Origin: Polychytrium aggregatum
Lineage: Eukaryota; Chytridiomycota; Chytridiomycetes; Polychytriales
Reading direction: 5' to 3'
Assembly (NCBI RefSeq): GCF_025602895.1
Contig: NW_026516266.1
Location: forward strand, 210,798 to 274,797
DNA: 64,000 bases
Position numbers and translations under genes: made by a program. The first letter of the stretch is position 1. Every line of letters starts with the position of its first letter. Under the pieces are notes generated by a model. The model saw nothing but the letters and a program-made list of their open reading frames with translations. It searched no databases and was not told the DNA's origin. Positions 1 through 64,000 of the stretch are shown here, piece after piece.

Positions 1-958
1 ACCGGAGGGACCAGGACGAGCAGCACAGGAACAGGGCACCTCACTCGGAACACAATCAGAATAACGTTGAGCGATCACTTTATTCTGATCATCTTCGCGA
101 GTACAAACGGTGCGAGGCGAAGAAGCGAGCACCACAGTGGTGTCGGTAGAGGCACGAGGGAAAACATTGGGTGTGTCGCCAACAAGAGGAAGGGGAGAAG
201 GAGAAACGGAAGAAACGGAAGGGAGGGAAGAGGCATCCACAACCTTGAGGATGTGGTTTGCAGGACGGGGAAGGCAAAGGAGTCCACGAGCCCAGTGGAA
301 CCTGGGTTCGATGGACTGCAGCCAGGGATAGCCAAGGATAACAGGTTGGTGGGGAGACTTAATGACATCAAAGGAAAGGTGTTGAGTGTAGTCCCCAAGA
401 ACAATCTTGAGGGGTTCCGTCTCAAAAGTGATGGGGCCGGAAGAAAGTGGCTGGCCATCGACACCTTGGACAGGGAGGGGAGTGGATTTGGAAACGAGGG
501 GGACCGAGAAGCGGTCAACAAAGCTCTCGTCGATGAAGTTGCCGGAGGCACCAGAATCGACGAGAAGTTGGCAAGAGAGGGAGCGACCAGAAGGGAGAAC
601 AAGAGAAGCGGAGAAAACGGGAGAAGACGAAGAAATCGACGAGACGCACGAAGAAGGCTCGGAGCAGAGATCAGTGTCGGCAGCATGGTTCGAGCAGATG
701 ACCAAGTTCGCAGGTGGTGTGGAGATCGGGAGCTCTGTCAAAGACATCTGGGAGCCAGATGTGCCCTTAGAAGAGGCGGGTTTGACAGAGTGCGATCCAC
801 CACCGACTACATTGATCATTCCACACATAGCCATGCGTTCGACACTTACCTCATGCTCCTTACCATCGACGCTTGCTTCTGGAGGAAGGGGAGACGGCTC
901 CAGATCTAAGCCTCCACTTGGATCTGGGCCTGGTCGTTTCCCGACTCGAAGTGTTCCT
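1..958 (-). CDS. Retrotransposon 1 pol, protease region (partial)
   Basis: This is the start of a Ty3/Gypsy-like Pol, open without a stop from about 958 down to the window edge in a frame one base behind gag. A retropepsin-like aspartyl protease is visible: LLVDSGASGNFID around 520-565 supplies the active-site DSG, and VILGYPWLQSIEP around 310-345 is the conserved C-terminal flap and hydrophobic motif. The expected reverse transcriptase, RNase H and integrase would lie left of position 1. There is no usable ATG in the overlap, so expression as a Gag-Pol fusion by -1 frameshifting at 936-942 is inferred. The frame is intact here, so the element could be recent. The protease assignment is firm; the complete element was not seen. 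Confidence 0.85.
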
Positions 959-1901
959 CCTCACCATCATCGTAGACGATGGTTCGGACAACCTTCGAAC
1001 GGGGACGGGAGCCGGGAGCCTGAGGACGGGAGCCGGGGAAGCGGGAACCAGAGGCGGGAGCACGGGAGCCGGACTTGAGGGGGCAGGACTTGGCGACGTG
1101 GCCGGGCTTGCCACAGCGGAAGCAGAGGCGCTCCTGGAAGCGGCGGTTCTTCTCCTCGGGGGTCAGGCGGCTGACGACGGCGGCGTCGATCTGCATCGGC
1201 TCGGAGTAGAGAACCGGAGGCTCCTGGGCGGGCGGCTGGAAGGACGGGGTGCGGGAGTTGAAGGCCTGGGTGCCGAAGGAAACAGGGCCAGTGTTTCGGA
1301 GCTCGTTGTTGAGCTCGATGATGCGTGCATCGATCTTGAGGCAACGCTCGACGAACGGGACCAAGCGGAGAGGGAGAGGGTCGATGAAGGAGAGGCGCTG
1401 CTTGATCTCCCTCGACAGGCCACGGCGGAAGGCGGAGATCTTGGCTTCGTCGTTCCAGGGAAGGTCGGCGGCAACGCGGAGGAACTCTGAGGCATAATCC
1501 ATGCACGAGCGGTTGCCCTGTGCCATGGAGGAAAGGAGCAGCTCGGCAGTGTGGGTGCGGTCGGGATCGTCAAACGCTTGGCGAAAGCGTTCCATGAACG
1601 AGTCGAACGAGTGCAGGATTTGATCGTTCGACTCGATCAAGGGAGTCGCCCACTGGAGGGCCGGACCAGTGAGCAAACTCAAGACGTAACCCACCTTGAC
1701 TTGCTCGGACGGGAACCTGGATGCCTGGAGCATCATGAGCAGGCGGCACTGGTTGACGAAGGGGCGGAACTTTGACCTGGTGCCGTCGAACTTGTCCGGG
1801 GTCGGCATGTGCGGGAGCTGTGGGGCGGCGGAAGAATGTGTGGTCCGGAGGAGAACCAGTTCCTCCTGGAGGGCAACGATTTGGGCCTGGAGTTGGTCCA
1901 T
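906..1901 (-). CDS. Retrotransposon 1 Gag, CCHC zinc knuckle
   Basis: This 331-residue Gag-like nucleocapsid protein starts at an ATG (MDQLQAQIVALQEEL) and opens with a short coiled coil. A central retrotransposon-gag domain (about residues 45-190) carries the typical FDSFMERFRQAFDDPDRT stretch. One CCHC zinc knuckle (CFRCGKPGHVAKSC, about residues 258-271) is followed by a low-complexity Ser/Pro/Gly/Arg tail. It would package the element RNA into virus-like particles in the cytoplasm. It overlaps pol by about 50 bases, as expected for -1 frameshifting. It differs clearly from the Gag at 3134-4225, so the two belong to different families. Confidence 0.92.
   Translation of the reverse strand: MDQLQAQIVALQEELVLLRTTHSSAAPQLPHMPTPDKFDGTRSKFRPFVNQCRLLMMLQASRFPSEQVKVGYVLSLLTGPALQWATPLIESNDQILHSFDSFMERFRQAFDDPDRTHTAELLLSSMAQGNRSCMDYASEFLRVAADLPWNDEAKISAFRRGLSREIKQRLSFIDPLPLRLVPFVERCLKIDARIIELNNELRNTGPVSFGTQAFNSRTPSFQPPAQEPPVLYSEPMQIDAAVVSRLTPEEKNRRFQERLCFRCGKPGHVAKSCPLKSGSRAPASGSRFPGSRPQAPGSRPRSKVVRTIVYDDGEEEHFESGNDQAQIQVEA
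936..942 (-). promoter_or_regulatory. -1 ribosomal frameshift heptamer, element 1
   Basis: Minus-strand GGGAAAC lies in the zero frame as G-GGA-AAC, ten codons before the gag stop and inside the gag/pol overlap. This is the X-XXY-YYZ pattern used by retroviruses for -1 slippage. Slipping there joins Gag exactly to the open pol frame. No downstream pseudoknot was worked out. Confidence 0.8.
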
Positions 1902-2400
1902 GTGGGCTTTGAAAGTGGGGAGCGAGGATGCAGGGAAGACAACAGAGAATAGAAGGATGAGGGCAGCAACGAAGCCTCAGCCAAGCAGGTGGTCAGACAG
2001 AGAGAGGGAGTTCGAACAATATGTGAGGACCACGACAAGCAACGACACTGGACGACCAGGTGCTTGGCGAACAACGATAAGCTATATTACGACTTATCAG
2101 ATAACAACAAGTGTTGTTCGAACTGCAGATACAAAATGGGTGCAAGAAAGGAGGGGCTTTATAGCCAAGAGGGAAACCGAAGGGCGAAAGTGGGCGAGAG
2201 GGGTGGAGCGACAAACGAGGGACGAGATGGGGGTGCGAGGGAGGCGGAGCTGCTAGAGAGAGGGGCGAAGCACAGCGCAGTCGGAGGCGAAGTAAGAGTC
2301 ATCGGCGCCAGCCAATCAGGGAATACACGCCAAGACAAACAAACATGACTCACGGTGCATCACGCGCAGCAGTCCACACGTGTTCCCAACGTGCATGATC
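1902..2400 (-). repeat. Probable 5' LTR and leader of element 1
   Basis: This is non-coding sequence upstream of gag 1. A minus-strand TATA box (GGCTATAAAG, TATAAA at 2158-2163) sits where an LTR promoter would be. The junction with the pol of element 2 lies near 2400, just after the conserved HRSWD motif of that pol. The matching 3' LTR is outside the window, so the LTR ends, the primer-binding site and a target-site duplication could not be defined. Confidence 0.55.
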
Positions 2401-3139
2401 ATCACATCCCATGACCGATGTGAGGGAAGTATCTTGGCTTGGGTTGGGCTGAACACGTCTTGGTACTCGCTGTACTTGTCTGGTAATACAATCGTTTCAT
2501 GGGGGGTGGTGACATCCAAGGAACTGATGATGTATGTTTCTCCTTGGGACATATCTCTCTTGAAGGTCCGAGCGCTGACAGCTCTCACCGCTGGTTGGTT
2601 ATCGGACAGGTGCAGATCAGGTATCGTGCTCCGCTGTCCACCGCAATGGGATTGGCAGTGAGGGGAGTCAAAGCGTATATCCCGCGTAGCCCAGCTGATA
2701 TTAGGCTCGTGGGTTTTCAGCCAGGGGTATCCCAGGATGAGTTCGTGATACGGGGATTGAATCAACTTGAAGCTGATCACCTCACGGTGACCATTGATGG
2801 TCATTGCGAGCGGCTCGGTCTCATCTGTGATGTGGCCTGAAGCGAGGAGCTTCCCATCCACGGCGTAACCTTGGATTGGATGCTCGAGGCGACGAAGGGG
2901 AAGTCGGTGTTTGGCAGCTACGTCAATGTCTATACAATTCAATTGTGACCCGGAGTCGATGAAAGCAACCATTTGGAAGCTAGTGCTCCCATAGCAACAC
3001 AAGGCTTGGGTTTCGAGGCTGAGTGGTGCCCCGTTATTGGTAAGACTACTAATGTGTCCGCTTGAGAGACACGGAGGGTCAGGAGGTTCTAGGTGAGGTG
3101 GGTCCGACGGTACTCCTGTAGCAACCGTCGGACTCAGCG
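2400..3139 (-). pseudogene. Retrotransposon 2 pol, truncated after protease
   Basis: This Gypsy-type Pol fragment is in the -1 frame relative to gag 2. The aspartyl protease is clear (AFIDSGSQLNCID, then ELILGYPWLKTHEPNISW). It is followed by the pre-RT motif YQDVFSPTQAKILPSHRSWD. Homologous Pols continue into reverse transcriptase here, but similarity stops abruptly near 2400 and unrelated sequence follows, although the frame stays open to 2316. The simplest reading is interruption by insertion of element 1, with the rest of pol beyond the left edge. The N-terminal boundary is set by the slippery site at 3140-3146. Confidence 0.8.
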
Positions 3140-4225
3140 AAAACCCTGCTTCTCGGGGCAGTTCTTGGCATAGTGCCCCTTTGCAGAGCAATACATACAG
3201 AGGCCAAGCTTACGGCGCCTGTCGCGCTCTTCTTGCGTAAGCTTAACTTGGCTGGCATGACCCGATGGTTCTTGTCCTCGGAGGGCATCCACCTCCATCG
3301 GTGTTATCTGAGACGCATGGTGTGAGGTGGGGGCGGCCCTGTGAAGCTGTCTGGGTTCGGGGTGCGAGGGGCGACGTTCGGTGCGTTGCTCCCTTCGGCG
3401 TTCAAAGAGTCGGGCATCAATGCTGATAATATGGTTTACCCATTCCTCGAACTCGTCGGGCTCCCTGGACTTGGCCAACTCGTCCTTAACTTCTGAGTTG
3501 AGTCCACGACGGAGGGCGTGACGCAGGGCGGCCTCGTTCCAGTTGGTGTCTACGGCGAGGCGGCGAAACTCCGCAATATATGCTGCAGCGGAGCGTCCCC
3601 TTTGGACGAGGGCATCGATCGCCCTCTCCGCGGATTTGGTACGGTCCGGGTCTCCGAAGGAGGCGTTGAATCTCCTAATGAACTCTTCAAAGTTCTCGAG
3701 GACAGTTGGGTCGTTTCTCTCCAGGATCGGAGCAAACCATGCGGCGGCAGTCTCCCTAAGGAAGCTGGCGGCATACATGACCTGAATTCGGTCGGTATTG
3801 TATCGTTGGGCTTGCATGGAAAACACAAGTCGGAGTTGATTGACGAAGCTTCTAGATTCCGAACGGCGGCCCGAAAAGAAGGCGGGGTCAGCGACTCTAG
3901 GTTCTCGGTCGTTGTGGACGGCATGCGCCTGGAACTGGGCAAGGTTATTGGCTGCAGCTTGGGCCTGTTGCAGAGCGGCCATGTGGGCCTGCAGCTGGGT
4001 GAATTGATCGCGAAGGTGGTTGTATGCCGCGAGGACTTGATTCATGTTGTCGGCGTTTCCATCGGGGTGGCCTTCGGGGTTCATGATGAGAGGAGGCAGA
4101 CAAACTGTAACGGGGATGGGAACTGGGCTGGGACTGGACCTGGGCTGGGACTGAACTGGGATCGGGCTGGGACTGGTTTTACTGGCGTTGTCTGCCTGGA
4201 GTTTATTTGTTAAGCTCAAGGGCAT
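3134..4225 (-). CDS. Retrotransposon 2 Gag, CCHC zinc knuckle
   Basis: This is a 363-residue Gag from an ATG at 4225. An alternative in-frame ATG (MNPEGHPDGNADN, near 4083) would drop a Pro/Ser-rich N-terminus. A short Gln/Ala-rich coiled-coil segment is followed by a retrotransposon-gag domain containing FEEFIRRFNASFGDPDRTK. A CCHC knuckle (CMYCSAKGHYAKNC) lies about ten residues from the C-terminus. The stop lies just beyond a slippery heptamer, so a Gag-Pol fusion is predicted. The reading frame is intact although its pol is broken. Confidence 0.9.
   Translation of the reverse strand: MPLSLTNKLQADNASKTSPSPIPVQSQPRSSPSPVPIPVTVCLPPLIMNPEGHPDGNADNMNQVLAAYNHLRDQFTQLQAHMAALQQAQAAANNLAQFQAHAVHNDREPRVADPAFFSGRRSESRSFVNQLRLVFSMQAQRYNTDRIQVMYAASFLRETAAAWFAPILERNDPTVLENFEEFIRRFNASFGDPDRTKSAERAIDALVQRGRSAAAYIAEFRRLAVDTNWNEAALRHALRRGLNSEVKDELAKSREPDEFEEWVNHIISIDARLFERRREQRTERRPSHPEPRQLHRAAPTSHHASQITPMEVDALRGQEPSGHASQVKLTQEERDRRRKLGLCMYCSAKGHYAKNCPEKQGFR
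3140..3146 (-). promoter_or_regulatory. -1 ribosomal frameshift heptamer, element 2
   Basis: Minus-strand GGGTTTT is in frame as G-GGT-TTT, one sense codon before the gag stop. Slipping one base back leads straight into the open pol frame (FSLSPTVATGV). It matches X-XXY-YYZ. It is independent of the GGGAAAC site of element 1. Confidence 0.75.
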
Positions 4226-4600
4226 CCTATTTATCGACCCTCCTCTCGCGGTCCGCAGGCGGTGAGCTGGTGCCTGCGGTCGGCGGGCGTGGCTGCGGAA
4301 GGTGCGGATGCCTGCGGACGAGGCTGCGGAGCGGAGTTGGCAGAGTCATCGGCGGCCTTGCTGCGCTCTGTCACAGACGGGGAACTGCCCAGGTACTGGG
4401 TGTGTGATGAACCGGAACTCTTCATGTTGGTTCTTGCCTTTGCTGGGACATCGGCTTTTTTATACCGCGGGAACCCATCCAGATGCTGTGAGGCAGCAAT
4501 TGGATATTTCTCGCTTATGTACGCTACCTGGTCCTCACAGAATTTGAGAACTTTTTCCAATCATCACATTTTCTCGGGTGTGTTATCCCATAGCTCTCCT
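4226..4600 (-). repeat. Probable 5' LTR/leader of element 2
   Basis: This is the upstream region of gag 2 with a minus-strand TATA box (CCGCGGTATAAAA; TATAAA at 4459-4464). The element boundary cannot be seen because no second LTR is present in the window. The small open frames here look random. Confidence 0.45.
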
Positions 4601-4997
4601 TGATGCAAAATTATCATAGCTCTTCAATGTTTTGTCCCATTGGCTTCCCATTTCTGCACCCAGTTCCTGTTACTGTTGGCCGATACCCGCTGCCTTTATG
4701 ACAGCCAGAAGCAACATTGGTTCCCTCCCAGGCCATCTTGATCATTCCATTTCGAACCGCCTCTGCTCCAGCCTCACATCACCTCCTGGCCCTCGGTTCC
4801 CATTCGTGCCTGTGTTTGCACTTCATTTGTCGTCTATTCCTGATGGCCTGTCGCCATGTTCTCGTCATACCCTCCCTTCGTGTCGAAAACCAACTCACGA
4901 AGATGTCTACTCATAATAGAGCGGTATGGAATTGAAAGAGGTTTCTTTGCGACGGAGATTCATTTATCAGATATTTGGCACAAGTTCTTGAGGAAGT
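4601..4997. other. Intergenic gap, nothing recognised
   Basis: This is AT-richer sequence between the retroelement block and the 3' end of HRQ1. It has short open frames on both strands with no recognisable motif. It probably includes the HRQ1 3' untranslated region. Confidence 0.4.
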
Positions 4998-7900
4998 TTA
5001 GCAGCTCTTCCTTGTCACTCGCCATGTCTCCAACCCTGATACAACGATATCTTGACCCTGAAGTGTCATAAGAGCATACGGATATATCTTATCATCTTGC
5101 TCGATCATCGTTCATGGTAGTATTGCCAATTATATCCATGTATCGCATATATCGCAGCACTTACATTCGTGTCGCATCATATGCGAGCTCCATGTTCCCA
5201 CATGGTTTCTTGCCCATCGAACCGCAGACCCTAATTCTTGGAATAGAAGCCTCGATCCACCCGAAATTGCCCTGGTGTCGTAAATGCACAAATATCTGTA
5301 ATTTTTACTGATGGTCAGTGCATCTGATATTCTCCTCCTGTCATCGACATCTCTCTCCAATACTCTCAATGCTGCCACGCTCATTATCGGCTGCATTTTC
5401 AACTAACCTCTCGGCACCTCCAGTAATCTGTTTGCATGAAACTTGAACACTGCCTGGCGACGCAAGTATGATGATTTGTGCGTACTGAGCTAGTAGATGA
5501 CCGCCAACATGCATGACACGATGCAAAATGCTAACGTGATCACCAATGCTGATATCTTCTGAGTTGTGATCTGTGGCCCGTTGCTATATCAATTTTTGCG
5601 TACGCTCCTTTTGCGAAGCTACTGTTTCCCAAAACTTACATTCTATCCATATGCCCATGACAACGTGATCCACCGGTTCATGGAGATCGTCCACATCTTC
5701 AATTGGACTTGCTGTTCTTGGGTTCATTCGAGTATATCCCAATATCTGATGTGACACTTTGATGTTCAGAGTGGAGATTCCCGAATTGTTGTCGCGGCAT
5801 TAGTTGTATCCAGTGATGGCATCAAGCCGCTGTCGCTGTGATTTACGATCTTTTCACTCCTCACTGTCAAGAATAGCCTTGGTGAAGCTGATGCGAGGCC
5901 CACCTCGTATTCTCCCGTAGTGAATCGTTACTTTTCCTCGCAAGAAGGCTGTCGGGCTGTAAGGCATAGACTTGCTCATAATTGATTCAAGTGGTAGAAC
6001 CGTGGTCGAGCTTACGGCCTTCGTTGTGTAGGTTGCTGTGGTCGGTGTTGCCAAGGCGCACTTCTTGGTCCAGCACATATGCTTGATCACATAAGTGTCA
6101 CCCCTGTGCATGAATATCGCTCCTAAAACACACCCGATGAATTCTGAGTCACTTTCAAGCTACACTCAGAAACCCCCCCCCTACTGAGCAACGCGGGGGT
6201 GGGGAGCAGAGTTAGCATTAACTCTTACCCCGATAAATGGTGTTGAGAGCGCGGTCCACTTCAACGTCTTCGATATCCGTATTTGTGACTATGTCGACCA
6301 CCCTGACAACGTCCGCTTGGCTTCCGCGGATTTGGACATGCTGCGACGGTGATCCGCTGAATCTTATGTCGGGAAAGAAAATATGAAAGAAACGTGGGCT
6401 TCAGATCGGCGTCCCCCTAATGGAGTCGTGAATCCTCAGGACTCGATCAAAAAAGCGCTCAGCACATGGGAGTAGTCCTGCGATCATGAGTTGAATACAG
6501 CCCTACATTGTTCTGCGGGTCGAAAAAGAGATTCGCTTGCATCACTTCGCCTGCCGATTCGCCAAAGTATTTCGCATCTCGCTCAATATTCAGCGGTATC
6601 TCTGCGGCGGCACAATGAAGGTGCTGCTCCAGATACCACTTGTTGTCGGTACACAACAGTGCAGCGCTATAGCTGCTATCGACAAGCGAGTCGGGATTGT
6701 TCAGGTAGAATTCGTCGATCGGAGAGCCCGGGATTGCTATCTGCGGTGACCGATGTTGCAGCATGATTAGCAACTTGTGTTCACAAACATATGATTACAA
6801 TCTCTGGTTGGGTGGCCGCTATTTCCCTTCCTGGAAGTGCTCGAGTCGTTACCACCGACCCTCACGCCTTCGCTCTCTTCATGCTTACCAATATCGAGAC
6901 CGAACTGAGACTCCGTCGGCCAGCACGTCCGGCTTGCTGCCGATAGGATGCCAGACTGCTTGGGAAAGATAGATGCAGCACAGCATCTATCCAAGTCAAG
7001 GGAAAGGTGAGCAACGCCAGTAAAATTGCTGTTTTTGTCCGTCGTCATTTTCAACTCTCGATGGCCAGCACAAGTCCCCCCGCATTTAAGCGAATTTCGG
7101 AACACGCTGATAACCTCTCTTTGATGGCAGGCTGGTCGAGAGGTCTCCTTACCCAAGCTTCCGATATCAATCCCAAGCTCTAAGGCACTCGTGGAAATCA
7201 AACCTGGAGACCTCAAGTCAAAAGGTTGTCTTCGAGACAAACAGCTTACAATCGTCAGTCCACATTGGAGCAGCACTTACCAAGTAACTCGCCCTTAAAC
7301 ATCTTATGTTCGATGGATCGGCGCTCCGACGCACTGTATCCTGCCCGATAACAGCTGATTCGCTCAATTAGAGCATCGGGATTGAGATACATCCGTCGTG
7401 CTGTCGCCACTATCTCCTTGAACAAAATTTCGCAGTCCATTCTCGACTACCAAGAAATCGGTTGTTGACAGTACAAACGCCAATGCAGCCAAGAGGAGGT
7501 AGAGTTACGGCATGGTAAGCTATAAGCAACGCCAAATCAAACTTCTTCTTGCCGACAGTATTAGCCCGCAACAGTCTATCCGATATTAAAGGGGGCGAGG
7601 AATTGCATTTTTGTGGCACCTGAGTACCTTAGAAAAGCAAATGGTGCGGATTCCACGATGCAGCAAACCGATGAATAGTTCCGCGACCTCTTCCACTTGG
7701 GTTCGCACGGGAGTCCCATTCGATTTCTCTTTTCGTAATCCGGCTTTCCAAATGATGTGTCGCTTCGATCCTGATGGCGCCCCATCTTGATCGACAATTT
7801 TTACGGAATCTAGACCTACAAGCGTGGAAAAGTGCTGATTTGTAGAGCCGTATCATAAGATCGTCAAGGTCTGGTTTGGACGTGAATCGTCGAGTGCGAG

Positions 7901-9864
7901 GATTCGGCGAATTGGCTGCGCACCTCCTTTGGATTTGCAATTGTTGCCGAGCAACAAATAAACTGAACGCCGTGGTTATCGTAGTGCTCACAGATGCGTC
8001 GCAGTCGCCTAATAATCATTGCACAATGGGTTCCAAAGGCCTCGGTGTAATGATGTAGTTCTGGGTACCGATGGGAAGATCGATTCTGTACTTAGCAACA
8101 TCACCGTTGGCTCGACATGGCAACGCTATTTCGGTTCACAAGTTACCATCAATAACTACATATCGTAGTCGAGATAGGAACCCCCGCCATCCGCTGTGGT
8201 GCGGAAGTATGCTGTAATGAAGTGTATCCGGATTCGTAAAGATAACTTGGCAGTTGTCGCGAATTGAACGGCGGACATCTCTTGGAGTGTCGCCATCAAA
8301 GTCGGAGATGATTCCCTCAGATACAGTGGTGCATTGACTCAGGAGGTTGCCAAACGACTGCTTTTGATCTTGAGCAAGAGCCTTGGGTCGCGAAATGAGC
8401 TTACCATAAGCATTATTGACCAAATCTGATTTCCCAGTTTCAAAGCGTCGCGGCAGTCACCATACCTTTGTTGGAAAGATATATATTGTAGTGGCGCCGC
8501 CAGCGCCATCTTCCAGAGAACGTAAAACTGGCAGTTGATAAATCAAGGATTTGCCGCTGCGATTCGAAATGACGGATTAGTTAGAGTTCATCACAGACAC
8601 TCACCATCCCAGCGCCCACATATGAAGGGGCGTCATTCACCTGGACGTTGGTGTTGTGACGACGACATGGTGCCCCTGCGAAATGTGATTCAGGGCGTCC
8701 GTCTGGTGTCGGTAGAGCTTCTTGATGCCATAATGCCTCTCCAGACCATCACGAATGCCTGCTGGCAGCGGCTCGTCGAGGAAACCTAGGACATCACGAC
8801 ATCGACGTCAGGAGGACAGGCCAGAAGGATAAGGGGCCCATATCGTCAAGGTCGCAAGAGCAGTGCAGTTTCGTCCTCAAGTCTCTCTCTGGAATAGCCA
8901 CCCATGAGTACTGTCGGTTGCCATCTCGGATTCGGTGTGGCCTTCTTCATACCAAATGACGCCTCTCGTCCTGGCGTCTCCACCTCGGCCACGATTTGGC
9001 CATGATAAAAGCGCTCTTGTTTGATGGCATCGATAGCCTCATCGGTTGCAGCCAAGCGAGGCTTCTTTGCGATGGGTTCATACTGACTGGGAGAGCCGCT
9101 TCGAATGGCTCCTCCAAAGGTTTTCGGCTCCTCCGGGAGTACTTGGAGAGCAGTTCGCCAGAGTTTTTCCAAGGGATCTTCACCCTGCCGGCATATCCAG
9201 CAGACGCAGCCCAAACCATTAGACTATTGGATCAACTGCATTGATAGCGACGGTGGATTGCGGATCAAGGAGTCGATCGGAGTCGGCAAAGCGCGATCTT
9301 TGGTCGTACCTGCTGCAGAGCGAGCTTGTGAAAATCCCGCAGTGATGCTCTGAATGTCATGTTTCTCGCCTCGATGATCTTGGAGAGCTCGCACACTTGC
9401 GTTTTTTTGGCAGGGTCAATGTCGACAAACTCCAGTATCAACTGTGGATCGGATCGAGAAGCGTCAGGCGAGGCGATGGACTTGAGATCTTCATAGAGTT
9501 TATCGTCATAGTCGATCTTGTGGCCGTGACCGAGCCGTAACATTGACGGACATAGGACCGCAACGGCTGCAACATCTTGCTCAGATATACGATCGCCAAA
9601 GAGGCCCTCGACTGAAGGTTGAACACTGCTAAAGGCGATCGCAGAGTGTCGCTTCGAAAGCACAAATGTACAGACGGTGTTGAAGCTTCGAAAAAACCTC
9701 TCGAGACGGAGAAACTCGGCCCCGAGATCGAGCGGCTCATCTGTTGCCGCCTGTTTGTCTGTGGATCCAGCAACCTGAGGTTTCGGAGCGCGGCCGGCTG
9801 GTTTTCGGGCAGCAGACCGCTTCTTCAACGAAATAGTAGCAGGCCGAGTCGTCGGATCGGCCAT
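4998..9864 (-). CDS. HRQ1: HRQ1, RecQ-family (RecQ4-like) DNA helicase, about 13 exons
   Basis: This is a 3'-5' DNA helicase of the Hrq1 group, which acts in interstrand crosslink repair and at telomeres. The start is taken at MADPTTRPATISL. The order of motifs is: Hrq1 N-terminal domain (about 9310-9864); GIKKLYRHQTDALNH (Q motif, about 8720); Walker A TPTSSGKS, split by an intron near 8620; SDFDGDTPRDVRR (about 8320); the DEAH-box variant DELH, split by the intron 8061-8146; SAT (about 7935); ISCYRAGYSASERR (about 7340); ALELGIDIGSL (about 7170); and motif VI QQAGRAGRR (about 6940). A C-terminal DUF1998-type region follows (SPIDEFYLNNPDSLVD, HRGDTYVIK, MGIWIE, LCIYDTRAISGG). All inferred splices keep phase. 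The last exon is uncertain: the usual C-terminal four-cysteine cluster is not clear, and the stop at 4998-5000 is a best guess. Confidence 0.85.
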
Positions 9865-10126
9865 TTCACCGGACAGACTCTTCAGCTGTTGTAGATGCAC
9901 CCCAGAGCCCGCTGATGACGGCCGATGTCAGCAGCAGCAGTGGATACGTGGGCAACGAGGCCGTGCCTGGCGCCGCTGGCTGGCTGAGATTCTCCGGATG
10001 CGGAGTCGGCGAGGCGGAGGAGCGACCGCGTGATCACAGGGTTTGATTGCCCAAGATCGCAGATCCAGACACATTTTGCCCGCCTCCCCCATCGCTGCCG
10101 TCTCCGGGCACAGTCGAGAGCAAACC

Positions 10127-11281
10127 ATGCGAAATATGCACCAGATTCACCCTCGGCTCTGCCCTGCGGCTCAACAGGCCTTCCGTCCTCTCAGACGGAG
10201 CCTCAGCACTCAGGCGTATCCGCGACCGCTGTATCTGATTGAGACGAATGACAAGCTCTATGGGATATCCATGGTTGACCCCGCGAAGCTTTCCAGAGTC
10301 TTGCCAAAGGCCCTTGTTGGGTGGGTACCAAAGGAAACTGCACCAGAGCCCTCATCCTTTGCAGGGCCCTCACCACGCAGCTTTTTGGAGAACAAAGAGT
10401 TCCAAGGTACAGCCGAATCGTGAGATGGGGCAGCGGCTTGATCGAGGATGGCGAGTAGGACGGCGAGTAGGATGGCGCGTAGGATGCGACAAAATAAACG
10501 TTCGTAGGACTCATCCGTATCGGACGATAAGATGTTCTTCATTCTACTCTGGAAAAGTACATTCATCTGGATGTTCATACTCAAGGTGGGTTATCTCGGT
10601 TGGCACAATCCACAACCCACAAGCCCGCTCGTATCGATACTTGGCGATCAAGAGTCGTTCGGCGTTGACTGCGGTCGCCCGCTGATCGAAGACTCCTCCC
10701 ATGCTGCAGATTTAGCAAGGCATCAAAATATTGGCCACCTGAATATCAACGATCAACGAGTGTTCTCGCCATGGGGACGAGTCAGGTAGGACCTTAACTT
10801 GGCATCGCTCAGGACGAATCTGGGCATCAGCGGCGGAGCAAACGCAAAGTTCGCGTCACAGACAGCCCTCGCAGGTGGAATTAGCGCGATCGATTGATCG
10901 ATCTGCTGACACGCTGTCGGTTATTTAGCGACCCTGAAGATATTTTCGGGACTGTGCTGTTGGACCAAGGTGAGCGAAGGCAACGCGATCCTCTATCATT
11001 GCCGGCCAGAAGAAACCCCATGTGCTGATCTTGCTCGAGTCTATCAATCCTAGGTCGAATCGTGCCCGGCTCCTATCAACGGTAAGCCATGGTGATGAAT
11101 CATGTGCCGCCCAAAATGATGGTAGAGCTCCGTGTGCGACTACGGCCCCTTCTAACGACGCCGATCTTCTCGCCAATCGAACAGTACCGGGTCTCATCGG
11201 GTCGTTTCTCGCGAAGGATTGTTCCAGCTATCGGACTATATGTACGAGCAGCTCCTTGGGGAGATACGCCTCTTGCGATGA
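10127..11281 (+). CDS. Small conserved protein with mitochondrial presequence
   Basis: I read six exons. Exon 1 starts at ATG 10127, and the N-terminus is Arg-rich with a mitochondrial-type RRSLSTQ cleavage region, then PLYLIETNDKLYG. Later exons carry LHSTLEKYIHLDVHTQ (about 10531-10584), HLNINDQRVFSPWGRV (about 10740-10785), DPEDIFGTVLLDQ (about 10933-10971), GRIVPGSYQR (about 11052) and a final exon ending VSREGLFQLSDYMYEQLLGE then the stop at 11281. All phases join. I recognise the general look of an uncharacterised fungal family with the INDQRV...PWGRVxDPEDI signature but can assign no function. It is divergent from HRQ1 across a 262-base gap. Confidence 0.65.
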
Positions 11282-11541
11282 AATTGGCGCAGTCCAATAT
11301 CAGAATCAAAGTGGCCGCCGTGATTGAGCATCGCTCATCAATAACTGTCCATTGCCCACCGCCGTTGCTCTCGGCAGTCCATGGGCAATACATCGTGTGC
11401 GATGGAGGAACCCGCAGCACCCATTCAACCCATGAAAAGACCACTCCGTTGTTGTGGGACGAGATTACATTCCAGAAATCATAGGTGACATTCGGATCAC
11501 ATTGGTTGCTGTATTGACGGATGACTTGCCGGGACACACCG

Positions 11542-14146
11542 TCATCTCTGCCGAGCGCGAGGCTGTGGTGTCTTGGGTACAACCGTCGAGCTCACTCTCC
11601 GCGATTTGGAGCCCAAGCTTGACATTTCCTTGCGTAGGCCCGACTGAGTCGAAGGGCTTGCTTGGTGGATAGCAGCATGTTCGCCCGCCTGACTTACGAA
11701 TGCGTGTGGCTTGGAGGATGGCAGGGTTCCTCGGAAAGCAATTTCGTACCTCCCTGTCAACTCTAGCATGGCCATCGACAGCGATCGGCGGTCAACGAGG
11801 TTGCCAGGAGGCTGCTTCTCTGCCAAGGCAGAGAGGTTCTTCTGGAGCGATGAGACTGACAAACATTCAAGAATAGACGTCAATATTAGTCACGAGAGCG
11901 TCGGAAACGAAAGCAATAACGGGCCGTGGGCAACAACAGAAGCCGCAGAAGCTCCAAATCCCGCAGAAAACAGTGGTTAGAGCGGCAGCCCTATTCCTAT
12001 CACTATCACTATCACTATCACTATCACTATCACTATCACTACCATCACTATCCCTACCCCTATCCCTATCCCTATGACTATCACTTCGCCAGAACATAGT
12101 CCCGCTGGTCAGCTACCAGCTGAACCTCGATGGCTTAGCTACAGGCCGACTTACTTTGATCAATCTCATCGTCACTGTACACAACCGGCAGTGCCATTCC
12201 GAATTTGGGCTCCAAAACTTCGATGAGTTTGAGAATTTGGTGCTGAGTTTCAGCCAAGCCAGTATCAACGGGGTCGATTTCCATGGACGCCACTGGATCA
12301 GTTGATTCTTCCAGAATACGAACAAGGGCTGACGAAATGTCAAAATCCGGAGCGGCTTCTTCAGATAGGGCATCGTGTATCATTTGGTGCTCGTCCAAGC
12401 CGAGAACTGGAGCTTGTTCGGCGTCGGCTCCCCCGTTCGAGTCAATGTCGCCCGCGAAAACTGGTAGCGCGAGATTCAACGAGGCGCTTGGAGAGGCAAG
12501 GTCATTGAGGACCAACGAGGATTCGGTTTGAGAGACAAAGGCACCTGTTGCGTCGGCGTCGGGCTTGAAAGACAGAAACGCTCCTGGCGCAAGAAACTCC
12601 ACTGCCGAACCGAGAAGCAACATTCGGATATGAACGGATGGATGAGCAATCTGCCCGCATATTGGCGGCAGGGCTGTCGGCGCTGCTTGGCCGAGCGCCC
12701 CCCCCCCCAACGTCTCCGCCATACGACATGCACATCAGAGTTCTATCCTGCGCACCTATCTCATGGCTCTTTCGCCGTCGGCGAGTCTGATTCTTGGTTG
12801 GCGCCACATGCTCGGGGGATGACACAAATTCGAGCTGGGGGACGGTTTTGCAAGGGAGCTGGAACGAGACTTGAACAAGCTGGGCCTCGCTATCTGAGAT
12901 CGACCGAGCATTGCAGCATACGTCATCACCAAATGGCAATCGGGGGGCTGAAAGCGTGAGCCACAAGCAATCCTGTTCAAGGCAGTAGCGCCTCCCAAAA
13001 CCAAACAGTGCATCAGACTGACCTAATATTGCTTTATCTTGTGCAACTAGGGGTCTGATCGGCCCACTAGAAAAGTAGTATGAGCCATCTGGGCCCTGTT
13101 TCATCAGAGCTACTTTCTGGTTCTGGCACAACCGATCTGGCAGAGCGCGGAGATACGGGCACCGGTTAGCATCAAAAGAGTAGCAACTGTGCTCGCACCG
13201 ACCCGGCTCCCGAACCAACCTTGAGGATCCAGCTGGATAAGATGGCAGAAAAGTATAAGCAGGTGAATAGGACATTGATTTAGCTACAGGGTGTGATTGC
13301 TGCCGCCGAGAAGCAGCAGCCCCTCTCCTGTGTCGACCAAAAGGGAAGCACACGATACGATGGAAAAGCCACAGGCAAGGCGAAATCCATGCGGTTCGTT
13401 GGATCGACATGCTGGCACGATGATAACCACCTGGCTAAAGATCGCTCGCGGACCAAATACTGGAGATCGGGTCGATGGGTTTGCGCACTTGGTGCCCGAG
13501 TCCGAGGGAAGGTTTTGGTGGAGACTGCGGACCAGTCGGATGCCCGCTCGATACAACCGATGAGCGGTGTCAAAGACCTCTCCACCATACGGATAGAGGG
13601 CCATGATGTTGCTCATCGATATTTCAAAGTCATGCTTGGTTGGATCGGTAACAGAACAGATCGATATCGAAAGGAAAATGCAGAGATTCCCGCGTCGAGT
13701 TGAATCAGAGCTGTCACGCACATGGCCAGTCGATCTCATCCTCAATATCCAAGGACCATCATTACCTCGAAATGATCGAGAGACAGATAGGCACCTGCCG
13801 TGACCTTTTCGCGCATCTTTGAAAAGTCGACGTGGTCAGGCGCGGCGCCGGGATCGGGGTGGGTCTGATCAAAGAGCTCGAGCTCATCTTCGCTGGCATC
13901 GTCATGGCAGCCAAGAGAAGCGAAGCAATTAGACAGCCGCCCAAGTGGAGCACAGATCTAGAGACCACCACCCGGCAAGGTCGGCTGGCGCTCTGCAGCT
14001 GCGTGTATGCCTGTTGGCGAGCTGCTGCCGGCTGTCGAGCACCAATGCTGCACCAGCTCCGATGCCAAAGCGAATATCAATGCTACCGACCCAGCGAGAA
14101 CGAAGAGAATATCTTGGAGGACACTCTGGAGCGGCATAATTTCCAT
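11542..14146 (-). CDS. Bromodomain-like protein (BRD7/BRD9 resemblance)
   Basis: This multi-exon gene carries VDFSKMREKVTAGAYLSLDH (about 13805-13850), joined by an intron to HDFEISMSNIMALYPYGG and RLYRAGIRLVRSLHQ. This order and spacing match the C-terminal half of BRD7/9-type bromodomains, which bind acetyl-lysine on histones in SWI/SNF complexes. The conserved acetyl-lysine-binding Asn appears to be Tyr (ALYPYGG where YN is usual), and the ZA loop looks shortened. The rest is acidic or low complexity (DSDDEIDQ-type end near 12160), and the last exon ends VVPKTPQPRARQR. The intron 11856-12154 holds a hexanucleotide repeat. The start (MEIMPLQSVLQDI, ATG 14146) and the middle exons are tentative. 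Confidence 0.5.
11993..12084. repeat. Hexanucleotide microsatellite (TATCAC/TATCCC)n
   Basis: About fifteen hexamers, first TATCAC and then TATCCC, lie wholly inside an intron of the bromodomain-like gene. Confidence 0.95.
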
Positions 14147-14580
14147 GGCTAAGGGTGAGGCGAACGAGGGACGTGAGGGTTCGGCAGTGCCGATCTTGGG
14201 CAAGCGGGAGGTTGGCCGATCAGATCAAGGTCATCATGGCTTCTGGGTGGTCAGCAGCGCTCTCGCATGCTCTCGTCATGTTCTCGGTTGGTCTCGCCGT
14301 GCTCTCGCCTGGCCTCGCTCTCGGGCTTTCTCCTCTGGGCGATCTCAACGTTCACAGCCAGTTCGTGCAAGTGTCGTCAGGGGAACGGCGCAGGTCGATC
14401 CGCCCAGGACAACACACCACCGCCAGCACTCAGTCTGCCGGGATATCGCACACCAACAAGTGGCCAGTCGCTCATATTGTTTGCTGTACAGGTTGTATTG
14501 GAGCTGCATCCGCAAAGCCTTTGCTTTGTACAAAAAACAAGCCTTTTATTGAACTACCCATCTCCGTGCTGCGGAGTCCA
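14147..14580. other. Intergenic gap
   Basis: This lies between the start of the bromodomain-like gene and the 3' end of RPL19, both minus strand. It should contain the promoter of the former. No gene or clear motif is seen. Confidence 0.5.
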
Positions 14581-16012
14581 TTACTTCTGCTCGACCGGGC
14601 CGAGAAGAGCCTCCTTCTTGGCAGCAAGTCTCTCCTGGCGACGCTCACGAGCAGCCTTGGACTTGTTGCGGTGAGCCTCAGCCTGGTCGCTGTGTCAAAA
14701 ACAAAGTATGTGAGCAGCCGGACACAGGGTGTCGCACATACAGTTTGTAAAGGTCGCTCAAACACAGAGGTGATGACGTACGCGAGGAGCTTGGCACGAG
14801 CCTTCTCAGCCTTGGCCTTGTGGATGTACTCCATGAGGACACGCTTGTTCTTGAAGACGTTACCCTTGGACTTCAGGTAGAGAGAGTGGTAGCTGGGAGC
14901 CAACCAAGAACCCAGAGGTTAGCTGCATCAGGAAGAAGCAGCATGTGCCAGCCAGACAATACAGCAGATGGATCACACATTCAAGCATGGGATCGCCAAG
15001 GTATACGTACAGATGCTTGTCGATCTTTCCAGACTCTCGGTACTTGCGGAGGAGGCGGCGGAGGACACGCATGCGGCGCATCCAGAGGACGGCAGTGGGC
15101 ATGCGGGCCTCGGCAGTACCGCGGCGCTTACCGGTGCCGGTGTGGCGACCGAGACGCTTGGCAGCAAGCTTCTCACGGACACGGAATCGCGAGTGAGAGA
15201 CCTGAGGCTTCTTGATGATCAGGCCATCCTTAGCCAACTTGCGGATGTTCTTGCCTGGTGGCGGAAAACGGGATCAGGGAATGTTGCCCACACTGTTGAC
15301 AAGAAGCAATCGGAAGGAGATCTGCCCCGGTGCACGGATCCTCAAAACACTTACGGGAGTTGGCATTGGCGATCTCGGTGACCTCGTTGGGGTCGAGCCA
15401 AATCTTGCGCTTGCCGCACTTGAGGACGGCGGCAGCAAGTCGCTTCTGAGAACGGAGGTTGACCCTGAAACAGACAAAGTCGAGCCATTAGGCCAAGCGC
15501 TCGGGGCCAAGAGACGTCATTTCGGATAGAAGCCTCCGGGATCGAGTGTTGGTCCATATGCTCCCTTTTTGAACGTCGTTCCGGTGAATGGTTGATCCTG
15601 TTGCGTGCCAATGATCCAATTGCCAGAAGACGCATCCACAAGCTTTTCGTTCGATCAGGGTCCGTGATGCCCAAAGTTTCCTCGGTGTGTAGTCCATGCC
15701 CAACCATGAAACCAGACGAGGCGATGTAGGTCAAGCCCGGCGGAAACCCTTCCATGGCAGTCACGATGACTTGATTGACAGCGGCAGAGACCCAGCACAG
15801 CGTTTCTCGGCCAAAATGCCGAAAACTCCACAGCGGCACCGAGCGCCGAGCACGATCCGTGTCGATGGTGTTCTGTGATCGGGAGCGGACCGCTTCGCCA
15901 GAGCGGTTCCGGGATATTCCCAGCTTGCTGCTCCGTAGGTGGGTTCGTCACACTTGCCGCCGTTGGGGCTTGGCTCGCCTGTCGTGGGCAATTCACGGGC
16001 GCCGACTTACAT
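14581..16012 (-). CDS. RPL19: Cytosolic ribosomal protein eL19 (RPL19)
   Basis: This is large-subunit ribosomal protein eL19. Exons (minus strand) are: AT of the start codon at 16011-16012; 15355-15464; 15011-15254; 14782-14892; 14581-14689. Joined, they give the family sequence from [20 protein letters not shown] through [55 protein letters not shown] and a C-terminus ending LLGPVEQK. The start codon itself is split by the first intron (546 nt): AT precedes a GTAAGT donor and G opens exon 2. A long first intron is common in ribosomal protein genes. No snoRNA boxes were evident in that intron. The gene is divergent from the small membrane-protein gene at 16406. Confidence 0.97.
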
Positions 16013-16288
16013 TTTATGCAACTGTAAGCTTAATCCACCCCAAAGCGATTATGGAGATTGGAAATTGGGCAGAAAGGGGAGAGTCAAAAAGGTGCTGCCC
16101 AAGGCGGTGTGTTAACCCAAGCGGCGAGGAGAAAAAGAGTCTGGGGCGTATGTGGCGCAGCCCGACACCCCAATCGGAATATTTCCTGCTGGCTGCGCCA
16201 CGGAATGCGGCGACAGAACCAGGACTGGATCCAGCCGGCTGCGCGGGGAGTGATTGGGCGGGGGGCGGCCTTGCTTCTGATTGGACAC

Positions 16289-16336
<48 letters not shown>

Positions 16337-16405
16337 CCGTCTCGGAGGCAATATCGTTTGGCCGCCTTCGTGGGTCAGGAATCCCGCTCGTCTCGCTGTC
16401 GAATC
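16013..16405. other. Divergent promoter region with GA microsatellite
   Basis: This is the shared upstream region of RPL19 (minus) and the small gene at 16406 (plus). A perfect (GA)n tract of about 22 units lies at 16292-16335, which is purine-rich on the plus strand. No other element was recognised. Confidence 0.6.
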
Positions 16406-16677
16406 ATGGCTTCTGTCATCAAAAAGACCCTGGTCGGATGGTAGGCTGTAACCGCATCATTCCTATGTAGCCAGGCCAGTGCTTTCCGGCTCGTTTTTGT
16501 CGCCGATCCCGTTTTCTGCCCAGACAGAGCTTCTGACCGCCACTTGCATCCCTTTCCCGCATCAGGGCCCTCTTCACCGTCGCAACCTATGTCTCAATTA
16601 ACTGGGTGCGCTTCAGCGTTAGCAGCAGAAAGAAGGAAGAGTACCGCAGAACGCTGGAAGAACGCCAGGTGTCATGA
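16406..16677 (+). CDS. 48-residue single-pass membrane protein
   Basis: Two exons (16406-16440 and 16566-16677) encode 48 residues: MASVIKKTLVGWALFTVATY, then VSINWVRFSVSSRKKEEYRR, then TLEERQVS. There is one hydrophobic helix (about residues 9-24) followed by a basic and acidic helical tail. This topology is typical of small inner-mitochondrial-membrane or ER proteins. The donor (GATG|GTAGGC) and acceptor (CATCAG|GG) are clean, and the tail is a coherent charged helix, which supports a real gene. I do not recognise the family. It shares a promoter region with RPL19. Confidence 0.6.
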
Positions 16678-17075
16678 GGCCGAGGAGCTCTCGGCCTGAG
16701 CTCCAGTCCATGCCTGGAGGTGGCACACGAATCCGTCAAAGCCGAAACTCTGCCAGGTGTGCACGGTCAGGCATCCGATATCTTCTAGTTATGACATCCT
16801 AACTCGCCCCCTCGGATTTGTGTCGGATGGATTCAACATCAATAAACACCTTCAAGGCCGAACCGCTCCGCACTGTGACGGAGATTGGAATGGAGAGGAT
16901 GTCTGGGTTGATCTTTATTGGAAGCCGTCTACGAGGGCTCGATTCGGGGAGGGGTTGGGCTCTGCACAACTGCGGCCAGGATCTGCGTGGCAAACGGATT
17001 GGGGGTGGCCGCACGATCACGGACGGGAGTCTACGCGATTGCAGGAACTGGATCCGTCGAATGCGTTTGGCGCCG
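16678..17075. other. Convergent intergenic gap
   Basis: This holds the 3' ends of the small plus-strand gene and the minus-strand uS19m gene. Nothing else was recognised. Confidence 0.5.
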
Positions 17076-17330
17076 CTACTTCTTCTTTCCCTTTTCTTCT
17101 TTGCGATACGAAAACGGTTTCCGAGTGGCAGCGAATTCCCCGAGCTTGTGGTTGACCATTTGCTCGGTGACAAGCACGGGGATGTGCTCTTTGCCGTTGT
17201 GAACCAGGAACTTGCGGCCGACATATGACGGCAGAATGGTGCAGGCCCGAGCGCTCGTCTTGATTGCTTCGCCAGCAGCAACCTGGGGGAACTTCACAAA
17301 GAAGGGGCCTTTCCAGACAGATCGACCCAT
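17076..17330 (-). CDS. RSM19: Mitochondrial small-subunit ribosomal protein uS19m
   Basis: This single-exon ORF of 84 residues starts at [11 protein letters not shown]. It matches the S19 family along its full length: [20 protein letters not shown], then a [20 protein letters not shown] segment and a Lys-rich end. Bacterial-like length and the absence of the eukaryotic cytosolic S15/uS19 extension point to the mitochondrial ribosome. S19 contacts the 3' domain of small-subunit rRNA with S13. The N-terminus can serve as an unprocessed import signal. Confidence 0.92.
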
Positions 17331-17759
17331 GGCTCAGCTTGTGTTGTGTTGTGTTGTGCTGTGGGATCGGGATGGACGAGCGGGAATGCAAATGCGCTGG
17401 ATCTGGCTGCGAACCACTGTCGGCATTCTGGCCACGAAACACCAGAAAACCCGCCCTCTGTCACGTGTGGGGCTTGGCGCTTGCCGCGTGCAGATTCCCC
17501 GCCACACCACTGCCACCGGATCGAACCGGCACAGGTACACACACACACACACGCGACCCTGGCTCGCACCTTCGTCCTGCATCTGCATCCATCAAAGGCT
17601 CCCCGCCCAGCGCACATCATCTGGCGCACATCGTCGCCACCTGAACCGCCGCCTGAACCGCCGCCTGGACCGCCGCATAGTTCGTCGCCCCTGCCTTCGC
17701 CACATCCAATATCCGACTTCATCCACCTCTTGTCGCATCAAGCTCGTCCCTCGGTTCTG
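17331..17759. other. Divergent promoter region uS19m / PPP1R21
   Basis: This contains TGTGT-rich and (AC)n-like tracts (about 17341-17360 and 17534-17553) and a CCGCCTGAA/GACCGCCGC repeat near 17640-17680. No further gene was seen. Confidence 0.5.
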
Positions 17760-20700
17760 ATGAGTGCAGCTCTGCCGGACCAGGCCTCGGACCTTGCCGA
17801 GAAATACAAGACCCTCCTCCAAGAGCGTTCTGTGCTCAAGGCTCAAAACTCGGTGCTCAAGAAAGCACTGCTGGAGGTTGGTGGCCGATGGAGTGGTCCG
17901 ACGTATTCAGATATTCCGATGAGGCTGGCTCACTGAAAGCCGGGTTCGTCCGTCCTCCCCACAACGACAATTCTGCTGACCCTCCTGATCCTCCTATTCC
18001 ACAGGAGCAAACCAACTCCAAGACCTTGGCTAACCAGCTGAAGCAGAAGGAGGAAAAGCTGCGTCAAACCACGCAAGAGCTCGATCTACAGCAGTACCAC
18101 AACGATGCTCTCGCAAAACGAATCGAAAACCTCAGAATCGAGGGCCAACGGCCGCTGTCGGTGAGGATTGCAAACCTGCGGTTGGGCTGTCAAGGGCCGC
18201 CACCTGCCCTTGCCGGATCTATTCGAGACCTACCGACTTTCTATCTATAACCCATTCACGAGCTCAACTCGGCTTCAACTTGGCATTCCCAACCCAGGCT
18301 GTCTTGCCCTTCCGTCGCTCAACGCCCCTCTCTCCCAAGGACAGCCGTGAAATCGATGTACTTTCCGAGGAACTGTCGAACCGCATTGCTGAGAGTGGTA
18401 AGAGCTTTTATCCTTAGTTTCCACCTTGCTCCTTCCTGCGTCGCTCGGTCTAGCGGGGCCGGTCCGGCTCAAAAGCAAATGCCACCGCCCCATGGCTGGC
18501 GCTGATAAATCGACTCGCCACCTGTATTCCGTCTCCAGAGCAGCTCCATCGAAAAATTGCCGATCTGACAACCATTAATGAGCAGCTCGAGGTTCAAATT
18601 GCCGAAATGTCGACCGCATACAACGGCTTGTTGGTAGGTGCTATAGATTCATTGCCTATCGGCTTTGCCGCCGACCGCGTACTGTGCAGCGCCGGTCTCG
18701 TCGAGCTTTGTGTCGAGCGCCTATCTCACCGCACCCAACCCATTCGACCTCTTCCGCCACGATATGAACATCATGGTGTAGAAAGAATCGCAAATCATTG
18801 ACACAGAGAATCAGAAGCTCAAATCCACATCATTGCGGCTCCAGTCAACCCTTGAGGAGTCGTCAACCCAGGCGACATCCTTCTTGGATCAGTACAACTC
18901 ACTCCAGCGCCTTATTAGCACCCGGCTGGAAAGCCTCACGATCGCCTTCATCAACGCCGAAAACTGCCGGAAAGCCCAGTACGCAACGATATCTGTACCA
19001 TCGCATCCGAGTTGTCGATGCAGCTTTGTAGCTAACTTGCATAACTCATCGCGCCAACGTCTAGATCGAGAATAATGACGGCAAGCCCCGATGTGAGTTT
19101 GACTCTTGCCCTGATCCAATGCCGGACACTAGCGCTGTCCGATCGATCACTTCAAGCGTAGCGCTACCCAACTCCAACACCGCGGGTTACCTTTGTTCAT
19201 AGATTGCCAATTGGTGCCAAGCACTGGAGGAGTTTACCGATAAAATCCACAGATACACCAGCGTTTTCTACCAAATCTACAAGGTGAGTGACCCAGCTTC
19301 CCAGTCTCTACTGAATCTGTTCTCGCTTTAGCGCTCACCTAGCCATTTCGACTGGCTCAGCCCAGCTCCCAGGTACAGCCACAATGGACAAAGACGTCTT
19401 TCAAGACCTGGCCTGAGGGGCTTCCCGCGCTCCAGATCGGACTGCAGATTGTGCACTATGCCAACACTGCGCACCACGCGGCCTTTTCAAAACACATCCG
19501 CCCAAACTCCTGGTCGAGCTCGATACTCTCATGTGTCGGCCTGATTTGTCGAACATACGAATCAATCATCGAGTCTGTGAAGCTATTAGGTATTCGCTAT
19601 CCTCTCTTTGAACCCCACAAACCCCCGACCTTGTCGATATTGGCTGCGTAAAACCAGGGCTCCCACTGACCTCCATCGGCCGTTCCTTGCTGCAAGGGAG
19701 TGCTCCTCTTACAATGCACACGGCGATCCAAAAGCGAATCGAGCTCTCGTTCATCCGCCTCGTGTATACTACCAGCGACCTTTCTCGTTACTGGCGATAC
19801 TACAAGAGTGTCGATGAAAGTTCTGAATTTGACATCGAGCTGATCCTCAATAGCCTCATGGATCCTGCAGGTAGCCATCCACGCCACCGCTAACGCACGC
19901 GACATGATCCCGGTCATTGACCCTGCACGTCGGATCGCATCTCCATAGGCTCAGTCAATATCGTTGAGCTCTCCGAAGTGGCCACCCAATCCACATCCCT
20001 GACCGATATTCAGGCCCAGATTGATGTTTGTGAAGGTAGGTCGGCGATAGCTATGATACGTTCTGCATTCCTCCAAATACATCGCCATCAGTTTCGGTTT
20101 CTCGTGACGCGCACCTGTTCTCAGCACAAGGCCATTTTGCTCCGCTTGCGCCTTGCCCCTGCTCACACGGACGTCATTCCATGCCACAGGGGGTGTCAGA
20201 AACCTTTCGCGCGACTGGGAATCTCTTTGCATCCAAAACAAAGAGCTGTCGCTTTTAGCCGAGCATCAATCGGCGGACATGTCGTCGATCAAGGCCCGCC
20301 TCGAAGTTGAGCAGCGCGGATATATCGAAGCCGAACGGGAGTGGGAAGAGCTGCGCCAGACTATGGCCACTGAGATATCAAAATATCGCTCGGAAATTGA
20401 TGCGCTCCTAAGTGAGAGGAAGCCCAAGCCACTCACGGAAAGCCGGGAAATGCAAACAGATAATGTATATATGGTCTCGCCGTTGCCATCATGTAGCATC
20501 CATGCTACCTGCCCAGTCGCGCACGATGGCCCATTTGGTTTCTGTTACTAAAGTCCTCCACCACCACCACCACCCTCTCTTCCTGCACAGACAACGCCAC
20601 CGACCCCGGTCTTGCACCAGAACGAGCCTCTCGGCGCAGCACATGGTGGAAAGGTTCGTTCACCCATGATGATGAGAATGCGCTCGGCTTCAATAGCTTG

Positions 20701-20929
20701 GCTTTGTCCACTAACCAGGCCGATACTGACCCTATTTGCTTGGATTGTTGTGTATTTAACTCGCCTGTGATGGCGCTCGCGTATCCCCCCCCCTCAGAGC
20801 GAAATCAACCTTCTTGGGCCACTTGCTCGCTTGAAACAGCTCTATCAGCAGCTCGAGGTATCCGAAGCAAAGGTCATTCGACTCCAACATAGCCAGGAGC
20901 GACAAACCCTGGAACCGGTCGCTGTTTAG
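17760..20929 (+). CDS. PPP1R21: PPP1R21/KLRAQ-type coiled-coil protein
   Basis: This multi-exon gene starts at MSAALPDQASDLAEKYKTLL. The first two exons give the KLRAQ domain signature: SVLKAQNSVLKKALLE joined to EQTNSKTLANQLKQKEEKLR, then long coiled coils. Later exons include EIDVLSEELSNRIAES, QLHRKIADLTTINEQLEVQI, IANWCQALEEFTDKIHRYTS and SIKARLEVEQRGYIEAEREW. The last exon (from about 20800) ends QHSQERQTLEPVAV. In animals PPP1R21 is a subunit of the FERRY complex, which links mRNAs to early endosomes through Rab5, and it regulates protein phosphatase 1. The role in this organism is inferred. Some middle exon borders are approximate. Confidence 0.8.
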
Positions 20930-21223
20930 GTAGAGGAGTATTGCCGACTCGGCACGCTGTCACCACATGATCCAGTTCCCATATCCTCGGAGGATGGACG
21001 ACTCGAATAGCCCCTTGTTCTTCGGCTGCGGCACGAGTTATCCCAATAGCAAATGATTTACCACACCCCATCTCCATGCATGGTAACTCGCAAAGGCTTG
21101 CGGTTAGCTGGGGGATGCGGAATACATGGCTCACAGCTATTTGTGGTGGTTGGTGTTGCTGGTCGTATGATACCCCCAGTCGTTTGCAGTTACTGTCACA
21201 CACAGTCGGCATCGCGAGCTGAT

Positions 21224-23425
21224 TTATTGAGAGAAAACACCGGCAGTCATAAGGACATTTGGGCGGGTGAACTGCAACGCATGAAGCGTCGTCTTTTTTG
21301 TCACGTATGTGGACGTTGGCGATACAATCGGGCCGCTGCAAGATAAAGGGAAGTGATTAGTCTCCTCGCTACATGCCGAGGCGGCTCCTGCAGGCTACTC
21401 ATCGAGTCACTGTCATAGCACTCACAATTTGGCCCGCTGGTTTGTGGCCTCTTTCTTCAAAATCGCTGAATCGGCCTCCGATGTCTGCACATCCCAGAGT
21501 CGCACTGTTCGGTCGGCGCCTCCGGACACAAGCGAATGGTTGTCGGTGCTGAAGCAGAGACTGTAAACGGGCTGGGTGTGACCGATAAGCGTTTTAATGC
21601 GCCGGCCCGAAGCAATATCCCAGAGTGCGATGGTCCCATCGTCGGCTGATCGAAGAAGGAAGGGTGAAAAATGAATCGTGTGAGCCGACTTTCGACGATC
21701 TACTGAGGCTCGGGAACACGCGAGTCGATGCAGGGGGAAACCGTACCAGCGCAAGCGAGTGAGCGGCCGTCTGGCGACACTGCCATAGAGAGTACGCTCC
21801 CAGAGTGTTTCAAAAACAGACGGACAGTGCTCCCGGTCTGGATGTCCCACATCCGGCAAGTTTTGTCACTCGAGCCTGTGAACACATAGTTGCTGTTGGG
21901 ATGAAATCGAACCACCTGTCGAAAGGAAGGAAGGGGCGTCAGTCGTGTTGCCACGGACGCATTTATCAGCGCCAGAGGCTTCCGGTCGATTCCGAAATGA
22001 TCGGCAAAGAGCACGCAGGCTCTTGTATATCGCTGTGTCTGCACGCCGTCCCATGGCAACTCACGATTCCCGCACCAACGACACCTACATCGACATCAGA
22101 GAGATGTCCAACAAACACGCGCAGGGGGTAGATGTGATCACAGCTCCAAAGCCTAGCGGTCTTGTCATGGGAGGCCGTTGCAAAGTAAAATCCGACGGGA
22201 CTGAAAGCGACATCCCAGATTGGGAAATTGTGGCCGCGATAGGCAACCAAGTTTGTGCCGATCTCTGTGCTCCACAAGCGAGCTGGGGACAGATCAATTG
22301 ATGAGTTCTTGATCACCGATCGCTGTACCGATACTCTTCCTGCAGGGACTAATCACTGCTATCCAAGTGAACGGAGCTCGTCGTATGTAAACCACAAACG
22401 AGACAAAGTTCTCGGAGATAGCTCGGGCAGAACGATGCCTTGTAATCGACGGCTTGTCGGACACCATCCATCGACCTGGATCGAGTCGTGTCTTTCCCTC
22501 GATCCACTCATCCCAGCCTACCCGTGCGATCCTCTGAAGCTGAAACTATATACTTGGTATCCGGGCTGAAGCTACATGCGTAGACTGGCCCTGAGTGCCC
22601 AACTAGCCTGCGGTATTGCTTGACAGAGAGCGATCGTTCGGCTAGCAAACAGAGCCACATTAGCAAGGCCCGTGGAACGCGATCGTCATCTACGATTGAT
22701 TTCGATGGCATTCGGCAGCCGATTGTGCGCAGATCCACTTACCCCCATCTTCAGTAGATACCGGCTGGACGTTTTTGGAGTCGTTTTCAAGATCCCATAG
22801 CTTGATTACTGAATCGGTGAATCCGGCAGCCACCATGCGGCTGTCCTGAGATATACCGATTGATGTCAGGCTGGGTAAATCGTACATACCGTTAGTTGGG
22901 CCAGTTCGAGGATGACCACGGTGTCGAGACGTTCGCCTGCCAGCTCTGTGGTGAATAATGCATATCTCGGTGCCCGATCCGACGACTCAAGGCGTCGACC
23001 AGAGCGACAAGCTGGAAGCTGCGCCAAACGAAGCTGTGGAGCATCGAACCTGTTGAAGGTATTGTGGAACGTGTACGAGCAGATCGATATCGAGCTTGCG
23101 GGGGCAGTCCGGACGGCGCTCCGAAGAAGCTGGAGTTCCTTTGCTTCTTTGGCAAGCTCATGATAGCGCCTGTTCCGAGTGTGATGCGAAGGCAAACCAT
23201 TCACACAGCATCGGCATCAGATTGGGCTCGTACAGCTAGACCTACAACTGCGATATTCCGTCACTGGCGGAAAATGGCTCCGAAGAGGTTGATCCTACTC
23301 ACTGAGGAGGCAGTGGGATAGCATCTCGTGCTGGAGAATCGCTTGCAGCCTCCTTTTTGATCTTCATCAAGGCGTCTTTGAGAGCAGCATCTGTCGACTG
23401 CGTTGGTCGGTTGTCGTTATCGTTA

Positions 23426-23511
<86 letters not shown>

Positions 23512-25115
23512 CGGGCAGGGTCGGGCGATCAGTATCAATTAGCGACGTCTTCGCGGCAGCTATGCGGCTCCATCCATGGGCGAGCCATTGGGGAATCATC
23601 CGCCAGTGCTGATTGGACACATCGATCGTGCTTCCGATAGACTCGCTCTGCTTGGATTAACCAATGTTGCCGACACTCCCTCGCTCTATGCAATCGCCTC
23701 TATGCGGCCTTGACTCTTACTTCGTCTTTGCAAGCCTTCTCGATTTCGGCAAATAGTGCCGCGTCCGAAGGCAATTCGCCAAGCAGCACGGGCTGGCTGT
23801 TGAATTGGCTCCACTGACCCACAGACTCGGTCAAGATGCCAATCTCAGGGATTTCCTCAGTAGTCAGCGTGGGATAGTCCGAGGTTGCTGTTTGGACCGA
23901 GGGTTGGCGTCGCCACAGTTGGTTACTTGCCAAAGAGCGAACGGCCACCACGCCGTGATCCCACTCCAGAAGCACGAGACCCAAGCGATATCGCCGCGCA
24001 TAATCATCAAGGTACACAAGGTCCATCGAATGTATAAGAGCGTGTGTAAGGTCTCACCTTGAATGTTGATGTGCTGATTCACAATTCTCAGAAGCAAAAA
24101 CAGCTTGTTGTCCTGAAGGAACGCAATCAAGAGCTCGTACGAATAGCGACTCAGGATGACAGTGTACTTGGACTTTCTGAATAGCTGAGCAAACTCATTC
24201 TCCTGAATGTGGTGTGGCTCCAAGATCGAGGAAAGCCGCTGAATATCCTGTCCGTGCTCCTCAATGAAATCCAAGCGAAACGCATCGAGGAAATGGCGAG
24301 CTTCCGCACGAGAACCGACACGGTCAGTCTCAGGAGAATGGCGGATACTGGGTCGTCGACGTTATGCACGATGTGCAGAGCCTCGACCATCTCAATCCCT
24401 ACCTTTGTCCCCCAGCCCGCGACTTATCAAATCGAGGTAAAAGTTCACATACACCGGGAAGAGGATCTTGCGAAGCTCAGTCTGATAGACAACCCGAGCA
24501 AGACGCAGATGGGATATTTTCACAAGCATTTAATCTCGGCAATTTGACTGCCACACCGGTAACAACTGTGATCGCGCACGGCTTTACCGGACGATGAGCG
24601 AGGCTTCACGGGTCAGCTTACCTTGTATTTGTCGATGGACTCATCGACCCATCGCCGGAGCTGCCCAAAACTTGACTCAAACGCCGCAGGATCGGACGAC
24701 TCTCGCTCATTGAAAAATGCCACAAGATCGGGAATCGAGATCGAAGCAATACCATCTTTGGAGGGCGGCTGCTCTAAAGATCCGAGCGGCTTGATTTGGG
24801 CATCTTGCTTGAATGCAACCTCGGCCTGTTTAAACCCTGCGGACAGTTATAAATAAGCATATTGGACACAGATGCCTCCCTTCGGACATATCAGAGCCGA
24901 CTGGGCTGATATTGGCTTTGGCTTTGGTTTTGGTTGTTTTGTTTTGGTTTTGGGATATCGAAGCTGAGGGTCGGATCATGGAGTCAAGCACAGCCTCACA
25001 GGTTGCCCCTGTCCTTGCCTCGAGCTCTGAGATAGTTTGCTACGAACTGGTCCAGAAATGCGTTGTCGGAGGCAGCCTCGGAGGCCATGTTGGGATCTGA
25101 GACCGAAGCAGCCAT
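21224..25115 (-). CDS. TAF5: TAF5, WD40 subunit of TFIID (and SAGA-type complexes)
   Basis: The gene starts at MAASVSDPNMASEAASDNAF (ATG 25115). A LisH motif, FLDQFVANYLRARG-FKQAEVAF, is interrupted by an apparent GC-AG intron. The TAF5 NTD2 domain follows (SSILEPHHIQENEFAQLFRK, then YTVILSRYSYELLIAFLQD, about 24070-24240). A linker ends LMKIKKEAASDSPARDAIPL (about 23310-23370). WD40 blades follow: DSVIKLWDLENDSK (about 22790), LVGHSGPVYACSFSPDTKYI (about 22590), FVGHLSD, SHDKTARLW (about 22160), SSDKTCRMWDIQTGS (about 21850), SADDGTIALWDIASGR and GADRTVRLWDVQTSE (about 21510). The last exon ends HALQFTRPNVLMTAGVFSQ. Intron 23398-23720 contains an (AACGAC)n repeat that is not coding. It is convergent with PPP1R21 (294-base gap). 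Confidence 0.93.
23411..23511. repeat. Hexanucleotide microsatellite (GTCGTT)n
   Basis: About sixteen near-perfect hexamers lie in a TAF5 intron, ending about 14 bases before the 3' splice site at 23398. On the minus strand they read as an Asn-Asp dipeptide run, but splicing to TCG-ACA-GAT keeps phase and excludes the repeat from the protein. Confidence 0.95.
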
Positions 25116-25662
25116 CGGCCAGCCGATGCCAGGGACAATCATCAGGGTAAACATCAGTGGCAAACATCGGGAAACAGACAGCGGTGTTCAGCAGTGGACG
25201 CAGCACAGCGGAGCTGAAAGTGGCTGATCGTGGCTGCAATCGTGCCCCAGGCACACGGCGCCGCCGCTGAGCATACATGTGCAGTGGTTTCCGGGGGGAT
25301 GCGCTTGGACGATCTGATCGGCAACAGAGCGAGTCCTGGCCAGCCCGCGCCGTGGTTTTGGGTGCGAGAAACCAGGCGGAAGCAAACCGGGCGGGCTGCA
25401 TCTTCCCGTGACACCCACCTGACCCGGCGCAACGAAAATTTTCTGCGCATGGGCGCAAAAGGCAAAACGGGTCTGTTGGCGATCTCTGGCCGCTTTCCCA
25501 GAACATCCAGCCAAGTACCCGCGGGATCGCCCTGATCCAGTCCAGATCCAGCCCGATCCAGGTGCGCCAGCATCCCAGTCAACAGAAGCCGACACAGGCT
25601 ACTCGTCACACCCGGCCGACAGTTCCGCATCGCGCTGTGGATGCTGTTGATTCGCCGTGCTG
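25116..25662. other. Divergent promoter region TAF5 / mS45
   Basis: This is a 547-base gap between two divergent genes. GC-rich chance open frames cross it. No TATA box or other clear element was recognised. Confidence 0.5.
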
Positions 25663-27534
25663 ATGGCATCGCTGTGCTCCATGCTTGTCCCCCGCAGGAT
25701 GAGTCTGATTTTTGCCAAGCTCGTGCCAAGGCCCATCTGGGCAAGAGCCATCCAAGCAAGCACACCGATTCGCATGCTCTCGACGTCTTCAGCTCGCTTT
25801 GAGGCAGCCAAGTCTGATGCTGTGGGACAGCCGGTCGCTGCGACAGCCGAGACAGAAGCAGAAGACAGAGCCCAAGCCGATGCACCAGCCAGCCGCGATG
25901 GAGAAATCGAGCGCCCCGCCGAGCCCACCTTTCAAACGCATAAAGAGTTTGTTGAATCTCTCGGCCCTATCGAGGGCCCATTCGCGGAGGCAAAGAAGTG
26001 GCTGATTGAGAACCGAGGACTGTATCAGTACACTCGCGGACCACCAGCGTTTGTTGGAGCGAACGTGCGCCAGGGCGGCAAGTCGGTAAGGGTCTCCTCC
26101 ATTTTGTACAGCAGCGCTTCCGCATTGTGCCATAGTCGCGCTGCCGATCGCACCTTGCCGCGGCCGAGGGACTGCATCTACGTAATGCTGCCCGAATCGG
26201 TGTCAGCTTCCATGTGGCCTATTGGACATCCACTTGGCCATGGTCTCTGGGATCACAACCAGGCCGTTCCATGGTGCTTGAGTTGGGATATCGACCGTAG
26301 CTGACGTCTACCCAAGATCATTTTACTGATCAAAACCAACTCCCAAACGACCCGTCATTTGGTGGTGGCTGCATCGGCCCCAGCCCGTCCCGTTCCCGAT
26401 GAATCCGCTGTTCAGACCCAAGCCGCCGGTTGCCGAGGCAACCAAACAGGAAATCTACAAGCTCTTCCGAGCCGACCCGAAAAAGAACACACCACGATCT
26501 CTGGGTGTCCAGTTCGGGCTTTCGATCATTCGAGTCGAGGCCATCCTGAGACTGAAAGCTCTGGAGGCCAAAATGATCCAGGAAGGAAAGACCCCACAGA
26601 CGAATCTGACCGAGGGTATGGAGTCTTACCTGGGCTCCCAGACCATTGCCCGATCAACGAACGCGAATGCCCGTCGCCCTCGGCGCGAGCCCCTCCGATT
26701 CATGGCCTCGGACAACAGCCGGCCCTTCTTCCGCCTCGTTGATGAAATGGAGTCATTTTCGCCAGAGGTTTGTCATCTTGCTGCACTCACTGGATAAGCC
26801 GCACATCGATCTGCGCGTCAACCATGGCTGGCCAGAAATCGACCAGAATAAGCGCAGCCATCGGAGTACCCCAAGCCATACTGTCCACCAATCAGCTTGT
26901 ATCGTTAACATTCGCACATTCGCCCTTGTTCTTGTTGTCTACGTCCTCAGGAAGCAGCCGTAATCATGGAAAAGGATCCGTACTCCAAGATGGTCGATCG
27001 AGTCAAGCAGCACGATGGCAAGATCCTGCAGCTCGACCCGCCTGCTGAAAAGCCTGTTGAGACGATCGCGTCCTCCAACCGAGTGCAATCCAAATTTGCA
27101 TTCATGATCTCGGATTCATCTGATCCTCTGGTATGAGTCCACATTGATCTCCATGTCTGAGCACAACCGAGAGCTTGTTGTTGGTCGACGTCGTTGCTTG
27201 TGCTATTCCAGTGCGCACTGCAGTGTGTATTTTCGCCGCCCGAACACTTCAACTGTATGAAGTGAATTGCCTCTCCGCTATCGCGACCTTGCAATTACGG
27301 ATCCAAGGCGCCTGCTTCCGATCAGAGGATGGCTCCATTGCACAGCCGACTATATTTGTGGCAGCTGCAAGGGTCTTTGCTGACAACGCCACATGGGCTC
27401 GCTCCCTTCGCTATTTTGTACAACAGAAGCAACAACTCTTTATTCGACAAAAGAACGGAGAACTTCGCCCCCTTACCAACGTCGAAAGGTTCCAGAAGCG
27501 CAACGAGAAGCCCAAGTATGCTGTCATCGGATAG
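25663..27534 (+). CDS. MRPS35: Mitochondrial small-subunit ribosomal protein mS45 (Mrps35/Bot1)
   Basis: There are four exons: from 25663 to the donor near 26086; about 26380-26768; about 26951-27132; and about 27426-27534, in phase. The N-terminus (MASLCSMLVPRRMSLIFAKL) is basic and hydrophobic, as in a matrix-targeting sequence, ending near RMLSTSSARFEA. The core exon gives the EMR/Bot1 signature NPLFRPKPPVAEATKQEIYK with NTPRSLGVQFGLSIIRVEAI. The next exons give EAAVIMEKDPYSKMVDRVKQ and KQQLFIRQKNGELRPLTNVE. Bot1 in fission yeast and Mrps35 in budding yeast are mitochondrial ribosome components needed for respiration. The assignment rests on the core exon. Confidence 0.75.
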
Positions 27535-28184
27535 ACGAGGCACTTTAGCTTTCCAGGAAAGAGCGGGCGCCTAGTTTCCAGAAATCGCATGTATTTGAAT
27601 GCCGCCTCCTGACGGAGACTCATCGACCCATTACTACCAATGATGCTATCAATTGACGACAGGCTTCCATTGAGAAGCGCAGTCCCGAATACACTCTATC
27701 GCTTGCTCGCGATAGAAATCCCACAAATAGCGCCTATATGATCAGAGCAAGCCCAGATCCTGCTCGTGCACAGAAATACGACGGGGCTCATATACGCTCT
27801 TTCACAGCCCAATCCTGCCTTCAGCGTGGCGAGTGGCTTGAAGGCCGATGTGGGCTCTGTGACTCCGATGGTGGGGGAGCTGCCCATGGTACCCGGCGAA
27901 CCTGAGCCTCCATGGGCTCGATACCTATCTCTCTCCTACTTCCACGGTGCATTCCCAAGGCAACCACAATGTCAGTCCCATCGAGAATATTGCCTGGTTC
28001 CGGTGGAGGAATGTATATCCACGTCCAGGAAAAGCGACAGCCCTGCTTCAAACAGGGTGACTTGTTTCATTGTATGACCAGTATATTTAGACAACAGACC
28101 AACAGCCTCCGATCTCAAAGCAGATTGGCTTCGACACGGCCGAGGGCGTTCGCATGATCAGTCGCACCGACTCTGACACAACTA
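27535..28184. other. Gap holding a degenerate Fanzor-like segment
   Basis: This 650-base stretch lies between mS45 (plus) and the RabGAP 3' end (minus), with no intact gene. A minus-strand segment near 27930-27990 resembles the RuvC-II coding stretch of the Fanzor gene at 40.7 kb. The rest has short broken frames. Confidence 0.5.
27930..27990 (-). pseudogene. Relic of Fanzor-like RuvC-II segment
   Basis: On the minus strand CTGACATTGTGGTTGCCTTG, then GGAATGCACCGTGGAAG, parallels the Fanzor coding stretch for EVVIAFGNASW at about 40750-40775, with a one-base loss in the TTTGGG run. Flanking sequence is too diverged to align by eye. It is best read as an old fragment of a related element. Confidence 0.45.
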
Positions 28185-31100
28185 CTACGCGTCCTTATCT
28201 TCCTTGGCAGGGACGCTTGCGCTGTTGATGTCTTCCAAGAATTGCTGTGTGGGGCTGGAAGGTCGGCTCGGCATAGGGCTATTGTTGATGTTGTCAATCA
28301 CCTTCTGCGTTGGAGATGCAGAACGGCTCGGCATCGGGCTACTGTTGATCTCGACAATGAGTTTCTCGGCTGGCGATAACCGCGATTTAGGACGGGACAA
28401 TGATACAGAAAACAAATTAGTCAGCAGTTGCAGCTGCAGCCGCGCTTTTACCCCACCCTCTCAGGTTGTTGAAAGCGTATATCTGCTAAGGATCCGATCC
28501 CAGGCAGATGCCGCATCGGCCATTGGCAGCAAGAATCAGACACAAACCCTCTGCAAACAGATCGCCGTGCTCATATTCCTCGTCCTCGTCGTCCTCGTCG
28601 TCTTCCTCTTCTTCGTCTTCATCGCCTTCACCAGCGGCGTCGGGCTTCTGAGCATCGGTAGCGTCGGTAGCGTCTGTAGCGGCGGGAGCTGCATCGGCGT
28701 CTTTGGAGCCAGCCGTGCTCTCTGAGCCTGCAGCAGCGGCAGCGCTCGCTGCGCCTCTGGCTTTCTTCGAACGGCCCCGGGTTCGGGTTGTCCACTGGAG
28801 ACCACCCTTCCACAGAGCCTCCATCATTTCCTTTCCTACCGCCCGAGTGACTTCGACGGTGGTCTTTGTGGTTTCGTGGAGGACAAAGGTCTGGGCAAAG
28901 CCTGTATCAAAATAGTCCGTAAGGAGGGTATCGCCCAAGATAAGCTCCCGAAACGTCGAAACGGGAATCGAGAAGTTGGTCTCCGAAAGCGGTGTCTCAG
29001 AGTTGGCGGCATCAGCGTTGAGTTGAAAAGCAACGTTCAGCAGATTGGAGACGGAGTTGAGATGAGTGTCGCCTTCCTCGAGACGGAAGAGGAAGAGCAA
29101 TGACTCGGAAAGGTGGATGATTTGTTCTTTGGAGATGACATTGTCGCCGTCGTCGTCGTGGATCGCAAAGAACAGATCGATCCTCCCCATCAGATCCGAG
29201 TGGATAATCTTTCCAAGGCCAATCACAATATCTTGAAAATCAACAAACCCATCGCCGTTGCGGTCGAAAAGCCTGTGAAACATGCTGGTCATGAATGCCT
29301 TTCCGACCAGGGGCCGGTCGCGATACTGTGCCTCTTCCAGGTTGGCGGCCCAGGCGGCGACCTGACCGAGGTACTGGCAAAACTGATTAGGATCAAGACG
29401 ATCGCTCGATTTTTGAGATTGCTGTGTCTCGTAGTACTGGATGGAATAGTACTGATCACACAAAAACAGGAGTTCGTCCTTGGTGAATCTGGAGGTCGAG
29501 TTGAGATTGCGAATGACACTCCGCTTGGCGTAGAGATCCAACCCGTGAACGACTTTGAGGTGATGGGTCTTGCGAAGATCGACGATCATGTCATGGGTGA
29601 TCATCTGGAACTCTCGGTACGCCGTCTGTATCAGGTGGCTGAACTTGGTCATCGACTTTGCGGATCCGTCGGATGATGCCACGACTTCGCCAAGCTGAGC
29701 AAAGTAGCCTTTGAACACATTGCTACAGTGGGGTCACAGATGCGGGTGCAAGAAGACTTAGTGGTCAGCTACGACGTGCATCAAGATGGCTGCCAAGGCA
29801 CCGCAATAGTTACATGAGTTCCCCTTCGTCGCGAGCTTTGAGGAGCGCATCACCGTTGGTCTTGAGGATAGCCAAGCTGCACGTTTATCGTTTGTCAGAA
29901 TCGGTGTGGTTGATGGAGAAAAGTGCGTATGTGGGAGGGGACGATGGTCGATTTTAGTTGAGGAGGTGGCGGTGCTCCAACAACTTGGATTGACTTGCCA
30001 ATCCATTTGTAACGAGACTACTCACCCGATCTGGAAGAGAACCTGATACCACCAAGCATTGAGGGAAGAGCGGAATCGAGTCAGCGACTTTTTTGTTTGT
30101 TTGTTTTACTCGCATTCAAGGGGAAAGAAGACGCTGGGCATTGGTAAACCTCATTTGAGGCAAATACCTTGGGACCTTCCATGAAAAAGCAATCCAGGAT
30201 CCTCAGTACGAACGGGAGCGGGAGCGAGTTGATGTACAGGCTCAAGAACCAGGGCAGACACGCCACCGAGAGTTGAATCTCGTACTTTTTCAAATGCTGG
30301 GCAAGCATTGGCATGTACTTTGCAGCCTGCGCAGAGTCACGGCGTCAGTATGGGCTCTGTGCCTTGGAGCGAGAAGGGACCTGGCAGCTGTGAATGAGGG
30401 CGGGTGGCGCGTTTGTTCGATCATGAGCTGCATCCAGAATAGAAACCGACCAGTGTTTCGAACACCTGATTGTCGACCACGGCGCCGACCATGTTGACGC
30501 TAGTGGGAAATGCAAAGATGGTTGACAACACAAGCAAACAGGGCAAGGCTGTTCCTCTGATCAGGCCGCTGGATTACGCTGAGTCATCGTACCTATAGTA
30601 CCCAGGCAAAAAGCTATCGCAAAGCACCGTGAGAACCCAGAACGCCTGCTCCTCGGTCAAATAGATGAGAAGCACACTGGCGACAATGTTCATAGCTTGA
30701 CAGTATCCAAGTTCGGGGTCGTGGAACGAGTACGCCTGTGGGCATCATAGGTTGTAGTGAGCTGCGTTCCCTTTCAATCGAGATAGTACCAGCCCACGAT
30801 CCAGGATGACACCTCAGAAGCGCACTCACATAGAGCGTTCGACGCAGGGCGCTGATTCCTTCCTCATTTTGGTACCCACTGTACTCGGGTAGACTCCTGG
30901 GTGGCGGTCGCTATCAGCGACGGAAAGACTCGAGCCAGTCGACAGGATGACGCCTGGATTTGGGGTATCGCTGAAGCCACAGGGAGCATATAGACTTGCC
31001 TGTTCAAGTCCTTCTCAATCTCTTCCGTCGAAATGGATGTTCGCCCGGCATTTTCTTCGTGCAGGCGCTCGTAGTAGCCATTGTTGATATATCTACAAGA

Positions 31101-34100
31101 GCCACTCGTCACCACACTGACACAAGACTCAAACCCAGGTCGACAGTAATCAACCAGAATGCTCCGATGAGAGGGAACGACACCACTACCTTTTGTAGAT
31201 TGCTCCACTCGAGACCTCCCAGATTTCGCCTTGATATGTAAGCACCAACCGGCAGGGCAACATTGACGACATACCATTCCATGAGTATGATTAATCACCA
31301 AAGTCAACACATGGATACGTTACCGAGGCGTCGACGAAACAGGAGAGTGGAGTGTCCAAATTTCAGTCAACCACCACTGTTCCAAACGAGGCTCTTGGCA
31401 AGCGACCGTCATACCTCGGAGTGTATTGGGAAGTCCGACCCGAACCAACTTGATGAACGTCGGAAGGCGGATGAGGGTCAAATTGCGGCCGAACTCTGGG
31501 TGTTGTCCAGCACAAAGAAAAGAGATAATGACAGTGTGACATGTTAGTTTTATCGATTCCACCAAAGTACCGATGCTATGTGCAGCATATTCACATACCA
31601 TTGAAGTATGCGAGCCAGAATTTGATCTTGTTCCGTTCCTTGACCCTGCGTGGGCGTACGGCAAGAGCAATGCCAAAATGGTGCGAGGTATCGGTCAGCG
31701 GCTCCCTGCATCTCAATGAGAATGACCGAAGCTCTACCATTACAGACCGAGCGGGTCGGAAAGCCAGGTGTGATACTGGTGCGAGGTATTGCTCAAACAA
31801 GCAAACCCCGGGTGTTGGTGCAGCGTCGGGCATGACTTGGCGTCCACGCTTACTTTTTCAGCTCGACGTAGCCAAATTTGAGACCAAGGCCACCACGGAC
31901 AATCTCGCGATTGTTGATCAGATCCTCGGAAGAACATGTGAGCAAAAAGGGCTTCAGGAGCTTCATGAGATGGACATGATACTGGAGCTTCTCCTTGAGG
32001 ATGTCGCAGAAGGCGTCCGAGCTTTTCTTGTCGCTGGCCATCTGGAAGAGAAGCTTGAGCTTATGCCAAAGGGTGATTGCAATCGTCGAGGTCTGTGAGC
32101 TGATGCGCTCGACTCGCTTGATTGCGTAGAAAGGGATGACGAGCTGGCACTGGTTTTTGGTCGTGGTTTGGAAGCACAAGAACATTTCCGAAAGGTAGAT
32201 CTGGCCTGAAAGCGTAGTTTGAACTCCTGGGATCGTGCAGCTACCCTGAATTTCTGAAAGCAGCTGCTCATCTGGCGGAAGATTAAACATAGCCTGGAAC
32301 TTTTGGTTGCGCTTTTGGGCACTGAGGCTCTGCTTCAAAGGCTGCGATGAGCCGGGAGGGGCGCCCATATTGGATGGTAGCAGCTGCGAGCTGTCATCGG
32401 CAGCTTCCCAGGATAATCCAGGGGCAGGATCGGTTGTAGTGCTCTTGAGAAGACGGTGCATGGCAAGATTGGTCACATGCTCAAGCAGTTCAAAGGTCTC
32501 ATCGCGGTTGAAAAGATTGGAGAAATAGTGCTAGTTGGGGTGGCGCGTTATGATTGCGAAGTGGGCCGGGGCACAAGAAGCACGACGAAGGGGGGTCAGT
32601 CGGGTAGCTGATCATCAAGGGCATATATCAAATTCTCGCCAAAGCGTATCGGTGCACAGCATCCGCCTATCAGGAAGCCAGCCAGGCAATGCGACCACCG
32701 AGCTTAGCAGTGCTGTGATGGCCGCAAAGCACATACGAAGGGCACACGGGGACCCTACCTCCTGTTTGTTCTTGGTCACAATCTTGATGGCGTCAGAAAA
32801 GACACCCCGCCTTGAGGTATCTTTCGATAGCTCCTCGATGCTCTTGAGCTCAATAACAACCTTGGTTTCAACCCCAAAGATGAACGAGTAGAAGCAAATG
32901 TAGGACATGGAGACGTACATCCAGCCTTGGTTGGTCAGCTTCTTGTGGTACGCACATGAATAGACTGGAATACCAACGGAGTCTGGATTAGATGGGCGAC
33001 TTGAAGTTATCCTCGATCGGAGGACGATACGTTACCACCGGCTTGAGCGGCGCGGGAGCAATATAACTGTAGCACCACTTACAGTTGACCAAGCGCTCGG
33101 ATTCCGGCAGACGGAAGGTTTGCCGCCAAGCCCTCGAGGCTGCCCGGAACTTGGCATCGGTTGATTTTTCGTCCGTGTCTTGCTCTGCATATCATGCATG
33201 GACGACAAGCGCAAGAGGTGTGGAGAAGAGCACGATTGAGGCACGGCTGGGGTGAGGAACTGCCCGTTGAATTGCGCAAATCCATGGTACCATCGAAAAC
33301 ACACGAAGAGCGCTGTTGGGACTGACCTGTGTTTGTGATGAGTGACTGGAACTTGGAGACAGCAAAGGCTTCCTTGTCGAGAGGATCCTCGAGCTCAGCA
33401 AGCTCGGGCATGAGCGTAGCTGGATTGCAGAGGTAGACAATGTGGCGGAATGATGAGTTCGTCTTGGCGCCGTACCGTCATCAATATACAGCCAAGGCAC
33501 GGTCTAGATGACAACTTCGACAACGGGGCATACCAACGACCCAGGCCCAATCTTGCTCGATAAGCTTCAGCGTGTCGGCCGTCTAAATCGAATAACGATA
33601 TGAGCATTGGATATCGACACAGCCCTAAAGAGCGTCTGGAGCGAGCACCGCCAAAACAGCAGAGCCTCCGTCGCCGTCTGTTCGCGATGCTGGCTGATAG
33701 GTTGCCAGAGAGGCAGCAACATCGAAACAGGTCAAGTACTCACGGCTACAAGATAGCCAGTGTCGCTACTCTCAGCACTCCGAAGGATGATTCGGAACGG
33801 AGGCTGCTTGGTGTCGAACCTGCAGGGTTATTGTTTTGAACGCATGTTTACCCAGACTGTGAGCATCGCAGCAACAAGCTCCAGCGGCCTTTTGAAGCGA
33901 GCGGAAGCTGCACCGTGACATGATGGAAGCTGCGATGAATCGAGCGACCAGGCAGTGCACGACACAGATGCCGGCGAGCTGCATGCTGAGCAGACGGCCC
34001 GCAGACTCTTGAGAAACAAGGCATCAAGCCCCGGGCGCGATGCCAGGGGTATGGAAGCAGAGCACCGGGCAGAACGCGAAGGACGGGCTTTACACATTCT

Positions 34101-34239
34101 GGATGGTCGATAAGACCGATTTCCACAGGGCTCCGTTTGACTGCTCCTTGAGCTTCTGCAGTATGAAGAGCTCGTTTTCTTTGAGAGCCTCCCAGTAGGC
34201 GGACGGCGTGATGTCCGTGGGCGTTGGAACCACCCACAT
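28185..34239 (-). CDS. GRAM-TBC-EF-hand Rab GTPase-activating protein (Gyp2/TBC1D8-9 type)
   Basis: This large multi-exon gene starts at [20 protein letters not shown] (ATG 34239). It has two GRAM domains: one begins [13 protein letters not shown] (about 33100) and continues [20 protein letters not shown]; the second spans about 31860-32310 and carries [17 protein letters not shown]. The TBC domain spans about 31650-29760. It has the Arg-finger region [11 protein letters not shown] followed by [20 protein letters not shown], and the Gln finger in [20 protein letters not shown], so catalysis is probably intact. Two EF-hands follow ([24 protein letters not shown]), then an acidic tail. The last exon (about 28385 down to the stop at 28185) has repeated SP motifs. 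It should inactivate Rab GTPases on endosomal or Golgi membranes. Confidence 0.9.
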
Positions 34240-34547
34240 GGCGGGCTCGTGGCGGGTCGGATTCGGCAGGGCAGAGGGGGTGCCGCCCACGATCGCCAGC
34301 GCCGATGTTGGAAGCAACAAGCCCAGCGAGCGAGGTGCGAGAGGATAGCGAGAGGCGCCTCGCGAGAGCAGATACGAGAGCAGCCGGATCGAATGCTGCA
34401 GCCGGATCGAGTGTGCCGCACACGCCTCCCTTGCATTTCCCTCTCGCCTTTCGGGTCAAATCGCTGTCGCCCATCCATCACCAGCAGCGTCGCCAGCAGC
34501 ATCGCCAGCAGCATCGCCAGCAACGTCGCCAGCAGCAGCGTCCCGGC
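34240..34547. other. Divergent promoter region RabGAP / YIP1
   Basis: Near the YIP1 start (about 34480-34535) a CAGCAGCGTCGC/CAGCAGCATCGC minisatellite with units of about 12 bases precedes the ATG. A GCCGGATCGA(A/G)TG duplication lies at about 34380-34412. No TATA box is evident. Confidence 0.55.
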
Positions 34548-35888
34548 ATGTCGGCTCTCTTTGACCAGAATCCGTACCAGTCGTACTCGGCCGGTGGCCA
34601 GGAGGACTCGCTGCAGTTTACCCAATTCAGCTATGGCGAGCCCTCCGGCGCCTCCTATTCATCCTCATACGCCCACTCGATCCAGCAACAGTCCTACAAC
34701 CAGGCCTCGCGGATGCACTCCTCATCGCCGTCCGAGTTTGACTGGAGATCAGCTTTTGGAACTGGTGGTCTGGCTGGGGAGCCGCCTCTGCTCGAAGGTA
34801 CATTTGCCGAGAGCTCTTGACCATGCTGCTCACCTCTGAACCATGCTGCTCACCTCTGAACCATGTCGCTCACCTCTTGGCCATGCCGCCGGCGCTAAAC
34901 GATTTATCAGAGCTTGGAATCAACTTTGAGCATATAAAGAACAAGGTGCGTACCAATCATTGTGCACCCATCAAAACCTTTCAGGAGGTGTGAGGGTAGC
35001 AGGTCCCTACGTCCAGCTTCCCAGACTCGACCACAGAGCGGCGCATTTGGCAAGGGGCCCACATCGCGGGGGCGGCCATCGCCCACGTCAGGCAGCGCCT
35101 CATTCTGACGACATCCGCCTCGTCTATCCCCATTTCTCCCATTCGCTCGATTCGGCATTGCTGCCCATACCTCAAACGGCCTCGCTATGGTCTCCGATGG
35201 TGTCTCAGAGCCTCACGGTTCTCAACCCCTTCACGAACGTCGATCAGCACATCATGGACGATACCGATTTGGCCGGGCCGCTCATTTTCCTCGGGCTCTT
35301 TGGCGGTTTTTTGCTGCTGGTATGTAGACAGCTTCTCAAGCGTTAGCTGTCTTGACGGCCGACGCAGGGCTGCCCAGACCCTGCAAGCAAAGCTCCGTTT
35401 CCGGCCGCTGGCGTCAGCGTATTCCCGATTAACCTGCCTCGCCTGGACACAGTCGGGCAAGCTTCACTTTGGATACATTTACGGCGTTGCTATGCTCGGC
35501 TGCGCTTCGATGTATGTCATCCTCAACCTAATGAGCACCGACGGCATCGACGTTTCGAGAGCAACCAGCGTTCTTGGATATTGTTTGCTGCCGATGGTGC
35601 TGCTGAGCTCAAGCACAGCCCTTCTCCAGCTCAGGTGAGCAGCCTTCCAGGAGCAGACGGTTGCATCCCACCGCATACTCTGACTCTGGCTTGCTCTACA
35701 TCTCCAACGGCAGCGGCTTTGGCCTCGGCATCATCGGATTCGCTTTGACGTGCGTGTCGGTTCTCTGGTGCACGTATTCGGCCTCCCTCATGTTTGTTAC
35801 GGTGCTACGCATGAAGGAGCAGCAGCTCCTGGTGGCCTATCCTGTCGGCCTGCTCTACAGCGCCTTTGCCCTACTGGCGATGCTGTGA
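34548..35888 (+). CDS. YIP1: YIP1/YIPF5 family Golgi membrane protein
   Basis: The gene starts at MSALFDQNPYQSYSAGGQED (ATG 34548). An N-terminal Tyr/Ser/Gln-rich cytosolic region ends EPPLLE, then spliced exons give ELGINFEHIKNK, LTVLNPFTNVDQHIMDDTDL, AGPLIFLGLFGGFLLL, KLHFGYIYGVAMLGCASMYV and GIIGFALTCVSVLWCTYSAS, ending YSAFALLAML. The conserved DLAGP motif and five predicted membrane segments are those of Yip1, which acts in ER-Golgi vesicle traffic with Ypt1/Ypt31 Rab proteins. Intron 1 carries three copies of a 20-base repeat (34820-34882). It is divergent from a RabGAP gene, a suggestive but possibly accidental pairing. Confidence 0.92.
34820..34882. repeat. Three 20-bp direct repeats in YIP1 intron 1
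   Basis: The unit is ACCATGCTGCTCACCTCTGA; the third copy is diverged (CCATGTCGCTCACCTCTTGG). Confidence 0.9.
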
Positions 35889-36355
35889 TGTGCCCGCTGA
35901 GACATATGCACCAGGGCCAATAGAACGACCCAATGCAAAAACAGGATTTGATTCCAGAGAATCATTGGTCCGCTTTCCAAGGTGACAGCGTTGAAAGACA
36001 AGGCAGCACACTGTTGCTTTCGGGAAAAGCACGGCCAACAACGACCAAGTGGGTTGAATCATCTCCCGGAGCGCCCGTCTCATGGCGCCGGTCCGGCCAA
36101 TATTCCGACATCGCTGCGATCGATATCTCATCGGCCGGGTGCATGCGTCACAGCAGCGGCACAAGCGCGGACCAGCGCCACATCATTCCATCCGCCTGCT
36201 TCGTCTGGGATGGGTCACGTGCCATTCGGCTGATCCGGCACCGAGCCCGTTCAAGCCGATTGACCCAGCGTGCTTGCTGTTCCGCTCGGTCGCATTCCAC
36301 CGACTGCAGCCAGCCGAAAGCCAGACACCGAGGAACCGTCGATCCATCAGAAAGC
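35889..36355. other. Intergenic gap YIP1-CTU1
   Basis: Both flanking genes are on the plus strand. The CTU1 frame is open upstream to about 35933, but the upstream residues look random. The family start at [12 protein letters not shown] is preferred. Confidence 0.5.
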
Positions 36356-38562
36356 ATGGCACCCAAGATTTGCGTGATATGCTCCGCCGAACGAGCCGTC
36401 CTGAAACGGCCCAAGACCGGTCAGCAGCTCTGTCGAGAGTGCTTCTACACCGTATTTGAAACCGAGATCCACGAAGCCATCGTCGACAATAACCTGTTTG
36501 CTCGTGGAGACAAGGTTGCCATTGGCGCATCCGGAGGCAAAGGTGGGTGCTGTCTCAGATCTGACGATTTGGGCTGCAGTGGATCGATCCGTTGGCCGCC
36601 GAGACCCAAACACGGCCTGGAGGCAGCCACTTTGGGGCATGCAGATCTCTGGGGGCATGCAGATCTCTGGGGGCATGTAAATCTTTGGTGGATGAGATTG
36701 AGGTCTGTGGCTCTCGTGACACGCTGTTGCTAATATCGAGCCTTGGCAACATACTGTGACCCCGTATGCGCTCGTCGGCATCGGTCTTAGACTCGACGGT
36801 GCTCGCTCATGTCATGAAAACCCTGAATGAGCGATATGATTATGGACTCGAGCTCTTCCTGTTGTCTGTTGATGAGGGCATCAATGGCTATCGAGACGAC
36901 TCGCTCGAGGTGAGGATCCGGGATTCAGATGTCCCAGCGGCGCTATCGTCACCGATTCAGGCACAGAACCGACTGCTCGATGCAGGTGCCGGCCAACACA
37001 AGCTGTCCTTGAATCAGTCGCCTCGAGTGGTAGTTCATTCTATCTGCCAGGAGGCTTCCCTACTGCAGGCCTGCCGCCACGGCATTACTCCACATGGTCA
37101 CCCAGGCCGATACTACCACGACGCATCTGACGAAATGGCTGTGATCTTGATCATGACTCAACATCCACAATGACTCAACATCCACAATGACTCAACATCC
37201 ACAGACCGTCAAGAGAAACAAGGAGCAGTATCAGCTTCCCCTGCTGATTGTGTCGTATGAACAACTCTATGGTTGGACGATGGACCAGATTGTGGAGGAA
37301 GTCGGTTTGAAAAACAACTGTAAGGAACGGCTCGTGCTCGTCGAGAGCAATCGGATTCATTCTCGCAACAGCGACTCTAATCAATCCCCTTGACCCAGGC
37401 ACATTTTGTGGTGTCTTTAGACGGCAGGCGCTTGACCGAGGAGCCGCCATGCTCAAAGTCGATCATATTGTGACGGGACACAATGCCGACGACATTGCCG
37501 AAACCGTTCTGATGAACAGTAAGGATCGCTTTGAGACACGCTGACATTTGCTGCGTCTTCAGAGCAGTTGGCACAGCTGTATCCTGGCCATCCGCAGCAC
37601 GACCGACTTGTGCTGCACTCTGCGTCACAAGAATCGAATGAACGAGGGGTGGATATGGATGCGATCGGCAAGAGGGAGCCTTTACGAACACGTACATACA
37701 GCACTCGTGGGGTGCTCAAATACTGATAGCTCGAAACGGCGTGGACCTACGACCGTCCTTCAGTCCTTCGCGGCGACATTGCCCGACTGCAGCGATGCAC
37801 GGCCATCAAGACACTAACGGATGACTCGATACCGAGGTCCAAGCCCTTCAAATACACATACGAGAAGGAAATTGTGATGTATGGCGCTCGCGAGCCCATC
37901 TGTCTGTCTCTCGGCCGCCGCTGGTGTTGGGGCTGCACCTTGACACTGCTTATGCGCCGTCGTACCTAGGTATGCCTATTACAAGAAGCTCGACTACTTC
38001 TCGACCGAGTGCACATACTCACCGAATGCCTACAGAGGATACGCCCGTGTCTTTCTCAAAGATCTCGAATCGATTCGACCAAGTGCGATTCTTGGTGAGT
38101 GAGCGAGGAAGGGTGGAGCGCAGGTTGCCATGACGAGCATGATCTGCCTTGTGCATGCATCGACGCAATCGAGCAACTGCAAGCATTCTATCGAAGGAAA
38201 CAACGCCATTTCCAAGTCCTTAAACGAGCAGGCTTCGCTACGGCACTGGCTTTATGCTAATTGCGGAGGAAATGGCTGTGTGTACGGCATGTGGATGTAG
38301 ACATTATCCACTCTGGAGAAGCCTTTGAGCTGCGAGAGGAAGTTAAATCCAAGATGCCTGTCCAAAGTATGTTTATTGGTCGCGCTTGCCTCAGCGGCAC
38401 CGCATCGACTCGGGTGTCGATGCGACAAAGATCACCAGTGCTGACCACGACAGCGATTGTGTTTGCTCAGGCAACTGCGAACGCTGTGGATATATCTCAA
38501 GCAACAAGCTGTGCAAGTCATGTATGCTGCTTGATGGGCTGAACAAAGGGGCCCCCAGGTAG
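36356..38562 (+). CDS. CTU1: CTU1/NCS6, cytoplasmic tRNA 2-thiolation protein
   Basis: This ATP-pyrophosphatase thiolates U34 of tRNA Lys, Glu and Gln with Ctu2/Ncs2, using Urm1 as sulphur donor. There are eight exons. The N-terminal zinc-binding segment is [19 protein letters not shown]. The PP-loop SGGKDST is split by intron 1. Then come [57 protein letters not shown] (catalytic cysteine region), [59 protein letters not shown], and the C-terminal zinc finger [16 protein letters not shown]. All phases agree. Reading stops at TAG 38560-38562 just after KGAPR, slightly short of the family's LGIG end, so a further small exon is possible. Introns 1 and 2 contain minisatellites. Confidence 0.95.
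36634..36687. repeat. 18-bp tandem repeat, CTU1 intron 1
   Basis: There are two perfect copies and one diverged copy of GGGGCATGCAGATCTCTG. Confidence 0.9.
37153..37203. repeat. 17-bp tandem repeat spanning a CTU1 3' splice site
   Basis: There are three copies of ATGACTCAACATCCACA. The last one runs into the AG of the intron 2 acceptor (exon 3 begins at 37205). Confidence 0.9.
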
Positions 38563-39301
38563 GTGTTAGGCAAACGCAGCTATTCAGGATTCGGGGCCTT
38601 GCGTTCTTCAGGATCGTTGGACAGAGCGCTGGGGAACCTTGGAGTTTCGCCGTCGTCGCTGCTAATGAACAATACATTGATGTGTTGCTATACCCACACA
38701 GGATCGCGCTGGGATAGATGCCATTTTCATCTTGTGCAGCAGAGCGGTGCATATGCAGGCTCGATGATGGCAGGTGACCGTCGACTGGAGCGGTGTATTC
38801 AGGGAATCCGATCTGATCAATGCGGAAATACAGCATGTTTGGAGCGAGACGGAGCGGTGCCAATTTGCGCTCTGCCGTGCGCCAACCACTGCCTGCTGTT
38901 GGCTCGGGAAGCATAGTCTTGGGATGCAATATGCATTCGACCCTTCGGGCAGCTCTGTAGTTTCTCGACCTCCGAATCGTTGGATCGACCGAGTCGCCTG
39001 CCATGTGTTCTGGGCCTTGGGCGTCTGTGTTAGTGGCGGAGCCGTTCAAAGTCCAGGGAATCTCAAGATCCGTGGACTTTGTGCATCCTCCTTCCCTTGC
39101 ACGAGGCATTCCCAAAGGCAACCACAACATCAGTCTCCTTTGACACGCTGTTTGATCATGGTGGATCGGTGTATTCATATCAAGAGAAAGTCCCCAATCG
39201 ACACTCAAAAATGGGTGTCCTGCTTCGTGTTGGATGTGTTGGAAAGCCACGCGGAATCCGCAGCTGCCGGAGATGGCCGACAACCCGATGGCTGAACAAC
39301 G
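38563..39301. other. Gap with Fanzor-like relic
   Basis: This is 739 bases between CTU1 (plus) and the I9 gene (minus). Apart from the short relic at about 39090-39165, only broken frames are seen. Confidence 0.5.
39090..39165 (-). pseudogene. Relic of Fanzor RuvC-II segment
   Basis: The minus strand shares an island with the Fanzor gene: CAAAGGAGACTGATGTTGTG, then GTTGCCTTTGGGAATGCC and TCGTG. It corresponds to the coding stretch for KETEVVIAFGNASW at about 40735-40785. Identity is high over about 50 bases and fades on both sides. It lies only 1.6 kb from the main gene, on the same strand. Confidence 0.6.
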
Positions 39302-39876
39302 CTACACAGATATTTCCTGCAGTGCATGGCGTTCATGATTTGGAATCAAAAGAGTGTCAAAGACGGTCAATGATGGAATCAGAGTGCATGGAGAGCGGGC
39401 GGCGAAACGAGACGGCCTAAAGGTCGGGGCCAAAAGAGAGCCATCCCGAGATGCACTCGTCAACGGTATACAGGCAGGATCGCATGCCTCTATAGCGCAC
39501 ATCGCTGCCGCCCCCTCGGAACAGAGGGCAGCGGGTCGTGTTCGAGTGCTAAGGGAATCAAAGACCACGGTCCTCGATTTATCAGGCAACCCAGCGCACA
39601 ACTTGCCTCGTCCTTTTCGATGTAGTCAACCGACGGCCAGTTCTGGATGGTATTTTCAGCAAAGGAGGGATCGCAATCGATGATGATGGCGGGGAGAACC
39701 TTGAGGCGGCGAACGACGGAACCGCCGCTGGCGACGACTTTGGCGGAGGCCTCCGAAATCTCGTCAGCGAGGCTGCCAGAACGGAAGACGACCACGTAGC
39801 GGTCGGCAGCGACGCATGAAGCGAGCACGAGGCAAACAAGGGCAGTGATCAGCACGGGGAGCGAGCGCCGGGCCAT
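39302..39876 (-). CDS. Secreted inhibitor I9-domain protein
   Basis: The main exon (39607-39876) encodes a signal peptide (MARRSLPVLITALVCLVLAS, then CVAAD). A stand-alone inhibitor I9 (subtilisin propeptide) fold follows: RYVVVFRSGSLADEIS, then ASGGSVVRRLKVLPAII and PSVDYIEKDE. Yeast Pbi2, a proteinase B inhibitor, has the same fold. No peptidase domain follows, so it is either a free inhibitor or a lone propeptide. The exon ends at GAG|GCAAGT, best read as a GC-AG intron (39317-39606) joining a 15-base last exon (39302-39316) that encodes EISV and the stop. Without splicing, the frame runs on with unrelated residues. The product would be secreted or vacuolar. Confidence 0.7.
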
Positions 39877-40101
39877 GGCATGCAAAAATGGTGCTTGGAG
39901 AGGAGAGAGAGCGACGGGTGCGACGGGTGCGATGGGTGCGATGGGTGCGATGGGCTGGACACTATGAAAAAATTTCTTGTTAATAAAATGAGCGAGAACG
40001 AAAAAACGCGCTCTCGGAGCCACCTCGGTCGGCGAGAAGAGCAGTCTCCGGCGAGAGACCCCCGAGGGAAGGCGAGAAGCCTCTCGCCGTCACACACACA
40101 C

Positions 40102-40140
<39 letters not shown>

Positions 40141-40261
40141 TGCACAAGGGAGTCAAACACCTCCCATCGACCATCCCAAGAGGGATGGCAACCCCGAAGT
40201 GGACTGCCCAGAATATGGGCGACCCGGCATCCACTGTCGAAATGAACAAGATACTTACAGT
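39877..40261. other. Gap with (AC)n tract
   Basis: This is the upstream region of the I9 gene and the downstream region of the Fanzor gene. A GGGTGCGAT-type repeat lies at 39915-39955, and a long (AC)n tract broken by ACTTTGC lies at about 40085-40146. No gene is recognised. Confidence 0.7.
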
Positions 40262-42855
40262 CTATCCAGAAAGAAACGGGACAGTCACTTCCTGGCTTCT
40301 GAAGCCCGCTGACTGACTTGTAGGCCCAGCGGGTAGGCCATGGCATTGCACTCCTGTCTTCGTTGGCAATCTCTTTGTTTTTGTTGGTTTCGGGAGCACA
40401 GTCTTGAATACACCCGGCCGATCTCCTGTGGCGATGATCGACTGGCATACCGAGATCATGTTCCGTGAGGCATTGATGTCTCGATGTGTTTGTGTGATGC
40501 ATTAACTCGACTCTCAGGACAACTCCATGGTGAATCGATATCAAGATGCTCGGGTGACTCAAGTCGCTTGAATTCCCGGCAGTGTGAGCACACCTGGGAT
40601 GTGTTGAACTCGTTCACCGAGCACACATGGATCTTGGAGACGGATCGGTCTGGTGGGCGTCTCTGGTGATGGTGGAATTGCTCAAAGTACTTGGCAAACC
40701 TGAGTCTCCTGGGACTGGAAGCATATCCCTTCCCCTGTTTCCACGAGGCATTCCCAAAGGCAATCACCACTTCGGTCTCCTTTGGTGCCTGGTCGATGAC
40801 TTGCTTGCACATCTCGTGGACAGTGCGCTGTCGCTTGCCGTAGAGATCGAGTCGCTTGAATCGCCGTCGCCGGGTCAGGCTGAAGTACAGCTGTTTCTCC
40901 AGCATGTCTCCATCGAACACATGGCGAATATCTCGTAAGAAAGAAGGCACTCCAGGGATCTTGGGGCTCGGTGTGGTGCTCATCCATTTCTGCAGACCAA
41001 GGATCTTGTGGGTGCTCTGGATCCACTTGGTCGCCTGGGTGGTGCCACATCGATGCTGGTACTCCTTGTTGGAGAACGACACGATCTTCTCGTTGGCACG
41101 CTGTGCCTTGGTCACCTTGACACCGTCTTGCTCCTGGATGGTTGGTTGACCGGGTGCTCGAATGACAGCGGTGAAGATCGATCCCACACCAGGGTCGATC
41201 CCAATCCATGTGGTCCGAGAGTCGTCAATGGGACCGACCCTGGTCTGGATCTTCTTCTCGGGGGTGAGCTTGGGTGTCTTGTCCACGGGTTCTGGTTTGG
41301 CATCAGGGTCCTTCTTCTCCAGGATCTTGTATCTGAGCGTGGTGATTGAGCACCCGACCCCATCGGTGGTGATCTCGCAACCAAAGAGCTGCTTCCCCTC
41401 TTTCCTGGCACCAAAGAGTCTCGGATCCAGCTTGAAGTTGGTCTGCCAGAAGGTCTCTTGCTTTGTGGTGCCATTGACCTTGGTCTTCAGGTCGTCCCAC
41501 TTGAACCCAGTGCCAGTCTGGTATCCAAGGATCTCCCACAGTGCTGTGGTGTCGAGCTTGACATACTTGGCTCGGGCATCGCAGAGCGGGACCAAGGTGC
41601 ACTGTGCTCGAGGGACATTGTGTCGCTTCTTGGTCTGGGCAAGCCGGTCGGTCAATCGCTTGATCCGCTTCGTGTTGACAGTGATCTGCTTGCACACCTC
41701 CTCGTGCTGGGTTTGGAGATCTTTGAGTCTGTCAGCCCCGATGTGGTGGATGGGTTGACACATTTCCTCGTTCAGCCGTCCGCGCTCTCCTTTCAGATCA
41801 TCGGTCACCCTCGCGAGCCTGGGAATGATCATCTTCTGAAAGACCACCATGAAGAGGGCCTCCTTCAGGTGGGTCAGTCGAGAGACTTCACTGGCCAGAA
41901 TTGGTGCGACTTTGTACAGGTCCTGGTGGCTTTCGTACCGAAACTCATACAACTGGTCGGCATGGTGGGCGAAGGATTTTCTCAGATCACCGAGGAGTGT
42001 CTTGGAGAGGGGATTCTCCATCAGCTTCATGCACTCATCGACGTGTGTGTGCCGTTTGACATCCTTGGGAGCAATCAGGGCCAGATTGCAGAATCGACGG
42101 AGGAGAGACCAGTATCGATCAAGAATGTGGGTCTCGCAGTTGACTGCATAGGTCTTGACAGCCAAACCAAGGACCTGTGACCCAGTACCCTTTGGAAGGG
42201 ACACTGGAGGCAGGATACACGACTTTCCCCATGCACGTCGATACAGCTCATATGTGTCGAGGAGGTGCCTGTCATCTTCCGGGGTGTTCGTCCTGGCACC
42301 CACTGTTCCTGTCTGCACCATATTGAAGCACTTTCGAACAAACGCGGGTTCACTCGACGACACAGTGTGGAGGGTGATGCCCTCGTCCAAGCACCGCCTG
42401 AGATGCAGCTCCAGGAGACGAGATGCTTCGTACTGCACATGTGTCATGGCTCGGACAGTCTCCTCGATCTTGTCGTGCAAGGTATCGTTCTTGATGATGG
42501 CGTCGAGGGTGCACTTGACGGTGGAGTAGTCGGCCTTGACTTGCTCGTTTGGGCCACAGCCAGGCAAGGTAGAGCTCCAGAGTGGGTTCTTCTTGGTACA
42601 CAATGAACTGTTGCTTTTGGCATGACCCACTTGCTTGCACGTGGCACATACAGGGACCTTGGGTGCTTGGCTGACCATTTCAGCGACCGAGGCAGGGCTG
42701 CTGTCGATTCTGGCTGTGCACTTCTTGGTGAAGGGCCTAACATGGTTGGTCAGGCCACAGGAGGGACACGATTTGATAGTGGGCTTCTTGGCCACAGGAG
42801 AGTCACTGGGTGATCCCGGGTCGGGATCGGGGGGTGTCTTTCTCTTGGGAGCCAT
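40262..42855 (-). CDS. Fanzor (TnpB-like) RNA-guided nuclease, C-terminal frame shifted
   Basis: The main ORF, from ATG 42855 to the stop at 40456, is 799 residues. A basic NLS-like start (MAPKRK) precedes two zinc knuckles (CPSCGLTNHVRPFTKKC at 30-46, CATCKQVGHAKSNSSLC at 70-86). Helical and WED-like regions follow. RuvC-I is WIGIDPGVGSIFTAV (Asp near residue 554), RuvC-II region VVIAFGNASW is near 695, and the target zinc finger opens VNEFNTSQVCSHC near 755. The main frame then loses the family pattern. In the frame one base back, CITQTHRDINASRNM supplies the missing Cys and the RuvC-III Asp (40478-40480), and continues open to 40262. Fanzors are eukaryotic TnpB relatives carried by transposons and guided by an RNA from the element end. 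As sequenced, the enzyme would lack its third catalytic Asp unless a -1 shift occurs near 40499-40506. Confidence 0.9.
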
Positions 42856-43247
42856 CTGGCGAGAAAATAGCAGCGATGGCTGGTTCTTGTCAGGAACGGA
42901 GCTGGACTTTGGCACCAGACAGCTGATGGTAGTCGAACGGACGGTCGTAGGACGAAGGGGAGTGTATTCAATAGGCTAAGGGCAGGATACAAGAGGCAAG
43001 GTGAGGTGCTGGTTCTGAGGCCACAGCACCTCGTTTATATCTCTAAACGCCGTCCTTGTTCGCCGCAGATTTTTTTTCCACTACAATGGAGATTGGTTAT
43101 CTGCGACGGGGGGAGATTAGATCCGAACGTTTCCCTCGCCCGCCGGGAGGTTTCATGTCAGTGCCTTACCCAACATTGCACATCAAGGAAACAGGACACG
43201 GGTTGGGGCGCCCATGAAACCATCCACCGGGCGTGGGAACGCGGTTC
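42856..43247. other. Upstream region of the Fanzor gene
   Basis: A perfect 9-bp inverted repeat (GAGGTGCTG at 43003-43011, CAGCACCTC at 43024-43032, 12-base loop) lies 148 bases before the Fanzor ATG. It could be a regulatory hairpin or an element end. A T-rich tract lies at 43070-43078. Confidence 0.55.
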
Positions 43248-43659
43248 ATGACAGTTCTGCCCTTGGGGAAGAAAAATTCTCCTCAAAACCAGCGCATTTT
43301 GGGCTGGCAGAGATACTGTGCAGTGGCGTCCTTGATTCAGATCCAGAAACGCATCGCTCGCTCAATCAGTCGTGGGAAGACATCTTGTCAAGGTGAGTCT
43401 TGCCTGATAGCCAAACGATCATGTCATCTCGCTGACACACAGCCACGCTTGACTAGGTTTCCAACCAGAGAGATTCAGATGGTGGTGGTTCTTGTCCGCA
43501 ATCGGAGTGGAGCTTCCAACAATGATACAATTGGTCATTCTTCCACACCAATTGCCCACCACCACCGTCAATCGGCTCAAGGTGATACCAAATGCCGTCA
43601 ACCGACCATGGCCGGATTCCAACTTTTGCTGCTCCACATTCGACGTGACTTTCAGGTGA
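43248..43659 (+). CDS. Tentative two-exon gene, possible membrane protein
   Basis: This reading has an ATG at 43248, a 64-nt intron (43393-43456; GTGAGT donor, GACTAG acceptor) and a stop at 43657-43659, giving 115 residues in phase. The first exon is basic (LGWQRYCAVASLIQIQKRIA). The second has an aromatic and hydrophobic stretch (RFRWWWFLSAIGVELPTMIQ) that could be a membrane segment. The only evidence is intact phase, clean splice sites and the hydrophobic segment. I do not recognise it, and it may be a chance reading. Confidence 0.3.
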
Positions 43660-44435
43660 CCGAGATGAGCAGCCGCGAGGGGCCGGAAAAAATTGATAGT
43701 GGAGCCGTTTGGAGCTGGAGCCGTTTGGGTTGGAGTCGGCATGGTGGGAGAATGTCCGTCAGAGGAGAGTCACATGGCGCCGCCCAGCCAGCCAAGGAGC
43801 CGGCTGGAGCCGAGGCGGTGGCGATGTGTGGCGGTGGTGGCACGCCACAACAAACAGTGCATCTGTGGGAATCGAGCTGCTGGGAGACGAGGCCCGACCG
43901 AACGCAACCCAGCAGCAGCCGGGGGGGGGCAGTTTGCAATATATAACTGCGGTGTCGCAGAGATCTATATTGAAGTGTAATTGAGCCACGCCAAATATAG
44001 CAACTGCATATAGCACGATACATTGCTCCTCCGAGCTTGCAAAGTCATGCGACCAGAGCCGATGGGGGATGCGATGCGCTCGCCTCCCCCGCCTCGCCTT
44101 CTGTTTGCACATTCGCGATCGAGGGCACTCTCGCCCGAAGCCCGAGGATACTCATCTGTCTGCCCGGAGTTGTTTGCATCGCCGGCCCGAAGTTGTTTGC
44201 ATCGCCGGCCCGAAGTTGTTTGCATCGCTGGCACAGACCTTCCATCCTCTCGGCTGCTTCTGCGGTCCTCGCGGTCGCTCCATCGGCGCTGTTGTCATTT
44301 TCTTTGGCCTCGGCCACGCCGGTCTCGGCGCTTCTCTGCCCCGCACCGCCCCTCGCCGGCCCAAAATCGCCCTGTTTGCCGTCGCCCGTCCTTGGCCTTC
44401 GTCCACCCCCAGCCGCATCCCCATCCACCCACACC
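43660..44435. other. Intergenic region upstream of rhomboid gene
   Basis: This contains three copies of a 23-bp repeat (GCCCGAAGTTGTTTGCATCG plus CCG) at about 44162-44230. No gene was recognised with confidence. Confidence 0.6.
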
Positions 44436-46335
44436 ATGGCTACCTACTCGTCCTCGCAAGTCTACACCGCAAACGAGCTCGAGTCCAACTTCCCCGCGCG
44501 GGAGAGAGAGCCGCTCAACAGGTACATTGCCACCCATGCGTTGCCTGTGGGCTCGGCCATTCGCTGCGGCACCATCATGGCTGGCACCCGACCACACCCC
44601 CACCATCGTCGATGCGCCCGGCCCACTGGGATCGTTGCCCCGGTTCATTAAACAGCCGATCCGTTTGCTCTTTCCTTCCACGCTGCTCCGATCTGCTGTG
44701 CTCACACACTCTCTGCCGATGCATCCGTGCTTGTTCCGCTGGTCCACGATGCCTCGGCTTTGGGTATCAATCACCGACAGCCCGATAAGACCTAACCCGT
44801 TTGGCGAATCATCCAATCCCTCCCTCCCCTCGTCTCGGCCACATCCTTCGAACCACCACCGCAACCCCCATGATCACAGGGCCTCTCCCTCCAGCAACAT
44901 CGACATGCACGAGTCTGACTTTGGCAAGCATGGGCCCGACGCCGGCCAGCAAATCCCGAACGCACAGCGACGCAACAGCACCCGCTCGCAAAAGAGCGTA
45001 ATGTGGAAGAAGTGGAAAACTGTGCCGTGGTTCCTGGGCACCATGTCGCTCGCGCAAGCCATCGTCCTGGTCTACACTCTTGTCGTCAACTACAACAACA
45101 CCGGCGAGTTTATCCAGACAAACCCATTCAACTTTCTCATTGGTCCCACCACCGGAGTACGTCCCTTCTTCGCTTGGGGCTCTGAGGCGGCCAGGACGGC
45201 CAGGACGGATCGATTGGGTCGTTGCTGCTTGATGCTTCGGCCGACTGTTGCCTCCGTGTGGAATGAGTCTTGTGTGGACCTCTGCACTTGCTTACTGCTC
45301 TTTGTCTCTTCCTTTTGTGTTGTCAACCCCGTCTGCTCTGTCTACCCGTCCCCCCCCCTTTCGTCGGTCCCGTAGACACTTCTCCTTACAGGCGCCCGAT
45401 ATGTCCCTTGCATGAAGCCCGTCGCTCCGTACGTCAACTCGTCGATTATCTGCATCCCCGGCATTAACCCGTCGGTGCCTGGCCAGCCATGTACCCTGCT
45501 CGACTTTTGCGGCATGGGTGGATTCCCCAGTGGCCAGCCCAACCAGTGGTACCGCCTGATTGTGCCTATCTTCCTGCACGGCGGTGTGCTGCACTACGCC
45601 CTCAACATGACCTTGCAGATGCGCGCCGGCTTCGGGCTTGAGTCTGAGTTTGGTAGCTTGCGCATTGGCTTGATCTACATGATCAGCGGCATCGGCGGCT
45701 TCCTGTTTGGTGCCAACTTCAGTCCCTTGACTCCCTCGGTCGGATGCTCCGGTGCACTTTTTGGTACGTGCTATGCGAACACCTTTGCCGCATCCGGGAG
45801 ATGCTTCTCCCGGCCCTTACGCTGGCCGTGTCTCTCTCGGTCCTGAATGGTTTCTGCCTCTTGGTCCACTGACACTCGTGACGGCTCTTACGACGGTGCA
45901 GGCCTGATTGCATGTCTCATGATCGATCTGGTCCAGAACTGGAGCCTCGTGGAGCAGCCACTCAAGAACTTTTTCGTTTTGCTGGGAGTCACCATCTTCT
46001 CGTTCCTGATGGGTCTCCTGCCACTCTTTGACAACTTTGCCCACATCGGCGGGTTTGTCTTTGGCTTTACCTCGGGCCTGTTCCTGATGCCTCTGCTGGA
46101 GAATCAAGAGCTCGACAGCACCAAGCCCTCGGCCTTCAAGCGCATGGGCCTCAATCGCCAGAACTGGAAGCGGCTGTTTATGCTGGTCGGATTTTCCCTC
46201 ACGGTTCTCCTCTATGTCGTTTTGTTCATCCGCTTCTATTCCAACCGCGACGACTGCTCGTGGTGCAAGTACTTGAATTGCATTCCTGGTCTGCCCTGGT
46301 GCCAAGACAAGTGGAACCAGATGGGCTCCAACTGA
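44436..46335 (+). CDS. Rhomboid-family intramembrane serine protease
   Basis: The first exon starts at MATYSSSQVYTANELESNFP (ATG 44436). Later exons give a long cytosolic N-terminus (MHESDFGKHGPDAGQQIPNA) and a first membrane helix (VPWFLGTMSLAQAIVLVYTL). A Cys-bearing loop follows, then the rhomboid core. In the core, WYRLIVPIFLHGGVLHYALN carries the HxxxN signature, SVGCSGALFG the catalytic Ser of GxSG, and FDNFAHIGGFVFGF the catalytic His. A further helix and a Cys-rich C-terminus (DDCSWCKYLNCIPGLPWCQ) end at the TGA 46333-46335. The catalytic dyad is complete, so it is not an iRhom-type pseudoprotease. The domain order suggests an ER/Golgi or plasma-membrane rhomboid rather than the mitochondrial PARL/Pcp1 type. 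The N-terminal exon junctions are approximate. Confidence 0.9.
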
Positions 46336-46541
46336 AGGCAAGGCGCATAGGCACCGAGCCAGTCGCTTGGCCAGCGCTAATCACTTGACCTGTGCAGCGC
46401 CATTACCGACGCCATTACCGACGCCGACGCCGACGCTGACGTAGTTGCAGACACAGGCGCCGTCCGATCCAACAACAACAGTGATATATTCGTCTCGTCC
46501 GTTCACCGTTCATTTGCATGCCAAGGCACCGGTTGCATTGG

Positions 46542-47420
46542 TCATCTGGGCCAAGTGGGTGTGATGGCTTGGACATCCCGGGTATGCGGTTGCTCGTGCC
46601 CCGAATGCGTTGCGCTCGAGTCCGAGAGCGGGCGTACTGACCCGGCATGTTTGATGGCACGGGATTTTGGCCGTCTCGACGGACCCGGGCCGTCCTTGGG
46701 CAACCGAGATATAACATTGTCTTGGGCAGCGCAGGAGCACCCGGGGTGCTGATCAGAGACGAACGGGAAGCTCTTGGCGACCAAGAGCTGCAGGATCTCG
46801 TCCTCGCGGCCCTGGCTCACCCGGGCCACGATCTCGTCGAGGGCACGGACGTCGTCGAGGGCCCGATGGACGACAGGCGACAGGCCAAAGTGCTCCGATA
46901 GAGCGGCCAGGGAATGCTTCTTGAGCGGCACCATGGGTCGCAGAAACCCAACCAACGTGCAGGCCGCTCGCCAATGGGTCAGCTGCAGGCGCTGGGCCGG
47001 GCTGAGTTCGGCATTGATCATCCTCACATCGAACTTTGCGTTGTGGGCCAAGATCAAGGGAGCCACCCCTGGTCCGCAACGGTCCTGGACAAAGCCGACG
47101 ATGCGGTTCCATTGGGTGGCAAAGACGGGCGCACTCGCCACCATCTGGTCGCTAATGCCGTGGATGTGCTGGTTGGCGATATGGCTCTTGGGATTGACCA
47201 GGAGCGAGATATGTTGTGGGTTCGACCGAGTCGGGCCCGCGAAACACGAGGCCTCCTGGATCGCCATCTCGATGATTTGATTTCGCCCCGGCGAGAACCC
47301 GGTCGTTTCGGTGTCGCAGATGAACGCCTTGTACGAGACGTATCGGATGCATGCTGGCCTGGGCCGTCGTTGCGGAAGCCGGATCGCGCAAACGATGGCA
47401 CCGAGGATTCGCGGGAACAT
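46542..47420 (-). CDS. DEDDh 3'-5' exonuclease (DnaQ/RNase T fold)
   Basis: This intronless reading shows the three Exo motifs: FICDTETTGFSPGRNQIIEM (Exo I, Asp-Glu), LILAHNAKFDVRMINAEL (Exo II) and VVHRALDDVRALDEIVARV (Exo III, with the DEDDh His). The C-terminus is a low-complexity tail. The start is uncertain: MFPRILGAIVCAIRLPQRR (ATG 47420) gives an Arg-rich N-terminus that could be a mitochondrial signal. The frame stays open upstream as far as about 48140 with low-complexity Arg/Pro/Ser residues. Substrate is unknown; the family includes proofreading and RNA-trimming exonucleases. Confidence 0.8.
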   Translation of the reverse strand: MFPRILGAIVCAIRLPQRRPRPACIRYVSYKAFICDTETTGFSPGRNQIIEMAIQEASCFAGPTRSNPQHISLLVNPKSHIANQHIHGISDQMVASAPVFATQWNRIVGFVQDRCGPGVAPLILAHNAKFDVRMINAELSPAQRLQLTHWRAACTLVGFLRPMVPLKKHSLAALSEHFGLSPVVHRALDDVRALDEIVARVSQGREDEILQLLVAKSFPFVSDQHPGCSCAAQDNVISRLPKDGPGPSRRPKSRAIKHAGSVRPLSDSSATHSGHEQPHTRDVQAITPTWPR

Positions 47421-48238
47421 TTGGGGCTGATCGGCGTGAGATGGAGAAGGAGCCAAGGACTTGCGAGGGCGGATCGATGCTTCTTCAGGGGGGCCACGCC
47501 CACCTGCATCATGTTCGTGTTGTCGCTGATAGGCCAGCCGCGATTCGGACCCAGGAAATGCAGGGATCATGACAGGCGGATGTGTTCTCGGCCTCGATGG
47601 AGCAAGCAGATGGACGAATGTCTCGAGGCAAAGAAGTAGAGGGTCGGATTGCGAAAAGTAACTGCGAATTCGTGCAGCTGGGAGGGGGAAGGCGAGTTTC
47701 CATGCGAGAGCGACGGAAACACTGGCACATAGGGACGGAGCTGGAACCGGACGCAATGGCGGCCTGCGGCGAGCCATTCGCCCGGTCCGGTGTCTGTTTG
47801 TGCGGTACAGGTTTGCAATGCTGGGAAAGCAAAAGGCGGCAGCATCATGGCCATGAAGTCGACGACTGGCGTGGCAGGGAAAGCGATGCACTGTATTGGG
47901 GCGACATGGAACTCGACGGGCCGACACAGATTGGAAGATCCAAAGCTGACGGGGTGACGAGGTTGGCGAGGTGCAACAGCAGCATGCAGAAAGGCCGCAA
48001 CGGAACCGGGCCTTCATCAGAGTGCGTTGACAAGCGACAGGGATCAAGGACGGCCCGGCGATGGAGATCGAAAGCGACTCGGCGACGAAATGCAGGCGAT
48101 CCAATCGGTCGAGAAACGGAATAAGCAAGAAAGAACCCATCACCCGGATCCTTGCGAGCCAGCTGTGCAGAGTCCCTCGGGGACAGGATGTGTGTGAAGC
48201 GAGGGCCGCGACAGCCGGCTCATCCGATCAACACCCTC
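47421..48238. other. Gap with an upstream-open minus-strand frame
   Basis: The exonuclease frame remains open through most of this region, which may include a longer N-terminus or only its promoter and leader. It also carries the 3' end of Rheb. No other gene was recognised. Confidence 0.5.
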
Positions 48239-48802
48239 TCACATCAGCAGACAGCCACTGGTCCGAGGCGGCTCCGAGTCGAGGCCCTGCTTCTCGATCT
48301 CGCCCAGGACAAGCTCAAAGATCTTGCCAATGTTCTGGTTGTGCTTGGCGCTCGATTCGATAAAGGCGCAGTTCCACTCGATAGCGACCCGAGTGGCCTC
48401 CTCGGTTGGGACCTGACGCTGGTTCGAGAGATCGGCCTTGTTGCCGACCAGGACGATGGGTACCCAGTCGATGCCGGTGTAGTTGAGAATCTTGTCTCGG
48501 ACAACGTGGCACATCTCAAAGGATTGTCGAGAGGCGATCGAGTAGACGAGGACGTAGCCGTGGATGCCGATGGCGTGCTTGGAATTCAGGATCGAATACT
48601 CGTCTTGGCCGGCAGTGTCGATGATCTCGGCGTCGTAGTCCTGGTTGCGGTACCGGACGAGCTTGTGGAAGGTGTTTTCGATGGTTGGGTAGTAGGTGTC
48701 TGCAAAGTGGTTCTCGACGAACTGGATGGTCATGGACGACTTGCCGACGGCGCGGGAGCCCAGCACGGCGATTTTGCGGGCCTTGGGAGGAGCTCTGCTC
48801 AT
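48239..48802 (-). CDS. RHEB: Rheb-type small GTPase
   Basis: This single-exon gene encodes 187 residues, the usual Rheb length. The P-loop GSRAVGKSS has the Rheb-specific Arg in place of Ras Gly12. The effector loop is ADTYYPTIENTF, switch II is DTAGQDEYS, NKAD is present, and ESSAK is the G5 motif. The C-terminus CLLM is a CaaX box for farnesylation (Met end). Rheb activates TORC1 on vacuolar or lysosomal membranes and is turned off by TSC2. No internal break. The upstream region has a GGGAT microsatellite. Confidence 0.96.
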   Translation of the reverse strand: MSRAPPKARKIAVLGSRAVGKSSMTIQFVENHFADTYYPTIENTFHKLVRYRNQDYDAEIIDTAGQDEYSILNSKHAIGIHGYVLVYSIASRQSFEMCHVVRDKILNYTGIDWVPIVLVGNKADLSNQRQVPTEEATRVAIEWNCAFIESSAKHNQNIGKIFELVLGEIEKQGLDSEPPRTSGCLLM

Positions 48803-49626
48803 GGCTGCAGTAATTCAGAGAGGGTGTGGGGCCGATGGACAGACGAGTCGCCGACAAAGGTACCGGCGGATGGGATGGGATGGGATGGGATGATGAGATG
48901 GGATGATGGATGGGATGATGAGATGAACGGAAGGCTCGGGCGGACGAGAGGGGCGAACGGGCTGAGGCCGGGCTGGGCTGCGGCGTTCGGTCAGGGGCCG
49001 GTTGGGTGCACGTGTGCATCGGTTTGGTAAGACCACAGACGGATGGATGGATGGATGGATTGCACATCTCTGAAGCAGCGAGCAGCGGATGCATCGGCAA
49101 CGACAGAAGCGGCTCGGTCACAGCACGCAACGAGCAGAGATGGTCTGGTCGGCCGCAATCGAATGTCCGTTCACGACGGATTTGCGGCGGCGCCATTGAA
49201 ACCGGCCACTGTCGCAACCACCACCAACATATTCTCGGCATCAGGTACCAGTATTAGCGACAGTATCACGACAAAGAGGACGAAGACAGAGCAGGCGACA
49301 AAGCTACACGAAACAAGCAATCGATTCACAGGCAGCGACGGCAAAAAATAACAAACTAACAACAGATAATCTATAGCAAAGAAAGTAATTTCAGATAGTT
49401 CCCAATCCCGAGGGCCGGGGCAGTTGGTAAAGTGTTTTCAGTGTCGCCCGAAGAGAGAAAGCGCAAAAGAGATAAAGAACAAGCGAACGGGCGAACAAAC
49501 GGACGAACGAATGAGAGAAAGCTGCGAGAGCCACCTTCATGGCGACTCTGGGCCAGTGCATGCACATGAGCATGTCATGTCGATAAGGTACGGAGCTCGC
49601 CTGGTGTAGGGATCGCTCGAGTGTGC
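48803..49626. other. Intergenic region with GGGAT and GGAT repeats
   Basis: This is upstream of Rheb and downstream of the IQ-CH-DH gene, both minus strand. A (GGGAT/GATGA)n tract lies at about 48869-48925 and a (GGAT)n tract at 49040-49060. No gene is recognised. Confidence 0.7.
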
Positions 49627-52600
49627 TTAGGCTCGAGCGGTGCCCTTGGACCAAAGCTTGTCGCTGATGGACTGAACAAGGATATTGAGCTTGACAATGC
49701 CCAACTGGATCTTCTTATTATCCCGCACGGCGACGGGCCCGGCGACCTGCTCGATCTCTGGCTTGGCAATGTCCAGCATCCAGTTCTTGTACTCGAACAG
49801 TCGGTAGATTGGATAGCGGATGTACCAGCCGACATCGGCACGCACACGCATCAGCTCGAGCGTCATCGGGTCGGCCGACTCGTCGTTGGGGGCATAGTAG
49901 TCCTGGCTCTCGGCGTGGGACTGGATGTGCTGCGACTCGAGCGACGTTGAAACCGGCGAGACGAACTCTTGGTGGACAAATTGCGGGGCGTACGCAAGAT
50001 CCTGCAGGAAGCGGGCCATCTCGTCTTCGTCGGGTGTGCTGGCGCCTGCTGGCGCTGGCGCAGCAAGGATGCTCCGTAAGAGATCGACCAGAGCCTGCGA
50101 TAGCACGGCATATTTGATGTACAGCTTTTGGATCGCCGTGGCAAACTTGAGGACCGTTGCGCCAATCTTGACGACTCCGACGCTTTCAGGATTGCCCGGT
50201 GCACCAGAGTCGAGTGCGGAGCCGGCGCGGGCACACTCGAGACTGATCTCGGCAGCAAACTTGGTGTGAGTGGTGTCGATTTCTTTGAGCAGGGCAATGA
50301 ATCTGGAGAGCTCCTCGGTTTCTCCTTCCAGAGGATCGGCGACATGTTGGCGGCGTCGAGCAAGATCATCAAGAAAGGCGGTGATGACGTGCAAATTGTG
50401 GACGTAGTTGTTCTGGCAGAGTTTGGCGTGGTGGAGCGGAACGGGAGGGGAGGAACGGTGTGTTAGCCCAAGTGTCCAAGCCAGCGGCGATGCCGATGCC
50501 GATGCCGATGCCAATGCCGATGCCGATGCCGATGCCGATGCCGATGCCGATGCCGATGCCGATGCCGATGCCGATGCCGATGCCGATGCCGATGCCGATG
50601 CCGATGCCGATGCCGATGCCGATGCCGATGCCGATGCCGATCACACAGGCGAGAGTCGTGCTCGCAGGCTGTCCCTACGCCACCATCAAGAGACTGCGAC
50701 GTAGCTACAAAAAAACCTCACCTCCTCGGATACCAGAGTTGCGATCGCATTGTTACGCCGTTTGCGGTAGTTGAGGAGCCGATTCAAACTTGGAACGCGT
50801 GGGCGGTCGTGATCGGCCAGCTCACCGCGGGCCTCCAACGAAAACGACGCGGTCGTGGCCGGAGAGGTCGATTCATAGGCAGAGAGGCCGCCAGGGCTTA
50901 CCAGACCCGAGTCACTTGGAGTCAGCTGGGGAGTCAGCTGGGGGTTGGCGTGGGAAGCCTGGGATCTTGGGATGGGCACGGGAGCGCTGACATTCCCGGT
51001 CGAGGGCTTGGCCTCGCCCGAAGTGTGGTCCGCTGCTACTGTGGTGGGCGGCTCGGCATCGATGGACGGCACAGGCTGCAGATCCGGAAAGTCAGCCGTA
51101 TAGGAGCCCGTGCGTGACCGGATCGACTGGCTGTCGGAACCAGCCATGAACGAATGGACCGAGCCCACGGTGGCGGTCCGGGCAATCGATGGCGAGGTCG
51201 ATATCATGCTGACGGGGCGCTCGCCCATGGGGGGAGGCGGAGGGGCCGCAAGGGTCTTCTGTGCCTTGGAAGCGATGCGCAGCTTGTTTTCGGAGCCGGT
51301 GGACGAGCCCAGTGAGCTGACGGTCTGCATAGACATGTTTGAGACGCTGTTTGCCCGGCGAGAGCTCGAGATGGGCGGATGCGCCGTGTCGGAGCCGATC
51401 TGATATGCAGTCGCCTGAGGGCCGGGCTGTGAGGAGGCTTGTGGGCCCGGTTGCAAGGGCGGTTGCGGCGCAGACTGCGGCTTGGGCTCGTCGCTGTCCT
51501 TGAGATTCATGGCGGGCCCGTTCCACCCCTTCTTACGAGCCTGTCGCTCAAGCGCACAGATGGTTCTCAAGACCGTCAGGGCGGACTTGCGGAAGGGGTC
51601 CTCGTTGCGAGGCATCAGCAGATCCTCGACGGTGAACAGGATCGAGGTTTTCAGGCCAATGGTCTTGCAGAACTCCAGAAAGAACACGATCTTGTGGATG
51701 GTATACTCGTTGCCTGTTCCCAGCAGCTGGCATTGTATCTTTGGGAACATGGCGCAGACCAGATGGCAGAGCACGTTGCCGGTCGATATGATCGTAAGAA
51801 GGTCGACGTCGGTTGGGTATTCGTCGTCGAGAACAGTTCCGATCCTTGCATAAAAGGCGACAGAGGAATGTACGGGTGCGCGTCAGACTTGGAAGGAATC
51901 CGCCATGACTGCGCCAACATCTGTCCGAGCCGGTCTGTGCAGAAACTCACCAGGCGATCACTTTGGGAGCATACTCGTTGTACATGACGACCGAAGGGAT
52001 AGCTCCTGTGTGGCGGCGGCATCATATTAGGATGTACATACATGGCCAAGCAGCGCTAGGACGGCGGCACTGGTCCGTGCCGGTACAGAACGCACACAGT
52101 GCGGACCCGTTGAGGGGCTCCAAGACTATTCGACCGTGACTCGGCAGCCGAACAGAGTGAAGGACGAGCTACTGACGACACTCCAACAGGCGGTGGAGGG
52201 GGGGTGATCTTACCGGTCCTAGAGAGTGAATCGCTGCCGAGAGCCATTGCAGGCTAAAGAAGGACCAGGGAAGAAGCCGGTATGAGTTAGACAGCCTCGA
52301 CATGGCAGATGCGCAGGAATCGTATGCGAACCTTGGGAGTGTTGTCATTGAGGAACCCAAGGTTGGAGGCCAGGAGGAAAGACTCTTCAGAATTGAGAGC
52401 GTCCATGAATTCCCGCTGTGCAGAGTTGTCGTCCTAGGTGAGCGAGCCAGTGGACATGCAATGTGCCCCAAAGAGAATGCACCGCACAGGTGTATTAGTG
52501 AGGATGCAGGAGATTGCATGGGGATGCATGTGTGGTTTGGGGGACAGAGAAGCAGAGTGCACTCACCGGATCGGCCCGTGTGGAGGTGGCATAGAGCGAG

Positions 52601-53863
52601 GAGATGGCCTGGAGATGCTTTCGCAGCCTCTCGACCTTGGTTTTGATACGGATGGCATCGCCGTCGGCGGTAATCGGGCCTCCCTGCAGATCCTCGTTGC
52701 GGGTGAGATCCAGCGAGGGTGCAAGCGAGGTGGCATGGATCCCTGAAACAGTGCGCGTTGGGGCAGTGGGGATGTACTCGGCCGGCGGTGAGACAGGCTC
52801 GGAGTGGACAGAGAAGATTCGGGGCTGATGGGTGCGCTGTGGCTCCACAATCTGCGGCGGGGTGAGATCTGGCGGGGGACTAGTGGACTACAGTGGTGGA
52901 GGAAATCGTGTCCAGTGCCCAGCACATTCAAGCCCGTGGAACCGCGGGTGAGACAGACCAGGTCAGTTCGGGGGGGGGCAAGTGGGATCCAGGTGGGTTT
53001 GGACCAGAGGAGGGACAGAGTGGTTGATGCCGATCGATCGCAAGGGGGGAAATAGCGATTGGCCGCCATGGAACGAGAGACGAAGTGGGTGGGTGGTGGT
53101 GGTGAAGGCGGGGCCGAGAGAGTGCGCCCGCCAGATTGAGGATGAAAACCAGAGTCAGTCGGGGATGAGTGGCAGACGAGTCGAGGCGAATTGGGGAAGC
53201 CGATTGTGGGAAGCCGATTGGGGGGGGGCGAGCAAGGTCGCAGAGTGAGCGAGTTGGGATCGTCAAGCAAGTACTGCTCACAGATGACTCGGTACATGGC
53301 AAGTTCATGTCGACATTGGCAGGAGCGAGTGTAGGGCGAGCCACTTTGGCTGGCTGGCTGGCTCGACATACCTGGTAGATTTCGTTGGTAGACTCGAGAT
53401 AAGCCCGAACGAACTCGAGAGACTGCCCGTCCATGAGCATCCGATGGATCGACAGGCGCAGACGGGCACCTCGCCATGTCTTTTGGATCTTGATGGCGGC
53501 CTCGTGCTGGGGCTTCATCCAGAGATAGCGCTCGATCGTCTGCATGCCCCAGCTCGAGATCCAAATGGTGCCGCCAAAGGCGTCCTTCTCGCTCAGACGG
53601 ACGTGCCTGGAGCTGATGCCGAGCTGGGCGATGAAGTGGGAGCACATGGCAACCTTGCGCTCCATGGGATAGAGATGCGATGTGGGAGTGCCGAAGATGT
53701 ACTTGTCGACAAAGTCGCCGATGGGCAGGGCATGCTCGGGGATCGAGTTGCTCTCGGATGGGGAGCTTGGGCTGGGATACTGAGGCGACTGTGGACCAGG
53801 CACAGAGAGCCGGCCTGGTGCGGGTTGCTTCGAGGCCCTGCCTTTCTTCAGAAAGTTGAGCAT
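49627..53863 (-). CDS. IQ-CH-DH protein, RhoGEF-like
   Basis: This multi-exon gene starts at [13 protein letters not shown] (ATG 53863). The N-terminal region ends in an IQ motif ([16 protein letters not shown], about 53430-53480). A helical segment ([20 protein letters not shown]) follows. A calponin-homology domain is spliced together as [39 protein letters not shown] and [21 protein letters not shown] Ser/Pro linker leads to [15 protein letters not shown] joined to [17 protein letters not shown]. The DH-like helices then include [19 protein letters not shown] and [20 protein letters not shown]. No PH domain follows before the stop at 49627-49629. CH plus DH recalls Cdc24 and Vav. GEF activity is inferred. 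Intron 50413-50721 contains a long hexanucleotide repeat. Confidence 0.75.
50486..50642. repeat. Hexanucleotide microsatellite (GCCGAT)n
   Basis: About 26 nearly perfect hexamers (one ATGCCA variant) lie in an intron between the CH and DH exons of the IQ-CH-DH gene. Confidence 0.97.
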
Positions 53864-55110
53864 GCTGGCAGCGACAGTGTGTTCAGGGCCGATAGGAAGG
53901 CGGGTGTCGGGGCTTGAGGATGCAGCCCAAGGGCAGGCGGATGGAGCGTCGGGGCGAGCGAGAGCTGTTCAGAGAAGAGACACGAGGGTGTAATTCGACG
54001 GCGGGACGGGACAGCCAGAGAAGTAAAGGAAAGGAAAGGAAGAAAAAAAAAAAAGGGACGAAGCTGGGAAAGAGTCGGCGACGAGAGGAAAGCCGTGGAT
54101 GAGGACCAAGACCTGCCGAGCAGTCGAGCGGTCGAGCAGTCGAGCGGGGAAGACAAGAAGGACCAGGAGACCGGGGCTTTGTTTGCGACTCGGGGAGGAG
54201 CCCAAGGACAGGGCAGACTGGAGAAGGGATCGCCAGAGAGCAGCGACGGGCAGGGCGAGGGCAACGAAGGCAGCGAGCGCAAGGGAAGACAGGTGCAAAG
54301 GAAGCAAGCGAGCAAGCGAGCAACCGACCAGGCCGGGCAGCAGGAGCGGCAGCGACCGAGGGCACGGCCAAGGCCGACAATGCATCGCAAGAAGAAACAC
54401 CAGCAGCAGGAGCTCTCGAGCACTGGCGCACAAGCGCGGCCATGCGTTTGAAGCACCGGCGCGCGCCACTGCTCGTGGCAAGAAGAAAGCAAAGGCGCTG
54501 GGGGCTGGGCGTTGGTCCGGAAGTGACAATCGGAAGTGACAGTGCATACGGCAGGTGGAATGATAAACATCTGCGGTTGGCGGGATGGTGTGTGTGGTTT
54601 GCAACGAAACAAATAACATCGACTGCGGTCCAGCAGCGAGAGAAGGGTGCGATTGGGCAATCCGTCGTCGCTCAAAGTTGTGGGAACAACCGTGTTGACA
54701 AGTGGTGCTAACAAGTGGTGCTGACAATCGGTGCTGATAAGCAAGGACATGAGAGCGACGACGAGCACGGACGGAAAGCTGATTCGACCCACTCCATCCC
54801 ACTCCTGCGAGCTCTATCCCACTCTCGCGAACTCTATCGTGTTGTGCTGAATTACATCGCACACGCCCCCCTCCAACCCAGTCCCACGCGCTTCCATCCG
54901 CCGGCCGCCGCTCCTTTTCCTTGGCTGCAACAAGGCTGCCCGCGGCTTGTCTCTCCCCGCCTTGGCTGCTCGGCTCCTGGGCCCAGTTCGCCAGCGTGTC
55001 CGCCTGGCCCTTTGCTGCGCGGCTTGCTGAGCGGCCTGCGTTCTGCCGTTCACGCGTCTGTCCTGTGCTGCATCCCTCGCCCAACGTTGGGCGCCACCAC
55101 GCAGGCCGAA

Positions 55111-55146
<36 letters not shown>

Positions 55147-55549
55147 ATCCCGCCTCCTGCATCTCGCTCCTGCGTCTCGCTCCTGCATCTCGCCCGCATC
55201 GTGCTTCTGTGTTCCTCGGCCAGCTGCGCAGCACTCTCGCCACAGCGCGTTTGTCACACTGCGGTGCGACACCCCAGTGTCCCTTTGTCTCCGGATCGAG
55301 TGTGCGATCCCGCCGGATCCAGCCAGCTCGGCTGCTCAGCCACCCCGCGCCACACGGCTTCTCCAGCAGACTCGATCCGCACTCGATCCACCCCCGATCC
55401 GCACTCGGTCCGCACTCGATCCACTCCTCACATAAAGCCTGCCCGAATTCCGCGAGATCTTGTCAACAACACACCGCCGTTTCGTCGAGCCGGCTCTCCC
55501 TCCACTCTCCCGAAATCTCCGTTCACACCACGCCGTTGCCGCCGTCGCC
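53864..55549. other. 1.7-kb divergent intergenic region
   Basis: This lies between the IQ-CH-DH gene (minus) and CWC22 (plus). It has a purine tract with A12 at about 54030-54060, C/G-rich chance frames, a (GCT)n tract at 55112-55146, and short GATCCGCACTC-type repeats at about 55370-55430 just upstream of CWC22. No coding evidence was found on either strand. Confidence 0.6.
55112..55146. repeat. (GCT)n trinucleotide repeat
   Basis: About 11 to 12 perfect GCT units lie about 400 bases upstream of the CWC22 ATG, probably in its leader or promoter. Confidence 0.95.
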
Positions 55550-58249
55550 ATGGCCACAGCGTCTGCAGTGCCCTCAGGTAGCGTCCTTGATCTCTCGTCG
55601 CTCCCGCCCTATCCCTGCGATCGCCTCGACACCCCTGCACCGCCTCGTCTGGATCGATTGCTCGATGTGGTCGCTAATGCGCTCAGGTCCTCCAACCGCG
55701 CGATCGCTGCAGGCTCGAGCCTCCTCGGCCGAGCGGGTGGTGCCTACATCCCGCCGGCCAAGCTCCGCGCCATGCAGGCCGCCATCACCGACAAGTCAAG
55801 CGCAGAGTACCAGAGGATGAGCTGGGAGGCCCTGAAGAAGAGCATCAACGGCCTGATCAACAAAGTCAACACCTCCAACATCAAAAACATCGTCCCGGAG
55901 CTGTTCTCGGAAAACCTGATTCGTGGCCGTGGCCTGCTGTGTCGGAGCATCATGAAGGCCCAGTCCGTGTCGCTCCCCTACACCCCTGTTCTAGCTGCCC
56001 TCATCGCCGTCATCAACACCAAGCTCCCCCAGATCGGCGAGCTTCTCCTCGTGCGGCTGATAGCCCAGTTCCGCAGGGCTTACAAGCGCAACGACAAGAC
56101 TATCTGCATCGCCAGCACAAAGTTCCTCGGTCACCTCGTCAACCAAAAGGTCGTCCAGGAAATCCTCGCCCTCCAGATCCTGATGCTGCTGCTCGAGCAC
56201 CCCACCGACGACTCGGTCGAGGTCGCCGTCGGCTTCATGAAGGAGGTCGGCGCCTTCCTCACCGAGGTCTCTCCGCGTGGCACCAATGCCGTCTTTGAGC
56301 GCTTCCGCGGCATCCTCCACGAGGGCCAGATCGACAAGCGAACCCAGTACATGGTCGAAGTGCTCTTCCAGATCCGAAAGGACAAGTTCAAGGATAATGC
56401 CGCTGTCGAGGAGGACCTCGACCTGGTCGATGAACAGGATCAGATCACACACTACAAGCTGCTCGACGACGAAGCCAGCATCGAAGATGGGCTCAATGTC
56501 TTCAAGTTCGACCCCAATTACCTCGAGAACGAGGCTAGATACCAGCAAATCAAGCGTGAGATCCTCGGCGACGATGACGAGGACGATGATGAAGATGAAG
56601 ATGGCGACGATGAGAGCAGCGACGGCGACGAGAGCGACGACGCCGAAGCTGGTGACGAAAGGGCACCCTCGACCGAGCAGCTTCAGCAGCAAATGCAGAT
56701 CCACGACCAGACCAACACCAATCTCATCAATCTCCGTCGCGCCATCTACCTCACAATCATGTCCAGCTTGAACTTTGAAGAATGTGCCCACAAGATCCTC
56801 AAGCTGAAGATCCAGCCTGGCCAGGAGTCCGAGGTCTGCGACATGATCATCGAGTGCTGCTCCCAGGAGCGCACCTACATCAGCTTTTATGGTCTTTTGG
56901 GCGAGCGTTTCGCCAAGATCGACAGAGTCTGGGCCGACAATTTTGCCCAGTGCTTCGAACGCACCTATCAAACCATCCACCGCTACGAGACCAACCGTCT
57001 GCGCAACATTTCAAAGTACTTTGCCCACCTTCTGGCCTCCGATGCCCTCACCTGGGAGGTCTTTGCGCTGATCCGCATCACCGAGCAAGACACCACCTCG
57101 AGCTCCCGTATCTTTATCAAGATCCTGCTGCAGGAACTCAACGAATCGATGGGCCTGCCGAAGCTGAAGCAGCGCCTCGAGGACCCGTATATGGTCATTA
57201 CCGTCAACTCCGAGCACGGCTCCGTCACCCGCGGTGCCTTTGACGGCCTCTTCCCCAAGGACAATCCGCGAAATACGCGCTTTGCCATCAACTACTTCAC
57301 TAGCATCAACCTCGGCGGCCTGACCGAAGACCTGCGTGAGCACCTCAAAAACGCACCAAAGCTGATCATGGCTCAGCAGCAGCAAGTCGAGAGTTCCGAC
57401 TCGTCGTCTTCGGATTCAGACTCGGATTCAGGCTCAGACTCGGATTCAGGCTCAGACTCGGATTCAGGCTCGGACTCGGAATCAGACTCGGAATCGGAAT
57501 CGGGCTCAGATTCATCCAGCTCCAGTGCGTCCTCTCGAAACGATCGCCGCAGCCGTCCCAAGTCTGCTCCAAGAAAACAGCGATCACCCAGCCCACCGCC
57601 GCGCGAGAGTGCTCGTCGCCGCAGCCCCGATGCTGCCCCCGCTCCGAGAGCCCCGGAGCGAGTCCCGGAGCGTGCCGCACGATCCCCACGCAGCGACCGT
57701 AGCCCGGCTGCCCGCTCAGGCGGACCTCGTGGCGATCGACGACCTCCTGTGCGCGACTTGGATCGACCAAGCGACCGGAGAGGCTCGCCACGACGATTCC
57801 AAAACCGCTCACCTCCAGTGCGCCGAGGCTCGCCCGCGCGGGACCCTGCTCGGAGGCGCTACGATAGCCCTCCTCGCCGGCAGCGCCGTGACTCGCGCTC
57901 GCCCGATTCGCGTCGCCGTCGCCGATCTCCCGGCGGCGATTCAAACGATGACCGGCAGCTGCGCAAGAGGCCACGAGAAGACGAACACCGGTCCCGCAGC
58001 CGCTCTCGGGACGAGCGTGGTCCCCAAAGGCGACCTCGATACCGCTCGCTCTCCCGGTCGAGCTCTGCCTCTGCTTCTGGATCTGGCTCTGGATCGTCCG
58101 GCTCGGGTTCCCGTTCGCGCTCCAGATCAAGCTCGGGCGGCTCTTCTCGCTCGCGGTCCCAGGACCGAAGCCGCCCGGGTAATCGCCGCCCACGCAGTCC
58201 GTCTGGCTCTCCGAGACGACGAAGACGCAGCTACTCCCGCTCGCCCTGA
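55550..58249 (+). CDS. CWC22: CWC22, spliceosome factor (MIF4G-MA3-RS)
   Basis: A single exon of 899 residues starts at [40 protein letters not shown] precedes a MIF4G domain (about residues 90-275; [20 protein letters not shown], then [20 protein letters not shown]). [20 protein letters not shown] is followed by an acidic stretch (about 340-372). The MA3 domain (about 390-515) contains [20 protein letters not shown]. After [20 protein letters not shown] the tail is a long Asp-Ser and Arg-Ser rich region (about 615-899). CWC22 recruits eIF4A3 to spliceosomes, seeding the exon-junction complex, and is needed for the first splicing step. An RS tail of this size is animal-like rather than yeast-like. 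It is unusual among neighbours in lacking introns. Confidence 0.96.
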
Positions 58250-59072
58250 GTCGCTAGTATGCATCCCTCTTGCACCCTTTCGCCACTGGGGCTGTGTACC
58301 TCCAGCACTGTGCCTCTGAGCGATTCACATGCCCTTGCGGCTGACTCGCACTCCCTCCCCCCTCCTCCTTCGAAGAAAATACACCTGCAGTGGACAGGCA
58401 GTGGCTTGCAATGATCATGTCTCACCTTGGCCCGTCTCACTGAGATGATCAAGCACCTGGCGCCGTTGCCCAGTTGACTATTTGACTGGCTCACAGACCC
58501 GGCTGGTGGTCAGAGGCCTGTGTGGCTGCACCTTTCCCAAAGCCAAGCGGGACACCTTGTTTTGAGTCAGGGCTGCCGTTTTATTCTGGATCTGAATACA
58601 CTCGTCACGACCAAACGGTGGGCTCACAGCGCCTGGAGGCCAAGCGGCTCGAGCAGCCCGAGTATCTTGACATCGAGAAACCATGGAGTGTCGCCCAGAG
58701 GACCGATTGCATCCACCATTTTGTTCACAATCGTGAGTGAGATATTCGATAGCAAAGAGCACAGCACAACACAGCACAGGATGGAGGAGGAGGAGGAGGA
58801 GGAGGAGGAGGAAGAAAGTGACGTACAGGGCAAGAAGGGCCTTGGGGGAATGAGCAAACAGAGGCGGGAGCAGCAAGTCCGCCGCAGGAGCGGCAAGGTA
58901 CAAAGATGAAGCGGTGCGGGCAAGCGATGGCAGACAGACAGGCGGCGGCTCGCTCTTGGCGCAGCGGCCAGGGCACAGATGGAGAGTCGAATATGGAGCA
59001 GCAGTGCGGCTTGACAGGGACGGTGGTATGGAAGCAGATACAGCAAATGGCTGTTGTTCGCGCCCAGCGCTC
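58250..59072. other. Convergent intergenic gap
   Basis: This holds the 3' regions of CWC22 (plus) and the RhoGEF (minus). A (GGA)n tract of about ten units lies at 58784-58812. No gene is recognised. Confidence 0.6.
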
Positions 59073-62000
59073 TCACGACTTGATCTGCAAGTCCTGGCTG
59101 GGGCTGTGGCTGTCGGAGGACCGCGGACGAACACGAAATATGGACTGAGAATCAAAGGCCGTGTCGGAGACGCCGTGGATGAGCGAGGAGTCGATGTTGA
59201 GAGGCCGGAGGTTGGTGACGGGTATCACTTGGCTGAGTATCCCTGTGTCCACATGGCGCACCTCGATAAAGGTGGGATCGAAAGCAAGGACGTATGGTGG
59301 GACATATGCTGTTCGAGGAAGGCAGATTCGGGGGTGGAGAGTGGGTGGGCAGAAAGCGACGACAGCGGACAACCGAGACGATGAGTACGGGGCATATCCA
59401 GCAAGCCGACAGGAACATCCACGATCCGACCAGATGGAGGCAAACGAGCTTACCGAATGCCGTGGGGGCTCCCGACCAATTGATCAACAGCTCGGTATTG
59501 GTATGCTTGCCGAGCTTGTTGACATAGAAGGCGAACTCTGTGCAAACCAACGCCAAGTCGAGAAAGTGGCGGCGAAGTGAGCGGGAGGCAACAATCCAAC
59601 CAAGTGATCATGACGGGCTGTTGCCTTGGGGAGGGAGGGTTTCGCTGTGGCTCTCTCTGCCAAGGTACCACAGGATGCACTCCGCTCCGGCGGGTGAGGA
59701 ACTCAGTATACCAGGATAGCAGAGTAAAAACTCTCCGTCACGGACGCGAAAAATGGCGATGGACTTGAGATTGTCTCGCTTGCGGAACTGGTTGAGCGAC
59801 TCGTCTTGGGGATCCAGTAGCTCTGTCATGTTCCGGAACAGCGCCGAGCGAGCAATGGTCGAGGTACAGCAAGGTCAGAGTCCCACAAAGCAACAATTAC
59901 CCACCAACATGAACAGACAGACAGATCGACGGCCAGACAGATAGACAGACGCAGGGGCCCACCTTGGCTGCTCAGCGTCTCCAGGTCGACAACCTCGAAC
60001 CCCTTTTGACTGCCAACGCACAGTTTGTTCTTCAAGAAATAGACAGTGCTTGATTCGGCAGGAATATAAAACTCCTGCAATGATCGAATGAGTTGCTGGC
60101 TACATATCACTGCGGGTCGCACATATTGCTGCGGATCGCACATATTGCTGTGGGTTGCACATATTGCTCTTGATCGAACGCAATATCCCAGGATCATATG
60201 CGCACATGCATACACACCGCTGTGCCCGTCGCCGCTGGCGACACTCTCTACCTACCTTCAGGATTTTCATCGAATCTCCTCCGGACCGGAACAGCTTGGC
60301 GAAACGATTGGCCTTCTTCCTTGTGTTGCCCTGGTCCACAGGCTCGAAAATCTTGATGGTCGACGACAGCGTGGTGGACCGGACCGTGCATATCACGGTC
60401 TTGCCCATAAATGCACCAAGCTTGAAGAAACTGACGGGGCTGGTGATCTTCTTGGACCGCTTCTGGGCGGCTTCCTGCTGTCCTTCGTTGAGGAGATCCA
60501 AGGGAAACGTCCACAGGGTCGAGGCTATGCCAGCAACAAAGAGTTCATGGCTCAGTGCTTTGCCCGACAGCGAGGGACGCTTCTCTTTACCGATTGACCA
60601 CTGGCGCGACGGTATTTTGCCGATAACGACGCATGGACATCCGATCAACCGCCTCTGCAGCGTTCTCTGCCATGCCGCACAACTCACCAGCAAGGATCGC
60701 AATTGTCTCGAAATCCTGGAGCACCTCGATCTGGGTGACTTTCTCGAGTTCCAGGACATGCTGAAACGCCGCCGTCCGGATATCAGTCGGAAAGTTGAGG
60801 CTATTCTCCGGACCGAGCCACAGCCCGTTGTCGGTGCCGAGGATGAGTCGGCTTCCGATTGCCGCTGAGCAGTTGACCTTGGAGTGATTGGTTAGGTTGG
60901 TGTCGACAAGGGTAACGACCTCGAATATCCGTTGGCTGTCGACCAGAACCTTTGACTGCTTGTCGATTGCTTCCCGCCAGGCGCGCCGGTCTGCGTGGCT
61001 CGAGGCATACAGAGTATACGTGCCGCCAAACCGCCCCAGATGGATGACGGTGACGGGGAAGCCTTTCTCGGTGAGGCTCGAGGACGATTTGGGAGCTGTT
61101 GCGGTCGAGGACGTGCGAATGTCCTTGGAGGACTCTCTGCGGTCGAGGGTTACTTTGAGGAAGAGAGCTGACTGTCGATTGGCTTGTACCGTCCTGTCGG
61201 TGCCGAGCACCAGCAGTTCGAGAGGGATTGGCTGTGGGCCAGAGACGTAACCAAGCACGGGCGATCCGCAGCGCATACAGAGCGGATGAGAGGCGTTAGA
61301 CGGAGTGCATCGAGTCGAAAGAGACAACCAGCACTACTGGGGTATCCAATACAAGGCAGATCATGGCAGGCGGTATGCTCGCCGTGCTGCCGTTGACTCT
61401 GCCCCAGCGACTTGCCTTCTTGAACACCTTGAACCCGGTTTTCTTGACCTTGGTCAAGAGTAGGCAGTGATCGAACAGAAATATGTGAAGCGACAGGTCC
61501 GTCGCCGCTTTCTTGAAGGTCATTGTGCCGTCTCGCACAAACAGTCTCGACGGATCCGTGAGTTGCAGATCCTGAGGTGGTGGGAGTGGGAGCCAAACCA
61601 AAGCCGCACGAATCGAGATGTGCCGGCAACGAGAGAAATAAAGGGGCGGTGAGTGGATCGCCATTTTCGACTTCAAACCCGCCAGTTTACTGGCAAGCAT
61701 AACAATGCCAGTGCGGCTACTGACTGCCGAGTGTAGCTGTATCGGCGCGCATGGGCCGCACAATGGCACCCACCTCATACTCCCCCGGCGGCCACAGAAT
61801 CTTGTGATGCAGCCGCGCCAGCTTCAGAATGTTGTCGGCCTTGCCGGCTTCGGTGTTGATCCGCTGCAGGACGTCGCGAATAACCTTGATCGAGTTACTG
61901 ATGAGCAATTGATCGGGATGCTCCTCCGATGTGTATTTGAGAACATTCTCGAGCAGCAGAGGGTATCGCCCCATCCGCGTCACGGGCCGTCCCAGGAAGC

Positions 62001-64000
62001 TTTGGATTGGCAAACGCCGGCTGTCGGGGTGTCGCTCGACTTCCTACAATGCGAGAGGATGACCACAGTTAAGCTAAAGCACAGCTACACATGCCACATT
62101 CATCAGGACATGTGAACACCATGTGAAACAGCTATGGGAGAGAGTTTCTGTTCTAGATGTGAAGCAGGTTGACCAGCGGGTCGGCGGTCGCGCTGGGACG
62201 GCAGACTCATATCCTTTGATATGTACCTGAAGCAGCTTGGCGAAATCGGGGTTCTGGGCAATCTCAACGTCGAGGGTGTTTTTGGCATAGACCTGCTTGG
62301 CGCCATATTCGACAAAATGAGAGAACTCGTTGACCACGCCCAGGAATATATCGCCAATCTTGGAAACGATGTAGTTTTCGCTTTGGCGAGCCAAGAGCTG
62401 CCGACACAGCTTGGAGTTGATTGCATGGATTTGGCCAATGTTCAAGAAGACTTCTTTGACAAAGTCGTCGCGCCGTGTGTCCGGGACAATATCCGATTCC
62501 TTCAGTCGCTTGACATAGAGCTTCCCACCAAGAATGTCGAAAGGGGAGGTGAGCAGGCTACCCAGCATGCTCAATGTCCATATCAAACCACTATCTGGGG
62601 GAAATGAAGCCAAGGCAGAGGAGCAGTCGACAAAGAGCCTACATTCTGCACCAGCGCCAGGTCCGCAACAAACTCTTGCTCAGTGTGGATGATTTCATAG
62701 ATAATCTCTTGCCGCTTCCGCTCCTTGTCCGAGGTCGAAGCCAAGACTTCCTCAGGCACAACGGCAGACCATAGCTGATTCAGTTCCATCGTGGGGCAAG
62801 TTCAAGTCCGAACCAAGGCAGGGAGGGCACCGACATTCCAGGGATTGAGTCGATATGCCGCACAGGAGGGGTTAGCCGCCACAATAAGCCCAACCGACAG
62901 CGTTCATTGCATTGGCGACATCAACAAAAACAGACACAGTCGACGAGCATGTAGTCCTTCGTTCAAGCCAAGCAGCCGCAACAGAAAGCGAACCTTGTTG
63001 TGATTCGAGCTTCCGCGATGGAGCTGCGTGACTTGGTTGCTGACTCGAGTTTGCTGCTCCAGGCGCCGCGGGCAGGCGATGCTGTAGCATAGTTTCTCGC
63101 GGGTACATGTGGGCGAGTAGCAATCCGTGAGGAGAGTGAACACTCCAACGGGAGTATCGTCGGTGAAGTTGAGAGACAGTGGGGTTGGCTCGTTGTTTGG
63201 CGAGGCTGAATCGATGCCGTCGGCCTCGAGCATGTTGATTTCGCTATGGGCCGTGATGCCTCGGGCAAGGCGGATCGATGAGATCGAGACACTGAACTGG
63301 TACAGTTCGTGCGGCGAGTCGCGCAAACGGTTGGTTGTAGTGGACATCGTGGAAGAAACTTTTGGGACTCAAGAGCTCGGCCGATGAGGATGGCGAGATT
63401 CCGATCGGTAGTTTTGATAATGTATGCCAGAGTATCCTAGGACGGTAGAAGAACAAGCAAAAGACATGAGGCGGGGAGGAACCGACGCCAAGTGAGTCGG
63501 TTTGTTGCTGGGTTGTCGACGATGGGACCGCGGAGGTGGGCCTTGGGCTTGAGCGGCAAGGGGGGCAACATGCCAAACGAGAGTTCCACCAGAGGCACTC
63601 GGCTTTATGGCACCCCGCTTGGAGCCTGCATGGCTTTGGCGGCTCTGGCTGGCTGTCGGATGGACGAATGAAGAGGCCCAAGGCACACCATCGCCGAGGC
63701 GCCGACAGGGGCCCCGAAACAGCATGCATGGTGAAGGAATAGCCACACGCATACCACAGCTTCGGCCCCGGTGAACGAGTCCTTATACTCCAACGAGTCC
63801 TTGACATGGGTATCGAGCCGGAGGATGGCCCGAAAGGCCATCGCAACCTGCGAGAGGATGGCCGTGTAGATGACCGGCAGATTCAATGCCTCATATGGGG
63901 TCGCTGAAGCGCTGCCCCTGGCGCCCCTCCGATAGCTGCTGGCCGAAACCGAATCTCGGGTGACGGCGGACTCTGTGGACCGGCTTCGGGCGCGGAAGCT
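59073..64000 (-). CDS. Rho1-type GEF with DEP, DH, PH and CNH domains (partial)
   Basis: This multi-exon gene runs off the right edge. Read 5' to 3': a DEP domain (AILSQVAMAFRAILRLDTH, LEYKDSFTGAEAV, then DTLAYIIKTTDRNLAILIGR); the DH domain (ERKRQEIIYEIIHTEQEFVA, FVKEVFLNIGQIHAINSKLC, PIQSFLGRPVTRMGRYPLLL); a PH domain (LFVRDGTMTFKKAATDLSLH, FLFDHCLLLTKVKKTGFKVF); and a citron-homology domain (SSTVYFLKNKLCVGSQKGFE, YVNKLGKHTNTELLINWSG), ending SQDLQIKS. This is the Rom2/Rgf1 architecture, which activates Rho1 for cell-wall synthesis and integrity signalling. Near 63325-63362 the DEP motif QKFFHDVHY-NRLRDS is spread over three frames, implying two extra bases. Confidence 0.88.

Follow-up and report, generated by a model that had tools for sequence, protein, structure and literature searches.

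Fanzor proteins can be recognised by two fingerprints, DPG and an alternative glutamate, which are defined in PMC10711439. According to PMC10432273, Spizellomyces punctatus holds 134 ghosts beside 42 Fanzor loci, and guide RNAs of ghost loci worked with SpuFz1; in its discussion, that article describes what Fanzor cutting is for as unknown. Here we describe a Fanzor1 gene of Polychytrium aggregatum in which the zinc-ribbon/RuvC-III segment has probably been exchanged for a version found in short, protein-less relatives of the gene. The gene (copy L009, C380) lies in a stretch of 64,000 nucleotides, which we refer to as the window.

The gene is a Fanzor1 according to its DPG motif, its alternative glutamate and the Fanzor fold of its protein, the latter seen in a structure comparison with a model built from only 10 relatives. 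Its minus-strand ORF (Table 1) extends over 819 codons (40456-42915) if the GTG start at 42915 is used. The initial annotation had reported that the 799-residue frame loses its zinc-ribbon/RuvC-III end and that the motifs further upstream are intact, and the translation of 40456-42915 agrees: RuvC-I, the alternative glutamate and the first knuckle are all in frame, after which the protein reads SPWSCPESRVNASHKHIETSMPHGT up to the stop codon, with LDIDSPWSCPESRVNASHKHIETSMPHGT as its terminus. Likewise, the frame one base back (CITQTHRDINASRNM) holds RuvC-III together with the missing cysteine and stays open to 40262, as had been described. The DPG motif was found and, in a pattern test, the alternative glutamate, but not the in-frame CxxC...CxxC zinc finger with the RuvC-III aspartate. 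Sister copies such as L012 have the complete zinc finger/RuvC-III arrangement, with a 22-residue spacer that exceeds the published 12-18, and PF07282 scored 38.7 bits in L012 versus 19 bits in the window copy (cut-off 26.3). The window protein thus lacks the second knuckle and RuvC-III, and from the conservation of these parts it would be expected to be nuclease-dead. A sequence search of PDB chains recovered no Fanzor, and none of 7684 candidates among 5.8 billion proteins matched the whole window protein at E <= 1e-3; residues 540-830 of L012 gave 15 matches at this threshold.

Table 1. Features of the Fanzor1 element in the window.
Feature	Position	Strand	Basis or remark
Mobile element bearing the gene, 3742 bp, ends CACTAT...ATAGTG	39960-43701	(-)	identity to other copies stops approximately here
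Left end, CACTATCAATTTTTTCCG	43684-43701	(-)	genome matches
Fanzor1 ORF	40456-42855	(-)	799 codons from ATG at 42855
RuvC-I D-P-G	41188-41196	(-)	sequence and comparison with relatives
Alternative RuvC-II glutamate, six residues N-terminal to the first CxxC	40609-40611	(-)	E-FNTSQV-CSHC
First zinc knuckle, CSHC	40579-40590	(-)	sequence and relatives
Ghost-type tract, probably a replacement, about 49 bp	40486-40534	(-)	comparison with sister copies
Cys codons inside the tract	TGT 40519-40521, TGC 40499-40501	(-)	17 nt apart versus 6, if the TGT codons encode the same Cys
HRDINASRNM (RuvC-III), frame one base back	40457-40486	(-)	translation
TGTCCCGTTTCTTTCTGG	40266-40283	(-)	common to the right part of short Fanzor derivatives
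Open tail 3' of RuvC-III, frame one base back	40262-40459	(-)	65 codons from an ATG

An alignment with sister copies revealed the nature of the lesion. Intact sisters and outside relatives follow the pattern (K)PHFVRxC..C-x-T-x-W(N/D)RD(I/V)NA, and where the segment is undamaged in sisters, the sequence is CSHC...LDIEKPHFVRSCASCHTLWDRDINA(A/S)RNM apart from slight variations. Most sister copies have RDINA(A/S)RNM in their main frame, so the RDINAS in the downstream frame of the window copy is not a chance occurrence. Ten relatives from other sources (23-32% overall identity) all have (P/T)H(F/Y)VRxC at the position of the tract, and WNRD(V/I)NA is found in seven of them, the remaining three ending or changing there. 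The tract of the window copy, on the other hand, differs from the sisters as one block and not by a point change. It has neither KPHFVRxC nor W(N/D)RD, and the CxxC spacing is lost; three codons are gone so that the first cysteine codon comes 9 nt earlier, and the stretch between the two cysteine codons is 11 nt longer, provided that the TGT codons denote the same cysteine; downstream the lengths agree. MAFFT placed the gaps of this tract at different positions in two alignments. It had been proposed that one additional base near 40499-40506 would restore the family pattern, but this would yield C-x6-C instead of CxxC, and a single-base lesion is therefore rejected; the alignments with the sister copies equally rule out the loss of a single base.

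The initial annotation had also suggested comparing this site in other copies of the assembly. This comparison showed the tract in 6 of the 32 copies read, at four insertion sites with different flanks, two of which were assembled with both alleles. In a 30-copy alignment the different block between LDI(D/E) and RDINA appears in L009 (the window copy), L010, L019 and L023, and two further tract-bearing places are C375 (L049) and C408 (L050). Both members of the same-site pair C380 (window)/C35 (elements 99.86% alike, flanks 100%) and of the pair C132/C375 (elements 99.46%, flanks 100 and 99.83%) have the tract; C118 and C408 are the other two sites. Because it recurs in alleles and at four sites, a local read error, which had been envisaged as one explanation, is rejected. 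A programmed frameshift yielding a full-length protein has a negligible chance of being correct: the downstream frame is open and conserved, but 26 of the 32 copies have no such tract, a TAA stop lies just 5' of the TGC codon in the other frame, joining the two frames would restore neither CxxC nor KPHFVR, and 40456-40540 contains no zero-frame slippery heptamer X XXY YYZ, the rule for programmed frameshift sites.

When the first half of the tract, TGGAGTTGTCCTGAGAGTCGAG, was searched against the genome, 97 matches were obtained (<=3 mismatches; reversed control 0), six of them exact and all six in full-length tract-bearing copies. Eight of the 91 inexact places were read, and proved to be seven short Fanzor derivatives and one longer, rearranged copy (L046, C124). 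The short derivatives consist of a leader or the beginning of the ORF followed by fragments of the Fanzor 3' end. Three of five carry the repeat TGTCCCGTTTCTTTCTGG or its kin at their right side and the other two a form shorter by one base; no CACTAT ends were seen near the five that were read at 4-5 kb. The ghost-type second half has 83 genome matches, full-length copies among them, and the undamaged segment has 267. Fold z values against simple shuffles were -1.89 for L054, -3.81 for L053, -1.74 for the intact L012 and -1.26 for the window copy, and an Rfam search of the window returned no match. A source of the tract elsewhere in the element or window was considered and discarded, as eight comparisons gave no convincing candidate, one of them (around 58679) scoring 36 versus a shuffled maximum of 35.

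Ghost-type sequence also occurs in frame. On the reverse strand of C386 (L059), a coding first half is combined with a ghost-type second half (CASCTTLTHRDINAS / CASCTTLTHRDINASRNM), and this chimera keeps the motif residues of the zinc/RuvC-III segment; C268 (L060) carries a third, broken form. Across 28 copies with 344 two-state sites, four-gamete conflict, which repeated mutation could likewise produce, affected 343 of 1276 site pairs less than 20 bp apart, 1068 of 1686 at 20-50 bp, 1645 of 2202 at 50-100 bp and 29299 of 38229 at more than 500 bp, and the tract by itself does not account for this increase with distance. A shared-run test, which took in the tract columns and thereby lengthened the runs of tract-bearing pairs, gave the lowest p for 153 of 378 pairs and a p under 0.01 for 287; in this and the four-gamete analysis the same-site pairs L012/L016, L013/L018, L019/L049, L025/L032 and L034/L035 were counted separately. 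In seven same-site pairs the flanks are 99.17-100% alike and the elements 96.74-99.86%, with the lower value for the elements in every pair. L025 is 99.70% like L026 from an unrelated site versus 96.74% like its own allele L032. Stops at codon 444 (L015, L030) and at codon 427 (L022, L035) are each shared by copies that the tree does not place as sisters. The mosaic sisters, the elements that differ more than their flanks and the likeness of L025 and L026 argue for ectopic gene conversion, and the mosaic could partly reflect short-read polishing of repeats. Among the literature matches listed for Fanzor and gene conversion, no title concerned Fanzor evolution.

Two further observations concern variation among the sisters. 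They carry alternative short blocks, NSSLCTKK/NTPKCRFY and HHIGADRLKD/ERRQSDQYNA, in many combinations. Moreover, one member of the same-site pair L019/L049 has a 63-bp in-frame insertion between GCACCC repeats that the other lacks; this accounts for a gap, examined in the single copy L049, that had been considered as an intron in the 5' part.

We consider it probable that the zinc-ribbon/RuvC-III segment of the window gene was replaced by a version from protein-less, ghost-like derivatives. A full-length gene may have been broken near its 3' end and repaired from a ghost-like or tract-bearing copy, the tract entering by ectopic gene conversion or template switching. The tract would shift the downstream codons out of frame, so that the protein loses the second knuckle and RuvC-III; judged by the conservation of these parts, this should end cutting. 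The dead element would be tolerated and could persist because undamaged copies can presumably serve in trans. The direction could also be the reverse, with the ghost-like elements descending from an old full-length copy that carried the tract. The initial designation of the gene as a recently inactivated Fanzor needs to be divided: it is a Fanzor1 without the second knuckle and RuvC-III, whereas recent activity, which the undamaged sisters make likely, applies to the family and is not implied for this copy.

The main rival is the simple descent of one dead copy, to which we assign a small but appreciable chance. One full-length copy, in which the tract had evolved or to which it had been added, would have reached four sites by mobilisation in trans and given rise to diverging descendants, the ghosts possibly being deletion products of this lineage. 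In line with this scenario, all six full-length tract-bearing copies share TGTCCTGAG, which is absent from each of the 91 inexact matches, and the copy on C118 (L023) is an intermediate with a window-type first half and a ghost-like second half. On the other hand, L009, L019 and L050, from three sites, have exactly the same tract, whereas alignment of their genes over 2520 columns shows 163, 181 and 226 differences. The best tree requires three changes of tract state, but a single clade of tract-bearing copies is not rejected (AU p 0.228), so that the tract may have spread by descent. Ka/Ks 5' of the tract is 0.21-0.26 among six pairs of tract-bearing sites. The lineage of the window copy has accumulated about 95 changes (0.04 x 2375); 80-100 random changes would be expected to leave about 3 to 4 stops and the window copy has none, a count in which changes before and after the arrival of the tract are indistinguishable. 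Both values speak against simple descent, but this point is weakened by the damaged sisters, whose Ka/Ks is about as low (median 0.31, 28 pairs); the median of the undamaged copies is 0.29 (78 pairs; the 13 copies classed as undamaged include L037, without a knuckle Cys, and L038, with an early frame difference). Ka/Ks therefore says little on present constraint as opposed to history or exchange. Frame differences within the first 40 columns of the alignment are found in L019, L034, L035, L038, L049 and L050.

Two other explanations appear less likely than descent. An artefact of assembly or polishing, in which ghost-derived short reads had "corrected" full-length copies, is improbable. The repeat family is large, the assembly comprises 64.7 Mb in 418 contigs, and mis-polishing could also yield a mosaic whose pieces are tens of bases long. 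However, six places, including two same-site pairs that were assembled apart, carry the tract together with its length changes, and the letters that these copies share occur in none of the 91 other matches. Slighter still is the prospect that the truncated protein has been kept by selection as an RNA-guided DNA binder that does not cut. Both the window copy and its allele have an open frame throughout, RuvC-I and the alternative glutamate included, and the low Ka/Ks among tract-bearing sites could be understood in this way, but the similar median of the damaged sisters and the further stop at codon 600 in L019 argue against such a role.

The lesion itself is ordinary decay of a mobile gene; its origin is less ordinary. 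Tracts of tens of bases have been exchanged among the Fanzor copies of this chytrid and, seemingly, with protein-less ghost-like relatives. One genome thereby offers a natural series of coding, in-frame chimeric, out-of-frame chimeric and ghost-like forms, so that a contribution of Fanzor cutting to conversion between copies becomes testable. As a speculative and rather doubtful extension, RNA-guided Fanzor cuts at related copies might drive ectopic conversion. Genes and ghosts would then belong to a single recombining pool, with dead copies bearing ghost-type ends arising recurrently and persisting as guide-RNA sources or dead binders.

Several observations from the same genome are recorded here in their own right. 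L002, L003, L006 and L007 (C124, C379) have an open frame of 477 codons. It begins like an IS607-type TnpA, with an HTH and the beginning of a serine recombinase, and runs straight into a Fanzor2-like nuclease; it is possibly a TnpA-Fanzor2 fusion, as far as the sequence suggests. Five P. aggregatum proteins hold pieces 82-94% identical to part of L012. In P0121, P0122 and P0127, F-box, male-sterility/AMP-binding and kinase domains are joined to Fanzor pieces 91-94% identical to L012, and these joins are either gene-model errors or real captures. Host genes in the window encode a protein with an RNase T-type exonuclease domain (46542-48143, minus strand) and a CWC22-like MIF4G/MA3 protein (55460-58249, plus strand), the latter with two plant-named first matches followed by chytrids at 69-73% identity among the best 120 of 4336. 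A GT-rich repeat 3' of the Fanzor gene (window 40100-40160) varies in length between alleles and other copies.

CACTA-type ends and 3-bp duplications are hallmarks of CACTA/EnSpm transposons, and both were found for the Fanzor element. Its left end has 119 genome matches (<=1 mismatch; reversed control 0). In a duplication survey that included three loci without a recognised end, 22 distinct sites had both ends, and at 16 of these an exact 3-bp duplication adjoins CACTAT...ATAGTG; of the others, one has 4 bp, two have 2 bp, the window site among them, and three have none. Unlike CACTA/EnSpm transposons, the Fanzor elements read show no transposase. Transposase_21 matched at 29 places in the genome, and visual comparison with the CACTAT ends among the matches listed showed none of these places closer to such an end than the length of one element. 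Of three left-end stretches inspected by eye, one was a derivative of 1.6 kb and another a Fanzor element of 3.7 kb, while the third had no recognised right end.

Compared with Fanzor1 proteins such as SpuFz1 of S. punctatus, to which it is 13-14% identical in structure alignments, the window copy is missing the second CxxC as well as an in-frame RuvC-III aspartate. Bacterial TldR proteins are nuclease-dead relatives of TnpB that act as RNA-guided DNA binders without cutting. The window protein resembles them as a relative of RNA-guided nucleases without a complete active site, whereas its guide, binding and regulation are hypothetical. The short derivatives resemble the ghost Spu-1 loci of S. 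punctatus, which are likewise short and numerous, have no Fanzor ORF and share their 3' part with a Fanzor element. Unlike these, the short elements of P. aggregatum retain pieces of the Fanzor coding end and have at most a putative guide RNA, and their ghost-type sequence is also present inside full-length Fanzor genes.
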